From a virus: a stretch of DNA of 34,903 nt. This document shows positions 1-34,903 of the stretch, one piece after another. Location of the stretch: positions 1 to 34,903 of IMG/VR virus record IMGVR_UViG_3300046804_002948. One strand, given 5' to 3'. Made by a program: the position numbers and the translations under genes. The notes under the pieces were generated by a model, which saw only the letters and a program-made list of their open reading frames with translations, did no database searches and was not told where the DNA came from. Position 1 is the first letter of the stretch. Each line of letters starts with the position of its first letter.

Positions 1-123
1 GTTAAGAAGGGTTTGGAATGCAGTGATTGAAGCAGGTGTACAATCATCATCTTTAAGTTTTTGAATATAATATTCAAGTGCTTCAATGACCATTTGACGG
101 TCTAATTGGGAAAGAAGTGACAT
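1..123 (-). CDS. Hypothetical protein, 3' end cut by window edge
   Basis: An open minus-strand frame starts at the ATG at 121-123 and runs off the left edge without a stop. The 41 visible residues begin MSLLSQLDRQMVIEALEYYI and look like a soluble amphipathic helical protein. It lies directly downstream of tRNA-Thr in the same direction, so it probably shares the early transcript from the promoter near 634-663. I do not recognise the family. The start is the only ATG, and the codon use resembles the neighbours. Confidence 0.55.
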   Translation of the reverse strand, partial: MSLLSQLDRQMVIEALEYYIQKLKDDDCTPASITAFQTLLN

Positions 124-142
124 TGGAGTTTTATGAACTCAG

Positions 143-215
143 AGCCCCCGACAAGACTTGAACTTGCGACATCAGCTTTACAAAAGCTGCGCTCTACCAG
201 CTGAGCTACAAGGGC
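143..215 (-). tRNA. tRNA-Thr (anticodon UGU)
   Basis: The minus strand folds into a 73-nt cloverleaf. The acceptor stem is GCCCUUG/CGGGGGC with two G.U pairs. The D-arm contains AGCUCAGCUGGUAGAGC, the anticodon stem is CAGCU/AGCUG around loop UUUGUAA (anticodon UGU, codon ACA), and the T-stem is GCAAG/CUUGU. CCA is not encoded. It sits 1 nt from the stop of the neighbouring gene at 217. tRNAs reading A/T-ending codons are usual in cyanomyoviruses. Confidence 0.95.
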
Positions 216-216
216 A

Positions 217-486
217 TTAATCAACAGGTAACATTTCTGGATTTTCCAGTTCAAGTTCAAACATAAGAGGATGACATTCTTCAAGCATTAAGTAGTATGA
301 TGCTTGGTAAAGGTCTTCTGGTTCAAACCGTCTTTCGTTATCTGCTAGTTTGATTAGTTCCAAATCGAATACTGATTCGTCCGGAAGTTCGTCAAAAGTA
401 AAAGGAATTTGATTTATGAAATACATTAGAACTATTTGAGTTCCGCGATTATACCAAACATAAGTGGCATCTATTCTGTATTTCAT
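217..486 (-). CDS. Conserved hypothetical protein, 89 aa
   Basis: An acidic 89-residue protein starting MKYRIDATYVWYNRG, with an aromatic beta-like N-terminal half and an acidic helical C-terminal half (residues 35-85). No catalytic motif or membrane segment is visible. It is sandwiched between tRNA-Leu and tRNA-Thr on the same strand, with its stop 1 nt from the tRNA-Thr 5' end. It is therefore probably carried on the same early transcript and released by tRNA processing. The function is unknown. The position and length fit a real gene. Confidence 0.7.
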   Translation of the reverse strand: MKYRIDATYVWYNRGTQIVLMYFINQIPFTFDELPDESVFDLELIKLADNERRFEPEDLYQASYYLMLEECHPLMFELELENPEMLPVD

Positions 487-529
487 AGAATAGTTTTTTT
501 ACTTTTGTTTATTTAGAGGGAAAACCTCA

Positions 530-602
530 TAGGCGTGGTCGGATTCGAACCGACACTGGATCGATTTTAAGTCGATTTTCTCTGCCGTTGGAATACACGC
601 CC
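530..602 (-). tRNA. tRNA-Leu (anticodon UAA), short variable arm
   Basis: A 73-nt minus-strand cloverleaf. The acceptor is GGGCGUG/CACGCCU (first pair G.U), the anticodon stem is AUCGA/UCGAU around CUUAAAA (anticodon UAA, codon UUA), and the T-stem is GUCGG/CCGAC with loop UUCGAAU. The D-stem is weak (UUCC/GAGA). The variable region is only about 5 nt, whereas bacterial tRNA-Leu normally has a long variable arm. The identity rests on the anticodon alone. Confidence 0.88.
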
Positions 603-612
603 AATAAAAAAC

Positions 613-816
613 TTACGCTTGGTAAGTAGTAGGATTATACTTCAAGTACTCAAAAAATGTCAACTTCATTTCTTTATGTGACATTCCACAGTGTTTTGCT
701 GCTTCTGGAAGATTCATTTTAGCATAAAACAAACCTTCATTTGCTTCTTTAACATTTTGGGGGGTAGTTTTGATTGGTTCCTCTTTGAGGTCTTTGTATG
801 AGATTTTATAAACCAT
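613..816 (-). CDS. Small conserved protein with possible Fis-like helix-turn-helix
   Basis: A 67-residue protein starting MVYKISYKDLK at the ATG at 816; an in-frame TTG three codons upstream is less likely. Residues 32-60 (N-L-P-E-A-A-K-H-C-G-M-S...) have the A-x3-G spacing of a Fis-type helix-turn-helix followed by an aromatic helix, which suggests DNA binding. This is a pattern match by eye only. Its 3' end contains a sigma70-like promoter (634-663) that probably drives the tRNA genes downstream. I do not know the family's function. Confidence 0.7.
   Translation of the reverse strand: MVYKISYKDLKEEPIKTTPQNVKEANEGLFYAKMNLPEAAKHCGMSHKEMKLTFFEYLKYNPTTYQA
634..663 (-). promoter_or_regulatory. 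Sigma70-like early promoter inside CDS 613-816
   Basis: The minus strand reads TTGACA (658-663), an 18-nt spacer, then TATAAT (634-639). Both hexamers match consensus. Transcription would enter tRNA-Leu, the 89-aa gene and tRNA-Thr. The element lies in the coding 3' end of the upstream gene. Confidence 0.7.
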
Positions 817-862
817 ACTTTTCAAAAAAGTAATAGGGGCATTTTTTACCGGAAGATTTTTT

Positions 863-888
863 TCGACCTTTTTGGATTTAAAGGTCGA
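863..888. repeat. 9-bp perfect inverted repeat (hairpin)
   Basis: TCGACCTTT (863-871) is complementary to AAAGGTCGA (880-888) with an 8-nt loop. It lies between the stop of the 60-aa gene (897) and the start of CDS 613-816. On the minus-strand transcript it is followed by an A-run rather than a U-run, so it is not a canonical terminator for these genes. It may be a processing or stability hairpin. Confidence 0.55.
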
Positions 889-896
889 TTTTGATT

Positions 897-1079
897 TCAG
901 AGAGGACTTGCATAAGAAAGTGTGTCCTCATCTAGTGTAGCACGAACGAAGTCTAGCACATTCATAAACTCCTCAACCGTTTCACAAGTCACTTGTTTTT
1001 CTGACCCCTCACTGGAATAAATGTACACAGTTCGTTTGATTGGGTCCACTACGCAGCGTGAGAGGTACTCGTCTTGCAT
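897..1079 (-). CDS. Conserved cyanophage hypothetical protein, 60 aa
   Basis: A 60-residue protein starting MQDEYLSRCVVDPIKRTVYIY and ending with an acidic helix. A short beta-hairpin-like N-terminal half (residues 8-30) is followed by a helix (34-52). No motif gives a function. It is the first gene behind the strong promoter at 1105-1133, which suggests early expression. It resembles small proteins conserved among T4-like cyanophages, but I cannot assign a role. Confidence 0.72.
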   Translation of the reverse strand: MQDEYLSRCVVDPIKRTVYIYSSEGSEKQVTCETVEEFMNVLDFVRATLDEDTLSYASPL

Positions 1080-1104
1080 TCGGTCGTCCGTTGATTACCC
1101 ATGT

Positions 1105-1133
1105 ATCATATCAGACCATAGATGCCGTGTCAA
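1105..1133 (-). promoter_or_regulatory. Sigma70-like early promoter overlapping stop of CDS 1111-1404
   Basis: The minus strand reads TTGACA (1128-1133), a 17-nt spacer, then TATGAT (1105-1110). The -35 box and spacer encode the last residues and stop of the upstream structural gene. This separates the late tail module from the early small genes and tRNAs downstream. Confidence 0.75.
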
Positions 1134-1404
1134 GCACTTTGCCAAATATTACATAAAAGCAATCAACTGGCATCCCATTAGTCTGCAAATAAACTTCAAG
1201 TCCCTGAACCCTCTTCACAATAAGATTTTGATTTGCTCCGATGGGTGTTAAATGAACAGTAACAGAAGTTAAATCTACAAACTCTTCCCACTCTTTTGGA
1301 AGATCAATCTTATTACTTTTTGATCTCCCTCGTATGAAAACAGTATTATCCTCAGTTAGGGTTGGATAATATTTAAGTTCCTTTTCTTTAAGATTTATTT
1401 TCAT
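1111..1404 (-). CDS. Stand-alone copy of a tail-fibre C-terminal beta domain
   Basis: A 97-residue protein made almost wholly of the domain that ends the 305-aa protein at 2835-3752. Shared landmarks are a short R-G-R/Y-R-G-K entry strand, I-x-L-P-x-x-W, the strand (S)(I/V)TV-x-L-T-P, a Q-x-L-x-V-K strand, and a C-x-Y-V-x-x-G-K close. The N-terminal HP-T-K...LEGPE part present in the larger protein is missing. It sits 9 nt downstream of the 473-aa structural gene. It is likely a virion or adhesin-associated beta protein, or the remnant of a fibre gene exchange. The exact role is unknown. Confidence 0.75.
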   Translation of the reverse strand: MKINLKEKELKYYPTLTEDNTVFIRGRSKSNKIDLPKEWEEFVDLTSVTVHLTPIGANQNLIVKRVQGLEVYLQTNGMPVDCFYVIFGKVLDTASMV

Positions 1405-1413
1405 AAATTTACC

Positions 1414-2835
1414 TTATAAACAGCTTGTAGATCCAGTACCATCTATTGTATTTTCAGTATCATTTATATAATCTTCAAGATCTTTATAATCATCTACACG
1501 ATCACTTTCTCCGCCAATTGATTGGCGAAGACCCCATATTTTTAAAGAGTATTCCATTCTTTCCTTTCTTAATGCATTTGCTGCATTAATTTTTTTCTGA
1601 ATACAATTAGATCCAGAAGAAAGAGCAGATTGTGCAGTGTTTCTTGCGGAAATTGCATTGGTTAATGAATCTTCTATTGTAGTACATTCTGCAGAAGCAG
1701 AAATTGGTGAATAAAGTCCAGTCAAAGTTGCTGTTATTAGTGTTGCTCCTTCAGATTGAGGTGTTCCAAAATATGAAGGTTCGCTGGTAAATCCAACAAT
1801 ATTATAAATTCTACCAGCACCAACTTTCGGTTCTTTAATTTTTTCTCCACCTTTCTCAATTCCCGCTAATTCTGGTTTCCAACTTTGAGATGCAGGTGGG
1901 TTTTTGCTATTATCATACTCAATAAAAGTCCCAATACCAATATTATCGGAATCCATAATTCCAATCGTTTGTGGAGAAAAGGGGTTTTTTGTAAAGGGGA
2001 TTTTATACTTAAATCTTGGTTTTGTCTGATCAAAAGTATCTGGATCAGTTACAACAGTAAATTGAGTATATGACCCATCACTTTCTGGAATTGTAGAAAA
2101 TCCTATAGTAGCATTTTTTAAAATAATTGTAGAAACGTCCAATGATGTAGTGGCAATTCCAACAACATCATTCATTAATGTAGTTGTAATTCCAGTAATT
2201 GTAGTTGAACCAAATCCAACAATCTTATTATTGCTTCCCGAAAAAACACCATTTTTAGAACATAATATTAGGTTACCAACTTCGAATGTTTGTGCGAGTT
2301 CTTGAGAAGACTGAGAAACAATAGAAAGAATTGTTGATCCAATTCCAACAATTCCAATAAAACTACCAATAGTCGTGTCACCTATATCCTTAGTATAAGG
2401 TTCATTATAATATTTAATAGCGTGTAGATTATCACCGACTACTCCAGGAATTTCAATTACTCCATCAGCATATGTGGTAATCACGCCAGATGCATCTAAA
2501 AACGCAACAGAAGTACCATATCCAACAACAGACAACTTTGTAACTATTAAAGAATAATTTCCAGTTCCGGAATTATAACCAGTGACTCTCCAAAATAAAT
2601 CACTCCTACAATGAGCAGTTACGCGACTTTGATACCCAGACTGAACTCCAACTAAAGTGTTGTTTACTGCGGTTATGTCAGCAAATATATCCTTATCAAT
2701 TGCAATTACAGCATTATCATAATCTTCTTTTAAAGCATCTGTAATCAATATTTGTTCTTTAAAGTAGTTAATATTATCTAACTTTTGTTGTTTTTTTGCC
2801 GCAATATCTTTTTTTATTTTGTCGGTTAATGCCAT
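1414..2835 (-). CDS. Virion structural protein, 473 aa
   Basis: A large, low-Cys protein rich in Gly, Ser, Thr and Ile. Residues 1-60 are a charged helical N-terminus (MALTDKIKKDIAAKKQQK...). Residues 70-400 are repetitive beta-rich sequence with many GIGST/GFGST-type turns. Residues 400-465 are helical again with several Cys. Its ATG overlaps the stop of the upstream fibre-like gene (TAATG at 2833-2837), which implies translational coupling. This composition is typical of cyanomyovirus structural proteins in the baseplate/fibre cluster. I cannot name a T4 equivalent. Confidence 0.8.
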   Translation of the reverse strand: MALTDKIKKDIAAKKQQKLDNINYFKEQILITDALKEDYDNAVIAIDKDIFADITAVNNTLVGVQSGYQSRVTAHCRSDLFWRVTGYNSGTGNYSLIVTKLSVVGYGTSVAFLDASGVITTYADGVIEIPGVVGDNLHAIKYYNEPYTKDIGDTTIGSFIGIVGIGSTILSIVSQSSQELAQTFEVGNLILCSKNGVFSGSNNKIVGFGSTTITGITTTLMNDVVGIATTSLDVSTIILKNATIGFSTIPESDGSYTQFTVVTDPDTFDQTKPRFKYKIPFTKNPFSPQTIGIMDSDNIGIGTFIEYDNSKNPPASQSWKPELAGIEKGGEKIKEPKVGAGRIYNIVGFTSEPSYFGTPQSEGATLITATLTGLYSPISASAECTTIEDSLTNAISARNTAQSALSSGSNCIQKKINAANALRKERMEYSLKIWGLRQSIGGESDRVDDYKDLEDYINDTENTIDGTGSTSCL

Positions 2836-3752
2836 TACTTACTTCCTCGCATTTCAGTTCCTTTATATTCAACTTCAAGATCTGGAACATCTTTTCTTTT
2901 TCCATGAACTACATAACTACAATTTATAGAGGAACCGGAATTATTTTGAACCACAATTCTAGTTCCCCATTCAATTGATTTAACGAATAACTCTTGATAA
3001 TAGTTATGTGGAGTTAAATTAACTGTAATCGATTCCGCATCAACAAGTCCTCTCCAATACTCGGGCAGTTCTATCACATTAGTATTCTCCAATTTTCCTC
3101 TATAATAAACACCAATTTCCGGTCCTTCCAAACAAGTATGTACCAATCTATGATTTGGTTTTGTTGGATGAGGAATATCAAATTTTTTGAATGGTGCGGC
3201 AACATGTTCGAACATTCCAAGATCAGCTTTACATATATCAGTCTTAAGAAGTCCATTTACAGTTACTATACCATTAAAAACTTTGGCATCGGATCTTGCC
3301 TCTGCACCAACTGCCGCTTTTGCTGCATCAATAACTTCTGCTCCTGTCAGTGTTTTTGCGCCAGTCCAAGTAAGAATTCCATATCCATTAGTATTTGGAG
3401 ATGAAATTATAATAGAAGTTTGATTTGAAATACTAATAACTAATGAATTGATGTTAATTCCAACCGGTCCTGCAATATCTCCTAACATCACATCGATGGG
3501 AGTTGGAGCTAGACCTCTTGTAGAAACCTTAAAGATTGATGGTGGTGGGGGAAGTGCCTCAACATTTGCACACCTAGCAACCATCAAGTTTGCTTCTGAT
3601 GCACTGTATGAAAGAGGAGTTCCTACTAATACAGGTCCTTCAAGATACGCTGATCCTCTAATCTCAGATGGTCCTACTCCAAGAGCAATCGCTGGTGGAT
3701 TTGCACACCCTACAAATAATCTTTTTCCTACAAATAAATCGGGTACTTTCAT
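2835..3752 (-). CDS. Fibre-like virion structural protein with conserved C-terminal beta domain
   Basis: A 305-residue protein. Residues 1-150 are beta-rich with Ala/Pro/Gly turns; residues 150-185 contain an Ala-rich segment and repeated V-x-G-x-V strands. The C-terminal domain (about 195-290) runs HPTK...H-T-C-L-E-G-P-E-I-G-V-Y-Y-R-G, I-E-L-P-E-Y-W, S-I-T-V-N-L-T-P, then C-S-Y-V-V-H-G. That domain recurs in tail-fibre and structural proteins of marine T4-like phages. It overlaps the upstream spike gene by 4 nt (3749-3752) and the downstream gene by 1 nt, so it is part of a tightly coupled late operon. The precise virion location is not shown by the sequence. Confidence 0.78.
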   Translation of the reverse strand: MKVPDLFVGKRLFVGCANPPAIALGVGPSEIRGSAYLEGPVLVGTPLSYSASEANLMVARCANVEALPPPPSIFKVSTRGLAPTPIDVMLGDIAGPVGININSLVISISNQTSIIISSPNTNGYGILTWTGAKTLTGAEVIDAAKAAVGAEARSDAKVFNGIVTVNGLLKTDICKADLGMFEHVAAPFKKFDIPHPTKPNHRLVHTCLEGPEIGVYYRGKLENTNVIELPEYWRGLVDAESITVNLTPHNYYQELFVKSIEWGTRIVVQNNSGSSINCSYVVHGKRKDVPDLEVEYKGTEMRGSK

Positions 3753-4390
3753 CCTACTATATCCTTAATAACATTCAATAATCTATTCGTAACTTCAAGT
3801 GGTGTTGATACTGTTGGTGTCGGACAAATTTTAGATCCCTTTGCAACTGGATTTAATCCGCCAGTAGATGCAGAATCCATTGCATCAACTAATCCACCAT
3901 AGATATTTAATATGCCATTTCCGATGACTTCTACAGTCTTCTCAGAAAAAATTTTAGTATTAACATCAGATTTTATAATTGCATTCTGTTTTCCGTAGAT
4001 TGTAACATTTTGATTTGCCTCAATATTAATATTTCCGTTCTTTCCATCAGCACCCTTTGCGATCAGATCAATATTTTCTGCATAAATTCTGATTCTTCCA
4101 TTTTTTGCATTTAAAATAAGGTCACCATTTACGGCATCCATAAAAATTCCAGGTTGCCCATATGGAGTAGTGTCTCCAGCCTGAACCTGAAAAGATCCAG
4201 AGGACTTACAAATAGTTCCGTTTTTTCTATGAGGTTTTCCAGAAGTTTCAAGAGTTATATAATGATTGGCATCATGACCACTTCTTAATGCTACCGCAGA
4301 AACAACACCATCCTCATGGATATGACCAAACTTAAGTTCTCCATCTCTTGTACCATAACCAATAGTTCTATGATTTTGAGTTTTAGCCAT
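3749..4390 (-). CDS. Separate beta-helix tail-spike protein (gp5 C-terminal-like)
   Basis: A 213-residue protein. Residues 75-165 have the short alternating strands of VgrG/gp5 triple beta-helices: G-D-L-I-L-N-A, G-R-I-R-I-Y-A, I-D-L-I-A-K-G, G-N-I-N-I-E-A, V-T-I-Y-G, V-E-V-I-G-N-G. The N-terminal part repeats GYG/GHIH beta turns. In T4 this helix is the C-terminal third of gp5 and forms the membrane-puncturing needle. Here it is a separate gene whose start codon overlaps the end of the gp5 homologue at 4390. The inferred role is the central baseplate spike. The motif evidence is visible; trimerisation is inferred. Confidence 0.72.
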   Translation of the reverse strand: MAKTQNHRTIGYGTRDGELKFGHIHEDGVVSAVALRSGHDANHYITLETSGKPHRKNGTICKSSGSFQVQAGDTTPYGQPGIFMDAVNGDLILNAKNGRIRIYAENIDLIAKGADGKNGNINIEANQNVTIYGKQNAIIKSDVNTKIFSEKTVEVIGNGILNIYGGLVDAMDSASTGGLNPVAKGSKICPTPTVSTPLEVTNRLLNVIKDIVG

Positions 4391-6573
4391 TAGAATTTAC
4401 CCACACAATCTACAACAGAAACAACTGGAACATCGATTCCAAATGCCAATACATCTTTATTTACCTTCAACAATGGTTTTAAGACAGCGTTGAAACCAGT
4501 CTCAGATTCAACAAAAATGTTTGGCATTTCTGTATATCCGATTCCGGTTTTAATTACTTTTACTTCTGTTAATGATCCAGAGGCATCACAATAAAACTGA
4601 ACTTCAACACCATTGCTTGGTGTAATTATAATCTCATCTTTAGAACAATTATAGTTTGACCCGGGATTTTCAATTATAACATCTTCAAGTTCTAACATAA
4701 CCGGATACTTTCCATTACCTAAAGATGCGTCTTTTCTTCTATCTGAAGGTGGGAGTTTAGTTTCTTCGCACTCTGGTGCAATTACTGTTTCTTTCTTTGT
4801 GGCAATTCTAGTATCACCACACGAATACAATTCATCGCCCGGATTAAGGTTCATAGGTTCTCCCGGATTATATGGTCTGTCATATTTTCCATCGGATCTT
4901 TTAATAGATGACTGTTTTTTTTCAGCCCAACGGCGGCCATCTCCTCCACGATCTCCATTTGGTGCAGGTAAATATCCAGATCCAGGATTATCTATTAAAA
5001 CTTTAGTTACTCCTTTACCTTTATCTACAGAACCCAAAACAGCTCTACCTGATGCTCCTTTTCCTATCCCACAAGAATCAACAAATCTAACTGTCGGAGC
5101 TGATTGATATCCACTACCAAAGGAAGTTAAATCAACACCAAGAATATCACCAGTAGCACTTATGATTGCATTTCCTGCCGCACCTGAACCACCACCACCA
5201 TAAAATTCAACGGTAGGAGGTCCACAGAATATGGGACCAACATTACAAGTATCTTGAAAAATATCACTGAAATCAAAATTAAAATCAAAATTATCTGGAT
5301 CAACGGATTGTTGGACATCAGAAGCATATGATTTTATTTTATCAATCAAACCCGTTATATTAGATCCAACATTAAACTTTGTTGCTCCATCCCATACACT
5401 CCAAGCTGTAATCTCAGGACAATCTGGAGTTTCTTCGCATTGAAGAAATGAGATTAAATCGGTTACAAAGTCAATAATATCACCAGCAATATCTAATGCG
5501 CCAAGAAGAGCATTTAATGGAGCAAGAGCTATTTGAATAGCACTACTAATCAATCCAGTAAGTTTTCCAATGAGAGATGCAAGAATATTCTCAATAGCAC
5601 AAAGAGGAGCATTGATAAATCTTTCTGCAATCTGAAGTAAAAAATTTTGAATAATATCAAGAAGATTTGCAATTATTTTCTTAAATAAACAAGCAATAAC
5701 ATCTTTTGCGGTCTCTAATGCTGATTTTACTGTAGTATCTCTAACATCAGGGGGAACGATTGCATTTGCATCAACGGTTGCTAAATTAAGTTTTTTTTGT
5801 ACACGTTTTTCTATTTCAGTAATGATTGTTTTAATACCCTGAGCAATGAACTTTGAAACATTTTGAATTTTATATTTAATATATTCATCTAAAGTATATT
5901 CTTTTCCCTCTTCACTAATGGTTGGATTTAATATTTTACTTTCCCAACTAGAAACTTGATCTTTGAATTTTTGAACATCCTGAATAAACTTTTTTATTTC
6001 AATCTGAATTTGAACAAGTTGAATCTTATCACAATCGGAAGGTACAGGAAGTCCTGTTTCTTTTTTCCCTTCTTCTTGTTGCTTTATATCAGCGGAAGAA
6101 GTTTTAACTTGTTTAGTGTTTGATTCTGAAACTTCCCCAACAGAAGTAGAAAGGTCAAGTACAGAAACACCTTGCTGCACATAAGTGCTGTAAGGATCAA
6201 ATCCATTTTGTGGAACTTTTTGCTGTAACTTGGTTTGATCATTATTTGCAAAGGTTCCAACAATAACTAATCCAGTCTTAGTGACAGGATCATCATAGAA
6301 TCCCCAAACAAAAGCACCTTCTCTTAGATTAGATGTTTGATAACTTCCTTGATGCCCACTACCAGCAGTAACTGGATAAAGAACTATTGCATCATCTAAC
6401 TGTTCTGTGGGAACCTCTTTTCCCGCAGAATCTCTTCCAATAACACGAACCTTATATCTTGCCCCCCATCCCTTAATATCAGAAGGCGATTTCCATTTCT
6501 CCGATGGAAGGTTTTTTCCTTCCATCTCAGATTCAATTTGACCTCTCCAAGTTACAAACTTTTCTTCAATCAT
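4390..6573 (-). CDS. 5: gp5-like baseplate hub protein, without lysozyme domain
   Basis: A 727-residue protein. Residues 5-125 match the T4 gp5 N-terminal OB-fold: a KVRVIGRD strand, I/V-P-T-E-Q-L-D-D, L-Y-P-V-T-A-G-S-G-H-Q-G-S, a glycine turn, V-x-G-F-Y-D-D, G-L-V-I-V-G-T, then N-G-F-D-P-Y-S. Residues 180-400 are helical and partly hydrophobic where T4 gp5 carries its lysozyme; no E-D-T lysozyme triad is present. Residues 450-727 hold three or more beta repeats (G-S-G-Y...A-P-x-V-x-F) rich in Gly. The beta-helix needle is the next gene. The hub role is inferred from the OB match and from neighbours gp27-like and spike. Confidence 0.78.
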   Translation of the reverse strand: MIEEKFVTWRGQIESEMEGKNLPSEKWKSPSDIKGWGARYKVRVIGRDSAGKEVPTEQLDDAIVLYPVTAGSGHQGSYQTSNLREGAFVWGFYDDPVTKTGLVIVGTFANNDQTKLQQKVPQNGFDPYSTYVQQGVSVLDLSTSVGEVSESNTKQVKTSSADIKQQEEGKKETGLPVPSDCDKIQLVQIQIEIKKFIQDVQKFKDQVSSWESKILNPTISEEGKEYTLDEYIKYKIQNVSKFIAQGIKTIITEIEKRVQKKLNLATVDANAIVPPDVRDTTVKSALETAKDVIACLFKKIIANLLDIIQNFLLQIAERFINAPLCAIENILASLIGKLTGLISSAIQIALAPLNALLGALDIAGDIIDFVTDLISFLQCEETPDCPEITAWSVWDGATKFNVGSNITGLIDKIKSYASDVQQSVDPDNFDFNFDFSDIFQDTCNVGPIFCGPPTVEFYGGGGSGAAGNAIISATGDILGVDLTSFGSGYQSAPTVRFVDSCGIGKGASGRAVLGSVDKGKGVTKVLIDNPGSGYLPAPNGDRGGDGRRWAEKKQSSIKRSDGKYDRPYNPGEPMNLNPGDELYSCGDTRIATKKETVIAPECEETKLPPSDRRKDASLGNGKYPVMLELEDVIIENPGSNYNCSKDEIIITPSNGVEVQFYCDASGSLTEVKVIKTGIGYTEMPNIFVESETGFNAVLKPLLKVNKDVLAFGIDVPVVSVVDCVGKF

Positions 6574-6788
6574 CAGTCGTCATAAATCCTACATTCTAAG
6601 GCATCGGGGTGTCCGTCGCAGTAAAGTTCTAATGCTGTTGGATCGTGATCGTCGTCTGGATGATTCACTTGATATTTTTCAAGAGAATCAAGTTCGTCTT
6701 CTAAATGACGACGACGTTGACTGCTGGTAGTTGCATTGTCTAGTTCATCACGATCATCATTAATATGCTGTTGAAGTGTTCTGTCCAT
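6573..6788 (-). CDS. Small acidic conserved protein in hub operon, 71 aa
   Basis: A highly charged 71-residue protein: a helical coiled-coil-like N-terminus (MDRTLQQHINDDRDELDNA) and an acidic C-terminus with the pattern H-D-P-T-A-L-E-L-Y-C-D. It lies between the gp27-like and gp5 genes, overlapping gp5 by 1 nt, so it is co-translated with the hub. The charge and position suggest an assembly factor or small hub component, but no function can be read from the sequence. Confidence 0.75.
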   Translation of the reverse strand: MDRTLQQHINDDRDELDNATTSSQRRRHLEDELDSLEKYQVNHPDDDHDPTALELYCDGHPDALECRIYDD

Positions 6789-6789
6789 A

Positions 6790-8127
6790 TTAGAAAGGTT
6801 TTCTGCCGATGGAATCTCTCACAAGATTTAATTTAGTAAATGTTTGACCAGGATTACCTCTTATAAAGTGGCATAGGTCTACTATCATATATAGTCCACT
6901 TTTCCTGTAACTAATCTCTTGATTTTCTTCTGTTGAGACTGCAGGAAAATCACAATGAACTAGATCACCCGCACTCAGTCCAAAATCACCAGGAATTGTA
7001 ATGGTTAATAAGGTAGTAAAAAGATTATTATATCTCATTTTGGATTGTCTAAAAATAGCATCAACATCAAAGTTAAGTTCTTTTGACTTTTCAAGTTGCT
7101 TTTCTATAGTTGTCCCTGATGATGCTGATCCTGTATCTTTTTGTTTCACATATATTTGAGTTGAATATTCCTGTAAATTAATATCTTTTCCTAAGACCAC
7201 TGGATCCACTCCACCAGTAGATAAAAGTTGTTTCTCTGCATTAAAATCTGTTTGTTCGTATGCGTGATTATAAGGATTCCAAGTTCTAAGTTGAGTTGAT
7301 AATAATCCACCAGAGAATAACTGATGATCAAGATCAACAGTATTATCAAATTTGTATTCTAGAATCTTTGCATCATATCCAAGAGGAATGGAAGTTGTAT
7401 TATTAAATATAAGTTTCCTCATTGCGGTTTGTTGGAAAAGTTTATCAATAGACTTAAACTTAAATCCACCTCTTCCAGTTCCATTATCAGCAACTTCATA
7501 AAAGAAATATCCAGCAAGATTACCAGAAGCATTCTGTATCTCTGGTACACATCTTGTTGCTAATGTATTAATAAGATCAAAAGGTTTTTGCGTTCCACCG
7601 ATAACGTTATAAGAATTTAATCCACGATCAATATCAAAAGTTTTTTTAGTCTTAATATAATCGGTTTTTAAAATTTTGTAGACAGAATCACTAACATTTC
7701 CATCATATCTTTTCAAGACTCTATTATCTACAATCTCATTATCAATAACCTCTTTTGAATAAAAGTCGATCGTAAAAACTGATTTCTTGTTATGCTCAAC
7801 AATATTTCTAACTTCTTTGATTCTTAAATGATAATCATTCACAAACTTTAAAGATTGCCCATAGTTATCTTCAACTACAAGATTTGTTTTTTCTCCAGCA
7901 GTAAGTTGAATGTCACCTTTTTCTAATGCAGATTCTCCCTTCTGACCAAAACGATTACCACTATCAGTAAAAATTGCCGTTGCTCTTACTGTGTTATCCA
8001 GAAGACTTTCATACAAATGAAGTTCTGAAATACCACCTAATACTGACAAAGATTTTTTTGTATCATAGTTTGAAAAAATATCAAACGTAGTAACATTAGC
8101 GGATCTAGCTTGTTGATTTGCACTCAT
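6790..8127 (-). CDS. Baseplate hub protein, gp27-like
   Basis: A 445-residue protein. The N-terminal 120 residues have tube-like beta strands (G-G-I-S-E-L-H-L-Y-E-S-L, R-A-T-A-I-F-T-D-S). The C-terminal 90 residues show the late hub pattern T-I-P-G-D-F-G-L-S-A-G-D-L-V-H-C, then G-L-Y-M-I-V-D-L-C-H-F-I, then T-F-T-K-L-N-L-V-R-D-S. This is the usual end of gp27/gpD-type hub proteins (a 'GD-hV...Y.I....H' signature). It lies directly upstream of gp5 in transcription order, as gp27 and gp5 partner in T4. The identification is by motif and synteny, without an alignment. Confidence 0.6.
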   Translation of the reverse strand: MSANQQARSANVTTFDIFSNYDTKKSLSVLGGISELHLYESLLDNTVRATAIFTDSGNRFGQKGESALEKGDIQLTAGEKTNLVVEDNYGQSLKFVNDYHLRIKEVRNIVEHNKKSVFTIDFYSKEVIDNEIVDNRVLKRYDGNVSDSVYKILKTDYIKTKKTFDIDRGLNSYNVIGGTQKPFDLINTLATRCVPEIQNASGNLAGYFFYEVADNGTGRGGFKFKSIDKLFQQTAMRKLIFNNTTSIPLGYDAKILEYKFDNTVDLDHQLFSGGLLSTQLRTWNPYNHAYEQTDFNAEKQLLSTGGVDPVVLGKDINLQEYSTQIYVKQKDTGSASSGTTIEKQLEKSKELNFDVDAIFRQSKMRYNNLFTTLLTITIPGDFGLSAGDLVHCDFPAVSTEENQEISYRKSGLYMIVDLCHFIRGNPGQTFTKLNLVRDSIGRKPF

Positions 8128-8132
8128 TTTTA

Positions 8133-11100
8133 TTACATTGGAACTCTTGAAGAGTACTTACTACTTCTATTTAATGGAGATTGTATTGGAACTTCTTTTA
8201 TAATCTCAATAGGAAGAATGAATATTTGAGTATCTTGACGGTCATAAGATGCTTCTCTTTGAAGTGGTTTTACTTTTTCTTCTCCAATTTGACCTCCCTT
8301 CTTGTAATAAAAATCAGGAGTCCCAGCATTTAAAACTGTACCTTGTTGTTTTGCTAAAGATCCATCTGGTTTGTAACGGCCGTGCCCAACAAATGCATTA
8401 ACTCCGACTATATCAGCCTTTGTTCCATACCCACCTGTTTCGCTATATGTGAGATTTTTTAATGCTAAGGGGAAGGGAACTCTATTACCTTGACCATAAG
8501 CACCTCCAACCTGAATATCAATTTCTGTTGGACCTCTTCCTCCTGTAGCATGAGCTGCCATTCCTCTTGCAATATACCCTCTTATTTGATCATCTGTAGC
8601 TCCAGTTGGTATATCCTCTCTAGATCTTCCAATATGAACTGATTTTTTTCCGAGGAAATCTTTTATAACTCTAAAAGCAGCAGCGGTTGAACCAGAAGAA
8701 TCTCCAGGTTTTGTAGTACCAACGTGGAAATGAACACCTACAGAATCACCAGAGTTTCCTTGAATAAATCTACCATCACCGGGAACCATAGATCCTGGTG
8801 TTACAACTGCTTGCTCTAAAGGTCTACCTTCATCATCTTTTCCGGTTTGAAATCTTCTCAAAACTGCTCTAGCGGATCCAATTCTATCATTTAACTTACT
8901 TCTTCCATAATTTCTAACTAAAGCCCCAGGATATCCACCAGCTTCGAAGTAATCAGCCCACACTTCAGTTGCTTTTTCAATATCAGATTGCTTTTTCAAT
9001 TCTTCAAGTCCTTTTTTGTAAGTTGAATTATTAGTTAGTTCCCAATCAAGAGCTCTCAAATTATCCATATCAGTCCAAGGTCTATCAGTGACTCCTATTG
9101 CACGAGCAATATTATCCAACCTCTTTGATGATCCAACATTAGTCCATTGCGCCCACCCATACCCAACTCTATCAGTTCCTATTGGTGGTGGACCAAAAGT
9201 TCCATACGAATCTTCTATGTCATCAGGTCTACCTTTACCAAAACCCTCTCTTAAAAGAACACCAACAATTGCAGATGCTTGAATGTCAGTAAGACCATAC
9301 TTAGACTTTAAATATTTTGCAACCTGAACAGATTTAGAAGCAACATTTCCACGAAGTTCAATATTTCCTGCGTCAGATGATGGAATATTATCACCAGAAC
9401 CCGATATGAGTTGTTTTAATCTAAGGTTTTTTCTCATCTCATTAATTGCTTCAGTAACTTTATTTTTCACCAAGTCCTCAACGGATCTTTCCACCCATCC
9501 ACTAATATCTCTTTTTATTTGGGTTTCAATATCAATCATACCACCTTCGGCAAAAGCACTCATTAAGTTTCCTTGTAAAAGTCCTTTGGTGATTGCATTA
9601 TTAATCCAAGCATTAAATGAAGATCCAATGATTCTAAAATCATCTTTTGTCGGCATATCACCTTTCAATACCTTACCAAAAATATTAAATATGGGTCCAA
9701 TCGCAGGGATTTCTCCAAATCGTTTTGCAGTATTAGTTAAGAATCCATAAGGATTCATCATTTTATTCATCTGATTTTTTGGTGGTTCTGGGAAAAGTTG
9801 TTTAAGTTTCTTTTCTCCACCTACTGATGCACCAGATTTTATTTGTTTTGATTTTGGTGCAGAATAAATTCTTCTTACAGATCTTTTTACTTTACCCCCA
9901 ACAACTTTTCCTTTTCTTGTGGTAACTTTTCCTCCACTAGCTGCTGCTTTTACAGGTTTACCTTCTGGTTTTTTATTTTCAAAGAATAAATCGTATAAGG
10001 CACCACCAGCAATATCCCCCAAAGTGCTGCCAGCAAGTCCAGTTAGAAGAGCAAAAGGGCCACCAACTGCTGCGCCAATAGCACCAAGTAGTACTGAACC
10101 GATTGCTCTAAATGCAGATCTTCCAATCTTTTCTCCAAGTGCAACTGATAGTCCAAAATCTAAAAGACCACCAATGATAGGAAGACGTTTTGTGAATGGT
10201 CTTACAAAATTAAGAACTACTTTTGCTCCACCTTTACCAAGAAGACCAGTGAAAACACTACGGGCACCTCTTTGAAGAAGTCCTCTTTGCATTCCACTCG
10301 GCAATGCTTCTAATCCCGCCTCACCAAATCTTTGAATAAATTTATCTCTTCCAAATCTTTGGAAGTATCGTTTCATTATATCTTTTTCACTCTTTATAAA
10401 ACCAGAAGTACTAAAATCTCCTCTTTGACCTCTTAATGCGTCGCCAGTTCTACTTAAAAGAGATCCACTACGACTAGTACGAGTATTAAATCCATTATAT
10501 TGTCCTGTGCGAACTCCATTTCTATAACTACCCCCTCCTGGTCTTCCACCACCAGGACCTCCACCAGGTCTTCTTAAACTAGGTCCACCAGTTGCTAGCA
10601 TACCAGCAACTAGAGCAAGATTTATAAAGGTATTTAAGTTCTTACTAAAATCATCAAATGCCTTTTGGAAGGGTTCTCCGCCAAGATTTTTAGTAAACTC
10701 CCTTACTTTATCATATGCTTTGTATCCAAAATCAATAAAATCTACAACACCTTTGAAAAAGTTTATAGATAAGGTTTCAAAAAATTGAATAATAGGTTGA
10801 ATATTTTTAAGAAAACCAAGTATCTGTGGAAGATACGGATAGATTTTTTTAAATGCCCACCCAAGAAAAGTAAAGGTTATGAATCTATTAATAGCATCCA
10901 AAAATCCAAGTTGTGGTATAGTACCAACTAAAGCCTTGAGAAGACCAGAACCTTTTTTACCTTCTAGTCTGCTTTCTTTCTCATCTCTTTTTTTGTTTTC
11001 AGATTCTTTTTTATCTTGCTCCTGAGATTTTTTTCTCAATAATGTATTATCACTTACAATTCTTGATATGCTAGCAACTTGCTTTTTAATTGTTACAATT

Positions 11101-11237
11101 GCACCATTATCATCATCTTGAGGTTTAAGATTCCTTGATCCCTTATATAAAGTAGGTATCATCTTTCCTACTTTTACAATAGAACTTGAAGATCCTATTT
11201 TTGATTGTGGGAGAAGTTTTTGAGAGTTAATAGACAT
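8133..11237 (-). CDS. Tape-measure-like structural protein with phage tail lysozyme domain
   Basis: A 1034-residue protein. Residues 50-100 are a charged coiled coil ending K-E-S-R-L-E. Residues 105-240 contain hydrophobic helices (F-L-D-A-I-N-R-F-I-T-F-T-F-L-G-W-A-F-K). Residues 205-460 are Gly/Arg-rich with more hydrophobic stretches. About 628-795 is a tail-lysozyme-type domain: Q-V-A-K-Y-L-K-S-K-Y-G-L, Q-A-S-A-I-V-G-V-L-L-R-E, then G-W-A-Q-W-T. About 830-1005 contains G-V-H-F-H-V-G and G-H-G-R-Y-K-P-D-G, which could be a metallopeptidase-like or carbohydrate-binding module. The N-terminal module is paralogous to the upstream gene. It probably helps form the tail lumen and penetrate peptidoglycan; which of the two is the tape measure is not decided. 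Confidence 0.72.
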   Translation of the reverse strand: MSINSQKLLPQSKIGSSSSIVKVGKMIPTLYKGSRNLKPQDDDNGAIVTIKKQVASISRIVSDNTLLRKKSQEQDKKESENKKRDEKESRLEGKKGSGLLKALVGTIPQLGFLDAINRFITFTFLGWAFKKIYPYLPQILGFLKNIQPIIQFFETLSINFFKGVVDFIDFGYKAYDKVREFTKNLGGEPFQKAFDDFSKNLNTFINLALVAGMLATGGPSLRRPGGGPGGGRPGGGSYRNGVRTGQYNGFNTRTSRSGSLLSRTGDALRGQRGDFSTSGFIKSEKDIMKRYFQRFGRDKFIQRFGEAGLEALPSGMQRGLLQRGARSVFTGLLGKGGAKVVLNFVRPFTKRLPIIGGLLDFGLSVALGEKIGRSAFRAIGSVLLGAIGAAVGGPFALLTGLAGSTLGDIAGGALYDLFFENKKPEGKPVKAAASGGKVTTRKGKVVGGKVKRSVRRIYSAPKSKQIKSGASVGGEKKLKQLFPEPPKNQMNKMMNPYGFLTNTAKRFGEIPAIGPIFNIFGKVLKGDMPTKDDFRIIGSSFNAWINNAITKGLLQGNLMSAFAEGGMIDIETQIKRDISGWVERSVEDLVKNKVTEAINEMRKNLRLKQLISGSGDNIPSSDAGNIELRGNVASKSVQVAKYLKSKYGLTDIQASAIVGVLLREGFGKGRPDDIEDSYGTFGPPPIGTDRVGYGWAQWTNVGSSKRLDNIARAIGVTDRPWTDMDNLRALDWELTNNSTYKKGLEELKKQSDIEKATEVWADYFEAGGYPGALVRNYGRSKLNDRIGSARAVLRRFQTGKDDEGRPLEQAVVTPGSMVPGDGRFIQGNSGDSVGVHFHVGTTKPGDSSGSTAAAFRVIKDFLGKKSVHIGRSREDIPTGATDDQIRGYIARGMAAHATGGRGPTEIDIQVGGAYGQGNRVPFPLALKNLTYSETGGYGTKADIVGVNAFVGHGRYKPDGSLAKQQGTVLNAGTPDFYYKKGGQIGEEKVKPLQREASYDRQDTQIFILPIEIIKEVPIQSPLNRSSKYSSRVPM

Positions 11238-11238
11238 A

Positions 11239-13590
11239 CTACATTATCCCATAAGTTTCTATGATCTTAGATCTTCTAGAATATGCAGAAGAAGAAATTA
11301 CTGGAAATGAAGGAACGACTGTTTCCGGTGCTTGTCCAGGTCTACTCATTTTTCCACCAGACTTTTTGATTGGCGGAAGAACCTGAACTCTACCACCACC
11401 TCGTTTTGGTGGAGGTAAATTATACTTTACATTCATAGCATCTTTAGATGTTGGATCTAATTTTGCTTGAACTGCTTGGGCAATTTCAACTGCTCCCCTA
11501 TCAGTTGCGGTTTTAGTAAATATAAATCTTGCTTCTCCGGGTTGAGCATAGTATGAAAAATATTGCCTATCGGCACCTTCCAACCTATTTCCATCAGGAC
11601 CATAATCCGATCCATCACTTTCTCTAATTACTCCACCTTCTTGTCTTCTTTGTATTTGATTTGGTCTATACATAAAAGGTGGAACAAAGGGAATACCACT
11701 ACCAACTATTTTTTCACCTACAATCTTAGGTCCTTTTAAATTTTTTAAATTCAAAGGTCCACTCATCAATAAATTTCTTTCAAGAGCAATTCTTTGTGGA
11801 TTTGGTCCATCTCTCTGTACATTTTGAGCGGCATTCCTAATATCACCAATTTGAAATGCTTTTGACAACTTTGGATAAGCGCCAATAGGAGCATATGGAG
11901 CATTATAACCAAGAAGCAAAACACCAGCTTTTTGTTTCTCGGTCATTTTATTCCAATAAGGAATTTTGCTTGAATACTCTCTTGCAAGATTTGATATATT
12001 TGTCAACAAAATATTATCTGCTTTACCTTTGGTTATCTTATCCCCCATTCTTACTGGATTTTTGCCGTTCAATATACTATCATAATAAGTAGATCCCCAA
12101 CCAATAGTGGCTTGACCAACACTATCAAGATAAGAATATATTGGAGTATTCTTATTAACTTTTGACCAGTTTGAACTACCCGGACGAGTAAAATCATTTA
12201 TTCCGGGTCTTAATGAAGAAAGTGCCTCATCTTGTTTTAAATGATGAGCAGCAATTCCAATTTCACCTCCACCACTAAAGGCTTGAATGATGCCTCCAAG
12301 AGAGCTTGCAAGAATATTATTTCCCAATGTTCTTGGTTTATTTGCATTTGCTCCAACATTATATGCAAGTGGATCTACACCTGTGTCCTGAATCATTCTT
12401 TCGCGGGCACCAACCTGCAGAACAGATTCTCCCTTCTGTAAGATTGCTCCGCCACCACCTTCTACTGGGAAGAACTGTGTATCAGGACCAGCACCGGAGA
12501 CATAAGATCCAGTTGTATGATCCACGAGTCCACTAAAGATTGATCCGCCACGATTATACATCGCACCAGGAACAGGAGCAACGATTGCTTGACCCTGACC
12601 CATTGATAACTGTTGTCCCGCAAACATAGCTCCAAGTTTTTTATACCAAGGAGCACTAGAATCTTTTTGAATGTTTTCTATACTCTCTCTTTGTTTTTGA
12701 ACTTCAGGTTGCAATCTTTCTCTTTCACCAGTTCTTGCAAGAGTTCCCGCAACAGAAGTTCCTATGATTAAAGATGCAAGTGGATGTGCTCTTATAAAAT
12801 TTAATAATTTTGGAAGTGCAAACTTACCTATTTTAAAAGTAAGTTTTAAAACTGTTCCAACTATAGTCCTTATAAACCTACCCAAAGGATTTGCGAAGAA
12901 AAACCACGCACCAAGTAAAGCAGGCCACCAGTCTTTTAAAAATCTTCCAACTACTTTTATTTTTTCTTGGTTCTTTGGATCAGAAGACCATTCCATGAAC
13001 AACTTGAATGCCCTTCCAAGAACAGTGAATACTATGAAACGAACTATGCTATCTAATATATTTTGAACTGGGGCTAATACTTTTTTAGCAAAGGATACGA
13101 TTGGTTTTAAACCACTCTCAAGTCTAGACTCTTTTCTTTTTCTTCTTTCTTCTTCTCTAGACTTTCTCTTATCTTCTTCTGATTTTTTATCAAGTTTATT
13201 TTGTTCGGTGAGACTTCTTAAAATATCATCAAGTCTAGAACTTATATCAAGTAAATCTCTACCTACAAGAGCTCCAGATGCACCAACTCCACCTTTAGGT
13301 GCGAGAAGTAAAGACTTTTTAGCGGGTTTTAAAAGTTTAGATGTTGCAAACTTATCTGCTGTTATTTTTTTCTTCTTTACAGTAAATCTACCTTTTTCTC
13401 CCCTGATTCTTTTTCTCTCATTTGCAAGTAAAGAAAGTTCTTCGTCGGGTATCTTACTACTACCAAAAGATCCTTTTACGATTGCCTCTTTAAGAAGAGT
13501 CAGATAAGTATCATAATCAAGGTCAAAAACATCCTCAAGACCAAGTATCCTTAGAATTCTTCCATCTATTTCTTCAGATACTTGGTTCAT
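11239..13590 (-). CDS. Tape-measure-like structural protein with GH24-type lysozyme domain
   Basis: A 783-residue protein. Residues 120-165 are a very charged coiled coil (K-R-K-S-R-E-E-E-R-R-K-R-K-E-S-R-L-E). Residues 170-300 are hydrophobic helices (S-I-V-R-F-I-V-F-T-V-L-G-R-A-F-K, W-W-P-A-L-L-G-A-W-F-F-F). Around 446-595 there is a T4-lysozyme-like domain with the E-D-T triad visible: E in Q-D-E-A-L-S (about 455), D in Y-L-D-S-V-G and T in A-T-I-G-W-G (about 490-500). It is the first gene after the gp26/gp51 pair, overlapping gp51 by ATGA, which is the tape-measure position in lambda-type tails. The muralytic role is inferred from the triad. Confidence 0.72.
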   Translation of the reverse strand: MNQVSEEIDGRILRILGLEDVFDLDYDTYLTLLKEAIVKGSFGSSKIPDEELSLLANERKRIRGEKGRFTVKKKKITADKFATSKLLKPAKKSLLLAPKGGVGASGALVGRDLLDISSRLDDILRSLTEQNKLDKKSEEDKRKSREEERRKRKESRLESGLKPIVSFAKKVLAPVQNILDSIVRFIVFTVLGRAFKLFMEWSSDPKNQEKIKVVGRFLKDWWPALLGAWFFFANPLGRFIRTIVGTVLKLTFKIGKFALPKLLNFIRAHPLASLIIGTSVAGTLARTGERERLQPEVQKQRESIENIQKDSSAPWYKKLGAMFAGQQLSMGQGQAIVAPVPGAMYNRGGSIFSGLVDHTTGSYVSGAGPDTQFFPVEGGGGAILQKGESVLQVGARERMIQDTGVDPLAYNVGANANKPRTLGNNILASSLGGIIQAFSGGGEIGIAAHHLKQDEALSSLRPGINDFTRPGSSNWSKVNKNTPIYSYLDSVGQATIGWGSTYYDSILNGKNPVRMGDKITKGKADNILLTNISNLAREYSSKIPYWNKMTEKQKAGVLLLGYNAPYAPIGAYPKLSKAFQIGDIRNAAQNVQRDGPNPQRIALERNLLMSGPLNLKNLKGPKIVGEKIVGSGIPFVPPFMYRPNQIQRRQEGGVIRESDGSDYGPDGNRLEGADRQYFSYYAQPGEARFIFTKTATDRGAVEIAQAVQAKLDPTSKDAMNVKYNLPPPKRGGGRVQVLPPIKKSGGKMSRPGQAPETVVPSFPVISSSAYSRRSKIIETYGIM

Positions 13591-13751
13591 CGTTGCTGAT
13601 TTTGCTTAAGTTCTTCTTCTTTCAAGTGCTGCTTGAGAAGGATCACATAAATGTCTCTTTCCCAAGGCATCATATTTTCTATTTCCGTTAATGAATATTT
13701 ATGATACTGCATCAAAGAAAAATTAAGCTTGAAGTAGTTTTCAAGGTCCAT
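13587..13751 (-). CDS. 51: gp51-like baseplate hub assembly protein (54 aa)
   Basis: A 54-residue frame from the ATG at 13751 to the TGA at 13587-13589, overlapping the next start as ATGA. The sequence includes Y-H-K-Y-S-L-T-E-I-E-N-M-M-P-W-E-R-D and a charged helix end. In T4, genes 26 and 51 are adjacent hub-assembly genes; the same order here supports the name. No Shine-Dalgarno precedes the ATG, and the ATG lies inside the palindrome GGTCCATATGGACC. The frame is open upstream to the slippery site in gp26, so it may be made mainly as a gp26-gp51 frameshift product (298 aa). Confidence 0.72.
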   Translation of the reverse strand: MDLENYFKLNFSLMQYHKYSLTEIENMMPWERDIYVILLKQHLKEEELKQNQQR

Positions 13752-13775
13752 ATGGACCAATGCTATACGAAAAAA
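13745..13775 (-). promoter_or_regulatory. Putative programmed -1 frameshift site joining gp26 to gp51
   Basis: Near the end of gp26 the minus strand reads AGT TTT TTC GTA TAG. The heptamer T_TTT_TTC (13769-13775) is in the correct zero-frame phase (X XXY YYZ). A -1 slip continues CGT ATA GCA TTG GTC CAT ATG, entering the gp51 frame with no stop. Ten nucleotides downstream, GGTCC-ATAT-GGACC (13745-13758) can form a 5-bp hairpin that also covers the gp51 ATG. This is sequence evidence only; slippage has not been shown. Confidence 0.6.
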
Positions 13776-14482
13776 CTTGATAACCCTTCAAGAATCACTT
13801 CACTCTCAACTTCTGTTTTTGGATTTTTAACTTTAATCTTGTGAGATAGTTTAGGCATCGTTTCAAAGAACTTTTCAATTTGTTTAAACTGAGAAGAGTT
13901 CATTTGTTCAAGGAACTCTATGAGTTCTTTTTTAGTTACATCAGGAGCAGACCAAACTTCTTCTTCATTATAAATCTTATCAATACATGAAGTAATCAAT
14001 TCAAATGATTGCTCCATATTATTCTGATTTGTAATATCAAAGTTACTCTTAATAAACTGCTCTAGTGATGGATATTTCATATCCATCATCAAACTATCAT
14101 CAAGTTTAATTTGTTTATTGTGCTCAGGATTTTTCTGTACTTTAATACTATCAACACCAATCTTTATAGGAACTGTGGTTTCTTCATCATCTGGACAAAT
14201 AATATTAACTTCTAGCTCTTCTCCAACAGACTTACCGCGAATATTTAAGAACAAATATTCAATATCAAAAGTTGGTAAAAGTTCTACTTTTACATTTTTA
14301 GTTTCAATACAGTTCTTGATTACTGTTTTGATTGCAGTAGTAATCTGTTTCGTATCTTCGGATTCTAATGCAAGTAAAAGTAGTTTTTCTTCCTTCACAA
14401 GAAAAGGTCTGTACTTTATTGTTTGTCCTGTAGAAGGTAATTCCAACTCATATGTTGGCGTAGCAATCTTAGGTAAAGGCAT
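13763..14482 (-). CDS. 26: gp26-like baseplate hub assembly protein
   Basis: A 239-residue protein starting MPLPKIATPTYELELPSTGQ, then Y-R-P-F-L-V-K-E-E-K-L-L-L-L-A-L-E-S, F-D-I-E-Y-L-F-L-N-I-R-G-K-S-V-G, C-P-D-D and M-K-Y-P. These are the features of the T4 gp26 family (Pfam T4_baseplate). T4 gp26 is part of hub assembly. A late promoter (14511-14518) lies 29 nt upstream. The C-terminus ends in the slippery heptamer described at 13769-13775, so the gene may have two products, as lambda gpG does. It sits between the tube gene (gp54) and the tape-measure-like genes. Confidence 0.85.
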   Translation of the reverse strand: MPLPKIATPTYELELPSTGQTIKYRPFLVKEEKLLLLALESEDTKQITTAIKTVIKNCIETKNVKVELLPTFDIEYLFLNIRGKSVGEELEVNIICPDDEETTVPIKIGVDSIKVQKNPEHNKQIKLDDSLMMDMKYPSLEQFIKSNFDITNQNNMEQSFELITSCIDKIYNEEEVWSAPDVTKKELIEFLEQMNSSQFKQIEKFFETMPKLSHKIKVKNPKTEVESEVILEGLSSFFV

Positions 14483-14510
14483 AATGTCCTATAGAAGTTT
14501 CAGGTGTGAT

Positions 14511-14518
14511 TATTTATA
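14511..14518 (-). promoter_or_regulatory. T4-type late promoter upstream of gp26
   Basis: The minus strand carries CTATAAATA; TATAAATA is the exact T4 late -10 consensus. It is 29 nt upstream of the gp26 ATG. The TAA that ends the open extension of gp54 (14514-14516) is part of the box. Late recognition by a gp55-type sigma with the gp33 co-activator is established for T4; gp33 is encoded here at 20657. Confidence 0.8.
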
Positions 14519-14600
14519 GTTCAGGAACAGGAAGTCCAAGTGATCTTAAAGTTCCTCTATTTGCTAAGGCACGAATATCAGGATTATTGAAAAAAGTACT
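14514..14600 (-). other. In-frame 28-codon open extension behind the gp54 stop
   Basis: Directly after the gp54 TAA the same frame encodes a protein-like tail (S-T-F-F-N-N-P-D-I-R-A-L-A-N-R..., ending G-L-P-V-P-E-L) before TAA at 14514-14516, which lies inside the gp26 late promoter. No other gene occupies this stretch. It may be the original gp54 C-terminus separated by a nonsense change, a readthrough extension, or a sequencing error at 14601-14603. Confidence 0.45.
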
Positions 14601-15311
14601 TTATGTAGTTGAAGTTTCTTCTTGTTCTATTTTTTCATATCCTCCATCAACTCTATATCTACTATACGAAAATGAAACTGTACACTTCAAAAGAGATGAC
14701 TGATCGTAAGAAACTGGCATTGATCCGATGCTAATCGGAAAGGCATTTATAAACTTATAAGTCAAAAAATTTCCAGTCCCACCACCTACAGCAGTCATTT
14801 TATAATCTCTTTCAAATTTTGTTATTGATAGATCATTTGCATAATAACCACCTATATCTTTATCCGCAGGTTTTCCTGGAAAGTTTACTCTATACGTATA
14901 ATTTGGTAAATCAAATCCATTAAGCTGCTCATTAACGACATATGCAATCCACGCCTCAAAAAATCTAATTGAATAATATTCCTCAGCATCAACAAAAAAA
15001 GTAAAGTCTATTCTATCATCATAGATTCTTCTATATCCGTGCTTTTCAGAAATTCCAGCATAATCATTATCAATATCAAGAGTAGCTAAAGAAGATCCAG
15101 GAAGACTTGCTTCTACGCAAGCAATAGATAAATTATCATGTATTTTACGTGAATCTTTCACATCTATTCTTGGAGAAAAGAAATCAGTTTTCGGTGGAGA
15201 TATATTTACGATATATTGAGACGTTAATGATGGTCTTAGTATTTTTGATACAATCTCACCAACCTCTAGAGGTTTTATTTCTGTTGGTGGATTTTTTGGA
15301 ATAAATGCCAT
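14601..15311 (-). CDS. 54: gp54-like baseplate tail-tube initiator
   Basis: A 236-residue protein starting MAFIPKNPPTEIKPLEVGEI. The C-terminal half follows the gp19/gp54 tube fold pattern: F-E-A-W-I-A-Y, then I-T-K-F-E-R-D-Y, then F-I-N-A-F-P-I-S-I-G-S-M-P-V-S-Y, then C-T-V-S-F-S-Y-S-R-Y. Gp54 caps the hub and starts tube polymerisation together with gp48, which is encoded nearby on the other strand. The gene starts opposite the divergent late promoter of gp4. It stops at TAA 14601-14603, but the same frame stays open for 28 more codons (to 14514), so the C-terminus may be a recent truncation or subject to readthrough. Confidence 0.75.
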   Translation of the reverse strand: MAFIPKNPPTEIKPLEVGEIVSKILRPSLTSQYIVNISPPKTDFFSPRIDVKDSRKIHDNLSIACVEASLPGSSLATLDIDNDYAGISEKHGYRRIYDDRIDFTFFVDAEEYYSIRFFEAWIAYVVNEQLNGFDLPNYTYRVNFPGKPADKDIGGYYANDLSITKFERDYKMTAVGGGTGNFLTYKFINAFPISIGSMPVSYDQSSLLKCTVSFSYSRYRVDGGYEKIEQEETSTT

Positions 15312-15312
15312 C

Positions 15313-15320
15313 TATAAATA
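15313..15320 (+). promoter_or_regulatory. T4-type late promoter for gp4 operon
   Basis: The plus strand carries TCTATAAATA with the exact box TATAAATA, 30 nt upstream of the gp4 ATG. It lies in the 39-nt divergent gap between gp54 (minus) and gp4 (plus), so it sets the start of the only plus-strand transcription unit in the window. Confidence 0.8.
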
Positions 15321-15350
15321 TTTGTGCTTATATATTATGTAGTACGAATA

Positions 15351-15797
15351 ATGGCGGAAAGTATAAAGAGCATCTATAAACCTTCCTATCCAGAAAAATA
15401 CAAAGGTGACGCAAATAACATTATTTGCCGAAGTAGTTGGGAACGCAAGTTTTGTTATTACTGCGACCACAATCCAAGTATAGTATCTTGGGCATCAGAA
15501 GAATTTTGCATATCATATGTATCTCCAGTAGACAATCGTGTTCATAGATATTTTCCGGACTATCTCATCAAAGTCAAAGAGCAATCAGGACAAATCAAAA
15601 CTTATGTGATTGAAGTAAAACCAAAAAAGCAAACTGTTCCCCCAAAACAAAAATCAAGAGTGACCAAATCTTATCTGTACGAATGTAGAACCTATGCAGT
15701 AAATCAGGCGAAATGGAAAGCAGCACAAGAGTGGTGTGCCGATAGAATGCTAGAATTTAAAGTTATAACAGAAGAAGAACTTTTTAACTCACGATAA
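15351..15797 (+). CDS. 4: gp4-like head completion protein
   Basis: A 148-residue protein starting MAESIKSIYKPSYPEKYKGD. Conserved gp4 landmarks are I-I-C-R-S-S-W-E-R-K-F, Y-C-D-H-N-P-S-I, S-P-V-D-N-R-V-H-R-Y-F-P-D-Y and V-I-E-V-K-P-K-K-Q-T. The D and E-x-K pattern resembles a TnsA/PD-(D/E)XK-like nuclease core. T4 gp4 (50) acts in head completion before tail joining. I chose the ATG at 15351 over an in-frame start at 15324 because it begins the conserved sequence and leaves the late promoter upstream. The stop overlaps the next start (TAATG). Confidence 0.85.
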   Translation: MAESIKSIYKPSYPEKYKGDANNIICRSSWERKFCYYCDHNPSIVSWASEEFCISYVSPVDNRVHRYFPDYLIKVKEQSGQIKTYVIEVKPKKQTVPPKQKSRVTKSYLYECRTYAVNQAKWKAAQEWCADRMLEFKVITEEELFNSR

Positions 15798-16192
15798 TGG
15801 CAGAAGGTTTCGGGCAATACTTAGAAAAGACATCTACCACTGCAAGGGTCAGAGAACTGCAAAGAAGAGTTGTTGAACTAGGAACCAATGACCCAGAAGA
15901 TTTAATGATGATCATTATGGATATTTTTAGAGAAGAAGTTTTATACCCAGAACCAGGAAAATTTTATACATTTTTATACAGTCCAAAGACACCTAATATT
16001 GAATATGATCAACACCCCCTGATTGCTTGCACCGAACTTTATTCTTGGGGATTTAAAGGTATAAATTTTCATTGGAGACAAGGAAGACAATATACTTGGG
16101 AAGAAATTATAGGAAAACTGCACGTAGTTAAATACAATGAGTTAGATGAAATGCTTGCAATACCTTATGCAAAATTCCGTCTAAATAAATAA
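15797..16192 (+). CDS. Conserved T4-like phage protein, unknown function (131 aa)
   Basis: A 131-residue protein. A helical N-terminus (R-E-L-Q-R-R-V) leads to a compact aromatic beta domain: P-G-K-F-Y-T-F-L-Y-S-P-K-T, Y-D-Q-H-P-L-I, W-G-F-K-G-I-N-F-H-W. The P-G-K-x-Y-x-F...G-F-x-G-x-N-F-H pattern recurs in structural or packaging gene clusters of several marine phages, as far as I recall. It is coupled to gp4 by a 1-nt overlap and precedes gp48. I do not equate it with gp53, because the 339-aa gene downstream fits gp53 better. It is probably a late morphogenesis protein. Confidence 0.7.
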   Translation: MAEGFGQYLEKTSTTARVRELQRRVVELGTNDPEDLMMIIMDIFREEVLYPEPGKFYTFLYSPKTPNIEYDQHPLIACTELYSWGFKGINFHWRQGRQYTWEEIIGKLHVVKYNELDEMLAIPYAKFRLNK

Positions 16193-16269
16193 AAACCCCT
16201 CTCATAAATGTCTCATACTCTACAAAAAATTGAGATGATCATTTCTCTTGTAAGAATGGGAGATGTTTG

Positions 16270-17655
16270 ATGGAAGAAACAAGAACAATACTAACAGTAA
16301 AACAACCATACAAAACAAGTGATGGCACAACTTTGTACATGGGAACATCAACAACAGTCAAAGTTGATGAAAATGGAAAGTACATACCAAATAGTGCTGT
16401 AGTAAGTTTAAGATTATATGATACCACATTATCTATTCTAGGTACAGATTTTAAAACAGTCGCAATAAGAAATGCTGGAGAACCTTGGAAACTTACACAA
16501 GACGGAAATGGAAACTATGTTGCAGGTCTAGACCTGCAACGAACTCTTGCAAATAGAAATTCATTAATGAATATAAATTTAAATAATCATGTTTCAAACG
16601 TTTTGCAAGCACCCTTACAAGGAATTCCTGCTGGAAAAGTAAATAATAATACAGCATCAAGTTCTAATGCTGCTTTAGGTCTACCACAACCAGAAGTTGA
16701 TACTGCAGTTGATACTGGATCTGAAAATGGTGCATCCTCGACCTCCAGCACAATAACACAAGAAGCTTTAACAGACTTAGCAAAAGGAATACCTGGAATT
16801 CCGCCAAGAGACCAATATGGTGATTTACGATATCCTAGAGATCTCACACCAACTTCAGATTCGATTCAATTTACAATGATTAGTTATGGAACAAAAACAT
16901 TCAAAACTGATACATTTGGACTTGGCGAAAGAGATTTTAATAAGATAAAAATAAATGGAACAGTTACAATGTCCATTCAACCATCTATATCAGATTTGAA
17001 TTATGTTAGATGGAGTCCATCTGAAATGGGTCCCATTGCAACAGCAGCCGCGGATTCATCATTAACATTTATAGAAGAGGGTGCTGCAGGTCTCGAAGCA
17101 ATCAAAGATAAAATTGCAGGTACTCTTGGAGCAGAAGGACCAGCAATCGCAAAAGCAATCATTGCATCAGCTGCTGGAGAAGCTTCAGGGGCAAAAGGTC
17201 TTCTTACAAGAGTAACTGGTGCAATGTTTAATAACAACTTAGAGCTATTATTCCAAGGACCAGAACTTAGGCAGTTTACCTTTACATTTAAGTTGTCACC
17301 AAGATATAAAGGTGAAGCAGATGATGTAAAAAAAATAATCAGATTCTTTAAGCAAGGGAGTGCAGTACAAAGAACTACGTCAAATCTATTCCTAAAGTCA
17401 CCTAATGTTTTTAGAATCAAATACTTAAATGGTAATAAAGATCACAAATCATTGAATAGAATAAAAGAATGTGCTCTTGTGAGTTGTGGCGTTGATTATA
17501 CGCCAACCGGTTCTTATATGACTTTTACTGATGAAGATGCAAGCATGGTTTCTTATACACTTTCATTAACCTTCAATGAACTAGAGCCAATCTATGAAGA
17601 TGAATATCAAATATTAGACGATAGGACAAACGATAAAGCAGGAATAGGATACTAA
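16270..17655 (+). CDS. 48: gp48-like baseplate tail-tube cap protein
   Basis: A 461-residue protein. The C-terminal 250 residues carry the gp48 signature: F-D/N-x-I-K-I-N-G-T-V-T-M-S-I-Q-P, then N-L-E-L-L-F-Q-G-P-E-L-R-x-F-T-F-T-F, F-K-Q-G-S-A-V-Q-R, N-V-F-R-I-K-Y, L-N-R-I-K-E-C-A-L, V-D-Y-T-P-T-G-S-Y-M-T-F and N-E-L-E-P-I-Y. Gp48 sits on the baseplate hub and, with gp54, primes tube assembly. The ATG at 16270 follows a GGGAG Shine-Dalgarno; the TTG just before it is not needed. It is longer than T4 gp48 (364 aa) because of a Ser/Ala-rich linker around residues 120-190. Confidence 0.85.
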   Translation: MEETRTILTVKQPYKTSDGTTLYMGTSTTVKVDENGKYIPNSAVVSLRLYDTTLSILGTDFKTVAIRNAGEPWKLTQDGNGNYVAGLDLQRTLANRNSLMNINLNNHVSNVLQAPLQGIPAGKVNNNTASSSNAALGLPQPEVDTAVDTGSENGASSTSSTITQEALTDLAKGIPGIPPRDQYGDLRYPRDLTPTSDSIQFTMISYGTKTFKTDTFGLGERDFNKIKINGTVTMSIQPSISDLNYVRWSPSEMGPIATAAADSSLTFIEEGAAGLEAIKDKIAGTLGAEGPAIAKAIIASAAGEASGAKGLLTRVTGAMFNNNLELLFQGPELRQFTFTFKLSPRYKGEADDVKKIIRFFKQGSAVQRTTSNLFLKSPNVFRIKYLNGNKDHKSLNRIKECALVSCGVDYTPTGSYMTFTDEDASMVSYTLSLTFNELEPIYEDEYQILDDRTNDKAGIGY

Positions 17656-17656
17656 A

Positions 17657-18676
17657 ATGACAAGACCATATTTCAGACAAGTACCAGATTTTGAATATAT
17701 CAATCGTAATAAAGACAACTTAGACATATCAAATTATATACCAGTTAAAAACTTCTTTAAGCGTGGAAAATTACGTGAAGATATCTTCGGTAATTTATCA
17801 TTCTTCACGAAATATAAAATCATCGGTGATGAAAGACCAGATAATGTTGCCTATAAGTTTTATAATGATGAAACTTTAGACTGGATAATTCTATTGTCCA
17901 ACAATATTTTGAATATCCAATCTGAATGGCCGTTACCACAGTCATCTATAGATAAAATTCTTTTAGGTAAATATGGTACTTATAACAATCTTTATAGTGG
18001 CATTCATCACTATGAAACAGTAGAAATAAAAGACTCTACCGGATTTACTGTTCTTAAAGGTGGACTAAAAACACCAAATACTTGGAAGACGAATGGGAAC
18101 TTTATTGAAGTAACAAAAACAAATATCAGTCAAATCTTTGCTGGAAGTGCTGGTATCCCGTCAAAGACTGTTACGGTTACAATGAACAATGGTATTCAAG
18201 ACCTGGATATTGGTTCTCAAATTTTAATCACGAATGTATCTGAAAATATTTTCAATGGCAAATTTACAGTAACTTCTGTTTTTGCTCCATTCAATAATAT
18301 TGTAGTTTCTTTCACTTATGATTTACCATCAGTTCCGGAAATAGCAAACCCAATCTTAAGCACTTCTGGTATTGAAGAAGTTATCTTTACAGTTGAAGAT
18401 AATATTGGAGTTGGAAATGCATATTACTATGAATATTATGATGAAAATCTTGGATATTATGCGACTCTCCCATCAACTAGAATTCTAAAAGAAGTGACTA
18501 ATTATGAATATGAAACAAGAATAGAAGATGATAAAAGAAATATATTTATATTAAAGCCACAGTATTTGAATGTTATCTTTAATGATCTTGATGCGATTAT
18601 GCCATACAAAGAAGGTTCTGGACAATATGTGTCCAGAACCATGAAGAGAGCGGATAATATTAGACTTTATGAATGA
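17657..18676 (+). CDS. 53: gp53-like baseplate wedge protein
   Basis: A 339-residue protein. Residues 1-125 follow the T4 gp53 pattern: F-F-K-R-G-K-L-R-E-D-I, F-F-T-K-Y-K-I-I-G-D-E-R-P-D-N-V-A-Y-K-F-Y, then W-I-I-L-L-S-N-N-I-L-N. This is a LysM-like fold that locks neighbouring wedges. Residues 130-260 are an inserted beta-rich region not present in the 196-aa T4 protein, followed by an acidic, Tyr-rich part. It starts 1 nt after gp48 and ends exactly where gp32, on the opposite strand, ends. A strong hairpin at 18614-18640 lies inside its last codons. Confidence 0.7.
   Translation: MTRPYFRQVPDFEYINRNKDNLDISNYIPVKNFFKRGKLREDIFGNLSFFTKYKIIGDERPDNVAYKFYNDETLDWIILLSNNILNIQSEWPLPQSSIDKILLGKYGTYNNLYSGIHHYETVEIKDSTGFTVLKGGLKTPNTWKTNGNFIEVTKTNISQIFAGSAGIPSKTVTVTMNNGIQDLDIGSQILITNVSENIFNGKFTVTSVFAPFNNIVVSFTYDLPSVPEIANPILSTSGIEEVIFTVEDNIGVGNAYYYEYYDENLGYYATLPSTRILKEVTNYEYETRIEDDKRNIFILKPQYLNVIFNDLDAIMPYKEGSGQYVSRTMKRADNIRLYE
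18614..18640 (-). terminator. Hairpin terminator candidate for gp32, inside gp53-like coding end
   Basis: GGTTCTGGACA and TGTCCAGAACC form a perfect 11-bp stem with a 5-nt loop. On the minus strand, 37 nt past the gp32 stop, the stem is followed by TTCTTTGT, a modest U-tract. On the plus strand no T-run follows. It therefore best fits a terminator for gp32 and upstream transcripts. Confidence 0.6.
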
Positions 18677-19624
18677 TCACTCTTCTGCCAACCTCTGGAA
18701 GTAAGAGAGAGCATCATCTTCGTCCTCATCCTCTGAAGTAATCTTAGGAAGTGAAGGAGACTTGGAGCGGGCATAGGACTGCTCTAGTTCCTCTACAACA
18801 CGACTCTCAGCAGAAGGTTTCTGCACATAAGACTCATACTCTTCCTCTTCTTCAATCACAGCACGAGAACGTGCGGGAGAAGAAGTTTGAAGACCGAGAA
18901 CAGTGTTCATACGTGCTTCAAGTTCTTCATAGGACTTGAATTGATCAGGAGCAGTCACTGCAGACAGAGAATACTCTTTCTTCCAGAGAGCTTCCAGTGC
19001 ATCATCATCATCCAGTAGTGGTTCAGCGGAACCAAACTCTGACTTGTCGTAGTTCCAATATCCATCTTTCTTGACGATTTTGAGTTTGAAATTAGCACCC
19101 TGCCAGAAGTCAAAAGGATTAATAGGAGTTTCATCCTCAAACTCAGGTTGCATTGCTTCCATGATCTTATCAAAGATCTTCTTACCATACTTAAAGAGGA
19201 ATACTTTACCTTCGTTTTGGGGATTAGTAGGATCCTTTACGACGTAAATGTTGCTGTAATAAGATAGTTTACGCTTCTGCTTACGAACAGTTTCCTTATC
19301 CTTATCGCTACCACTGTTCCACAGTTTGCGATTGTATTCGGATACAGGATCTTTCTGACCAAGAGTAGTTAGGGAGTTTTCAATATACCAACCACCAACA
19401 CCTTGGAACCCGTGAGAATAAATCTTTGCCCATGGAACATCTTCTCCATCAGGGGCAGGGAGAAAACGAATCACTGCAAAACCGTTTCCAGTTTTATCGA
19501 GTTCGGGTTTCCAAAGACGATCATCTTCACCACCGCTAGTTGTACTCATTTTTTCGACTTCCTTTACCAGTTTAGCGGTAAGAGAACCCAGTTTGGATTG
19601 TTTTTTAAGATTTTCGAATGACAT
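18677..19624 (-). CDS. 32: gp32-like single-stranded DNA-binding protein
   Basis: A 315-residue protein starting MSFENLKKQSKLGSLTAKLV, after an A-A-A-G-G-T Shine-Dalgarno; longer in-frame starts run into the promoter. The core matches gp32: D-R-L-W-K-P, R-F-L-P-A-P-D-G-E-D, Y-W/Y-S-N-I-Y-V-V-K-D-P, P-Q-N-E-G-K-V-F-L-F-K-Y-G-K-K-I-F-D-K, W-Q-G-A-N-F-K-L-K. The C-terminal 70 residues are acidic, as in the protein-recruiting tail of gp32. There is no cysteine, so the zinc site of T4 gp32 (one His and three Cys) is absent. It coats ssDNA and recruits the gp59 encoded just upstream. Confidence 0.92.
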   Translation of the reverse strand: MSFENLKKQSKLGSLTAKLVKEVEKMSTTSGGEDDRLWKPELDKTGNGFAVIRFLPAPDGEDVPWAKIYSHGFQGVGGWYIENSLTTLGQKDPVSEYNRKLWNSGSDKDKETVRKQKRKLSYYSNIYVVKDPTNPQNEGKVFLFKYGKKIFDKIMEAMQPEFEDETPINPFDFWQGANFKLKIVKKDGYWNYDKSEFGSAEPLLDDDDALEALWKKEYSLSAVTAPDQFKSYEELEARMNTVLGLQTSSPARSRAVIEEEEEYESYVQKPSAESRVVEELEQSYARSKSPSLPKITSEDEDEDDALSYFQRLAEE

Positions 19625-19667
19625 TAGATTACCTTTTGTTGTTAGATTTGGCCTTTGAGACGACTTT

Positions 19668-19696
19668 ATTCTACTTGTAATAGCAAGGGATGTCAA
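19668..19696 (-). promoter_or_regulatory. Sigma70-like promoter for gp32
   Basis: The minus strand reads TTGACA (19691-19696), a 17-nt spacer, then TAGAAT (19668-19673). It lies in the 95-nt gap between the DUF1825-like gene and gp32, about 45 nt upstream of the gp32 ATG. It would give gp32 its own early transcript. Confidence 0.75.
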
Positions 19697-19719
19697 GCCC
19701 TGGTTCATCCTTTATGTTG

Positions 19720-20064
19720 TTACAGGTCAGACCCTGTTTTGTTAATCTGCTCCTTCATCGCCTCAAGCATCCTAGACATATTGTTTAGAATGATATTCAT
19801 GTCGGTGCCAGGTGGCATACCCATCATGATTGCAGATTGAGTAACTCGTTCTTTCATTTCAACTGCTTCAGGATCATCAGACAACTTCAGTCTTGTATAA
19901 AGAACCTTTTGTTTATCCAGAAGAGTTTCAAGAACTTCAACGTGCTCAAGTTTTTCTTGTTTTGCCATCATAGGAAACTTAAAAATGTTTCCATAGATTT
20001 GCTCTTGAAGTTCTGCAATCTCAGATATCTCTGCGCGGACGACTTCGGAACTAAAGAAACTCAT
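19720..20064 (-). CDS. DUF1825-like helical protein between gp32 and gp59
   Basis: A 114-residue all-helical protein starting MSFFSSEVVRAEISEIAELQ. Helical heptads continue through L-L-D-K-Q-K-V-L-Y-T-R, and it ends with P-P-G-T-D-M and a final helix M-L-E-A-M-K-E-Q-I. The length and the MSFF...-helical layout resemble the cyanobacterial DUF1825 family of small helical proteins; this is from memory and not aligned. It overlaps gp59 by 4 nt (20061-20064), so it belongs to the replication operon. The role is unknown; a cyanobacterium-derived regulator is one option. Confidence 0.75.
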   Translation of the reverse strand: MSFFSSEVVRAEISEIAELQEQIYGNIFKFPMMAKQEKLEHVEVLETLLDKQKVLYTRLKLSDDPEAVEMKERVTQSAIMMGMPPGTDMNIILNNMSRMLEAMKEQINKTGSDL

Positions 20065-20657
20065 TTATCCTCCAAAACAATCTCTTTTAAAATTTTACGA
20101 AACTTAAATACATCAATATTTAGAAAAGGATTATATTTTTTAATCCGACGACTGACGGTTTGCCACACCGGGTCTTGAAGTTTGCTATCAAACTTGTTCC
20201 CAAACAGGAATATTCTATCATATATCACCATAGTTTCTAGGCTAATTTTCCCGCTCAGGAACTTTTTTAGAAGAGGTGGATGTCCCTTTGAACACTTAAA
20301 AACCTCTTCAAACTTATTTTCTCCAAACAAAGATTGACTTTCTTCTTTAAAAATATAAGAAAGAGATTGAACTTTCTTCTGCCAGTTCTGATATCTTTCT
20401 TCACCTTCTTTGATCATCTCACCAATCCAGAGTGTTTCTGGATCAGGGCAAGAGGCAAAGTTAGCAACAAAAAAATCAACGACTTCTTTATCTGACTTTT
20501 GCCTAGAAATCTTTTCAAACCAAATTCTATCCTTCCTCTTATAGAAGGATTGAACTGTTGCTCTTACTTTTTTATTATACTTAAAATAATCGTAGTTATC
20601 TTTTGTAAAATGATTTTTCAGAGCAAGGTATTCACGATAAGCATCATATGGCATCAT
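20061..20657 (-). CDS. 59: gp59-like helicase loader
   Basis: A 198-residue basic helical protein. The N-terminus (Y-D-A-Y-R-E-Y-L-A-L-K-N-H-F, then Y-D-Y-F-K-Y-N) is diagnostic for the gp59 family. Later landmarks are R-K-D-R-I-W-F-E-K-I, W-I-G-E-M and P-P-L-L-K-K-F-L-S-G-K-I-S-L-E-T. Gp59 binds fork DNA and gp32 and loads the gp41 helicase. The start overlaps the gp33 stop (ATGATG with TAA at 20657-20659); either of two tandem ATGs may be used. T4 keeps 33, 59 and 32 together in the same order. Confidence 0.88.
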   Translation of the reverse strand: MMPYDAYREYLALKNHFTKDNYDYFKYNKKVRATVQSFYKRKDRIWFEKISRQKSDKEVVDFFVANFASCPDPETLWIGEMIKEGEERYQNWQKKVQSLSYIFKEESQSLFGENKFEEVFKCSKGHPPLLKKFLSGKISLETMVIYDRIFLFGNKFDSKLQDPVWQTVSRRIKKYNPFLNIDVFKFRKILKEIVLEDK

Positions 20658-20914
20658 TAAAAAACTAATTTAGCACGAGAAGTTTTCTTAAGAAAATTAA
20701 GTTCCGTTGCTTCATACTTAATTTTTTCTCTCAATGGTTTTGAAATGAGTTTTGGAACAGACTCAAGATCAATATTATTTTGTTCGCAGAAATGAATAAT
20801 CGCATCAATATAATTCATTTCAAGGTTCACTTGCACAAGATTCTCAATCTCTTGAGCAAATCGTGATGGACAGAAAAATTTACTTTCTAGTACTTTCTCT
20901 AACTCATTTTCCAT
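20657..20914 (-). CDS. 33: gp33-like late-transcription co-activator
   Basis: An 85-residue protein from the ATG at 20914 (MENELEKVLESKFFCPSRFA). It has I-E-N-L-V-x-x-N-L, then N-Y-I-D-A-I-I-H-F-C-E-Q-N-N-I-D-L-E-S-V-P-K-L-I and a final K-K-T-S-R-A-K-L. This is the pattern of cyanophage gp33, which bridges the late sigma (gp55), RNA polymerase and the gp45 clamp. The first codons overlap the nuclease gene by 11 nt. A sigma70-like promoter at 20967-20995 would let it be made early, before it activates the TATAAATA promoters seen here. Confidence 0.82.
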   Translation of the reverse strand: MENELEKVLESKFFCPSRFAQEIENLVQVNLEMNYIDAIIHFCEQNNIDLESVPKLISKPLREKIKYEATELNFLKKTSRAKLVF

Positions 20915-21584
20915 CTGGCCTAGTACTGTGAGATACAAATTCTTTAATATAACGAACTAATAACTTAATATAGTCCCCTTTATTCCTTTTGTCAAATACC
21001 TTGACTTCACCACCGGGAGTTACCATTAATGTGATAAGTTTTTTAACAACCTGCCCCGTAAGTTCATAATAAGCTGCCGCGTAAAACGTTTCTTGAACAA
21101 AATAGTTTTCAATCCACTCTTCTGGTTTAATTTTTTCTGAGGTTTTGAAGTCAATAACTGCCAACTCTCCTTCATATTCAGCAATACAATCAACTCGTCC
21201 AGCAAGTCCAAGATATTCTGAATAGAGAGTTCTTTCAATAGCGTGAATATTATTTATCTTATCAAGATAAGGTTTCGCGTGATGAAACATATGCTTTGTC
21301 AGGAGTTGATAATCATCCCAGACAAGTTCTTTATTTTCCAAATAATCTTGACAGACTTGGTGAAAATCAGTTCCCCTTGCTGTTGCCTTTTTTGTAATCC
21401 GATTTGCCTCTTCAAGTCCTACACGCTTTCGCCAATCAATAAAGATTTGACGATTATAGAATGAAGTGACTGAAGTGATTGAAGGCACCCATTTATCATT
21501 TGGTAGATGATATAAGCGAATGCCATTTTGCTCTTTCTTTTCTAGTTCAAGATCACCTAAAAAATTATGATGAATAAAACTCAT
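20904..21584 (-). CDS. RecB/Cas4-type PD-(D/E)XK exonuclease
   Basis: A 226-residue protein. Nuclease motifs in order: T-x-R/A-R-G-T-D-F-H (about 65-75), then G-L-A-G-R-V-D-C-I-A (about 130) with the metal-binding D, then L-A-V-I-D-F-K-T-S (about 145) with D and K, then Q-E-T-F-Y-A-A-A-Y-Y (about 170, motif IV Q-x3-Y). No Cys cluster as in Cas4. T4-like cyanophages carry such a gene with replication and recombination genes; degradation or processing of DNA ends is the likely role. It overlaps phoH by 4 nt and gp33 by 11 nt. Confidence 0.85.
   Translation of the reverse strand: MSFIHHNFLGDLELEKKEQNGIRLYHLPNDKWVPSITSVTSFYNRQIFIDWRKRVGLEEANRITKKATARGTDFHQVCQDYLENKELVWDDYQLLTKHMFHHAKPYLDKINNIHAIERTLYSEYLGLAGRVDCIAEYEGELAVIDFKTSEKIKPEEWIENYFVQETFYAAAYYELTGQVVKKLITLMVTPGGEVKVFDKRNKGDYIKLLVRYIKEFVSHSTRPDGK
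20967..20995 (-). promoter_or_regulatory. Sigma70-like promoter for gp33-gp59, inside nuclease gene
   Basis: The minus strand reads TTGACA (20990-20995), a 17-nt spacer, then TATATT (20967-20972). It is inside the 3' part of the nuclease gene and about 50 nt upstream of the gp33 ATG. Confidence 0.65.
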
Positions 21585-22336
21585 ACACCTACTTCCATTT
21601 TTGCAAGAATATATTCCTTAACAAGTCCACTACGAACAATGTCATCAACACCAAATTCAATAATATCTACCGATGGCATAACACGAAGAACTTTCATAAA
21701 ATCAATAATACCATTTCTTTCATTTGTTTTAATCAAATCAGTTTGAGTAGCATCACCACAGAACATAATCTTACTGTTTTCACCTACACGAGTAATTATA
21801 CTATCAAGTTCATGATAGTTTAAATTCTGAAATTCATCTACGATAATGATTGAATTGTCCAGAGTAGTTCCACGAATAAAAGAAGTACTCCAAAAACTAA
21901 TCGTTCCCTGAAGTTTTAGATTGCCATAAAGCATTTCGAACGATGCATCGTCTGGCATTTGAAACATATACTTTACCATATTCTTATATGGAATCTGATA
22001 AAGTGAAGATTTGTCTTCATGATCACCAGGAAGAAAACCAATCTCACGAGTTGCCACAAGAGACCTTACGATATAAATCTTTTCGTAAGGACTTCTTTCA
22101 TCTAAAACGTCTTGAAGAGCATTATAAAGGGTGATAAAAGTTTTTCCCGTTCCAGCACATCCATAAGCAACAATGTTCTGTCCTTTTTCATACAATTCAT
22201 ACAATAGTTTTTGATTATCCGTGAGAGGTTCAATCTCTCTCATCAGATCAAGATTGATTGGCTTTTTGCGTTTCATTTGTTTAGCAGTCATTCCAACACC
22301 AATCGGTTGATCTTCTACTCTTCTTTTTCTTGCCAT
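21581..22336 (-). CDS. phoH: PhoH-like ATPase
   Basis: A 251-residue protein. Residues 1-35 are a basic tail. Then come N-Q-K-L-L-Y-E-L-Y, Walker A G-C-A-G-T-G-K-T (about 59-66), V-R-S-L-V-A-T-R-E-I-G-F-L-P-G (PhoH family motif), Walker B I-I-I-V-D-E-F-Q-N (about 170) and C-G-D-A-T-Q-T-D. This is the P-loop ATPase PhoH, very common in cyanophages and sometimes linked to phosphate stress; its biochemical role in infection is not settled. It is coupled to the nuclease gene (stop and start overlap at 21581-21584). The spacing to the upstream 82-aa gene is 12 nt. Confidence 0.93.
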   Translation of the reverse strand: MARKRRVEDQPIGVGMTAKQMKRKKPINLDLMREIEPLTDNQKLLYELYEKGQNIVAYGCAGTGKTFITLYNALQDVLDERSPYEKIYIVRSLVATREIGFLPGDHEDKSSLYQIPYKNMVKYMFQMPDDASFEMLYGNLKLQGTISFWSTSFIRGTTLDNSIIIVDEFQNLNYHELDSIITRVGENSKIMFCGDATQTDLIKTNERNGIIDFMKVLRVMPSVDIIEFGVDDIVRSGLVKEYILAKMEVGV

Positions 22337-22348
22337 ATAAGATTTAAA

Positions 22349-22597
22349 TTAAACTGGTTTAACTTTTGACCCCGGAACTTTAGATGCGCGATGAAGAACA
22401 TCATTCCATCCTGGGTGAGACTTCTTCAATCTATCATAAACTTCACCCACTTCCCCGGAAGATGGGCAAGTAGATGGATCTGACCAATCTCTATCCCAAT
22501 TCGGGTTATCTTTTTTCCATTGATCCCAATCATGAACACTCATGCTCACTTCTCTTTGTTCACCAGTTTGTTTATTATAAACGGGATATGTTGCCAA
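22349..22597 (-). CDS. Conserved cyanophage protein, Trp-rich, 82 aa
   Basis: An 82-residue soluble protein starting MATYPVYNKQTGEQREVSMS. A beta start is followed by W-D-Q-W-K-K-D-N-P-N-W-D-R-D-W, C-P-S-S-G-E-V-G and P-G-W-N-D-V-L. The pattern resembles FmdB-like short regulatory proteins at the N-terminus but lacks paired zinc cysteines. A strong Shine-Dalgarno (GGAGG) supports the ATG. It lies between thyX and phoH; the function is unknown. Confidence 0.78.
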   Translation of the reverse strand: MATYPVYNKQTGEQREVSMSVHDWDQWKKDNPNWDRDWSDPSTCPSSGEVGEVYDRLKKSHPGWNDVLHRASKVPGSKVKPV

Positions 22598-22623
22598 TGC
22601 TACACCTCCATAGTATGTAAGGA

Positions 22624-22631
22624 TATTTATT
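22624..22631 (-). promoter_or_regulatory. Late-promoter-like box overlapping thyX stop
   Basis: The minus strand reads GAATAAATA; seven of eight positions match TATAAATA. The thyX TAA (22627-22629) lies in the box, 26 nt upstream of the next ATG. The match is degenerate, so this is tentative. Confidence 0.3.
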
Positions 22632-23337
22632 CAATAGTGATAGAAGGTGCGTCAAGACATTCAGAACATCCTTCACGAGTCCAACCAAGTGCTTCAGATA
22701 CAGCAGGGAACTGACAAGTAAAAATACAACGAACAAGTTCCGCAATCTCCATATGTTCTTTCTGGGTGCCATTGGCCGCACGGAGAGTTATATAATGTAT
22801 CCACGACCGCACAGAACCGGTCATATAGAGTCTTGTGGGCGTCGCTAAGGGCAGTACGAAGCGAGCACACTCCTTTGCTACTCCTTTGTCCAGAAGGCGG
22901 TTGTAGAGGCGTAGACCCTGCTCAAAATGCACTCTGATGTCTTCAAGCAAAGTAAGTTTGAGATAATCTGGAATATCATCAATACTATTCTGGCGATTCT
23001 TGATATCCTGACGACGTAGTTCAGGAAGAGGAATAGTCTTATTCAGAAGATTGGTATCTGCATATCGTTGTGAAAATTCTTGATATGTGAAGGATCTATG
23101 ACGCAAAATCTGAGCCGCTATACCTCTTGTAGTATTAATCTCAACGGTCATATTGGCTTGTTCAAAGATACTCCAGTGTTGATGTTGAATGCAATACTTA
23201 AGTAGTCCAGAGAACTTTTCGTTCTCTTGATTTGCAGGGTTACTTACGCGAGCACAATATGCCATATGCTTTTCTGCGTCAGGAGTAACACTGATGAGTT
23301 TTACTTCTGGTTTCATAAACTCGAAATCATCGTACAT
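22627..23337 (-). CDS. thyX: Flavin-dependent thymidylate synthase ThyX
   Basis: The enzyme makes dTMP from dUMP using FAD and methylene-tetrahydrofolate. The family motif R-H-R-S-F-T-Y-Q-E-F-S-Q-R-Y is present around residue 80, preceded by H-W-S-I-F-E-Q-A-N-M-T-V-E. C-terminal landmarks are R-F-V-L-P-L-A-T-P-T and the substrate-site stretch R-S-W-I-H-Y-I-T-L-R. I chose the ATG at 23337 because GAGGA sits at suitable distance upstream; in-frame ATGs at 23346 and 23358 are possible. It overlaps the preceding small gene. It provides nucleotides during phage replication. Confidence 0.93.
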   Translation of the reverse strand: MYDDFEFMKPEVKLISVTPDAEKHMAYCARVSNPANQENEKFSGLLKYCIQHQHWSIFEQANMTVEINTTRGIAAQILRHRSFTYQEFSQRYADTNLLNKTIPLPELRRQDIKNRQNSIDDIPDYLKLTLLEDIRVHFEQGLRLYNRLLDKGVAKECARFVLPLATPTRLYMTGSVRSWIHYITLRAANGTQKEHMEIAELVRCIFTCQFPAVSEALGWTREGCSECLDAPSITIE

Positions 23338-23500
23338 TGTATTCATCTTCCTCGTCATAAAATACTTCGTCGTAATCAGTTAAAAAAGTTTTAATCTCCT
23401 CATAGACAGGATCTTTAACTTCAAGTTCAATCTCTGCCTTTAAACATTCTACTAGAGACTCAAGGTTTCTGACGATTAATTTAAGCTTTTCTCTATCCAT
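23327..23500 (-). CDS. Small acidic conserved protein upstream of thyX
   Basis: A 57-residue protein from the ATG at 23500: a helix M-D-R-E-K-L-K-L-I-V-R-N-L-E-S-L-V-E-C-L-K-A-E followed by an acidic Tyr/Asp/Glu-rich tail ending E-D-E-Y-N-V-R. It is the first gene after the terminator-promoter element at 23524-23561 and overlaps the thyX start. Similar short helix-plus-acidic-tail proteins are common in cyanophages; the function is unknown. Confidence 0.75.
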   Translation of the reverse strand: MDREKLKLIVRNLESLVECLKAEIELEVKDPVYEEIKTFLTDYDEVFYDEEDEYNVR

Positions 23501-23523
23501 CTTTATCAACCCCAACAAAGGTA

Positions 23524-23552
23524 ATTATACATAAAAAAAGAGAGGGAGTCAA
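23524..23552 (-). promoter_or_regulatory. Sigma70-like promoter built into a terminator
   Basis: The minus strand reads TTGACT (23547-23552), a 17-nt spacer that contains the terminator T-run, then TATAAT (23524-23529). It would drive the 57-aa gene and thyX. The -35 box is part of the loop and 3' arm of the hairpin at 23542-23561. Confidence 0.72.
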
Positions 23553-23561
23553 GTCCCCCTC
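23531..23561 (-). terminator. Rho-independent terminator
   Basis: On the minus strand GAGGGGG-ACTTGA-CTCCCTC forms a 7-bp stem (one G.U) followed by TCTTTTTTT. It lies 20 nt past the stop of the 68-aa gene and ends the speD-side transcript. The same bases supply the -35 box and spacer of the next promoter. Confidence 0.82.
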
Positions 23562-23581
23562 CAAATTATTTTTATTTAAGT

Positions 23582-23788
23582 TTAACACCTTTTTAGAACA
23601 TCCCTTCGGAGTTCTAATAATAATCGATCTTCTACTCTTTGAATAACTACATCGTCGTTTTTAACGATGTCCATTAGTTCCCACGCTGCGTCACAACTTA
23701 TAGTCACAGGATATGAAGTTGAAATAAGTTGTGGTGTGGCAAAAGAAAGAAGTGGAACCCATGCTAAAAGCAAAAGTGCTTTAGACAT
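23582..23788 (-). CDS. Small secreted or membrane-anchored protein, 68 aa
   Basis: A 68-residue protein with an N-terminal signal-like segment (M-S-K-A-L-L-L-L-A-W-V-P-L-L-S-F-A) and a possible cleavage around A17/T18. The rest is a small mixed domain with one mid Cys and a C-terminal Cys (C-D-A-A-W-E-L-M-D, ...V-L-K-R-C) that could pair. It lies between speD and the terminator. A 6-bp hairpin (23800-23820) precedes it. I do not recognise the family. Confidence 0.7.
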   Translation of the reverse strand: MSKALLLLAWVPLLSFATPQLISTSYPVTISCDAAWELMDIVKNDDVVIQRVEDRLLLELRRDVLKRC

Positions 23789-23838
23789 AGGATGAACTGT
23801 AGGAGATTACTATACTCCTAATCAAACTATATATGAGA

Positions 23839-24165
23839 CTATCGTTCTATGTAACTTAAAGTATGATCTTGAGCAAAAAGTTGTTGAATGATAATATCAC
23901 ATCCAATCTTGGGATTACAATCACCACAAGTATATACATCTACTGCTGCCTTACCTTCTTCTGGCCAAGTATGAATACTGATATGACTTTCAGATAACAA
24001 ACAAATTACAGTGACTCCCTGTGGTTCAAACTTTTTTGAAATAGTCTGAACTACAGTAGCACCACTAGCAGATGCTGCGTATTCTAATAAGTCTATAAGA
24101 CAACGTTCGTCGTCCAAAAGGACAAACGAGCATCCGTATAAGTTAAGTAGATAATGCTTCCCCAT
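23839..24165 (-). CDS. speD: S-adenosylmethionine decarboxylase proenzyme
   Basis: A 108-residue prokaryotic class SpeD. It decarboxylates SAM to supply aminopropyl groups for spermidine synthesis. The self-cleavage and pyruvoyl motif is L-S-E-S-H-I-S-I-H-T-W-P-E, with Ser in E-S-H as the pyruvoyl precursor. Downstream, A-A-V-D-V-Y-T-C-G-D-C contains the conserved Cys. The length is close to the Thermotoga-type enzyme. It is a known auxiliary metabolic gene of cyanophages; polyamines could help DNA packaging or host photosystem stability. It ends its operon with the 68-aa gene and terminator. Confidence 0.94.
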   Translation of the reverse strand: MGKHYLLNLYGCSFVLLDDERCLIDLLEYAASASGATVVQTISKKFEPQGVTVICLLSESHISIHTWPEEGKAAVDVYTCGDCNPKIGCDIIIQQLFAQDHTLSYIER

Positions 24166-24166
24166 T

Positions 24167-24358
24167 TTACAGTGGATTTTCCTTCGCTTCCTTAATCAAT
24201 GAACTCACAATCTTTTCCGTGCCGTCCATTGTTTTGATAGCGAACAGAGATGATTTTTGATATTTTTTTATTTTTTTATACTGTTTTAAAAGTTTGTTTA
24301 AGTCTTTTTTAGGCAGTTCATACTCAACCTCAAGATCATTATCAAATCCTTTATTCAT
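24167..24358 (-). CDS. Small Lys-rich hypothetical protein, 63 aa
   Basis: A 63-residue protein from the ATG at 24358 (MNKGFDNDLEVEYELPKKDL), followed by a very basic helix (Q-Y-K-K-I-K-K-Y-Q-K-S-S) and a short C-terminal helix. It overlaps the stop of the upstream gene by 4 nt (24355-24358) and ends 1 nt before speD. No motif is recognised; an RNA- or DNA-binding accessory is possible from the charge only. Confidence 0.68.
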   Translation of the reverse strand: MNKGFDNDLEVEYELPKKDLNKLLKQYKKIKKYQKSSLFAIKTMDGTEKIVSSLIKEAKENPL

Positions 24359-24660
24359 TTTTTTTTCTTTTTTTCTGGTTGTTTGTATCCCCAAATTTTG
24401 GGATTTGTTCTTCCATATCCAAAATCAATTTTCAGAATCGCATCAGAACCAAACCTATCATAATACATATCAAAAATACGAACTCGTGTCCCTCTTACCA
24501 AATCAATACAATCTTCATTATTATGATGATACCAAATTAAATAGGCATCATTTGGAAATGAGGAATCTTTTGCTCTTTCAAGAGTTGTTTTTTCAAGAAG
24601 AACTTCGCATCCATATTCATGAGGCAGAACTTTTTTTTCTTTCTTTGAAGTTTCTGCCAT
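24355..24660 (-). CDS. Conserved hypothetical protein, Lys-rich tail, 101 aa
   Basis: A 101-residue protein starting MAETSKKEKKVLPHEYGCEV at the ATG at 24660, chosen because AGAGGAG lies just upstream; an in-frame start further 5' would overlap the next gene more. The middle (P-N-D-A-Y-L-I-W-Y, C-I-D-L-V-R-G-T-R-V-R-I-F-D-M-Y-Y-D) looks like a small beta domain, and the end is poly-Lys. The function is unknown. Confidence 0.75.
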   Translation of the reverse strand: MAETSKKEKKVLPHEYGCEVLLEKTTLERAKDSSFPNDAYLIWYHHNNEDCIDLVRGTRVRIFDMYYDRFGSDAILKIDFGYGRTNPKIWGYKQPEKKKKK

Positions 24661-24686
24661 TTTTGTTTTCTCCTCTACAAACACTG

Positions 24687-25262
24687 TCATGAACGACCCC
24701 CCCACTGAATATCGGGATAAGCCTCACTCACAATTTCTTTGGTGATCTTATATTTAGTTTGCAATCTTTTATCTTTAATCAGACAAACAATTTCCGCTTC
24801 AAGGGGATGCAGTCCTTGAAGAATATTAATAAACATTGTTTCTCTTCGAAGAGAACTTAAATTATCGTTACCACCCTTTACAAAATTGTAAAACATATGA
24901 TACTCTTTACGAATAGAGGATCTACCTTGATCCATAGATCCAAGAGAATTTGAGTTCAACTCTTGCATCTTAGAAACAGCATCATCAATTCTACCCGACA
25001 ATGTTCCACTATATGAAGTCTGCTCTTCAGCACTTGCATACGGAACATCTCCTTCAGGTAAAAGAGAAATTATAGATTCGTCAAAATTCCAAATCAAAAC
25101 AGCCTTAAGAGAAGGATCATCATATTTACGAAGCACTTCTACTTTTTTGGCATTTGTGCTTTGTTTTGATACAAGATTTAAAACTTCAAATGTAAACGGA
25201 TTTACTGGAAGATCTTCAATCGGAGTATCAGTCTTCTTCTTCGTCTTCGTCGTCGTAGTCAT
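24687..25262 (-). CDS. Conserved T4-like phage protein, 191 aa
   Basis: A 191-residue helical protein from the ATG at 25262 (MTTTTKTKKKTDTPIEDLPV). Landmarks: F-E-V-L-N-L-V-S-K-Q, V-L-R-K-Y-D-D-P-S-L-K-A-V-L-I-W-N-F-D-E-S, L-L-P-E-G-D-V-P-Y, F-Y-N-F-V-K-G-G-N-D-N-L, G-L-H-P-L-E-A-E-I-V-C-L-I-K-D. These features recur in an uncharacterised family conserved across marine T4-like phages (I believe it is catalogued as DUF6433). It overlaps the membrane-protein gene by 35 nt. Conservation suggests a core role, but none is known to me. Confidence 0.8.
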   Translation of the reverse strand: MTTTTKTKKKTDTPIEDLPVNPFTFEVLNLVSKQSTNAKKVEVLRKYDDPSLKAVLIWNFDESIISLLPEGDVPYASAEEQTSYSGTLSGRIDDAVSKMQELNSNSLGSMDQGRSSIRKEYHMFYNFVKGGNDNLSSLRRETMFINILQGLHPLEAEIVCLIKDKRLQTKYKITKEIVSEAYPDIQWGGRS

Positions 25263-25464
25263 AATCGTAGTCGCTATTTTCAAATCGTACACTTACTATT
25301 TCGTCAGGTATCACCTGCCCGTTTTCATCAAAGAACTCTGGATGCAGATATGGAGGTCTTGATTCCAATAAATGCCTATACACTAACCATCCTATTATAC
25401 CCCCAGTCATAAAAAAGAGCAACGTGAACATTACGGTGAATGTTATTACATATGCTGTTTCCAT
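25228..25464 (-). CDS. Single-pass membrane protein with acidic tail
   Basis: A 78-residue protein. One transmembrane helix at residues 6-28 (A-Y-V-I-T-F-T-V-M-F-T-L-L-F-F-M-T-G-G) is followed by W-L-V-Y-R-H-L, then P-E-F-F-D-E-N-G-Q-V-I-P-D-E-I-V and a D/E/Y-rich tail. By charge the N-terminus is probably outside and the acidic tail in the cytoplasm. GGAGAAG lies upstream of the ATG. Similar proteins are widespread in cyanophages; the function is unknown. Confidence 0.8.
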   Translation of the reverse strand: METAYVITFTVMFTLLFFMTGGIIGWLVYRHLLESRPPYLHPEFFDENGQVIPDEIVSVRFENSDYDYDYDDEDEEED

Positions 25465-25482
25465 TTTTCTTCTCCAGAGAGT

Positions 25483-25689
25483 TTATTTTTTTCTAACATC
25501 AAAATGAAATTCTATAAAGAAATGAAACTCTCTGCGGAAGAGAGAGATCATTTTACCAAACTTCACTTGAAAAGTTTTTGGTTCTGGTGATCTCTTCCTC
25601 CTATTCCTAAGTAATAACTCAACACCCCGATTAATCTGGGGTTCTGATTTATTTAGTTTGCTTTTTCCTTCTTCCTGGTCGTTTATCAT
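25483..25689 (-). CDS. Basic conserved hypothetical protein, 68 aa
   Basis: A 68-residue protein from the ATG at 25689 (MINDQEEGKSKLNKSEPQIN), then R-G-V-E-L-L-L-R-N-R-R-K-R-S-P-E-P and an aromatic C-terminal part (F-H-F-F-I-E-F-H-F-D-V-R-K-K). It overlaps the preceding gene by 41 nt in another frame. I keep it because R-G-V-E-L-L-L-R-N-R-R looks familiar from other cyanophages and because it fills an otherwise empty gap. The function is unknown. Confidence 0.65.
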   Translation of the reverse strand: MINDQEEGKSKLNKSEPQINRGVELLLRNRRKRSPEPKTFQVKFGKMISLFRREFHFFIEFHFDVRKK

Positions 25690-26008
25690 GACTATATTTC
25701 CAGGCATCCTCTAAGATGCCATACAAGTAGTTACGAATCTTTCTTGCTTCTGGTTTGGGAATGTGTCCATAACCTTCACGAAGTTGTTTATGAATTTCGT
25801 CAGCACCACCCTCAAGATAATCATCTAAATCCATTACAAGACTACTGATTTCGCTAGCAGTAGCACTTTCAATAAACTGCTCAACTTCTATTCTCTTTGT
25901 TCCACGAACCTTTAAATAGTCATAAAACTTTAAAACAAACTGCCCATTAAAAGCATAATCAATTGCTTTTTCAACATCATTATAAACTTCATGAAAGTTG
26001 CTATCCAT
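25649..26008 (-). CDS. Conserved cyanophage protein, 119 aa
   Basis: A 119-residue helical protein: an N-terminal helix pair with K-F-Y-D-Y-L-K-V-R-G-T, a middle S-S-L-V-M-D-L-D-D-Y-L-E-G-G-A-D-E-I-H, then G-Y-G-H-I-P-K-P-E-A-R-K-I-R-N-Y-L and a basic end P-G-R-R-K-K. It starts at the stop of the glutaredoxin gene (shared nucleotide 26008), so the two are co-translated. The strongly conserved-looking G-H-I-P-K-P-E-A-R core suggests a functional surface, but no family function is known to me. Confidence 0.78.
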   Translation of the reverse strand: MDSNFHEVYNDVEKAIDYAFNGQFVLKFYDYLKVRGTKRIEVEQFIESATASEISSLVMDLDDYLEGGADEIHKQLREGYGHIPKPEARKIRNYLYGILEDAWKYSHDKRPGRRKKQTK

Positions 26009-26244
26009 TAAACCAAATTCTGCTCCTTCAGATATTGAACAGTATCAGAACAACCACCAATGTGTTGATCATTGACAATCACCTGAGGAAAAGTAGAACC
26101 TTCTCCAAACTCTGCATAGAATTCTTCTCTACTAAAATTAGTATTCAATTTATAGACTACATGTTGTAGTTCTGCTAACTCTAGCACCTGTTGAACTTTT
26201 GTGCAATATGGGCAACCGTCTTTTGAGTAAACTGTAAATTTCAT
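26008..26244 (-). CDS. nrdC: Glutaredoxin (NrdC-like)
   Basis: A 78-residue thioredoxin-fold protein: beta strand K-F-T-V-Y-S, active site C-P-Y-C at residues 11-14, cis-Pro motif T-F-P-Q-V-I-V-N, and G-G-C-S-D-T (GSH-binding G-G with D). It is the usual glutaredoxin length. It reduces disulfides with glutathione and can supply electrons to ribonucleotide reductase, the role of NrdC in T4. No RNR gene is in the window, so the partner is inferred. Confidence 0.92.
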   Translation of the reverse strand: MKFTVYSKDGCPYCTKVQQVLELAELQHVVYKLNTNFSREEFYAEFGEGSTFPQVIVNDQHIGGCSDTVQYLKEQNLV

Positions 26245-26264
26245 GAGATTTATAAAACTGAAAG

Positions 26265-26573
26265 TTATTTAGCATTAACTGGAATCCTTTGATCCTCTGG
26301 AAGTCTTAACATTCCTGCATCTAATAGTTGTTCTTTTCTTGGAGCACAACCATTTTCCTGTGTATTTGTTGCGGTAATGTTTGTAGTGGGTAGTGCCTTT
26401 GGTATTTCAACATCCACAACTGGACTCATCAGTGCTTTATTTTTTACGATTTCACGATTTGGTCCATCCAGATGCATCATCATTTTTGCATCTTCAAAAC
26501 TACCACAATCACAAATTTTTTTATGAGTTCTTCTTTCTCTTACTGTGAAGTACTCTTCATTATACTTTTTCAT
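26265..26573 (-). CDS. Conserved hypothetical protein, 102 aa
   Basis: A 102-residue protein starting MKKYNEEYFTVRERRTHKKI. A compact N-terminal domain with C-D-C-G-S-F-E-D-A and D-G-P-N-R-E-I is followed by an extended Pro/Thr-rich part (P-K-A-L-P-T-T-N) and a short helical end with one further Cys. C-D-C could bind metal, but only two or three Cys are present. A sigma70-like promoter (26593-26621) lies just upstream. The function is unknown. Confidence 0.72.
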   Translation of the reverse strand: MKKYNEEYFTVRERRTHKKICDCGSFEDAKMMMHLDGPNREIVKNKALMSPVVDVEIPKALPTTNITATNTQENGCAPRKEQLLDAGMLRLPEDQRIPVNAK

Positions 26574-26682
26574 TCTTTGAAGTCTTTTGATTATTATAAG
26601 TCTTTACTGGTGGTCTGTAAAGTCCTGGCCAAGTATCTCTAATGATTTCTGCGAGTTTGTGTGGTGTTTCTAAACTAATCAC
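26560..26682 (-). CDS. Small protein with GTG start, 40 aa
   Basis: A frame of 40 codons starts with GTG at 26680-26682, overlapping the TGA of the upstream transglycosylase-like gene (GTGA), and ends at TAA 26560-26562 inside the next gene's start. The product is V/M-I-S-L-E-T-P-H-K-L-A-E-I-I-R-D-T-W-P-G-L-Y-R-P-P, a helix followed by a Pro-rich tail. It fills a gap of about 105 nt. No Shine-Dalgarno is seen; translation would be coupled. The function is unknown. Confidence 0.5.
   Translation of the reverse strand: MISLETPHKLAEIIRDTWPGLYRPPVKTYNNQKTSKNEKV
26593..26621 (-). promoter_or_regulatory. Sigma70-like promoter upstream of CDS 26265-26573
   Basis: The minus strand reads TTTACA (26616-26621), a 17-nt spacer, then TATAAT (26593-26598). 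It lies within the 40-aa frame and about 20 nt upstream of the 102-aa gene start. It would drive that gene, glutaredoxin and the following operon. Confidence 0.6.
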
Positions 26683-27233
26683 GTTAAGATTGTTGTATAT
26701 CTTTGTTGTTGGGATAATAGCATTAATATCTTTGGATCTTTTGTAGTCTTTCTTACAGAATCATAATAATCATAATATCCATTATGTAAAATAATAGCAT
26801 CTTTTAAAGACCCAGTTTCGTTTTGAAGTCTGCGAAGTTTACTTGCGAGTAACCATACAGATACCTCATCATCTTCCAAAAGTTCTTGTTTTGGAGGGAG
26901 ACCCTGCGTAACAAGTTCTTTGATTCCAAGTTGCGCCACACCAAAAGTTTTTAGATCCACTGGTTTGCGATGAAGTATTTCCTCATAAAGAACTGCTGCA
27001 ATTACATTCTCTGGAATATTAAACTGCTTACTTGCTTTCTTAATATAAGGAATTAAAGTTTCTAATTTTTGATATGTGAATTCTTTTGAAACAGGATTAA
27101 TTGAAACAACATTACTAATGACAGTAGGTGTTACTGTCCTATCCTTCACCCCATAATTATTAAGTGTTTTATTTTGACTTGGAATATGAACAAAGAATAA
27201 GAGAAAAAGTATAGCAAATACACTGCGTTTCAT
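26679..27233 (-). CDS. Lytic-transglycosylase-like protein with signal segment
   Basis: A 184-residue protein. Residues 1-20 form a signal or anchor (S-V-F-A-I-L-F-L-L-F-F-V-H-I). The domain at about 60-170 resembles SLT-type muramidases: Y-I-K-K-A-S-K-Q-F-N-I-P-E-N-V-I-A-A-V-L with Y-E-E (candidate catalytic Glu) after it, then F-G-V-A-Q-L-G (the G-x-x-Q element) and A-S-K-L-R-R-L. It may cut peptidoglycan at lysis, or act in the periplasm. It starts at ATGA shared with the small membrane peptide upstream. The family call is by motif; activity is not shown. Confidence 0.6.
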   Translation of the reverse strand: MKRSVFAILFLLFFVHIPSQNKTLNNYGVKDRTVTPTVISNVVSINPVSKEFTYQKLETLIPYIKKASKQFNIPENVIAAVLYEEILHRKPVDLKTFGVAQLGIKELVTQGLPPKQELLEDDEVSVWLLASKLRRLQNETGSLKDAIILHNGYYDYYDSVRKTTKDPKILMLLSQQQRYTTILT

Positions 27234-27304
27234 AAGTCTTGTGTGACGGACATTAGAAAAAGAAAGATACCGAATGCTATGAAACTTGTGAGGATTAGGA
27301 GCAT
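27230..27304 (-). CDS. 24-residue hydrophobic membrane peptide (candidate)
   Basis: The ATG at 27302-27304 opens a frame M-L-L-I-L-T-S-F-I-A-F-G-I-F-L-F-L-M-S-V ending T-Q-D-L and TGA at 27230-27232. It sits 1 nt after the HNH gene stop (TAAAATG) and overlaps the next gene start as ATGA. Almost the whole peptide is one membrane helix. Placement directly before a muralytic-like gene makes a holin- or lysis-type helper possible; a small photosystem-type peptide is another option. No Shine-Dalgarno is visible. Confidence 0.4.
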   Translation of the reverse strand: MLLILTSFIAFGIFLFLMSVTQDL

Positions 27305-27305
27305 T

Positions 27306-27827
27306 TTATTGGTGCTTTTGTAGGTATTTAACTGCATTTGATAGGGTGCTTATATTATCACCTACCAATCCAAGCATTCTATTGCAGTTGCTACAAAGAA
27401 GTCCCCGAACTTTTCCAGTATTATGGTCGTGGTCAACATAGAGATTATTACTATCCTTCCTACCATTAGTATTTGGATTTAAGCAAATAGCACATAGTTC
27501 ATTCTGTTCTTGAAGAATATTTTTATATTGTTCTAATCCAAAATCTTCACCATAAGTATACTTTAACATATAGTCTTTCTTATCATCATAAGAAGGTCTC
27601 TTATTCTTATAGTCATTACTATAACAATCCTTACACCTCTTATGTCCCTTATAATATTCGGAAATAAGTTTTTCTACACCACATTTATTACAGATAATAT
27701 GAGTTTTACTTGCCCAGTTTTCAGCATAAGTTTTTTCCTCACATCTTAAACACCTTCTACGACCTTCCCTAAAATCAGAAATAGGAAGTTCTTGTGTGCA
27801 GGTTCTACAAATTTTCGTGGTTCTCAT
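27306..27827 (-). CDS. Free-standing HNH endonuclease, endonuclease VII type
   Basis: A 173-residue protein from the ATG at 27827. Two zinc-ribbon-like Cys pairs lie in the N-terminal half (C-R-T-C, C-L-R-C; C-N-K-C, C-K-D-C), each preceding Y-x-x-x-x-R/K-C. The C-terminal domain is the recombination endonuclease VII fold: C-A-I-C, Y-V-D-H-D-H-N-T-G-K-V-R-G-L-L-C-S-N-C-N with the catalytic D-H and zinc Cys. It lies immediately downstream of psbA, behind a terminator-promoter element and a late box. A free-standing HNH-region gene beside intron-bearing psbA is known from cyanophage S-PM2 (F-CphI), so homing into psbA is the likely role. A Holliday-junction role is the alternative. Confidence 0.85.
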   Translation of the reverse strand: MRTTKICRTCTQELPISDFREGRRRCLRCEEKTYAENWASKTHIICNKCGVEKLISEYYKGHKRCKDCYSNDYKNKRPSYDDKKDYMLKYTYGEDFGLEQYKNILQEQNELCAICLNPNTNGRKDSNNLYVDHDHNTGKVRGLLCSNCNRMLGLVGDNISTLSNAVKYLQKHQ

Positions 27828-27848
27828 TATGGTATTCAAACTTTTAAC

Positions 27849-27856
27849 TATTTATA
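27849..27856 (-). promoter_or_regulatory. T4-type late promoter for HNH gene
   Basis: The minus strand carries TTTATAAATAG with exact TATAAATA, 21 nt upstream of the HNH ATG at 27827. Together with the early promoter just upstream it gives the gene both early and late expression potential. Confidence 0.75.
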
Positions 27857-27870
27857 AAATATTAAACTCC

Positions 27871-27899
27871 ATTATAACATAAAAAAAGAGACCCGTAAA
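27871..27899 (-). promoter_or_regulatory. Sigma70-like promoter fused to the psbA terminator
   Basis: The minus strand reads TTTACG (27894-27899, hairpin loop), a 17-nt spacer that contains the terminator T-run, then TATAAT (27871-27876). The -35 is weak (4 of 6) while the -10 is perfect. The layout repeats that at 23524-23561. Confidence 0.55.
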
Positions 27900-27906
27900 G
27901 GGTCTC
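27880..27906 (-). terminator. Rho-independent terminator of psbA
   Basis: On the minus strand GAGACCC-TTTAC-GGGTCTC forms a perfect 7-bp stem followed by TTTTTTT. It lies 8 nt past the psbA stop codon. Confidence 0.92.
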
Positions 27907-27913
27907 AATTTTA

Positions 27914-28103
27914 TCAACCGATAGAAGGAGCAGTGAGAGCAACAGGAGTTGCTTCTACACTAGCAAGGTCCAAAGGAAAATTATGTGCGTTCCTTTCGTG
28001 CATTACCTCAAAACCGAGATTGGCACGATTAAGAACATCAGCCCAAGTATTGATTACACGATTTTGAGAATCAACAAGGGATTGGTTGAAGTTGAAACCG
28101 TTG
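27914..28103 (-). CDS. psbA: psbA exon 5 (D1 C-terminus)
   Basis: 190 nt. It completes a Leu codon (CT|C) and encodes N-G-F-N-F-N-Q-S to the end [10 protein letters not shown]. It includes the Mn-cluster ligands in [16 protein letters not shown]; cleavage after that last Ala is the usual D1 maturation step. The stop is TGA. Confidence 0.92.
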
Positions 28104-30605
28104 CACTGAACCCATAAGTTTACCATTCTTATGGAGTGGACTATATCTTCATCCCAGAAGGATGTCGGGCACTTATTCCTGTTATTAAGGGGACTAAACC
28201 CCTCAGGTAGTCTCTGAACCTTCCTTAGATGTATCTAAGGCTTGGATGCTGATTACCCATTTATGGAGGGCTTCCAGCAGTTCACCCGATGTTTACCGTC
28301 AAATTGCTAGGACGGGACCCCGACGATTGAGGTTAAAGGCCATGGTGCTCACACCAAGAGCTGCAAACCAGATACCAACTACAGGCCAGCTAGCAAGGAA
28401 GAAGTGCAGCGAACGGGAGTTATTAAAGGAAGCATATTGGAAAATAAGGCGACCGAAATAACCGTGTGCAGCAACGATGTTATAAGTCTCTTCTTCTTGA
28501 CCGAACTTGTAACCATAGTTCTGTGACTCGTTCTCAGTGGTTTCACGAACCAGTGAGGAAGTAACCAAAGAACCGTGCATAGCACTGAACAGAGAACCAC
28601 CGAACACACCAGCAACTCCAAGCATATGGAAGGGGTGCATCAGAATGTTATGTTCTGCTTGGAAGACAAGCATGTAGTTGAAAGTACCAGAGATACCCAG
28701 AGGCATCGCATCAGAGAAAGAACCTTGACCGAAAGGATAGACCAGGAATACAGCAGAAGCAGCAGCAACGGGTGCGCTGTAAGCAACCATAATCCAAGGA
28801 CGCATACCAAGACGGTATGAGAGTTCCCATTCACGACCCATATAGCAATAGATGCCGATGAGGAAGTGGAAAACTACAAGTTGAAAAGGACCCCCATTAT
28901 AGCAGTCGGGGGAACCATATGTTTCCATATGGACTGGACTATATCTTCACCTTATTATCTTCATAAGGTGTCGGGCGCTAATGTCGTATTACTCAACACG
29001 CTTGTTGAACCGACTAGTCTCTGAACCTTCCACAGAAGTATCGTCTGTGGCTTGGCTGCTGATTGCCTTATCTATAAAAGACTTAGGGTTCCAGCAGTTC
29101 ACCCGATTTATAGTGACCCTATTTTAGTTGAGCCACTCATCTAGGGAAGCAGCTTCCCAGATTGGATAGAACACATACTCCATAAGTTTCCTTATAGTGC
29201 TGACTATATCATCACCCTAAATTGAGGGTGTCGGGCGCTTAAACCTGTTATTAAGGGGACTAAACCCCTCAGGTAGTCGATGAACCTTTCCCAGATGTAT
29301 CTGGGACTTGGCTGCTGATTGCCATACCAGTAAAAGACCATCCATAAAGTTGTTTCTTTTCACCACGAATAAGTTTTCCTAAAAGTGCTTTGTTTGGAGT
29401 ATCAAAGTATTCAATTCTTTGAAGTTCCTCACATATTTTAGAAACACTTTCCTGTGGAGGAAGAATGACAGTTTTTCCAGTTTTATGTTTCCAAGTAGTT
29501 GAATGTTTTAATACTTCTATTAAATCATTTTTTTGCCTTGAAAGACCAACTTGCTTTCCATAAGTTTTACCAACTTTTTGTCTAGCAAGAAACTGATTTT
29601 GAGTATTAGCAGAACCTCCTTTTATTCCACCTTTTAGTCCTTGTTCTCTTTGCCATTCAGTATTCCAAAAAAGATTACCTTTTTCTTTATTACTATTAAC
29701 AGCAAGTTGAGAACGAAGTTTCACACTTTCAATATTTTGGTTCCATCTCATTTCGTAGGCAACTTTATCACCTATTTCTTGTAATGATAACCAACGATAA
29801 TAATGTGCGAGTGTGTGAATATGTGGAGGTAAGTAAATTAGATTATCTCTATCATCAGTTCCGCCACAATGTTTTGGAACTATATGATGTTTCTCAAAAA
29901 CTTCACTATCAAAGTTTTCTAATTTACAATACTCAATAAACTGTTCGTATAAGGTCATTAGGATAGAAGTGTTTTCCATATTACTATTTATACACTTTTA
30001 TCCTTTTACTGGGTTAGGTTTCCAGCAATTCACCCGATTTGCTTATACCATTACTGATATAAGGCACTCCTATTACGAATGCAGTCCAATAGCATTGGAC
30101 GACGGAATCACAGCACCAGAGATGATGTTGTTTCCGTACATGAGTGAACCAGCAACTGGTTCACGAATCCCGTCGCAACTTCATACAAACAACCATATCA
30201 TAAGACTTAGGTTATTACAGATTACTCTGTGAAGTTTGGACTATATCTTCACCCTTCATAGAAGGGGCTGGGCGCTTAAACCTGTTATTAAGGGGACTAA
30301 ACCCCTCAGGTAGTCTCTGAACCTTCCTCAAGTGTACTTGAGGCTTGGCTGCTGATTGCCTTTCGGTTTCCAGCATTTCACCCAGTTTCGTCAATACTCT
30401 TACGAGTAAGGGACACCGATTAGTTAATGTCTACGGGAGGTGCGCCAATAAAGGCGATGATGAAACAAGTAGTAGCAGCAAGCAGGCAAGGAATCATTAG
30501 GACTCCAAACCAACCGACATAAAGACGATTATCGGTTGATGTGACCCAGTTGCAGAATTGTTCCCAAGTATTCAGTTGTTTTTGTTGTGAAATTGTAGCA
30601 GTCAT
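27914..30605 (-). CDS. psbA: psbA, photosystem II D1 protein, five exons
   Basis: Phage D1 replaces damaged host D1 and keeps photosystem II working during infection. Exons in coding order: 30605-30427, 30175-30079, 29171-29131, 28902-28330, 28103-27914. Joined they give 1080 nt, a 359-residue protein without internal stop. Every exon ends in T and every intron ends in G. Key D1 residues are present: Y161 in F-L-V-Y-P, chlorophyll ligand H198 in H-P-F-H-M-L-G, H215 in A-M-H-G-S, S264 in Y-A-S-F-N-N-S, and the Mn-cluster end [14 protein letters not shown] sigma70-like promoter (30776-30804) and a terminator (27880-27906) flank it. Splice points are inferred from sequence and from P1 pairing. 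Confidence 0.95.
28104..28329 (-). ncRNA. psbA group I intron 4 (226 nt, ORF-less)
   Basis: It follows ...AACCT| and ends ...GTG|. Core elements on the minus strand: P box AACTGCTGGAAGCCC, Q box AATCAGCATCCAAGCC, R box GGTTCAGAGACTACC, S box AAGATATAGTCC (P7 pairing GACUA/UAGUC). P1 is exon ACCU with intron GGGU, ending in U.G. A P9 hairpin CCATAAG/CTTATGG lies near the 3' end. The P7-side stem (CCTGAGGGGTTTAGTCCCC...) is the same as in introns 1 and 2. Confidence 0.9.
28330..28902 (-). CDS. psbA: psbA exon 4 (main D1 body)
   Basis: 573 nt. It begins with C completing a Leu codon, then [13 protein letters not shown]. It ends at ...T-M-A-F-N plus CT. It carries most transmembrane helices, Y161, H198, H215 and the plastoquinone-site S264 (Y-A-S-F-N-N-S-R). 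Confidence 0.93.
28903..29130 (-). ncRNA. psbA group I intron 3 (228 nt, ORF-less, divergent)
   Basis: It follows ...GTGGCT| and ends ...GACTG|. P box AACTGCTGGAACCC, Q box AATCAGCAGCCAAGCC, R box GGTTCAGAGACTAG, S box AAGATATAGTCC. P1 pairs exon GUGGCU with intron GGUCAC (6 bp, two wobble pairs, U.G at the splice site). A P9 hairpin CCATATG-GAAA-CATATGG is present. The stem after R differs from introns 1, 2 and 4. Confidence 0.9.
29131..29171 (-). CDS. psbA: psbA exon 3 (41-nt micro-exon)
   Basis: Encodes [13 protein letters not shown] plus the first two bases of Leu. It fits exactly between exon 2 (...A-I-G-L-H) and exon 4 (Y-N-G-G), restoring the conserved D1 segment. Confidence 0.9.
29269..29979 (-). 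CDS. Intron-encoded HNH homing endonuclease
   Basis: A 236-residue protein. The HNH motif lies at residues 28-65: [28 protein letters not shown]. Residues 105-135 are Gly/Lys/Gln-rich, probably DNA-contacting repeats. Residues 150-210 resemble a helix-turn-helix targeting part ([19 protein letters not shown]). The last 25 residues are encoded by the intron's Q and R core. It should cut intronless psbA alleles near the exon 2/exon 3 junction and spread intron 2. A late promoter is 5 nt upstream of the ATG. Confidence 0.88.
   Translation of the reverse strand: MENTSILMTLYEQFIEYCKLENFDSEVFEKHHIVPKHCGGTDDRDNLIYLPPHIHTLAHYYRWLSLQEIGDKVAYEMRWNQNIESVKLRSQLAVNSNKEKGNLFWNTEWQREQGLKGGIKGGSANTQNQFLARQKVGKTYGKQVGLSRQKNDLIEVLKHSTTWKHKTGKTVILPPQESVSKICEELQRIEYFDTPNKALLGKLIRGEKKQLYGWSFTGMAISSQVPDTSGKGSSTT
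29985..29992 (-). promoter_or_regulatory. T4-type late promoter inside intron 2
   Basis: The minus strand carries GTATAAATAG with exact TATAAATA. It is 5 nt upstream of the HNH ATG, so the transcript would start at or near the first codon; an internal ATG at 29956-29958 is a possible alternative start. T4 intron endonucleases are known to be expressed from late promoters inside their introns. Confidence 0.7.
30079..30175 (-). CDS. psbA: psbA exon 2
   Basis: 97 nt. It begins with C completing Ile, then [18 protein letters not shown], and ends A-I-G-L-H. The sequence is typical phage D1. Confidence 0.92.
30176..30426 (-). ncRNA. psbA group I intron 1 (251 nt, ORF-less)
   Basis: It follows ...GTAGACAT| and ends ...AAGTTG|. 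P box AAATGCTGGAAACC, P5 closed by a GAAA loop, Q box AATCAGCAGCCAAGCC, R box GGTTCAGAGACTACC, S box AAGATATAGTCC. P1 pairs exon GACAU with intron GUGUC (5 bp ending in U.G). Without splicing the exon 1 frame stops at TAA 2 codons into the intron. Confidence 0.92.
30427..30605 (-). CDS. psbA: psbA exon 1 (D1 N-terminus)
   Basis: 179 nt from the ATG at 30605: [15 protein letters not shown] to A-P-P-V-D plus AT. It covers the first membrane helix. No strong Shine-Dalgarno is seen. Confidence 0.92.
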
Positions 30606-30775
30606 TTTTTAAGCAGTTAGTAAGACCATCAGGGAAATGGTGGAGATACTATGCTCCAGTCACCCTAAGACTGGATATGAGAGACGGATTGGTAACCCTG
30701 CCTAGTCTCGGTCAAACGGCAGGAAAGACAATGTTAAAGGAATATTTAAGTTCCGTAACATTTGTTTACCTATTT
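30606..30775 (-). other. psbA 5' leader (about 165 nt untranslated)
   Basis: No gene is visible between the psbA ATG and its promoter. The RNA can form at least one local hairpin, CCAGTC-TTAGGGT-GACTGG. The length and structure suggest post-transcriptional control, but no known element is recognised. Confidence 0.5.
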
Positions 30776-30804
30776 ATCATACTACGGTTTCTTGGTGGTG
30801 TCAA
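30776..30804 (-). promoter_or_regulatory. Sigma70-like promoter of psbA
   Basis: The minus strand reads TTGACA (30799-30804), a 17-nt spacer, then TATGAT (30776-30781). The -10 runs into TATGATAAATAG, which also resembles a late box (ATAAATA). A 7-bp inverted repeat (30814-30838) lies between this promoter and the stop of the upstream LamG gene. Confidence 0.85.
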
Positions 30805-30813
30805 GGGGATTCC

Positions 30814-30838
30814 ATTGCCAAGGTGGCATAATGGCAAT
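30814..30838. repeat. 7-bp inverted repeat behind LamG gene
   Basis: ATTGCCA (30814-30820) and TGGCAAT (30832-30838) are complementary with an 11-nt loop. It lies 4 nt past the stop of the LamG gene and 10 nt before the psbA -35 box. No T-run follows, so termination is uncertain. Confidence 0.45.
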
Positions 30839-30842
30839 TAAA

Positions 30843-31259
30843 TTACACTACCCACTTATTCGTTATATAATGTTCTACTGCCGAAACTTCTGATCCATTT
30901 AAAGCTCTTATCCAGATCAAACATTCAGCAATATCTCCAATAAAATCTGCAGTGGTTCCATCAGCATTACATTTGCCATAAAATGTAGATGCTGAAGCAC
31001 TAGTTGTAGCATCAACACTGCCAGTAAATAGCAGTGCAACATCAGCACCATCTAAACGGACTTTAAATCTATTTGCATTTCCCGTCTTACTATCATCAAA
31101 TACAAAAGTTATGTGATGAAAGTTAGTATCAACAGTTTGAGAATCTATTGTAAATGTAGCACCTGTGTGGACACCAACATACCGAATTCCATTTTGACCA
31201 AACTGGAATTCAATAGTGTGAGAAAAATATCTAATTAGTTGCAGATGCTCTTTCGGCAT
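30843..31259 (-). CDS. LamG/concanavalin-like domain protein, N-terminally truncated
   Basis: A 138-residue frame from the ATG at 31259. It holds the C-terminal two thirds of a LamG jelly roll: I-E-F-Q-F-G-Q-N-G-I-R-Y-V-G, then F-H-H-I-T-F-V-F-D-D-S (the W/F-H-H-I strand), R-F-K-V-R-L-D-G, F-I-G-D-I-A-E-C-L-I-W and a final helix-strand E-H-Y-I-T-N-K-W. Such domains bind carbohydrate in phage fibres. The first strands, about 60-80 residues, are missing, and the start lies inside the upstream 110-aa gene in another frame, as if recombination had joined a fibre fragment here. It may be translated by coupling or be a decaying remnant. Confidence 0.6.
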   Translation of the reverse strand: MPKEHLQLIRYFSHTIEFQFGQNGIRYVGVHTGATFTIDSQTVDTNFHHITFVFDDSKTGNANRFKVRLDGADVALLFTGSVDATTSASASTFYGKCNADGTTADFIGDIAECLIWIRALNGSEVSAVEHYITNKWVV

Positions 31260-31563
31260 CACTCATATTATTCAACTCTTCCGGAGAAAGTTGTGTGGTA
31301 TTTGAATTTTGATTTTGAGCAGAGATAAGTTCAAGGGTAATATTATTCCACTCTTCTTCACTCAATTGAATAACTCCATTTCCTCCAGGGAGAATTGCAT
31401 CATCATCACAAACTGAAAGGCAATAATCAACTCCATTATCATTAGTCAACCAATACTTCACATCAAGTCCTTTAATATTTGGATGTGTTTTGGGAACTTC
31501 ATTACTTTCAATTAAAAAACGATCCATTCCAGGATAAGAAACCCAAAAATGTTTAATATACAT
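31231..31563 (-). CDS. Conserved cyanophage hypothetical protein, 110 aa
   Basis: A 110-residue protein starting MYIKHFWVSYPGMDRFLIES, then G-L-D-V-K-Y-W-L-T-N-D-N-G-V-D-Y-C-L-S and a helical acidic C-terminus with E-E-E-W. It lies between the oxygenase and the LamG fragment, close to fibre genes. Its short beta domain plus helix could be a fibre-assembly helper, but nothing in the sequence shows that. It overlaps the LamG start by 29 nt. Confidence 0.7.
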   Translation of the reverse strand: MYIKHFWVSYPGMDRFLIESNEVPKTHPNIKGLDVKYWLTNDNGVDYCLSVCDDDAILPGGNGVIQLSEEEWNNITLELISAQNQNSNTTQLSPEELNNMSDAERASATN

Positions 31564-31585
31564 TTATCTTACAGCAATTAATGAA

Positions 31586-31593
31586 TATTTATT
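31586..31593 (-). promoter_or_regulatory. Late-promoter-like box at oxygenase stop
   Basis: The minus strand reads TTAATAAATATTC; AATAAATA matches the late box at seven of eight positions. It overlaps the TAA of the oxygenase gene and lies 22 nt upstream of the 110-aa gene. Tentative. Confidence 0.35.
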
Positions 31594-32242
31594 AACACAC
31601 ACCATATTTTGCTTTAAGATTATTTGATTGCGTTTCCAAACTCTCAAATCCTTTGACTGTCATCCAAGTCACCATTGAATAACGATTTCCTTTTGTAACT
31701 GGTTCAACACCGTGTCTATAATATCTATTTGAAGGAAAGCATACTAAAAGACCTGGTTCAGGACGAATCCGAATGTGAAGATCAGGCAATACAAGATCTC
31801 CACCTTCAAAGTCATCATTCAAATATAAAACCATAGACAAATCACGATCTACTGTTTTTCTCCAAAGTTGTGTTTGATCTGGTGCAGTCCATATACCTTC
31901 ACCATCAATGTGAGGTTTATAGTGTCCCCCAACATCATAGCAAAGAAGCTGTGGAAGTTCAGAACTATCAACTTCAAATTGATAAAATGGATTGATAATT
32001 TGCTTTACAATATGATGCATTAACTCATTTACTTGAGGAAACACAGGTTCAATCGGAGCAATCTGCGTATCTCTTGTTCTTTTATCAGTAATCCATTCAG
32101 TTGATCTTGTTTGATTTGATTTATCAGGATCAAACACCGATAGATCTTCTGTTTTTGAAGTCTTCATATGATTCACCAAAGCATCAATACCTTCTTGATT
32201 AATAACTTTTGGTGCTATCAAAACTTTAGATAATAAATTCAT
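31592..32242 (-). CDS. 2OG-Fe(II) oxygenase (prolyl-hydroxylase-like)
   Basis: A 216-residue protein. The facial triad is visible: H-x-D in Y-K-P-H-I-D-G-E (about 108-112) and the distal His in Y-Y-R-H-G-V-E-P-V, followed by the 2OG-binding Arg in G-N-R-Y-S-M-V-T-W-M. The double-stranded beta helix strands L-S-M-V-L-Y-L-N-D-D-F-E-G-G-D-L-V-L-P and L-L-V-C-F-P-S-N are typical. Such enzymes hydroxylate proteins or nucleic acids using 2-oxoglutarate and oxygen; they are frequent in cyanophages near fibre genes. The substrate is unknown. Confidence 0.9.
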   Translation of the reverse strand: MNLLSKVLIAPKVINQEGIDALVNHMKTSKTEDLSVFDPDKSNQTRSTEWITDKRTRDTQIAPIEPVFPQVNELMHHIVKQIINPFYQFEVDSSELPQLLCYDVGGHYKPHIDGEGIWTAPDQTQLWRKTVDRDLSMVLYLNDDFEGGDLVLPDLHIRIRPEPGLLVCFPSNRYYRHGVEPVTKGNRYSMVTWMTVKGFESLETQSNNLKAKYGVC

Positions 32243-32263
32243 TTTGTAGGATGTAGTTTTGAG

Positions 32264-32271
32264 TATTTATC
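32264..32271 (-). promoter_or_regulatory. Late-promoter-like box at stop of repeat adhesin
   Basis: The minus strand reads GGATAAATAC (ATAAATA match), overlapping the TAA of the 637-aa gene and 22 nt upstream of the oxygenase ATG. Degenerate first base, so tentative. Confidence 0.35.
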
Positions 32272-34180
32272 CTATTGGTGTGTTGGAGTTTGCTGCCATT
32301 CTTTGTCTTACTACACTTAATGGACCCCTAGGGGAGGCTGTTACAGAATCATTTGCGAATACAATTCTATCTACTACAGTAAAAGTACTGCTAAAGTATC
32401 CACCACCAAACCAACCATAATTAGAGTTTCCTGTTGCTGCTATATCAGACTTAAAATTACTTAAAAAACCTCTTGGGGATGATGCTACCGAATCATTTGA
32501 AAAATCTAAGCGATTTACTGCCCTGGAATATCCACCACTATAACCCCCACCAAACCAACCATAATTAGAGTTTCCTGTTGCAGCATGTCTATTTGTATTA
32601 TAAATTGGACCTCTGGTTAATGGTGAAGTACTATCATTTGAATAATTAATACGTTCTATTTGACTGCTGGTGAATCCTCCAGAACCACCTCCACCAAACC
32701 AACCATAGTCAGAGTTTCCTGTTGCAGCTACTAAATATCTAAATGTTGGAAGATCAGTTCTTTGAGATGCCGTATTTAAATCATTGGAAAAATCTATACG
32801 AAACACTGTTTTAGTTGTGCTCCCCGAAACAGCACCTTTTCCTACCCACCCATAATTTGAATTTGAAACAGAACCAGAACCATATCTTGCTGAACTTAAT
32901 GGACCCCTTAGAGATGCTGTTCCTAAATCATTAGAAAAATCTATACGGTCTACTGTTGATACTGCGCCTGCAGAGACCGATCCAGCACCAAACCAACCAT
33001 AGTTAGAGTTTCCTGCTGCTATTAAATAATTTCTCACTAAACTCAATGGTCCCCTAACTGATGCCACTGCAGAATCATTAGAAAAATCTATACGATCTAC
33101 TGTTGATGGTCCAACACCACCACCAAACCATCCAAAGTTTCCTGTTTTTTGAAGACGAATACTTGAGGTCTTTGCTTGTCCTGATGTTGCCCCTAGATTA
33201 TCTCTTGCCTCACTTAATGAACCTCTCGTTGATGCTATTGCTAAATCATTAGAAAAATCTATTCGGTCTACTGTTGATCTGTTTAGTGCTGGAAAGAAAT
33301 AACCACCACCGAACCAACCGTAGTTAGAATTGCCTGTTGCTGATAAACCATTTCTTACAGAAGTTAATGGTCCCCTAACTGATGCTGTTGAAGAATCATT
33401 TGAAAAATCTATACGTTGGATAGTTGAATAATATGTGGGAGCAACAGTTCCGCCACCAAACCAACCGTAATTAGAGGTTCCTGTTGCTGCAAATTGAGTT
33501 GTTGCTAAAGTTAGTGAACCTCTTGAAGATGCTGTTGCAGCATCATTAGAAAAATCTATACGGTCTACTGTTGTTACCGCCGCTGGTGTTGGATTAAACC
33601 CTCCACCAAACCAACCATAGTCAGAGTTTCCTGTTGCTGTTGAATATCCTCTTGCTAAACTTAATGGTCCCCTAACTGATGCTGTTACAGAATCATTGAA
33701 GAAATCTATACGATCTACTGTTGATACAGTAGCAGGATTAAACCCCCCTCCAAACCAACCAAAGTTAGAGTTTCCTGTTGCCGATAAAGCAAATTTTGAT
33801 GAACTTAATAGACCTCTTGATGATGTCGTAAGAGAATCATTAGAGAAATCTGTGCGGTCTATCCTTGAAAAAAAAGAAGCATCAACAGAATCAAAACCAC
33901 CACCAAACCAACCATAGTTAGAGTTTCCTGTTGCTGCTAGTCTATTTCTATAACGAGTTAGTGAACCTCTTGGTGATGCTGTTGAAGAATCATTAGAAAA
34001 ATCTATACGGTCTACTGTTACTGTTAATGAACCACCACCAAACCAACCGTGAGATCTTAAATTACTCCATCCACTTTCGGTAATAAAATTTCCAGAAGTG
34101 TCAATACCAACAGTAACTGGAGACACTTCCCTAATATAGACATCTCCTAGTCCAAATACGTCTCCAACTACTGCCGGCAT
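32267..34180 (-). CDS. Repeat-built tail-fibre/adhesin-like protein (12 x about 47 aa)
   Basis: A 637-residue protein. After about 45 residues come 12 repeats of the form (Y/F)-G-W-F-G-G-G...S-T-V-D-R-I-D-F-S-N-D-S-x-T-A-S-x-R-G-P-L-S-x-x-R...A-A-T-G-N-S-N. The repeats are mostly 44-50 residues; number 6 has an insertion (K-T-S-S-I-R-L-Q-K-T), and number 9 is the most diverged (Y-G-W-V-G-K-G). The periodicity and Gly/aromatic strands resemble kelch-like beta-propeller blades. It starts after AAGGAG and is followed by the oxygenase. It is probably a host-recognition or decoration protein; the fold is inferred. Confidence 0.8.
   Translation of the reverse strand: MPAVVGDVFGLGDVYIREVSPVTVGIDTSGNFITESGWSNLRSHGWFGGGSLTVTVDRIDFSNDSSTASPRGSLTRYRNRLAATGNSNYGWFGGGFDSVDASFFSRIDRTDFSNDSLTTSSRGLLSSSKFALSATGNSNFGWFGGGFNPATVSTVDRIDFFNDSVTASVRGPLSLARGYSTATGNSDYGWFGGGFNPTPAAVTTVDRIDFSNDAATASSRGSLTLATTQFAATGTSNYGWFGGGTVAPTYYSTIQRIDFSNDSSTASVRGPLTSVRNGLSATGNSNYGWFGGGYFFPALNRSTVDRIDFSNDLAIASTRGSLSEARDNLGATSGQAKTSSIRLQKTGNFGWFGGGVGPSTVDRIDFSNDSAVASVRGPLSLVRNYLIAAGNSNYGWFGAGSVSAGAVSTVDRIDFSNDLGTASLRGPLSSARYGSGSVSNSNYGWVGKGAVSGSTTKTVFRIDFSNDLNTASQRTDLPTFRYLVAATGNSDYGWFGGGGSGGFTSSQIERINYSNDSTSPLTRGPIYNTNRHAATGNSNYGWFGGGYSGGYSRAVNRLDFSNDSVASSPRGFLSNFKSDIAATGNSNYGWFGGGYFSSTFTVVDRIVFANDSVTASPRGPLSVVRQRMAANSNTPIG
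32300..34080 (-). repeat. Tandem coding repeats (about 140 bp unit, 12 copies)
   Basis: DNA repeats underlie the YGWFGGG protein repeats. On the plus strand each unit carries close variants of CCACCAAACCAACC and AATCATTAGAAAAATCTA. Such near-identical blocks invite recombination and copy-number change in the adhesin. Confidence 0.8.
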
Positions 34181-34191
34181 CTATTTTCTCC

Positions 34192-34903
34192 TTATGGATT
34201 TCTAGACTCTAAAAGTTGTTGATGTTGTTCGGTTCCAGGTGCAATTAATCCAATATCAGTATTTGTAACTTCTTCAATACCACGAAGAACTTTTTCCTGA
34301 AGAGTATTTAAAAATCTTTCTGGATCATTGATTGCATCGGCAAGTGATCCATAACCATTTTTAATTCTATTCGTGTCATCACTAATGAGTGTTGGAGCAG
34401 TTCCCCTTCTCATTGAATGAAGATTACCAATACTAATACCAGTCTTGGAACTTACCATTTCATCCAATGATTGTTCAGCAAAACGGCGTTCCCAATAAAC
34501 GTGATCTTCATTCTCAAACTGCTCTTTAGTGACTGTTTTGCCACCATTTAATTTAATCAATTTATTAATTATTTTATCAAAAAAATTCATTTGCTGAATA
34601 CGATCACGAATTTCAAGTTCACATGATTTCAAATAATTTTGAATTGATAGTGAATCCAAATCGTGCCAGTAGAGTTTTGTAGAACCTCCATTAGGTCCAG
34701 AAGTATGCCACTCTACAGGTTCATCAGTATTCTTACCTTTCCAACGATACTCAAACTCACGAACTCTTTCTTTCATCTCAATAAGTTTGGACATATATCC
34801 TTCAGCAAGAATACGACGATTCTTAATTGCTGCTTGAAATGCTGCGGGAATTGTGTATTGCTCTAATAGAAAAAACTTTTCAATTTGAAAATTCGTTCTT
34901 CCC
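34192..34903 (-). CDS. Structural protein, N-terminus beyond window
   Basis: The frame is open to the right edge; about 237 residues are visible. An internal ATG at 34794 is not needed as start, because the upstream codons read protein-like (E-Q-Y-T-I-P-A-A-F-Q-A-A-I-K-N-R-R). The visible part is mostly helical: R-E-F-E-Y-R-W-K-G-K, Y-W-H-D-L-D-S-L-S-I, M-N-F-F-D-K-I-I-N-K-L, E-D-H-V-Y-W-E-R-R-F, and a region G-I-S-I-G-N-L-H-S-M-R-R-G. It ends 12 nt before the repeat adhesin gene. It is probably a virion protein from its place; the family is not recognised. Confidence 0.65.
   Translation of the reverse strand, partial: GRTNFQIEKFFLLEQYTIPAAFQAAIKNRRILAEGYMSKLIEMKERVREFEYRWKGKNTDEPVEWHTSGPNGGSTKLYWHDLDSLSIQNYLKSCELEIRDRIQQMNFFDKIINKLIKLNGGKTVTKEQFENEDHVYWERRFAEQSLDEMVSSKTGISIGNLHSMRRGTAPTLISDDTNRIKNGYGSLADAINDPERFLNTLQEKVLRGIEEVTNTDIGLIAPGTEQHQQLLESRNP

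Follow-up and report, generated by a model that had tools for sequence, protein, structure and literature searches.

The window analyzed here, meaning the whole 34,903-base stretch of DNA, is a metagenomic IMG/VR fragment of a marine T4-type virus. It carries a gp26-like gene whose nearest named relatives are found in cyanophages such as SynMITS9220M01 and S-SM2 (76% identity) and which runs at its 3' end into an open -1 frame that is labelled gp51, "baseplate hub assembly catalyst," in the annotations of related phages (Table 1). A preliminary description, made from the letters alone, had given the gene order as tube gene, gp26, gp51, and tape-measure-like genes. This order stands, but the upstream gene is not the tube gene itself and encodes a gp54-like tube initiator (PHROG_45). 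In HTVC008M, the gene at the position of the downstream neighbor bears the annotation "putative tail tape measure." The two large adjoining tail genes of the window (8133-11237 and 11239-13590, both minus strand) carry differing lysozyme-type domains, PF18013 and PF00959, and a gp4-like head closure protein encoded on the plus strand (15324-15797) contains a TnsA-like endonuclease domain (PF08722, E=8e-23).

Table 1. Features at and around the gp26-like gene, in window positions
Feature	Positions	Strand	Evidence
gp54-like tail tube initiator (tube paralogue), upstream gene	14601..15311	-	Phage_TTP_2 E=1e-9; PHROG_45, common to T4 gp54
gp26-like ORF, 239 aa; predicted short form of tail assembly chaperone (TAC-N)	13763..14482	-	Pfam PF12322 E=8e-75; PHROG_150 positions 5-232; T4 gp26 aligned over whole length
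SD-like GAAGGG, read as Glu-Gly (GAA GGG), ∼10 nt before the slip; likely stimulator	13784..13789	-	Codon preference in relatives
Slippery heptamer T_TTT_TTC	13769..13775	-	In gp26 phase; frozen codon choice in relatives
-1 frame extension, 62 codons from slip plus stop; predicted C-terminal domain of long form	13587..13775	-	PHROG_634 E=4e-26; PHROG_150 positions 242-282
0-frame stop TAG terminating short form	13763..13765	-	Letters read directly
Palindrome hairpin GGTCC-ATAT-GGACC (GGTCCATATGGACC); possible 3' stimulator, clade-specific	13745..13758	-	Pairing in window-like loci
Downstream gene, 783 aa, with lysozyme domain; tape-measure position	11239..13590	-	PF00959 E=3e-7

A slippery heptamer at the end of the gp26-like gene

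Read on the minus strand, the gp26-like gene ends in GAA GGG TTA TCA AGT TTT TTC GTA TAG, so that a single sense codon (GTA) separates the heptamer from the gp26 stop. The preliminary description had placed T_TTT_TTC in the correct phase near this stop and had the -1 frame entering gp51 without interruption, and both readings are confirmed by the letters: the heptamer occupies 13775-13769 in gp26 phase, and the -1 frame is open from there to a stop at 13589-13587. Translated from the slip to this stop, the -1 frame reads FFRIALVHMDLENYFKLNFSLMQYHKYSLTEIENMMPWERDIYVILLKQHLKEEELKQNQQR. A -1 shift at this site would give ...SSFF-RIALVHMDLENYFKLNF..., open to 13587, and the predicted junction peptide is ...GLSSFF continuing into RIALVHMDLENYFK. 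The locus thus combines a heptamer of the X_XXY_YYZ type in 0-frame phase with a -1 frame that is open across the junction and codes for a conserved domain, as for a -1 tandem-slip frameshift. Among the 9,682 codons of the examined window genes, the gp26 end holds the only in-phase T_TTT_TTC, and a -1 extension of 60 codons follows it; as a plain string, TTTTTTC is not enriched in the window (32 observed versus 26.9 expected).

Other heptamers occur near gene ends in the window. A GGGGGGT near position 24700, two codons before the stop of the gene at 24687-25292 (minus strand), opens onto a -1 frame of 103 codons. Frameshifting is not indicated there, as the family of the downstream gene (PHROG_485) starts close to an internal ATG that is preceded by a good Shine-Dalgarno (SD) sequence, and this locus looks like an ordinary gene overlap. 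In the window, a small minus-strand ORF (25483-25707, PHROG_4685) has AAAAAAA directly before its stop and a -1 extension of 36 codons.

Conservation of the heptamer and of the extended frame

The preliminary description had tied its proposal to the conservation of heptamer and frame at the gp26-gp51 junctions of related phages, and the comparison speaks strongly in its favor. All 80 near relatives from IMG/VR (70-85% identity) have T_TTT_TTC in phase, one sense codon ahead of the stop. A wider set comprised 263 related loci whose gp26 stop could be read; in 255 of them, U_UUU_UU(C/U) stands in phase and the -1 frame continues open into gp51. Heptamer, phase, and -1 extension are kept across Kyanoviridae, Pelagibacter and Methylophilales phages, phages of Sinorhizobium, Stenotrophomonas, and Pseudomonas, and non-T4 Straboviridae; named phages that bear the heptamer include Sinorhizobium phiM7, Stenotrophomonas Ps15, Pseudomonas Milchi, Aeromonas P19, and Vibrio phi-Grn1, and it is also present in two additional loci of the phi-Grn1 kind and in KVP40-type phages. 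The stop itself moves in some relatives, standing directly after the heptamer or up to eight codons on, with the heptamer and the -1 continuation unchanged. In a metagenomic fragment such as the window, the frame change might be suspected of being an error of sequencing or assembly confined to one phage, but its recurrence at the same codon in 255/263 loci, finished isolate genomes included, already refutes this explanation and makes it practically inconceivable.

The eight exceptions are four T4-type loci, the Vibrio phages Kuja and K448, and two loci in which the gp26 frame is broken further upstream. In the latter two, the break lies well before the usual end while close relatives are intact, and these are probably sequence errors. 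The gp26 homologues of Kuja (3992-4744 of its locus) and K448 (3839-4579) lack the heptamer. In both, the -1 frame immediately past the gp26 stop stays open for about 60 codons, and the TAATG overlap in K448 makes another mode of expression possible there.

The comparison of slip-site codons covered the heptamer-bearing loci (255 of 263). At the first Phe, 176/176 codons are TTT, and at the second, 166/175 are TTC, whereas Phe codons elsewhere are TTT and TTC in a ratio of 1359:557; these counts, like those for the SD-like element and the stems below, treat related sequences as independent, and the statistics are therefore indicative only. The codon preceding the two Phe codons always ends in T, even though nine codons for eight residues occur at this place. 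Judged by these comparisons, the slip site hardly varies in its choice among synonymous codons, which indicates a constraint beyond the protein.

The -1 extension could also be expressed independently, with gp26 and gp51 as separate proteins, gp51 translated from its own ATG through coupling with gp26 termination, and the run of T's incidental. In public records gp51 is listed as a gene in its own right, and in the window an ATG (13751-13749, minus strand) does lie 11 nt past the gp26 stop. As the preliminary description had noticed, this ATG has no SD sequence before it and is buried in the palindrome. In the relatives, 97/255 loci lack an ATG in the 12 codons that follow the slip, 71/255 have no ATG, GTG, or TTG in the gp51 start region, and only 9 of the 158 loci with an ATG near the gp51 start have an SD. 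Conservation of the gp51 domain at the protein level starts at the slip, upstream of the ATG, with the motif FFRI..L..YY..NF.LMQ.HKYSLTE.ENM.PWER in the relatives. Together with the frozen synonymous codons and with T4 gp51, which is one continuous protein spanning both parts, these observations make separate expression very improbable. Because so many loci lack an ATG near the start, the best interpretation makes gp51 the C-terminal domain of a gp26-51 fusion, and in these phages it is probably the end of a frameshift product, not a separate gene. Pfam and NCBIfam scans of this domain returned weak names at chance level only, such as Stealth_CR2. If gp51 is indeed the end of a frameshift product, the length of the cyanophage-type "gp51" (∼55 residues) is explained, and a misleading gp51 annotation probably stands in hundreds of cyanophage records.

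Candidate stimulators and the proposed mechanism

Upstream of the slip, a conserved Glu is encoded by GAG in 120/155 relatives, versus 30% elsewhere; where it is GAA, the next Gly is GGG in 23/35. Both preferences maintain GAGG or AAGGG ∼10 nt before the heptamer, as would be expected of an SD-type stimulator. Downstream, RNAalifold found no consensus structure in whole groups of loci (energy 0), and stems were therefore tested pair by pair. The palindrome that the preliminary description had located 10 nt past the slip is found there with the letters it had given. All five pairs of this GGTCC/GGACC hairpin can form in 43/70 window-like loci, with 0.86 of cells paired versus at most 0.54 when the stem is slid. 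As a general signal the hairpin was rejected: it is restricted to the clade of the window, all five pairs being possible in only 2/60 and 0/36 loci of other groups. The P-SSM4-like group has another stem, of 11 bp, beginning 5 nt past the heptamer, in which at least 9 of the 11 pairs can form in 42/60 loci. Compensatory changes occur at +13:+27 (T-A 27, A-T 11, G-C 11), and pairing (0.85) exceeds that in shuffles (0.43) and, counted over cells (0.78), that of slid stems (at most 0.46). Signs of stimulatory elements are thus present as SD-like enrichment, a covarying stem in the P-SSM4-like group, and a weaker, clade-limited hairpin in the clade of the window. The SD-like sequence is a likely stimulator of slipping, and the downstream stems are possible ones.

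Runs of T or A can also cause RNA polymerase to slip, and the six consecutive T's at the slip site would fit a long form made by ordinary translation of mRNAs with an altered number of U's. However, the relatives share the codon phase of a tandem slip, and the seventh base is usually C and not T. Neither this phase, nor an SD-like element at about the dnaX-type spacing, nor a covarying stem 5 nt downstream in one clade would be expected under polymerase slippage, for which we see very little chance.

We consider it highly probable that in this phage one gene gives rise to two tail assembly chaperones through a -1 ribosomal slip at U_UUU_UUC. The letters, the phase, the conservation, the codon constraint, and the homology of the two forms to T4 gp26 and gp51 are established by the analysis; slippage, its rate, and the actions of stimulators and chaperones are predicted. 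Most ribosomes would read gp26 to its own stop and produce the 239-amino-acid short form, whereas a minority would slip back by one nucleotide and translate about 60 more codons, giving a long form of ∼298 amino acids that includes the "gp51" domain. The upstream SD-like sequence would pair with the ribosome and raise the slip rate, to which the downstream hairpin would probably add. By analogy to lambda gpG/gpGT, coating of the tape-measure protein would fall to the short form, and recruitment of tube or hub subunits to the C-terminal domain of the long form.

The chaperone role is suggested by the nested forms, the gene order, a review of T4, and a model of gp26. Homology to T4 gp26/gp51 and to PHROG_150 indicates two products that share an N-terminal domain, the longer with an extra C-terminal domain. 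As in a G/GT pair, they are encoded between a tube-type gene (the gp54-like initiator) and a large gene in the tape-measure position. The T4 review describes gp26 and gp51 as hub assembly chaperones and gp51 as needed for assembly and absent from the particle (PMC3004832). The modelled gp26, a confident model (pLDDT 87.8), has the HK97 tail assembly chaperone 2OB9 as its top PDB match, at a non-significant E of 0.83. A sequence search of the PDB gave no match, and a Pfam scan of the gp26-like and gp51-like parts matched no family named as tail assembly chaperone. From this evidence we infer, with support from the analysis, that the gp26-51 products are a chaperone pair in this phage.

Comparison with T4 and other known systems

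In T4, genes 26 (minus strand) and 51 (plus strand) are separate and divergent, and there is no frameshift. The chaperone-pair reading of the preliminary description is supported for the phage of the window by homology and conservation; the proposed frameshift does not extend to T4. Profile comparison (hhalign) aligned T4 gp26 with residues 8-241 of the fusion, ending beside the Phe-Phe, and T4 gp51 (249 amino acids) end to end with fusion residues 1-294. T4 gp26 and T4 gp51 both match PF12322 over the length of that family. T4 gp26 also matches PHROG_150, in which T4 gp51 covers positions 13-280 of 282. The short form of the window therefore resembles T4 gp26 and the whole fusion resembles T4 gp51; the preliminary description was right about the frame and position of gp51, but what is annotated as gp51 matches no more than roughly the final fifth of T4 gp51. 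T4 gp28 as a third family member found no support (hhalign E=0.56), despite a weak PHROG_1140 match of T4 gp26.

T4-type gp26 genes lack the slippery heptamer of the window: their Phe-Phe is the non-slippery TTC TTT in 3/4 loci, and the fourth has G_TTT_TTT. On the simplest reading of these sequences, the frameshift would have given way to a gene duplication in the T4 branch. Beyond this, we lean slightly towards a broader scenario in which frameshifting would be the ancestral means by which T4-type phages balance short against long chaperone. In this scenario the heptamer and the SD-like element driving it would be fixed and the clade-specific downstream stems exchangeable, and the T4 branch would have lost the frameshift by gene duplication and replacement of the slippery codons. 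The two groups offer a natural experiment in which frameshift and gene duplication appear to serve the same end.

Among other systems, Escherichia coli dnaX has an SD-like sequence ∼10 nt before its heptamer and a stem after it. The window resembles dnaX in both the upstream SD-like spacing and the downstream stem and differs in the heptamer, which is A_AAA_AAG in dnaX, and in the unrelated protein. In phage lambda, the genes follow the order tube, chaperone, tape measure, and the slip site is G_GGA_AAG. The window shares with lambda, as predicted features, the -1 shift near the end of the first frame and the two products with a common N terminus; its heptamer is instead T_TTT_TTC, and its gp26 is larger than lambda gpG. 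Lambda gpG and gpGT, which share their N terminus through this -1 frameshift, function in tail assembly and are absent from the particle (PMC5009743). According to the same 2016 review, long-tailed phages conserve G-T frameshifting "except T4," a clause that the present comparison puts in context. Conserved -1 shifts with a poly-T motif at the TAC-N end are likewise described for Vandenendeviridae/Andersonviridae (phage Adele, PMC12846349), which are other phage families, and the Adele motif is GTTTTT, compared with U_UUU_UUC in the window.

The recasting of gp26 and gp51 as a chaperone pair, put forward as new in the preliminary description, had already been published: according to the papers that cite it, the work of Vladimirov, Gautam, and Davidson (Virology 2022;566:9-15) named the T4-like tail assembly chaperone genes, with a short and a long chaperone and with duplication in place of frameshifting in some phages, and the T4 review (PMC3004832) already counts both proteins among the hub assembly chaperones. 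PRFect cites Vladimirov et al. for phages in which a short gene is accompanied by a longer fusion gene, and the Adele paper (PMC12846349) cites them for -1 signals of the poly-T kind in the TAC-N genes of T4-like phages. As far as these citations show, the core chaperone idea is largely anticipated, and the locus of the window is a well-supported case of it. Within the T4-like chaperones as treated there, the window belongs to the frameshift sort, and T4 to the sort with a separate, longer fusion gene.
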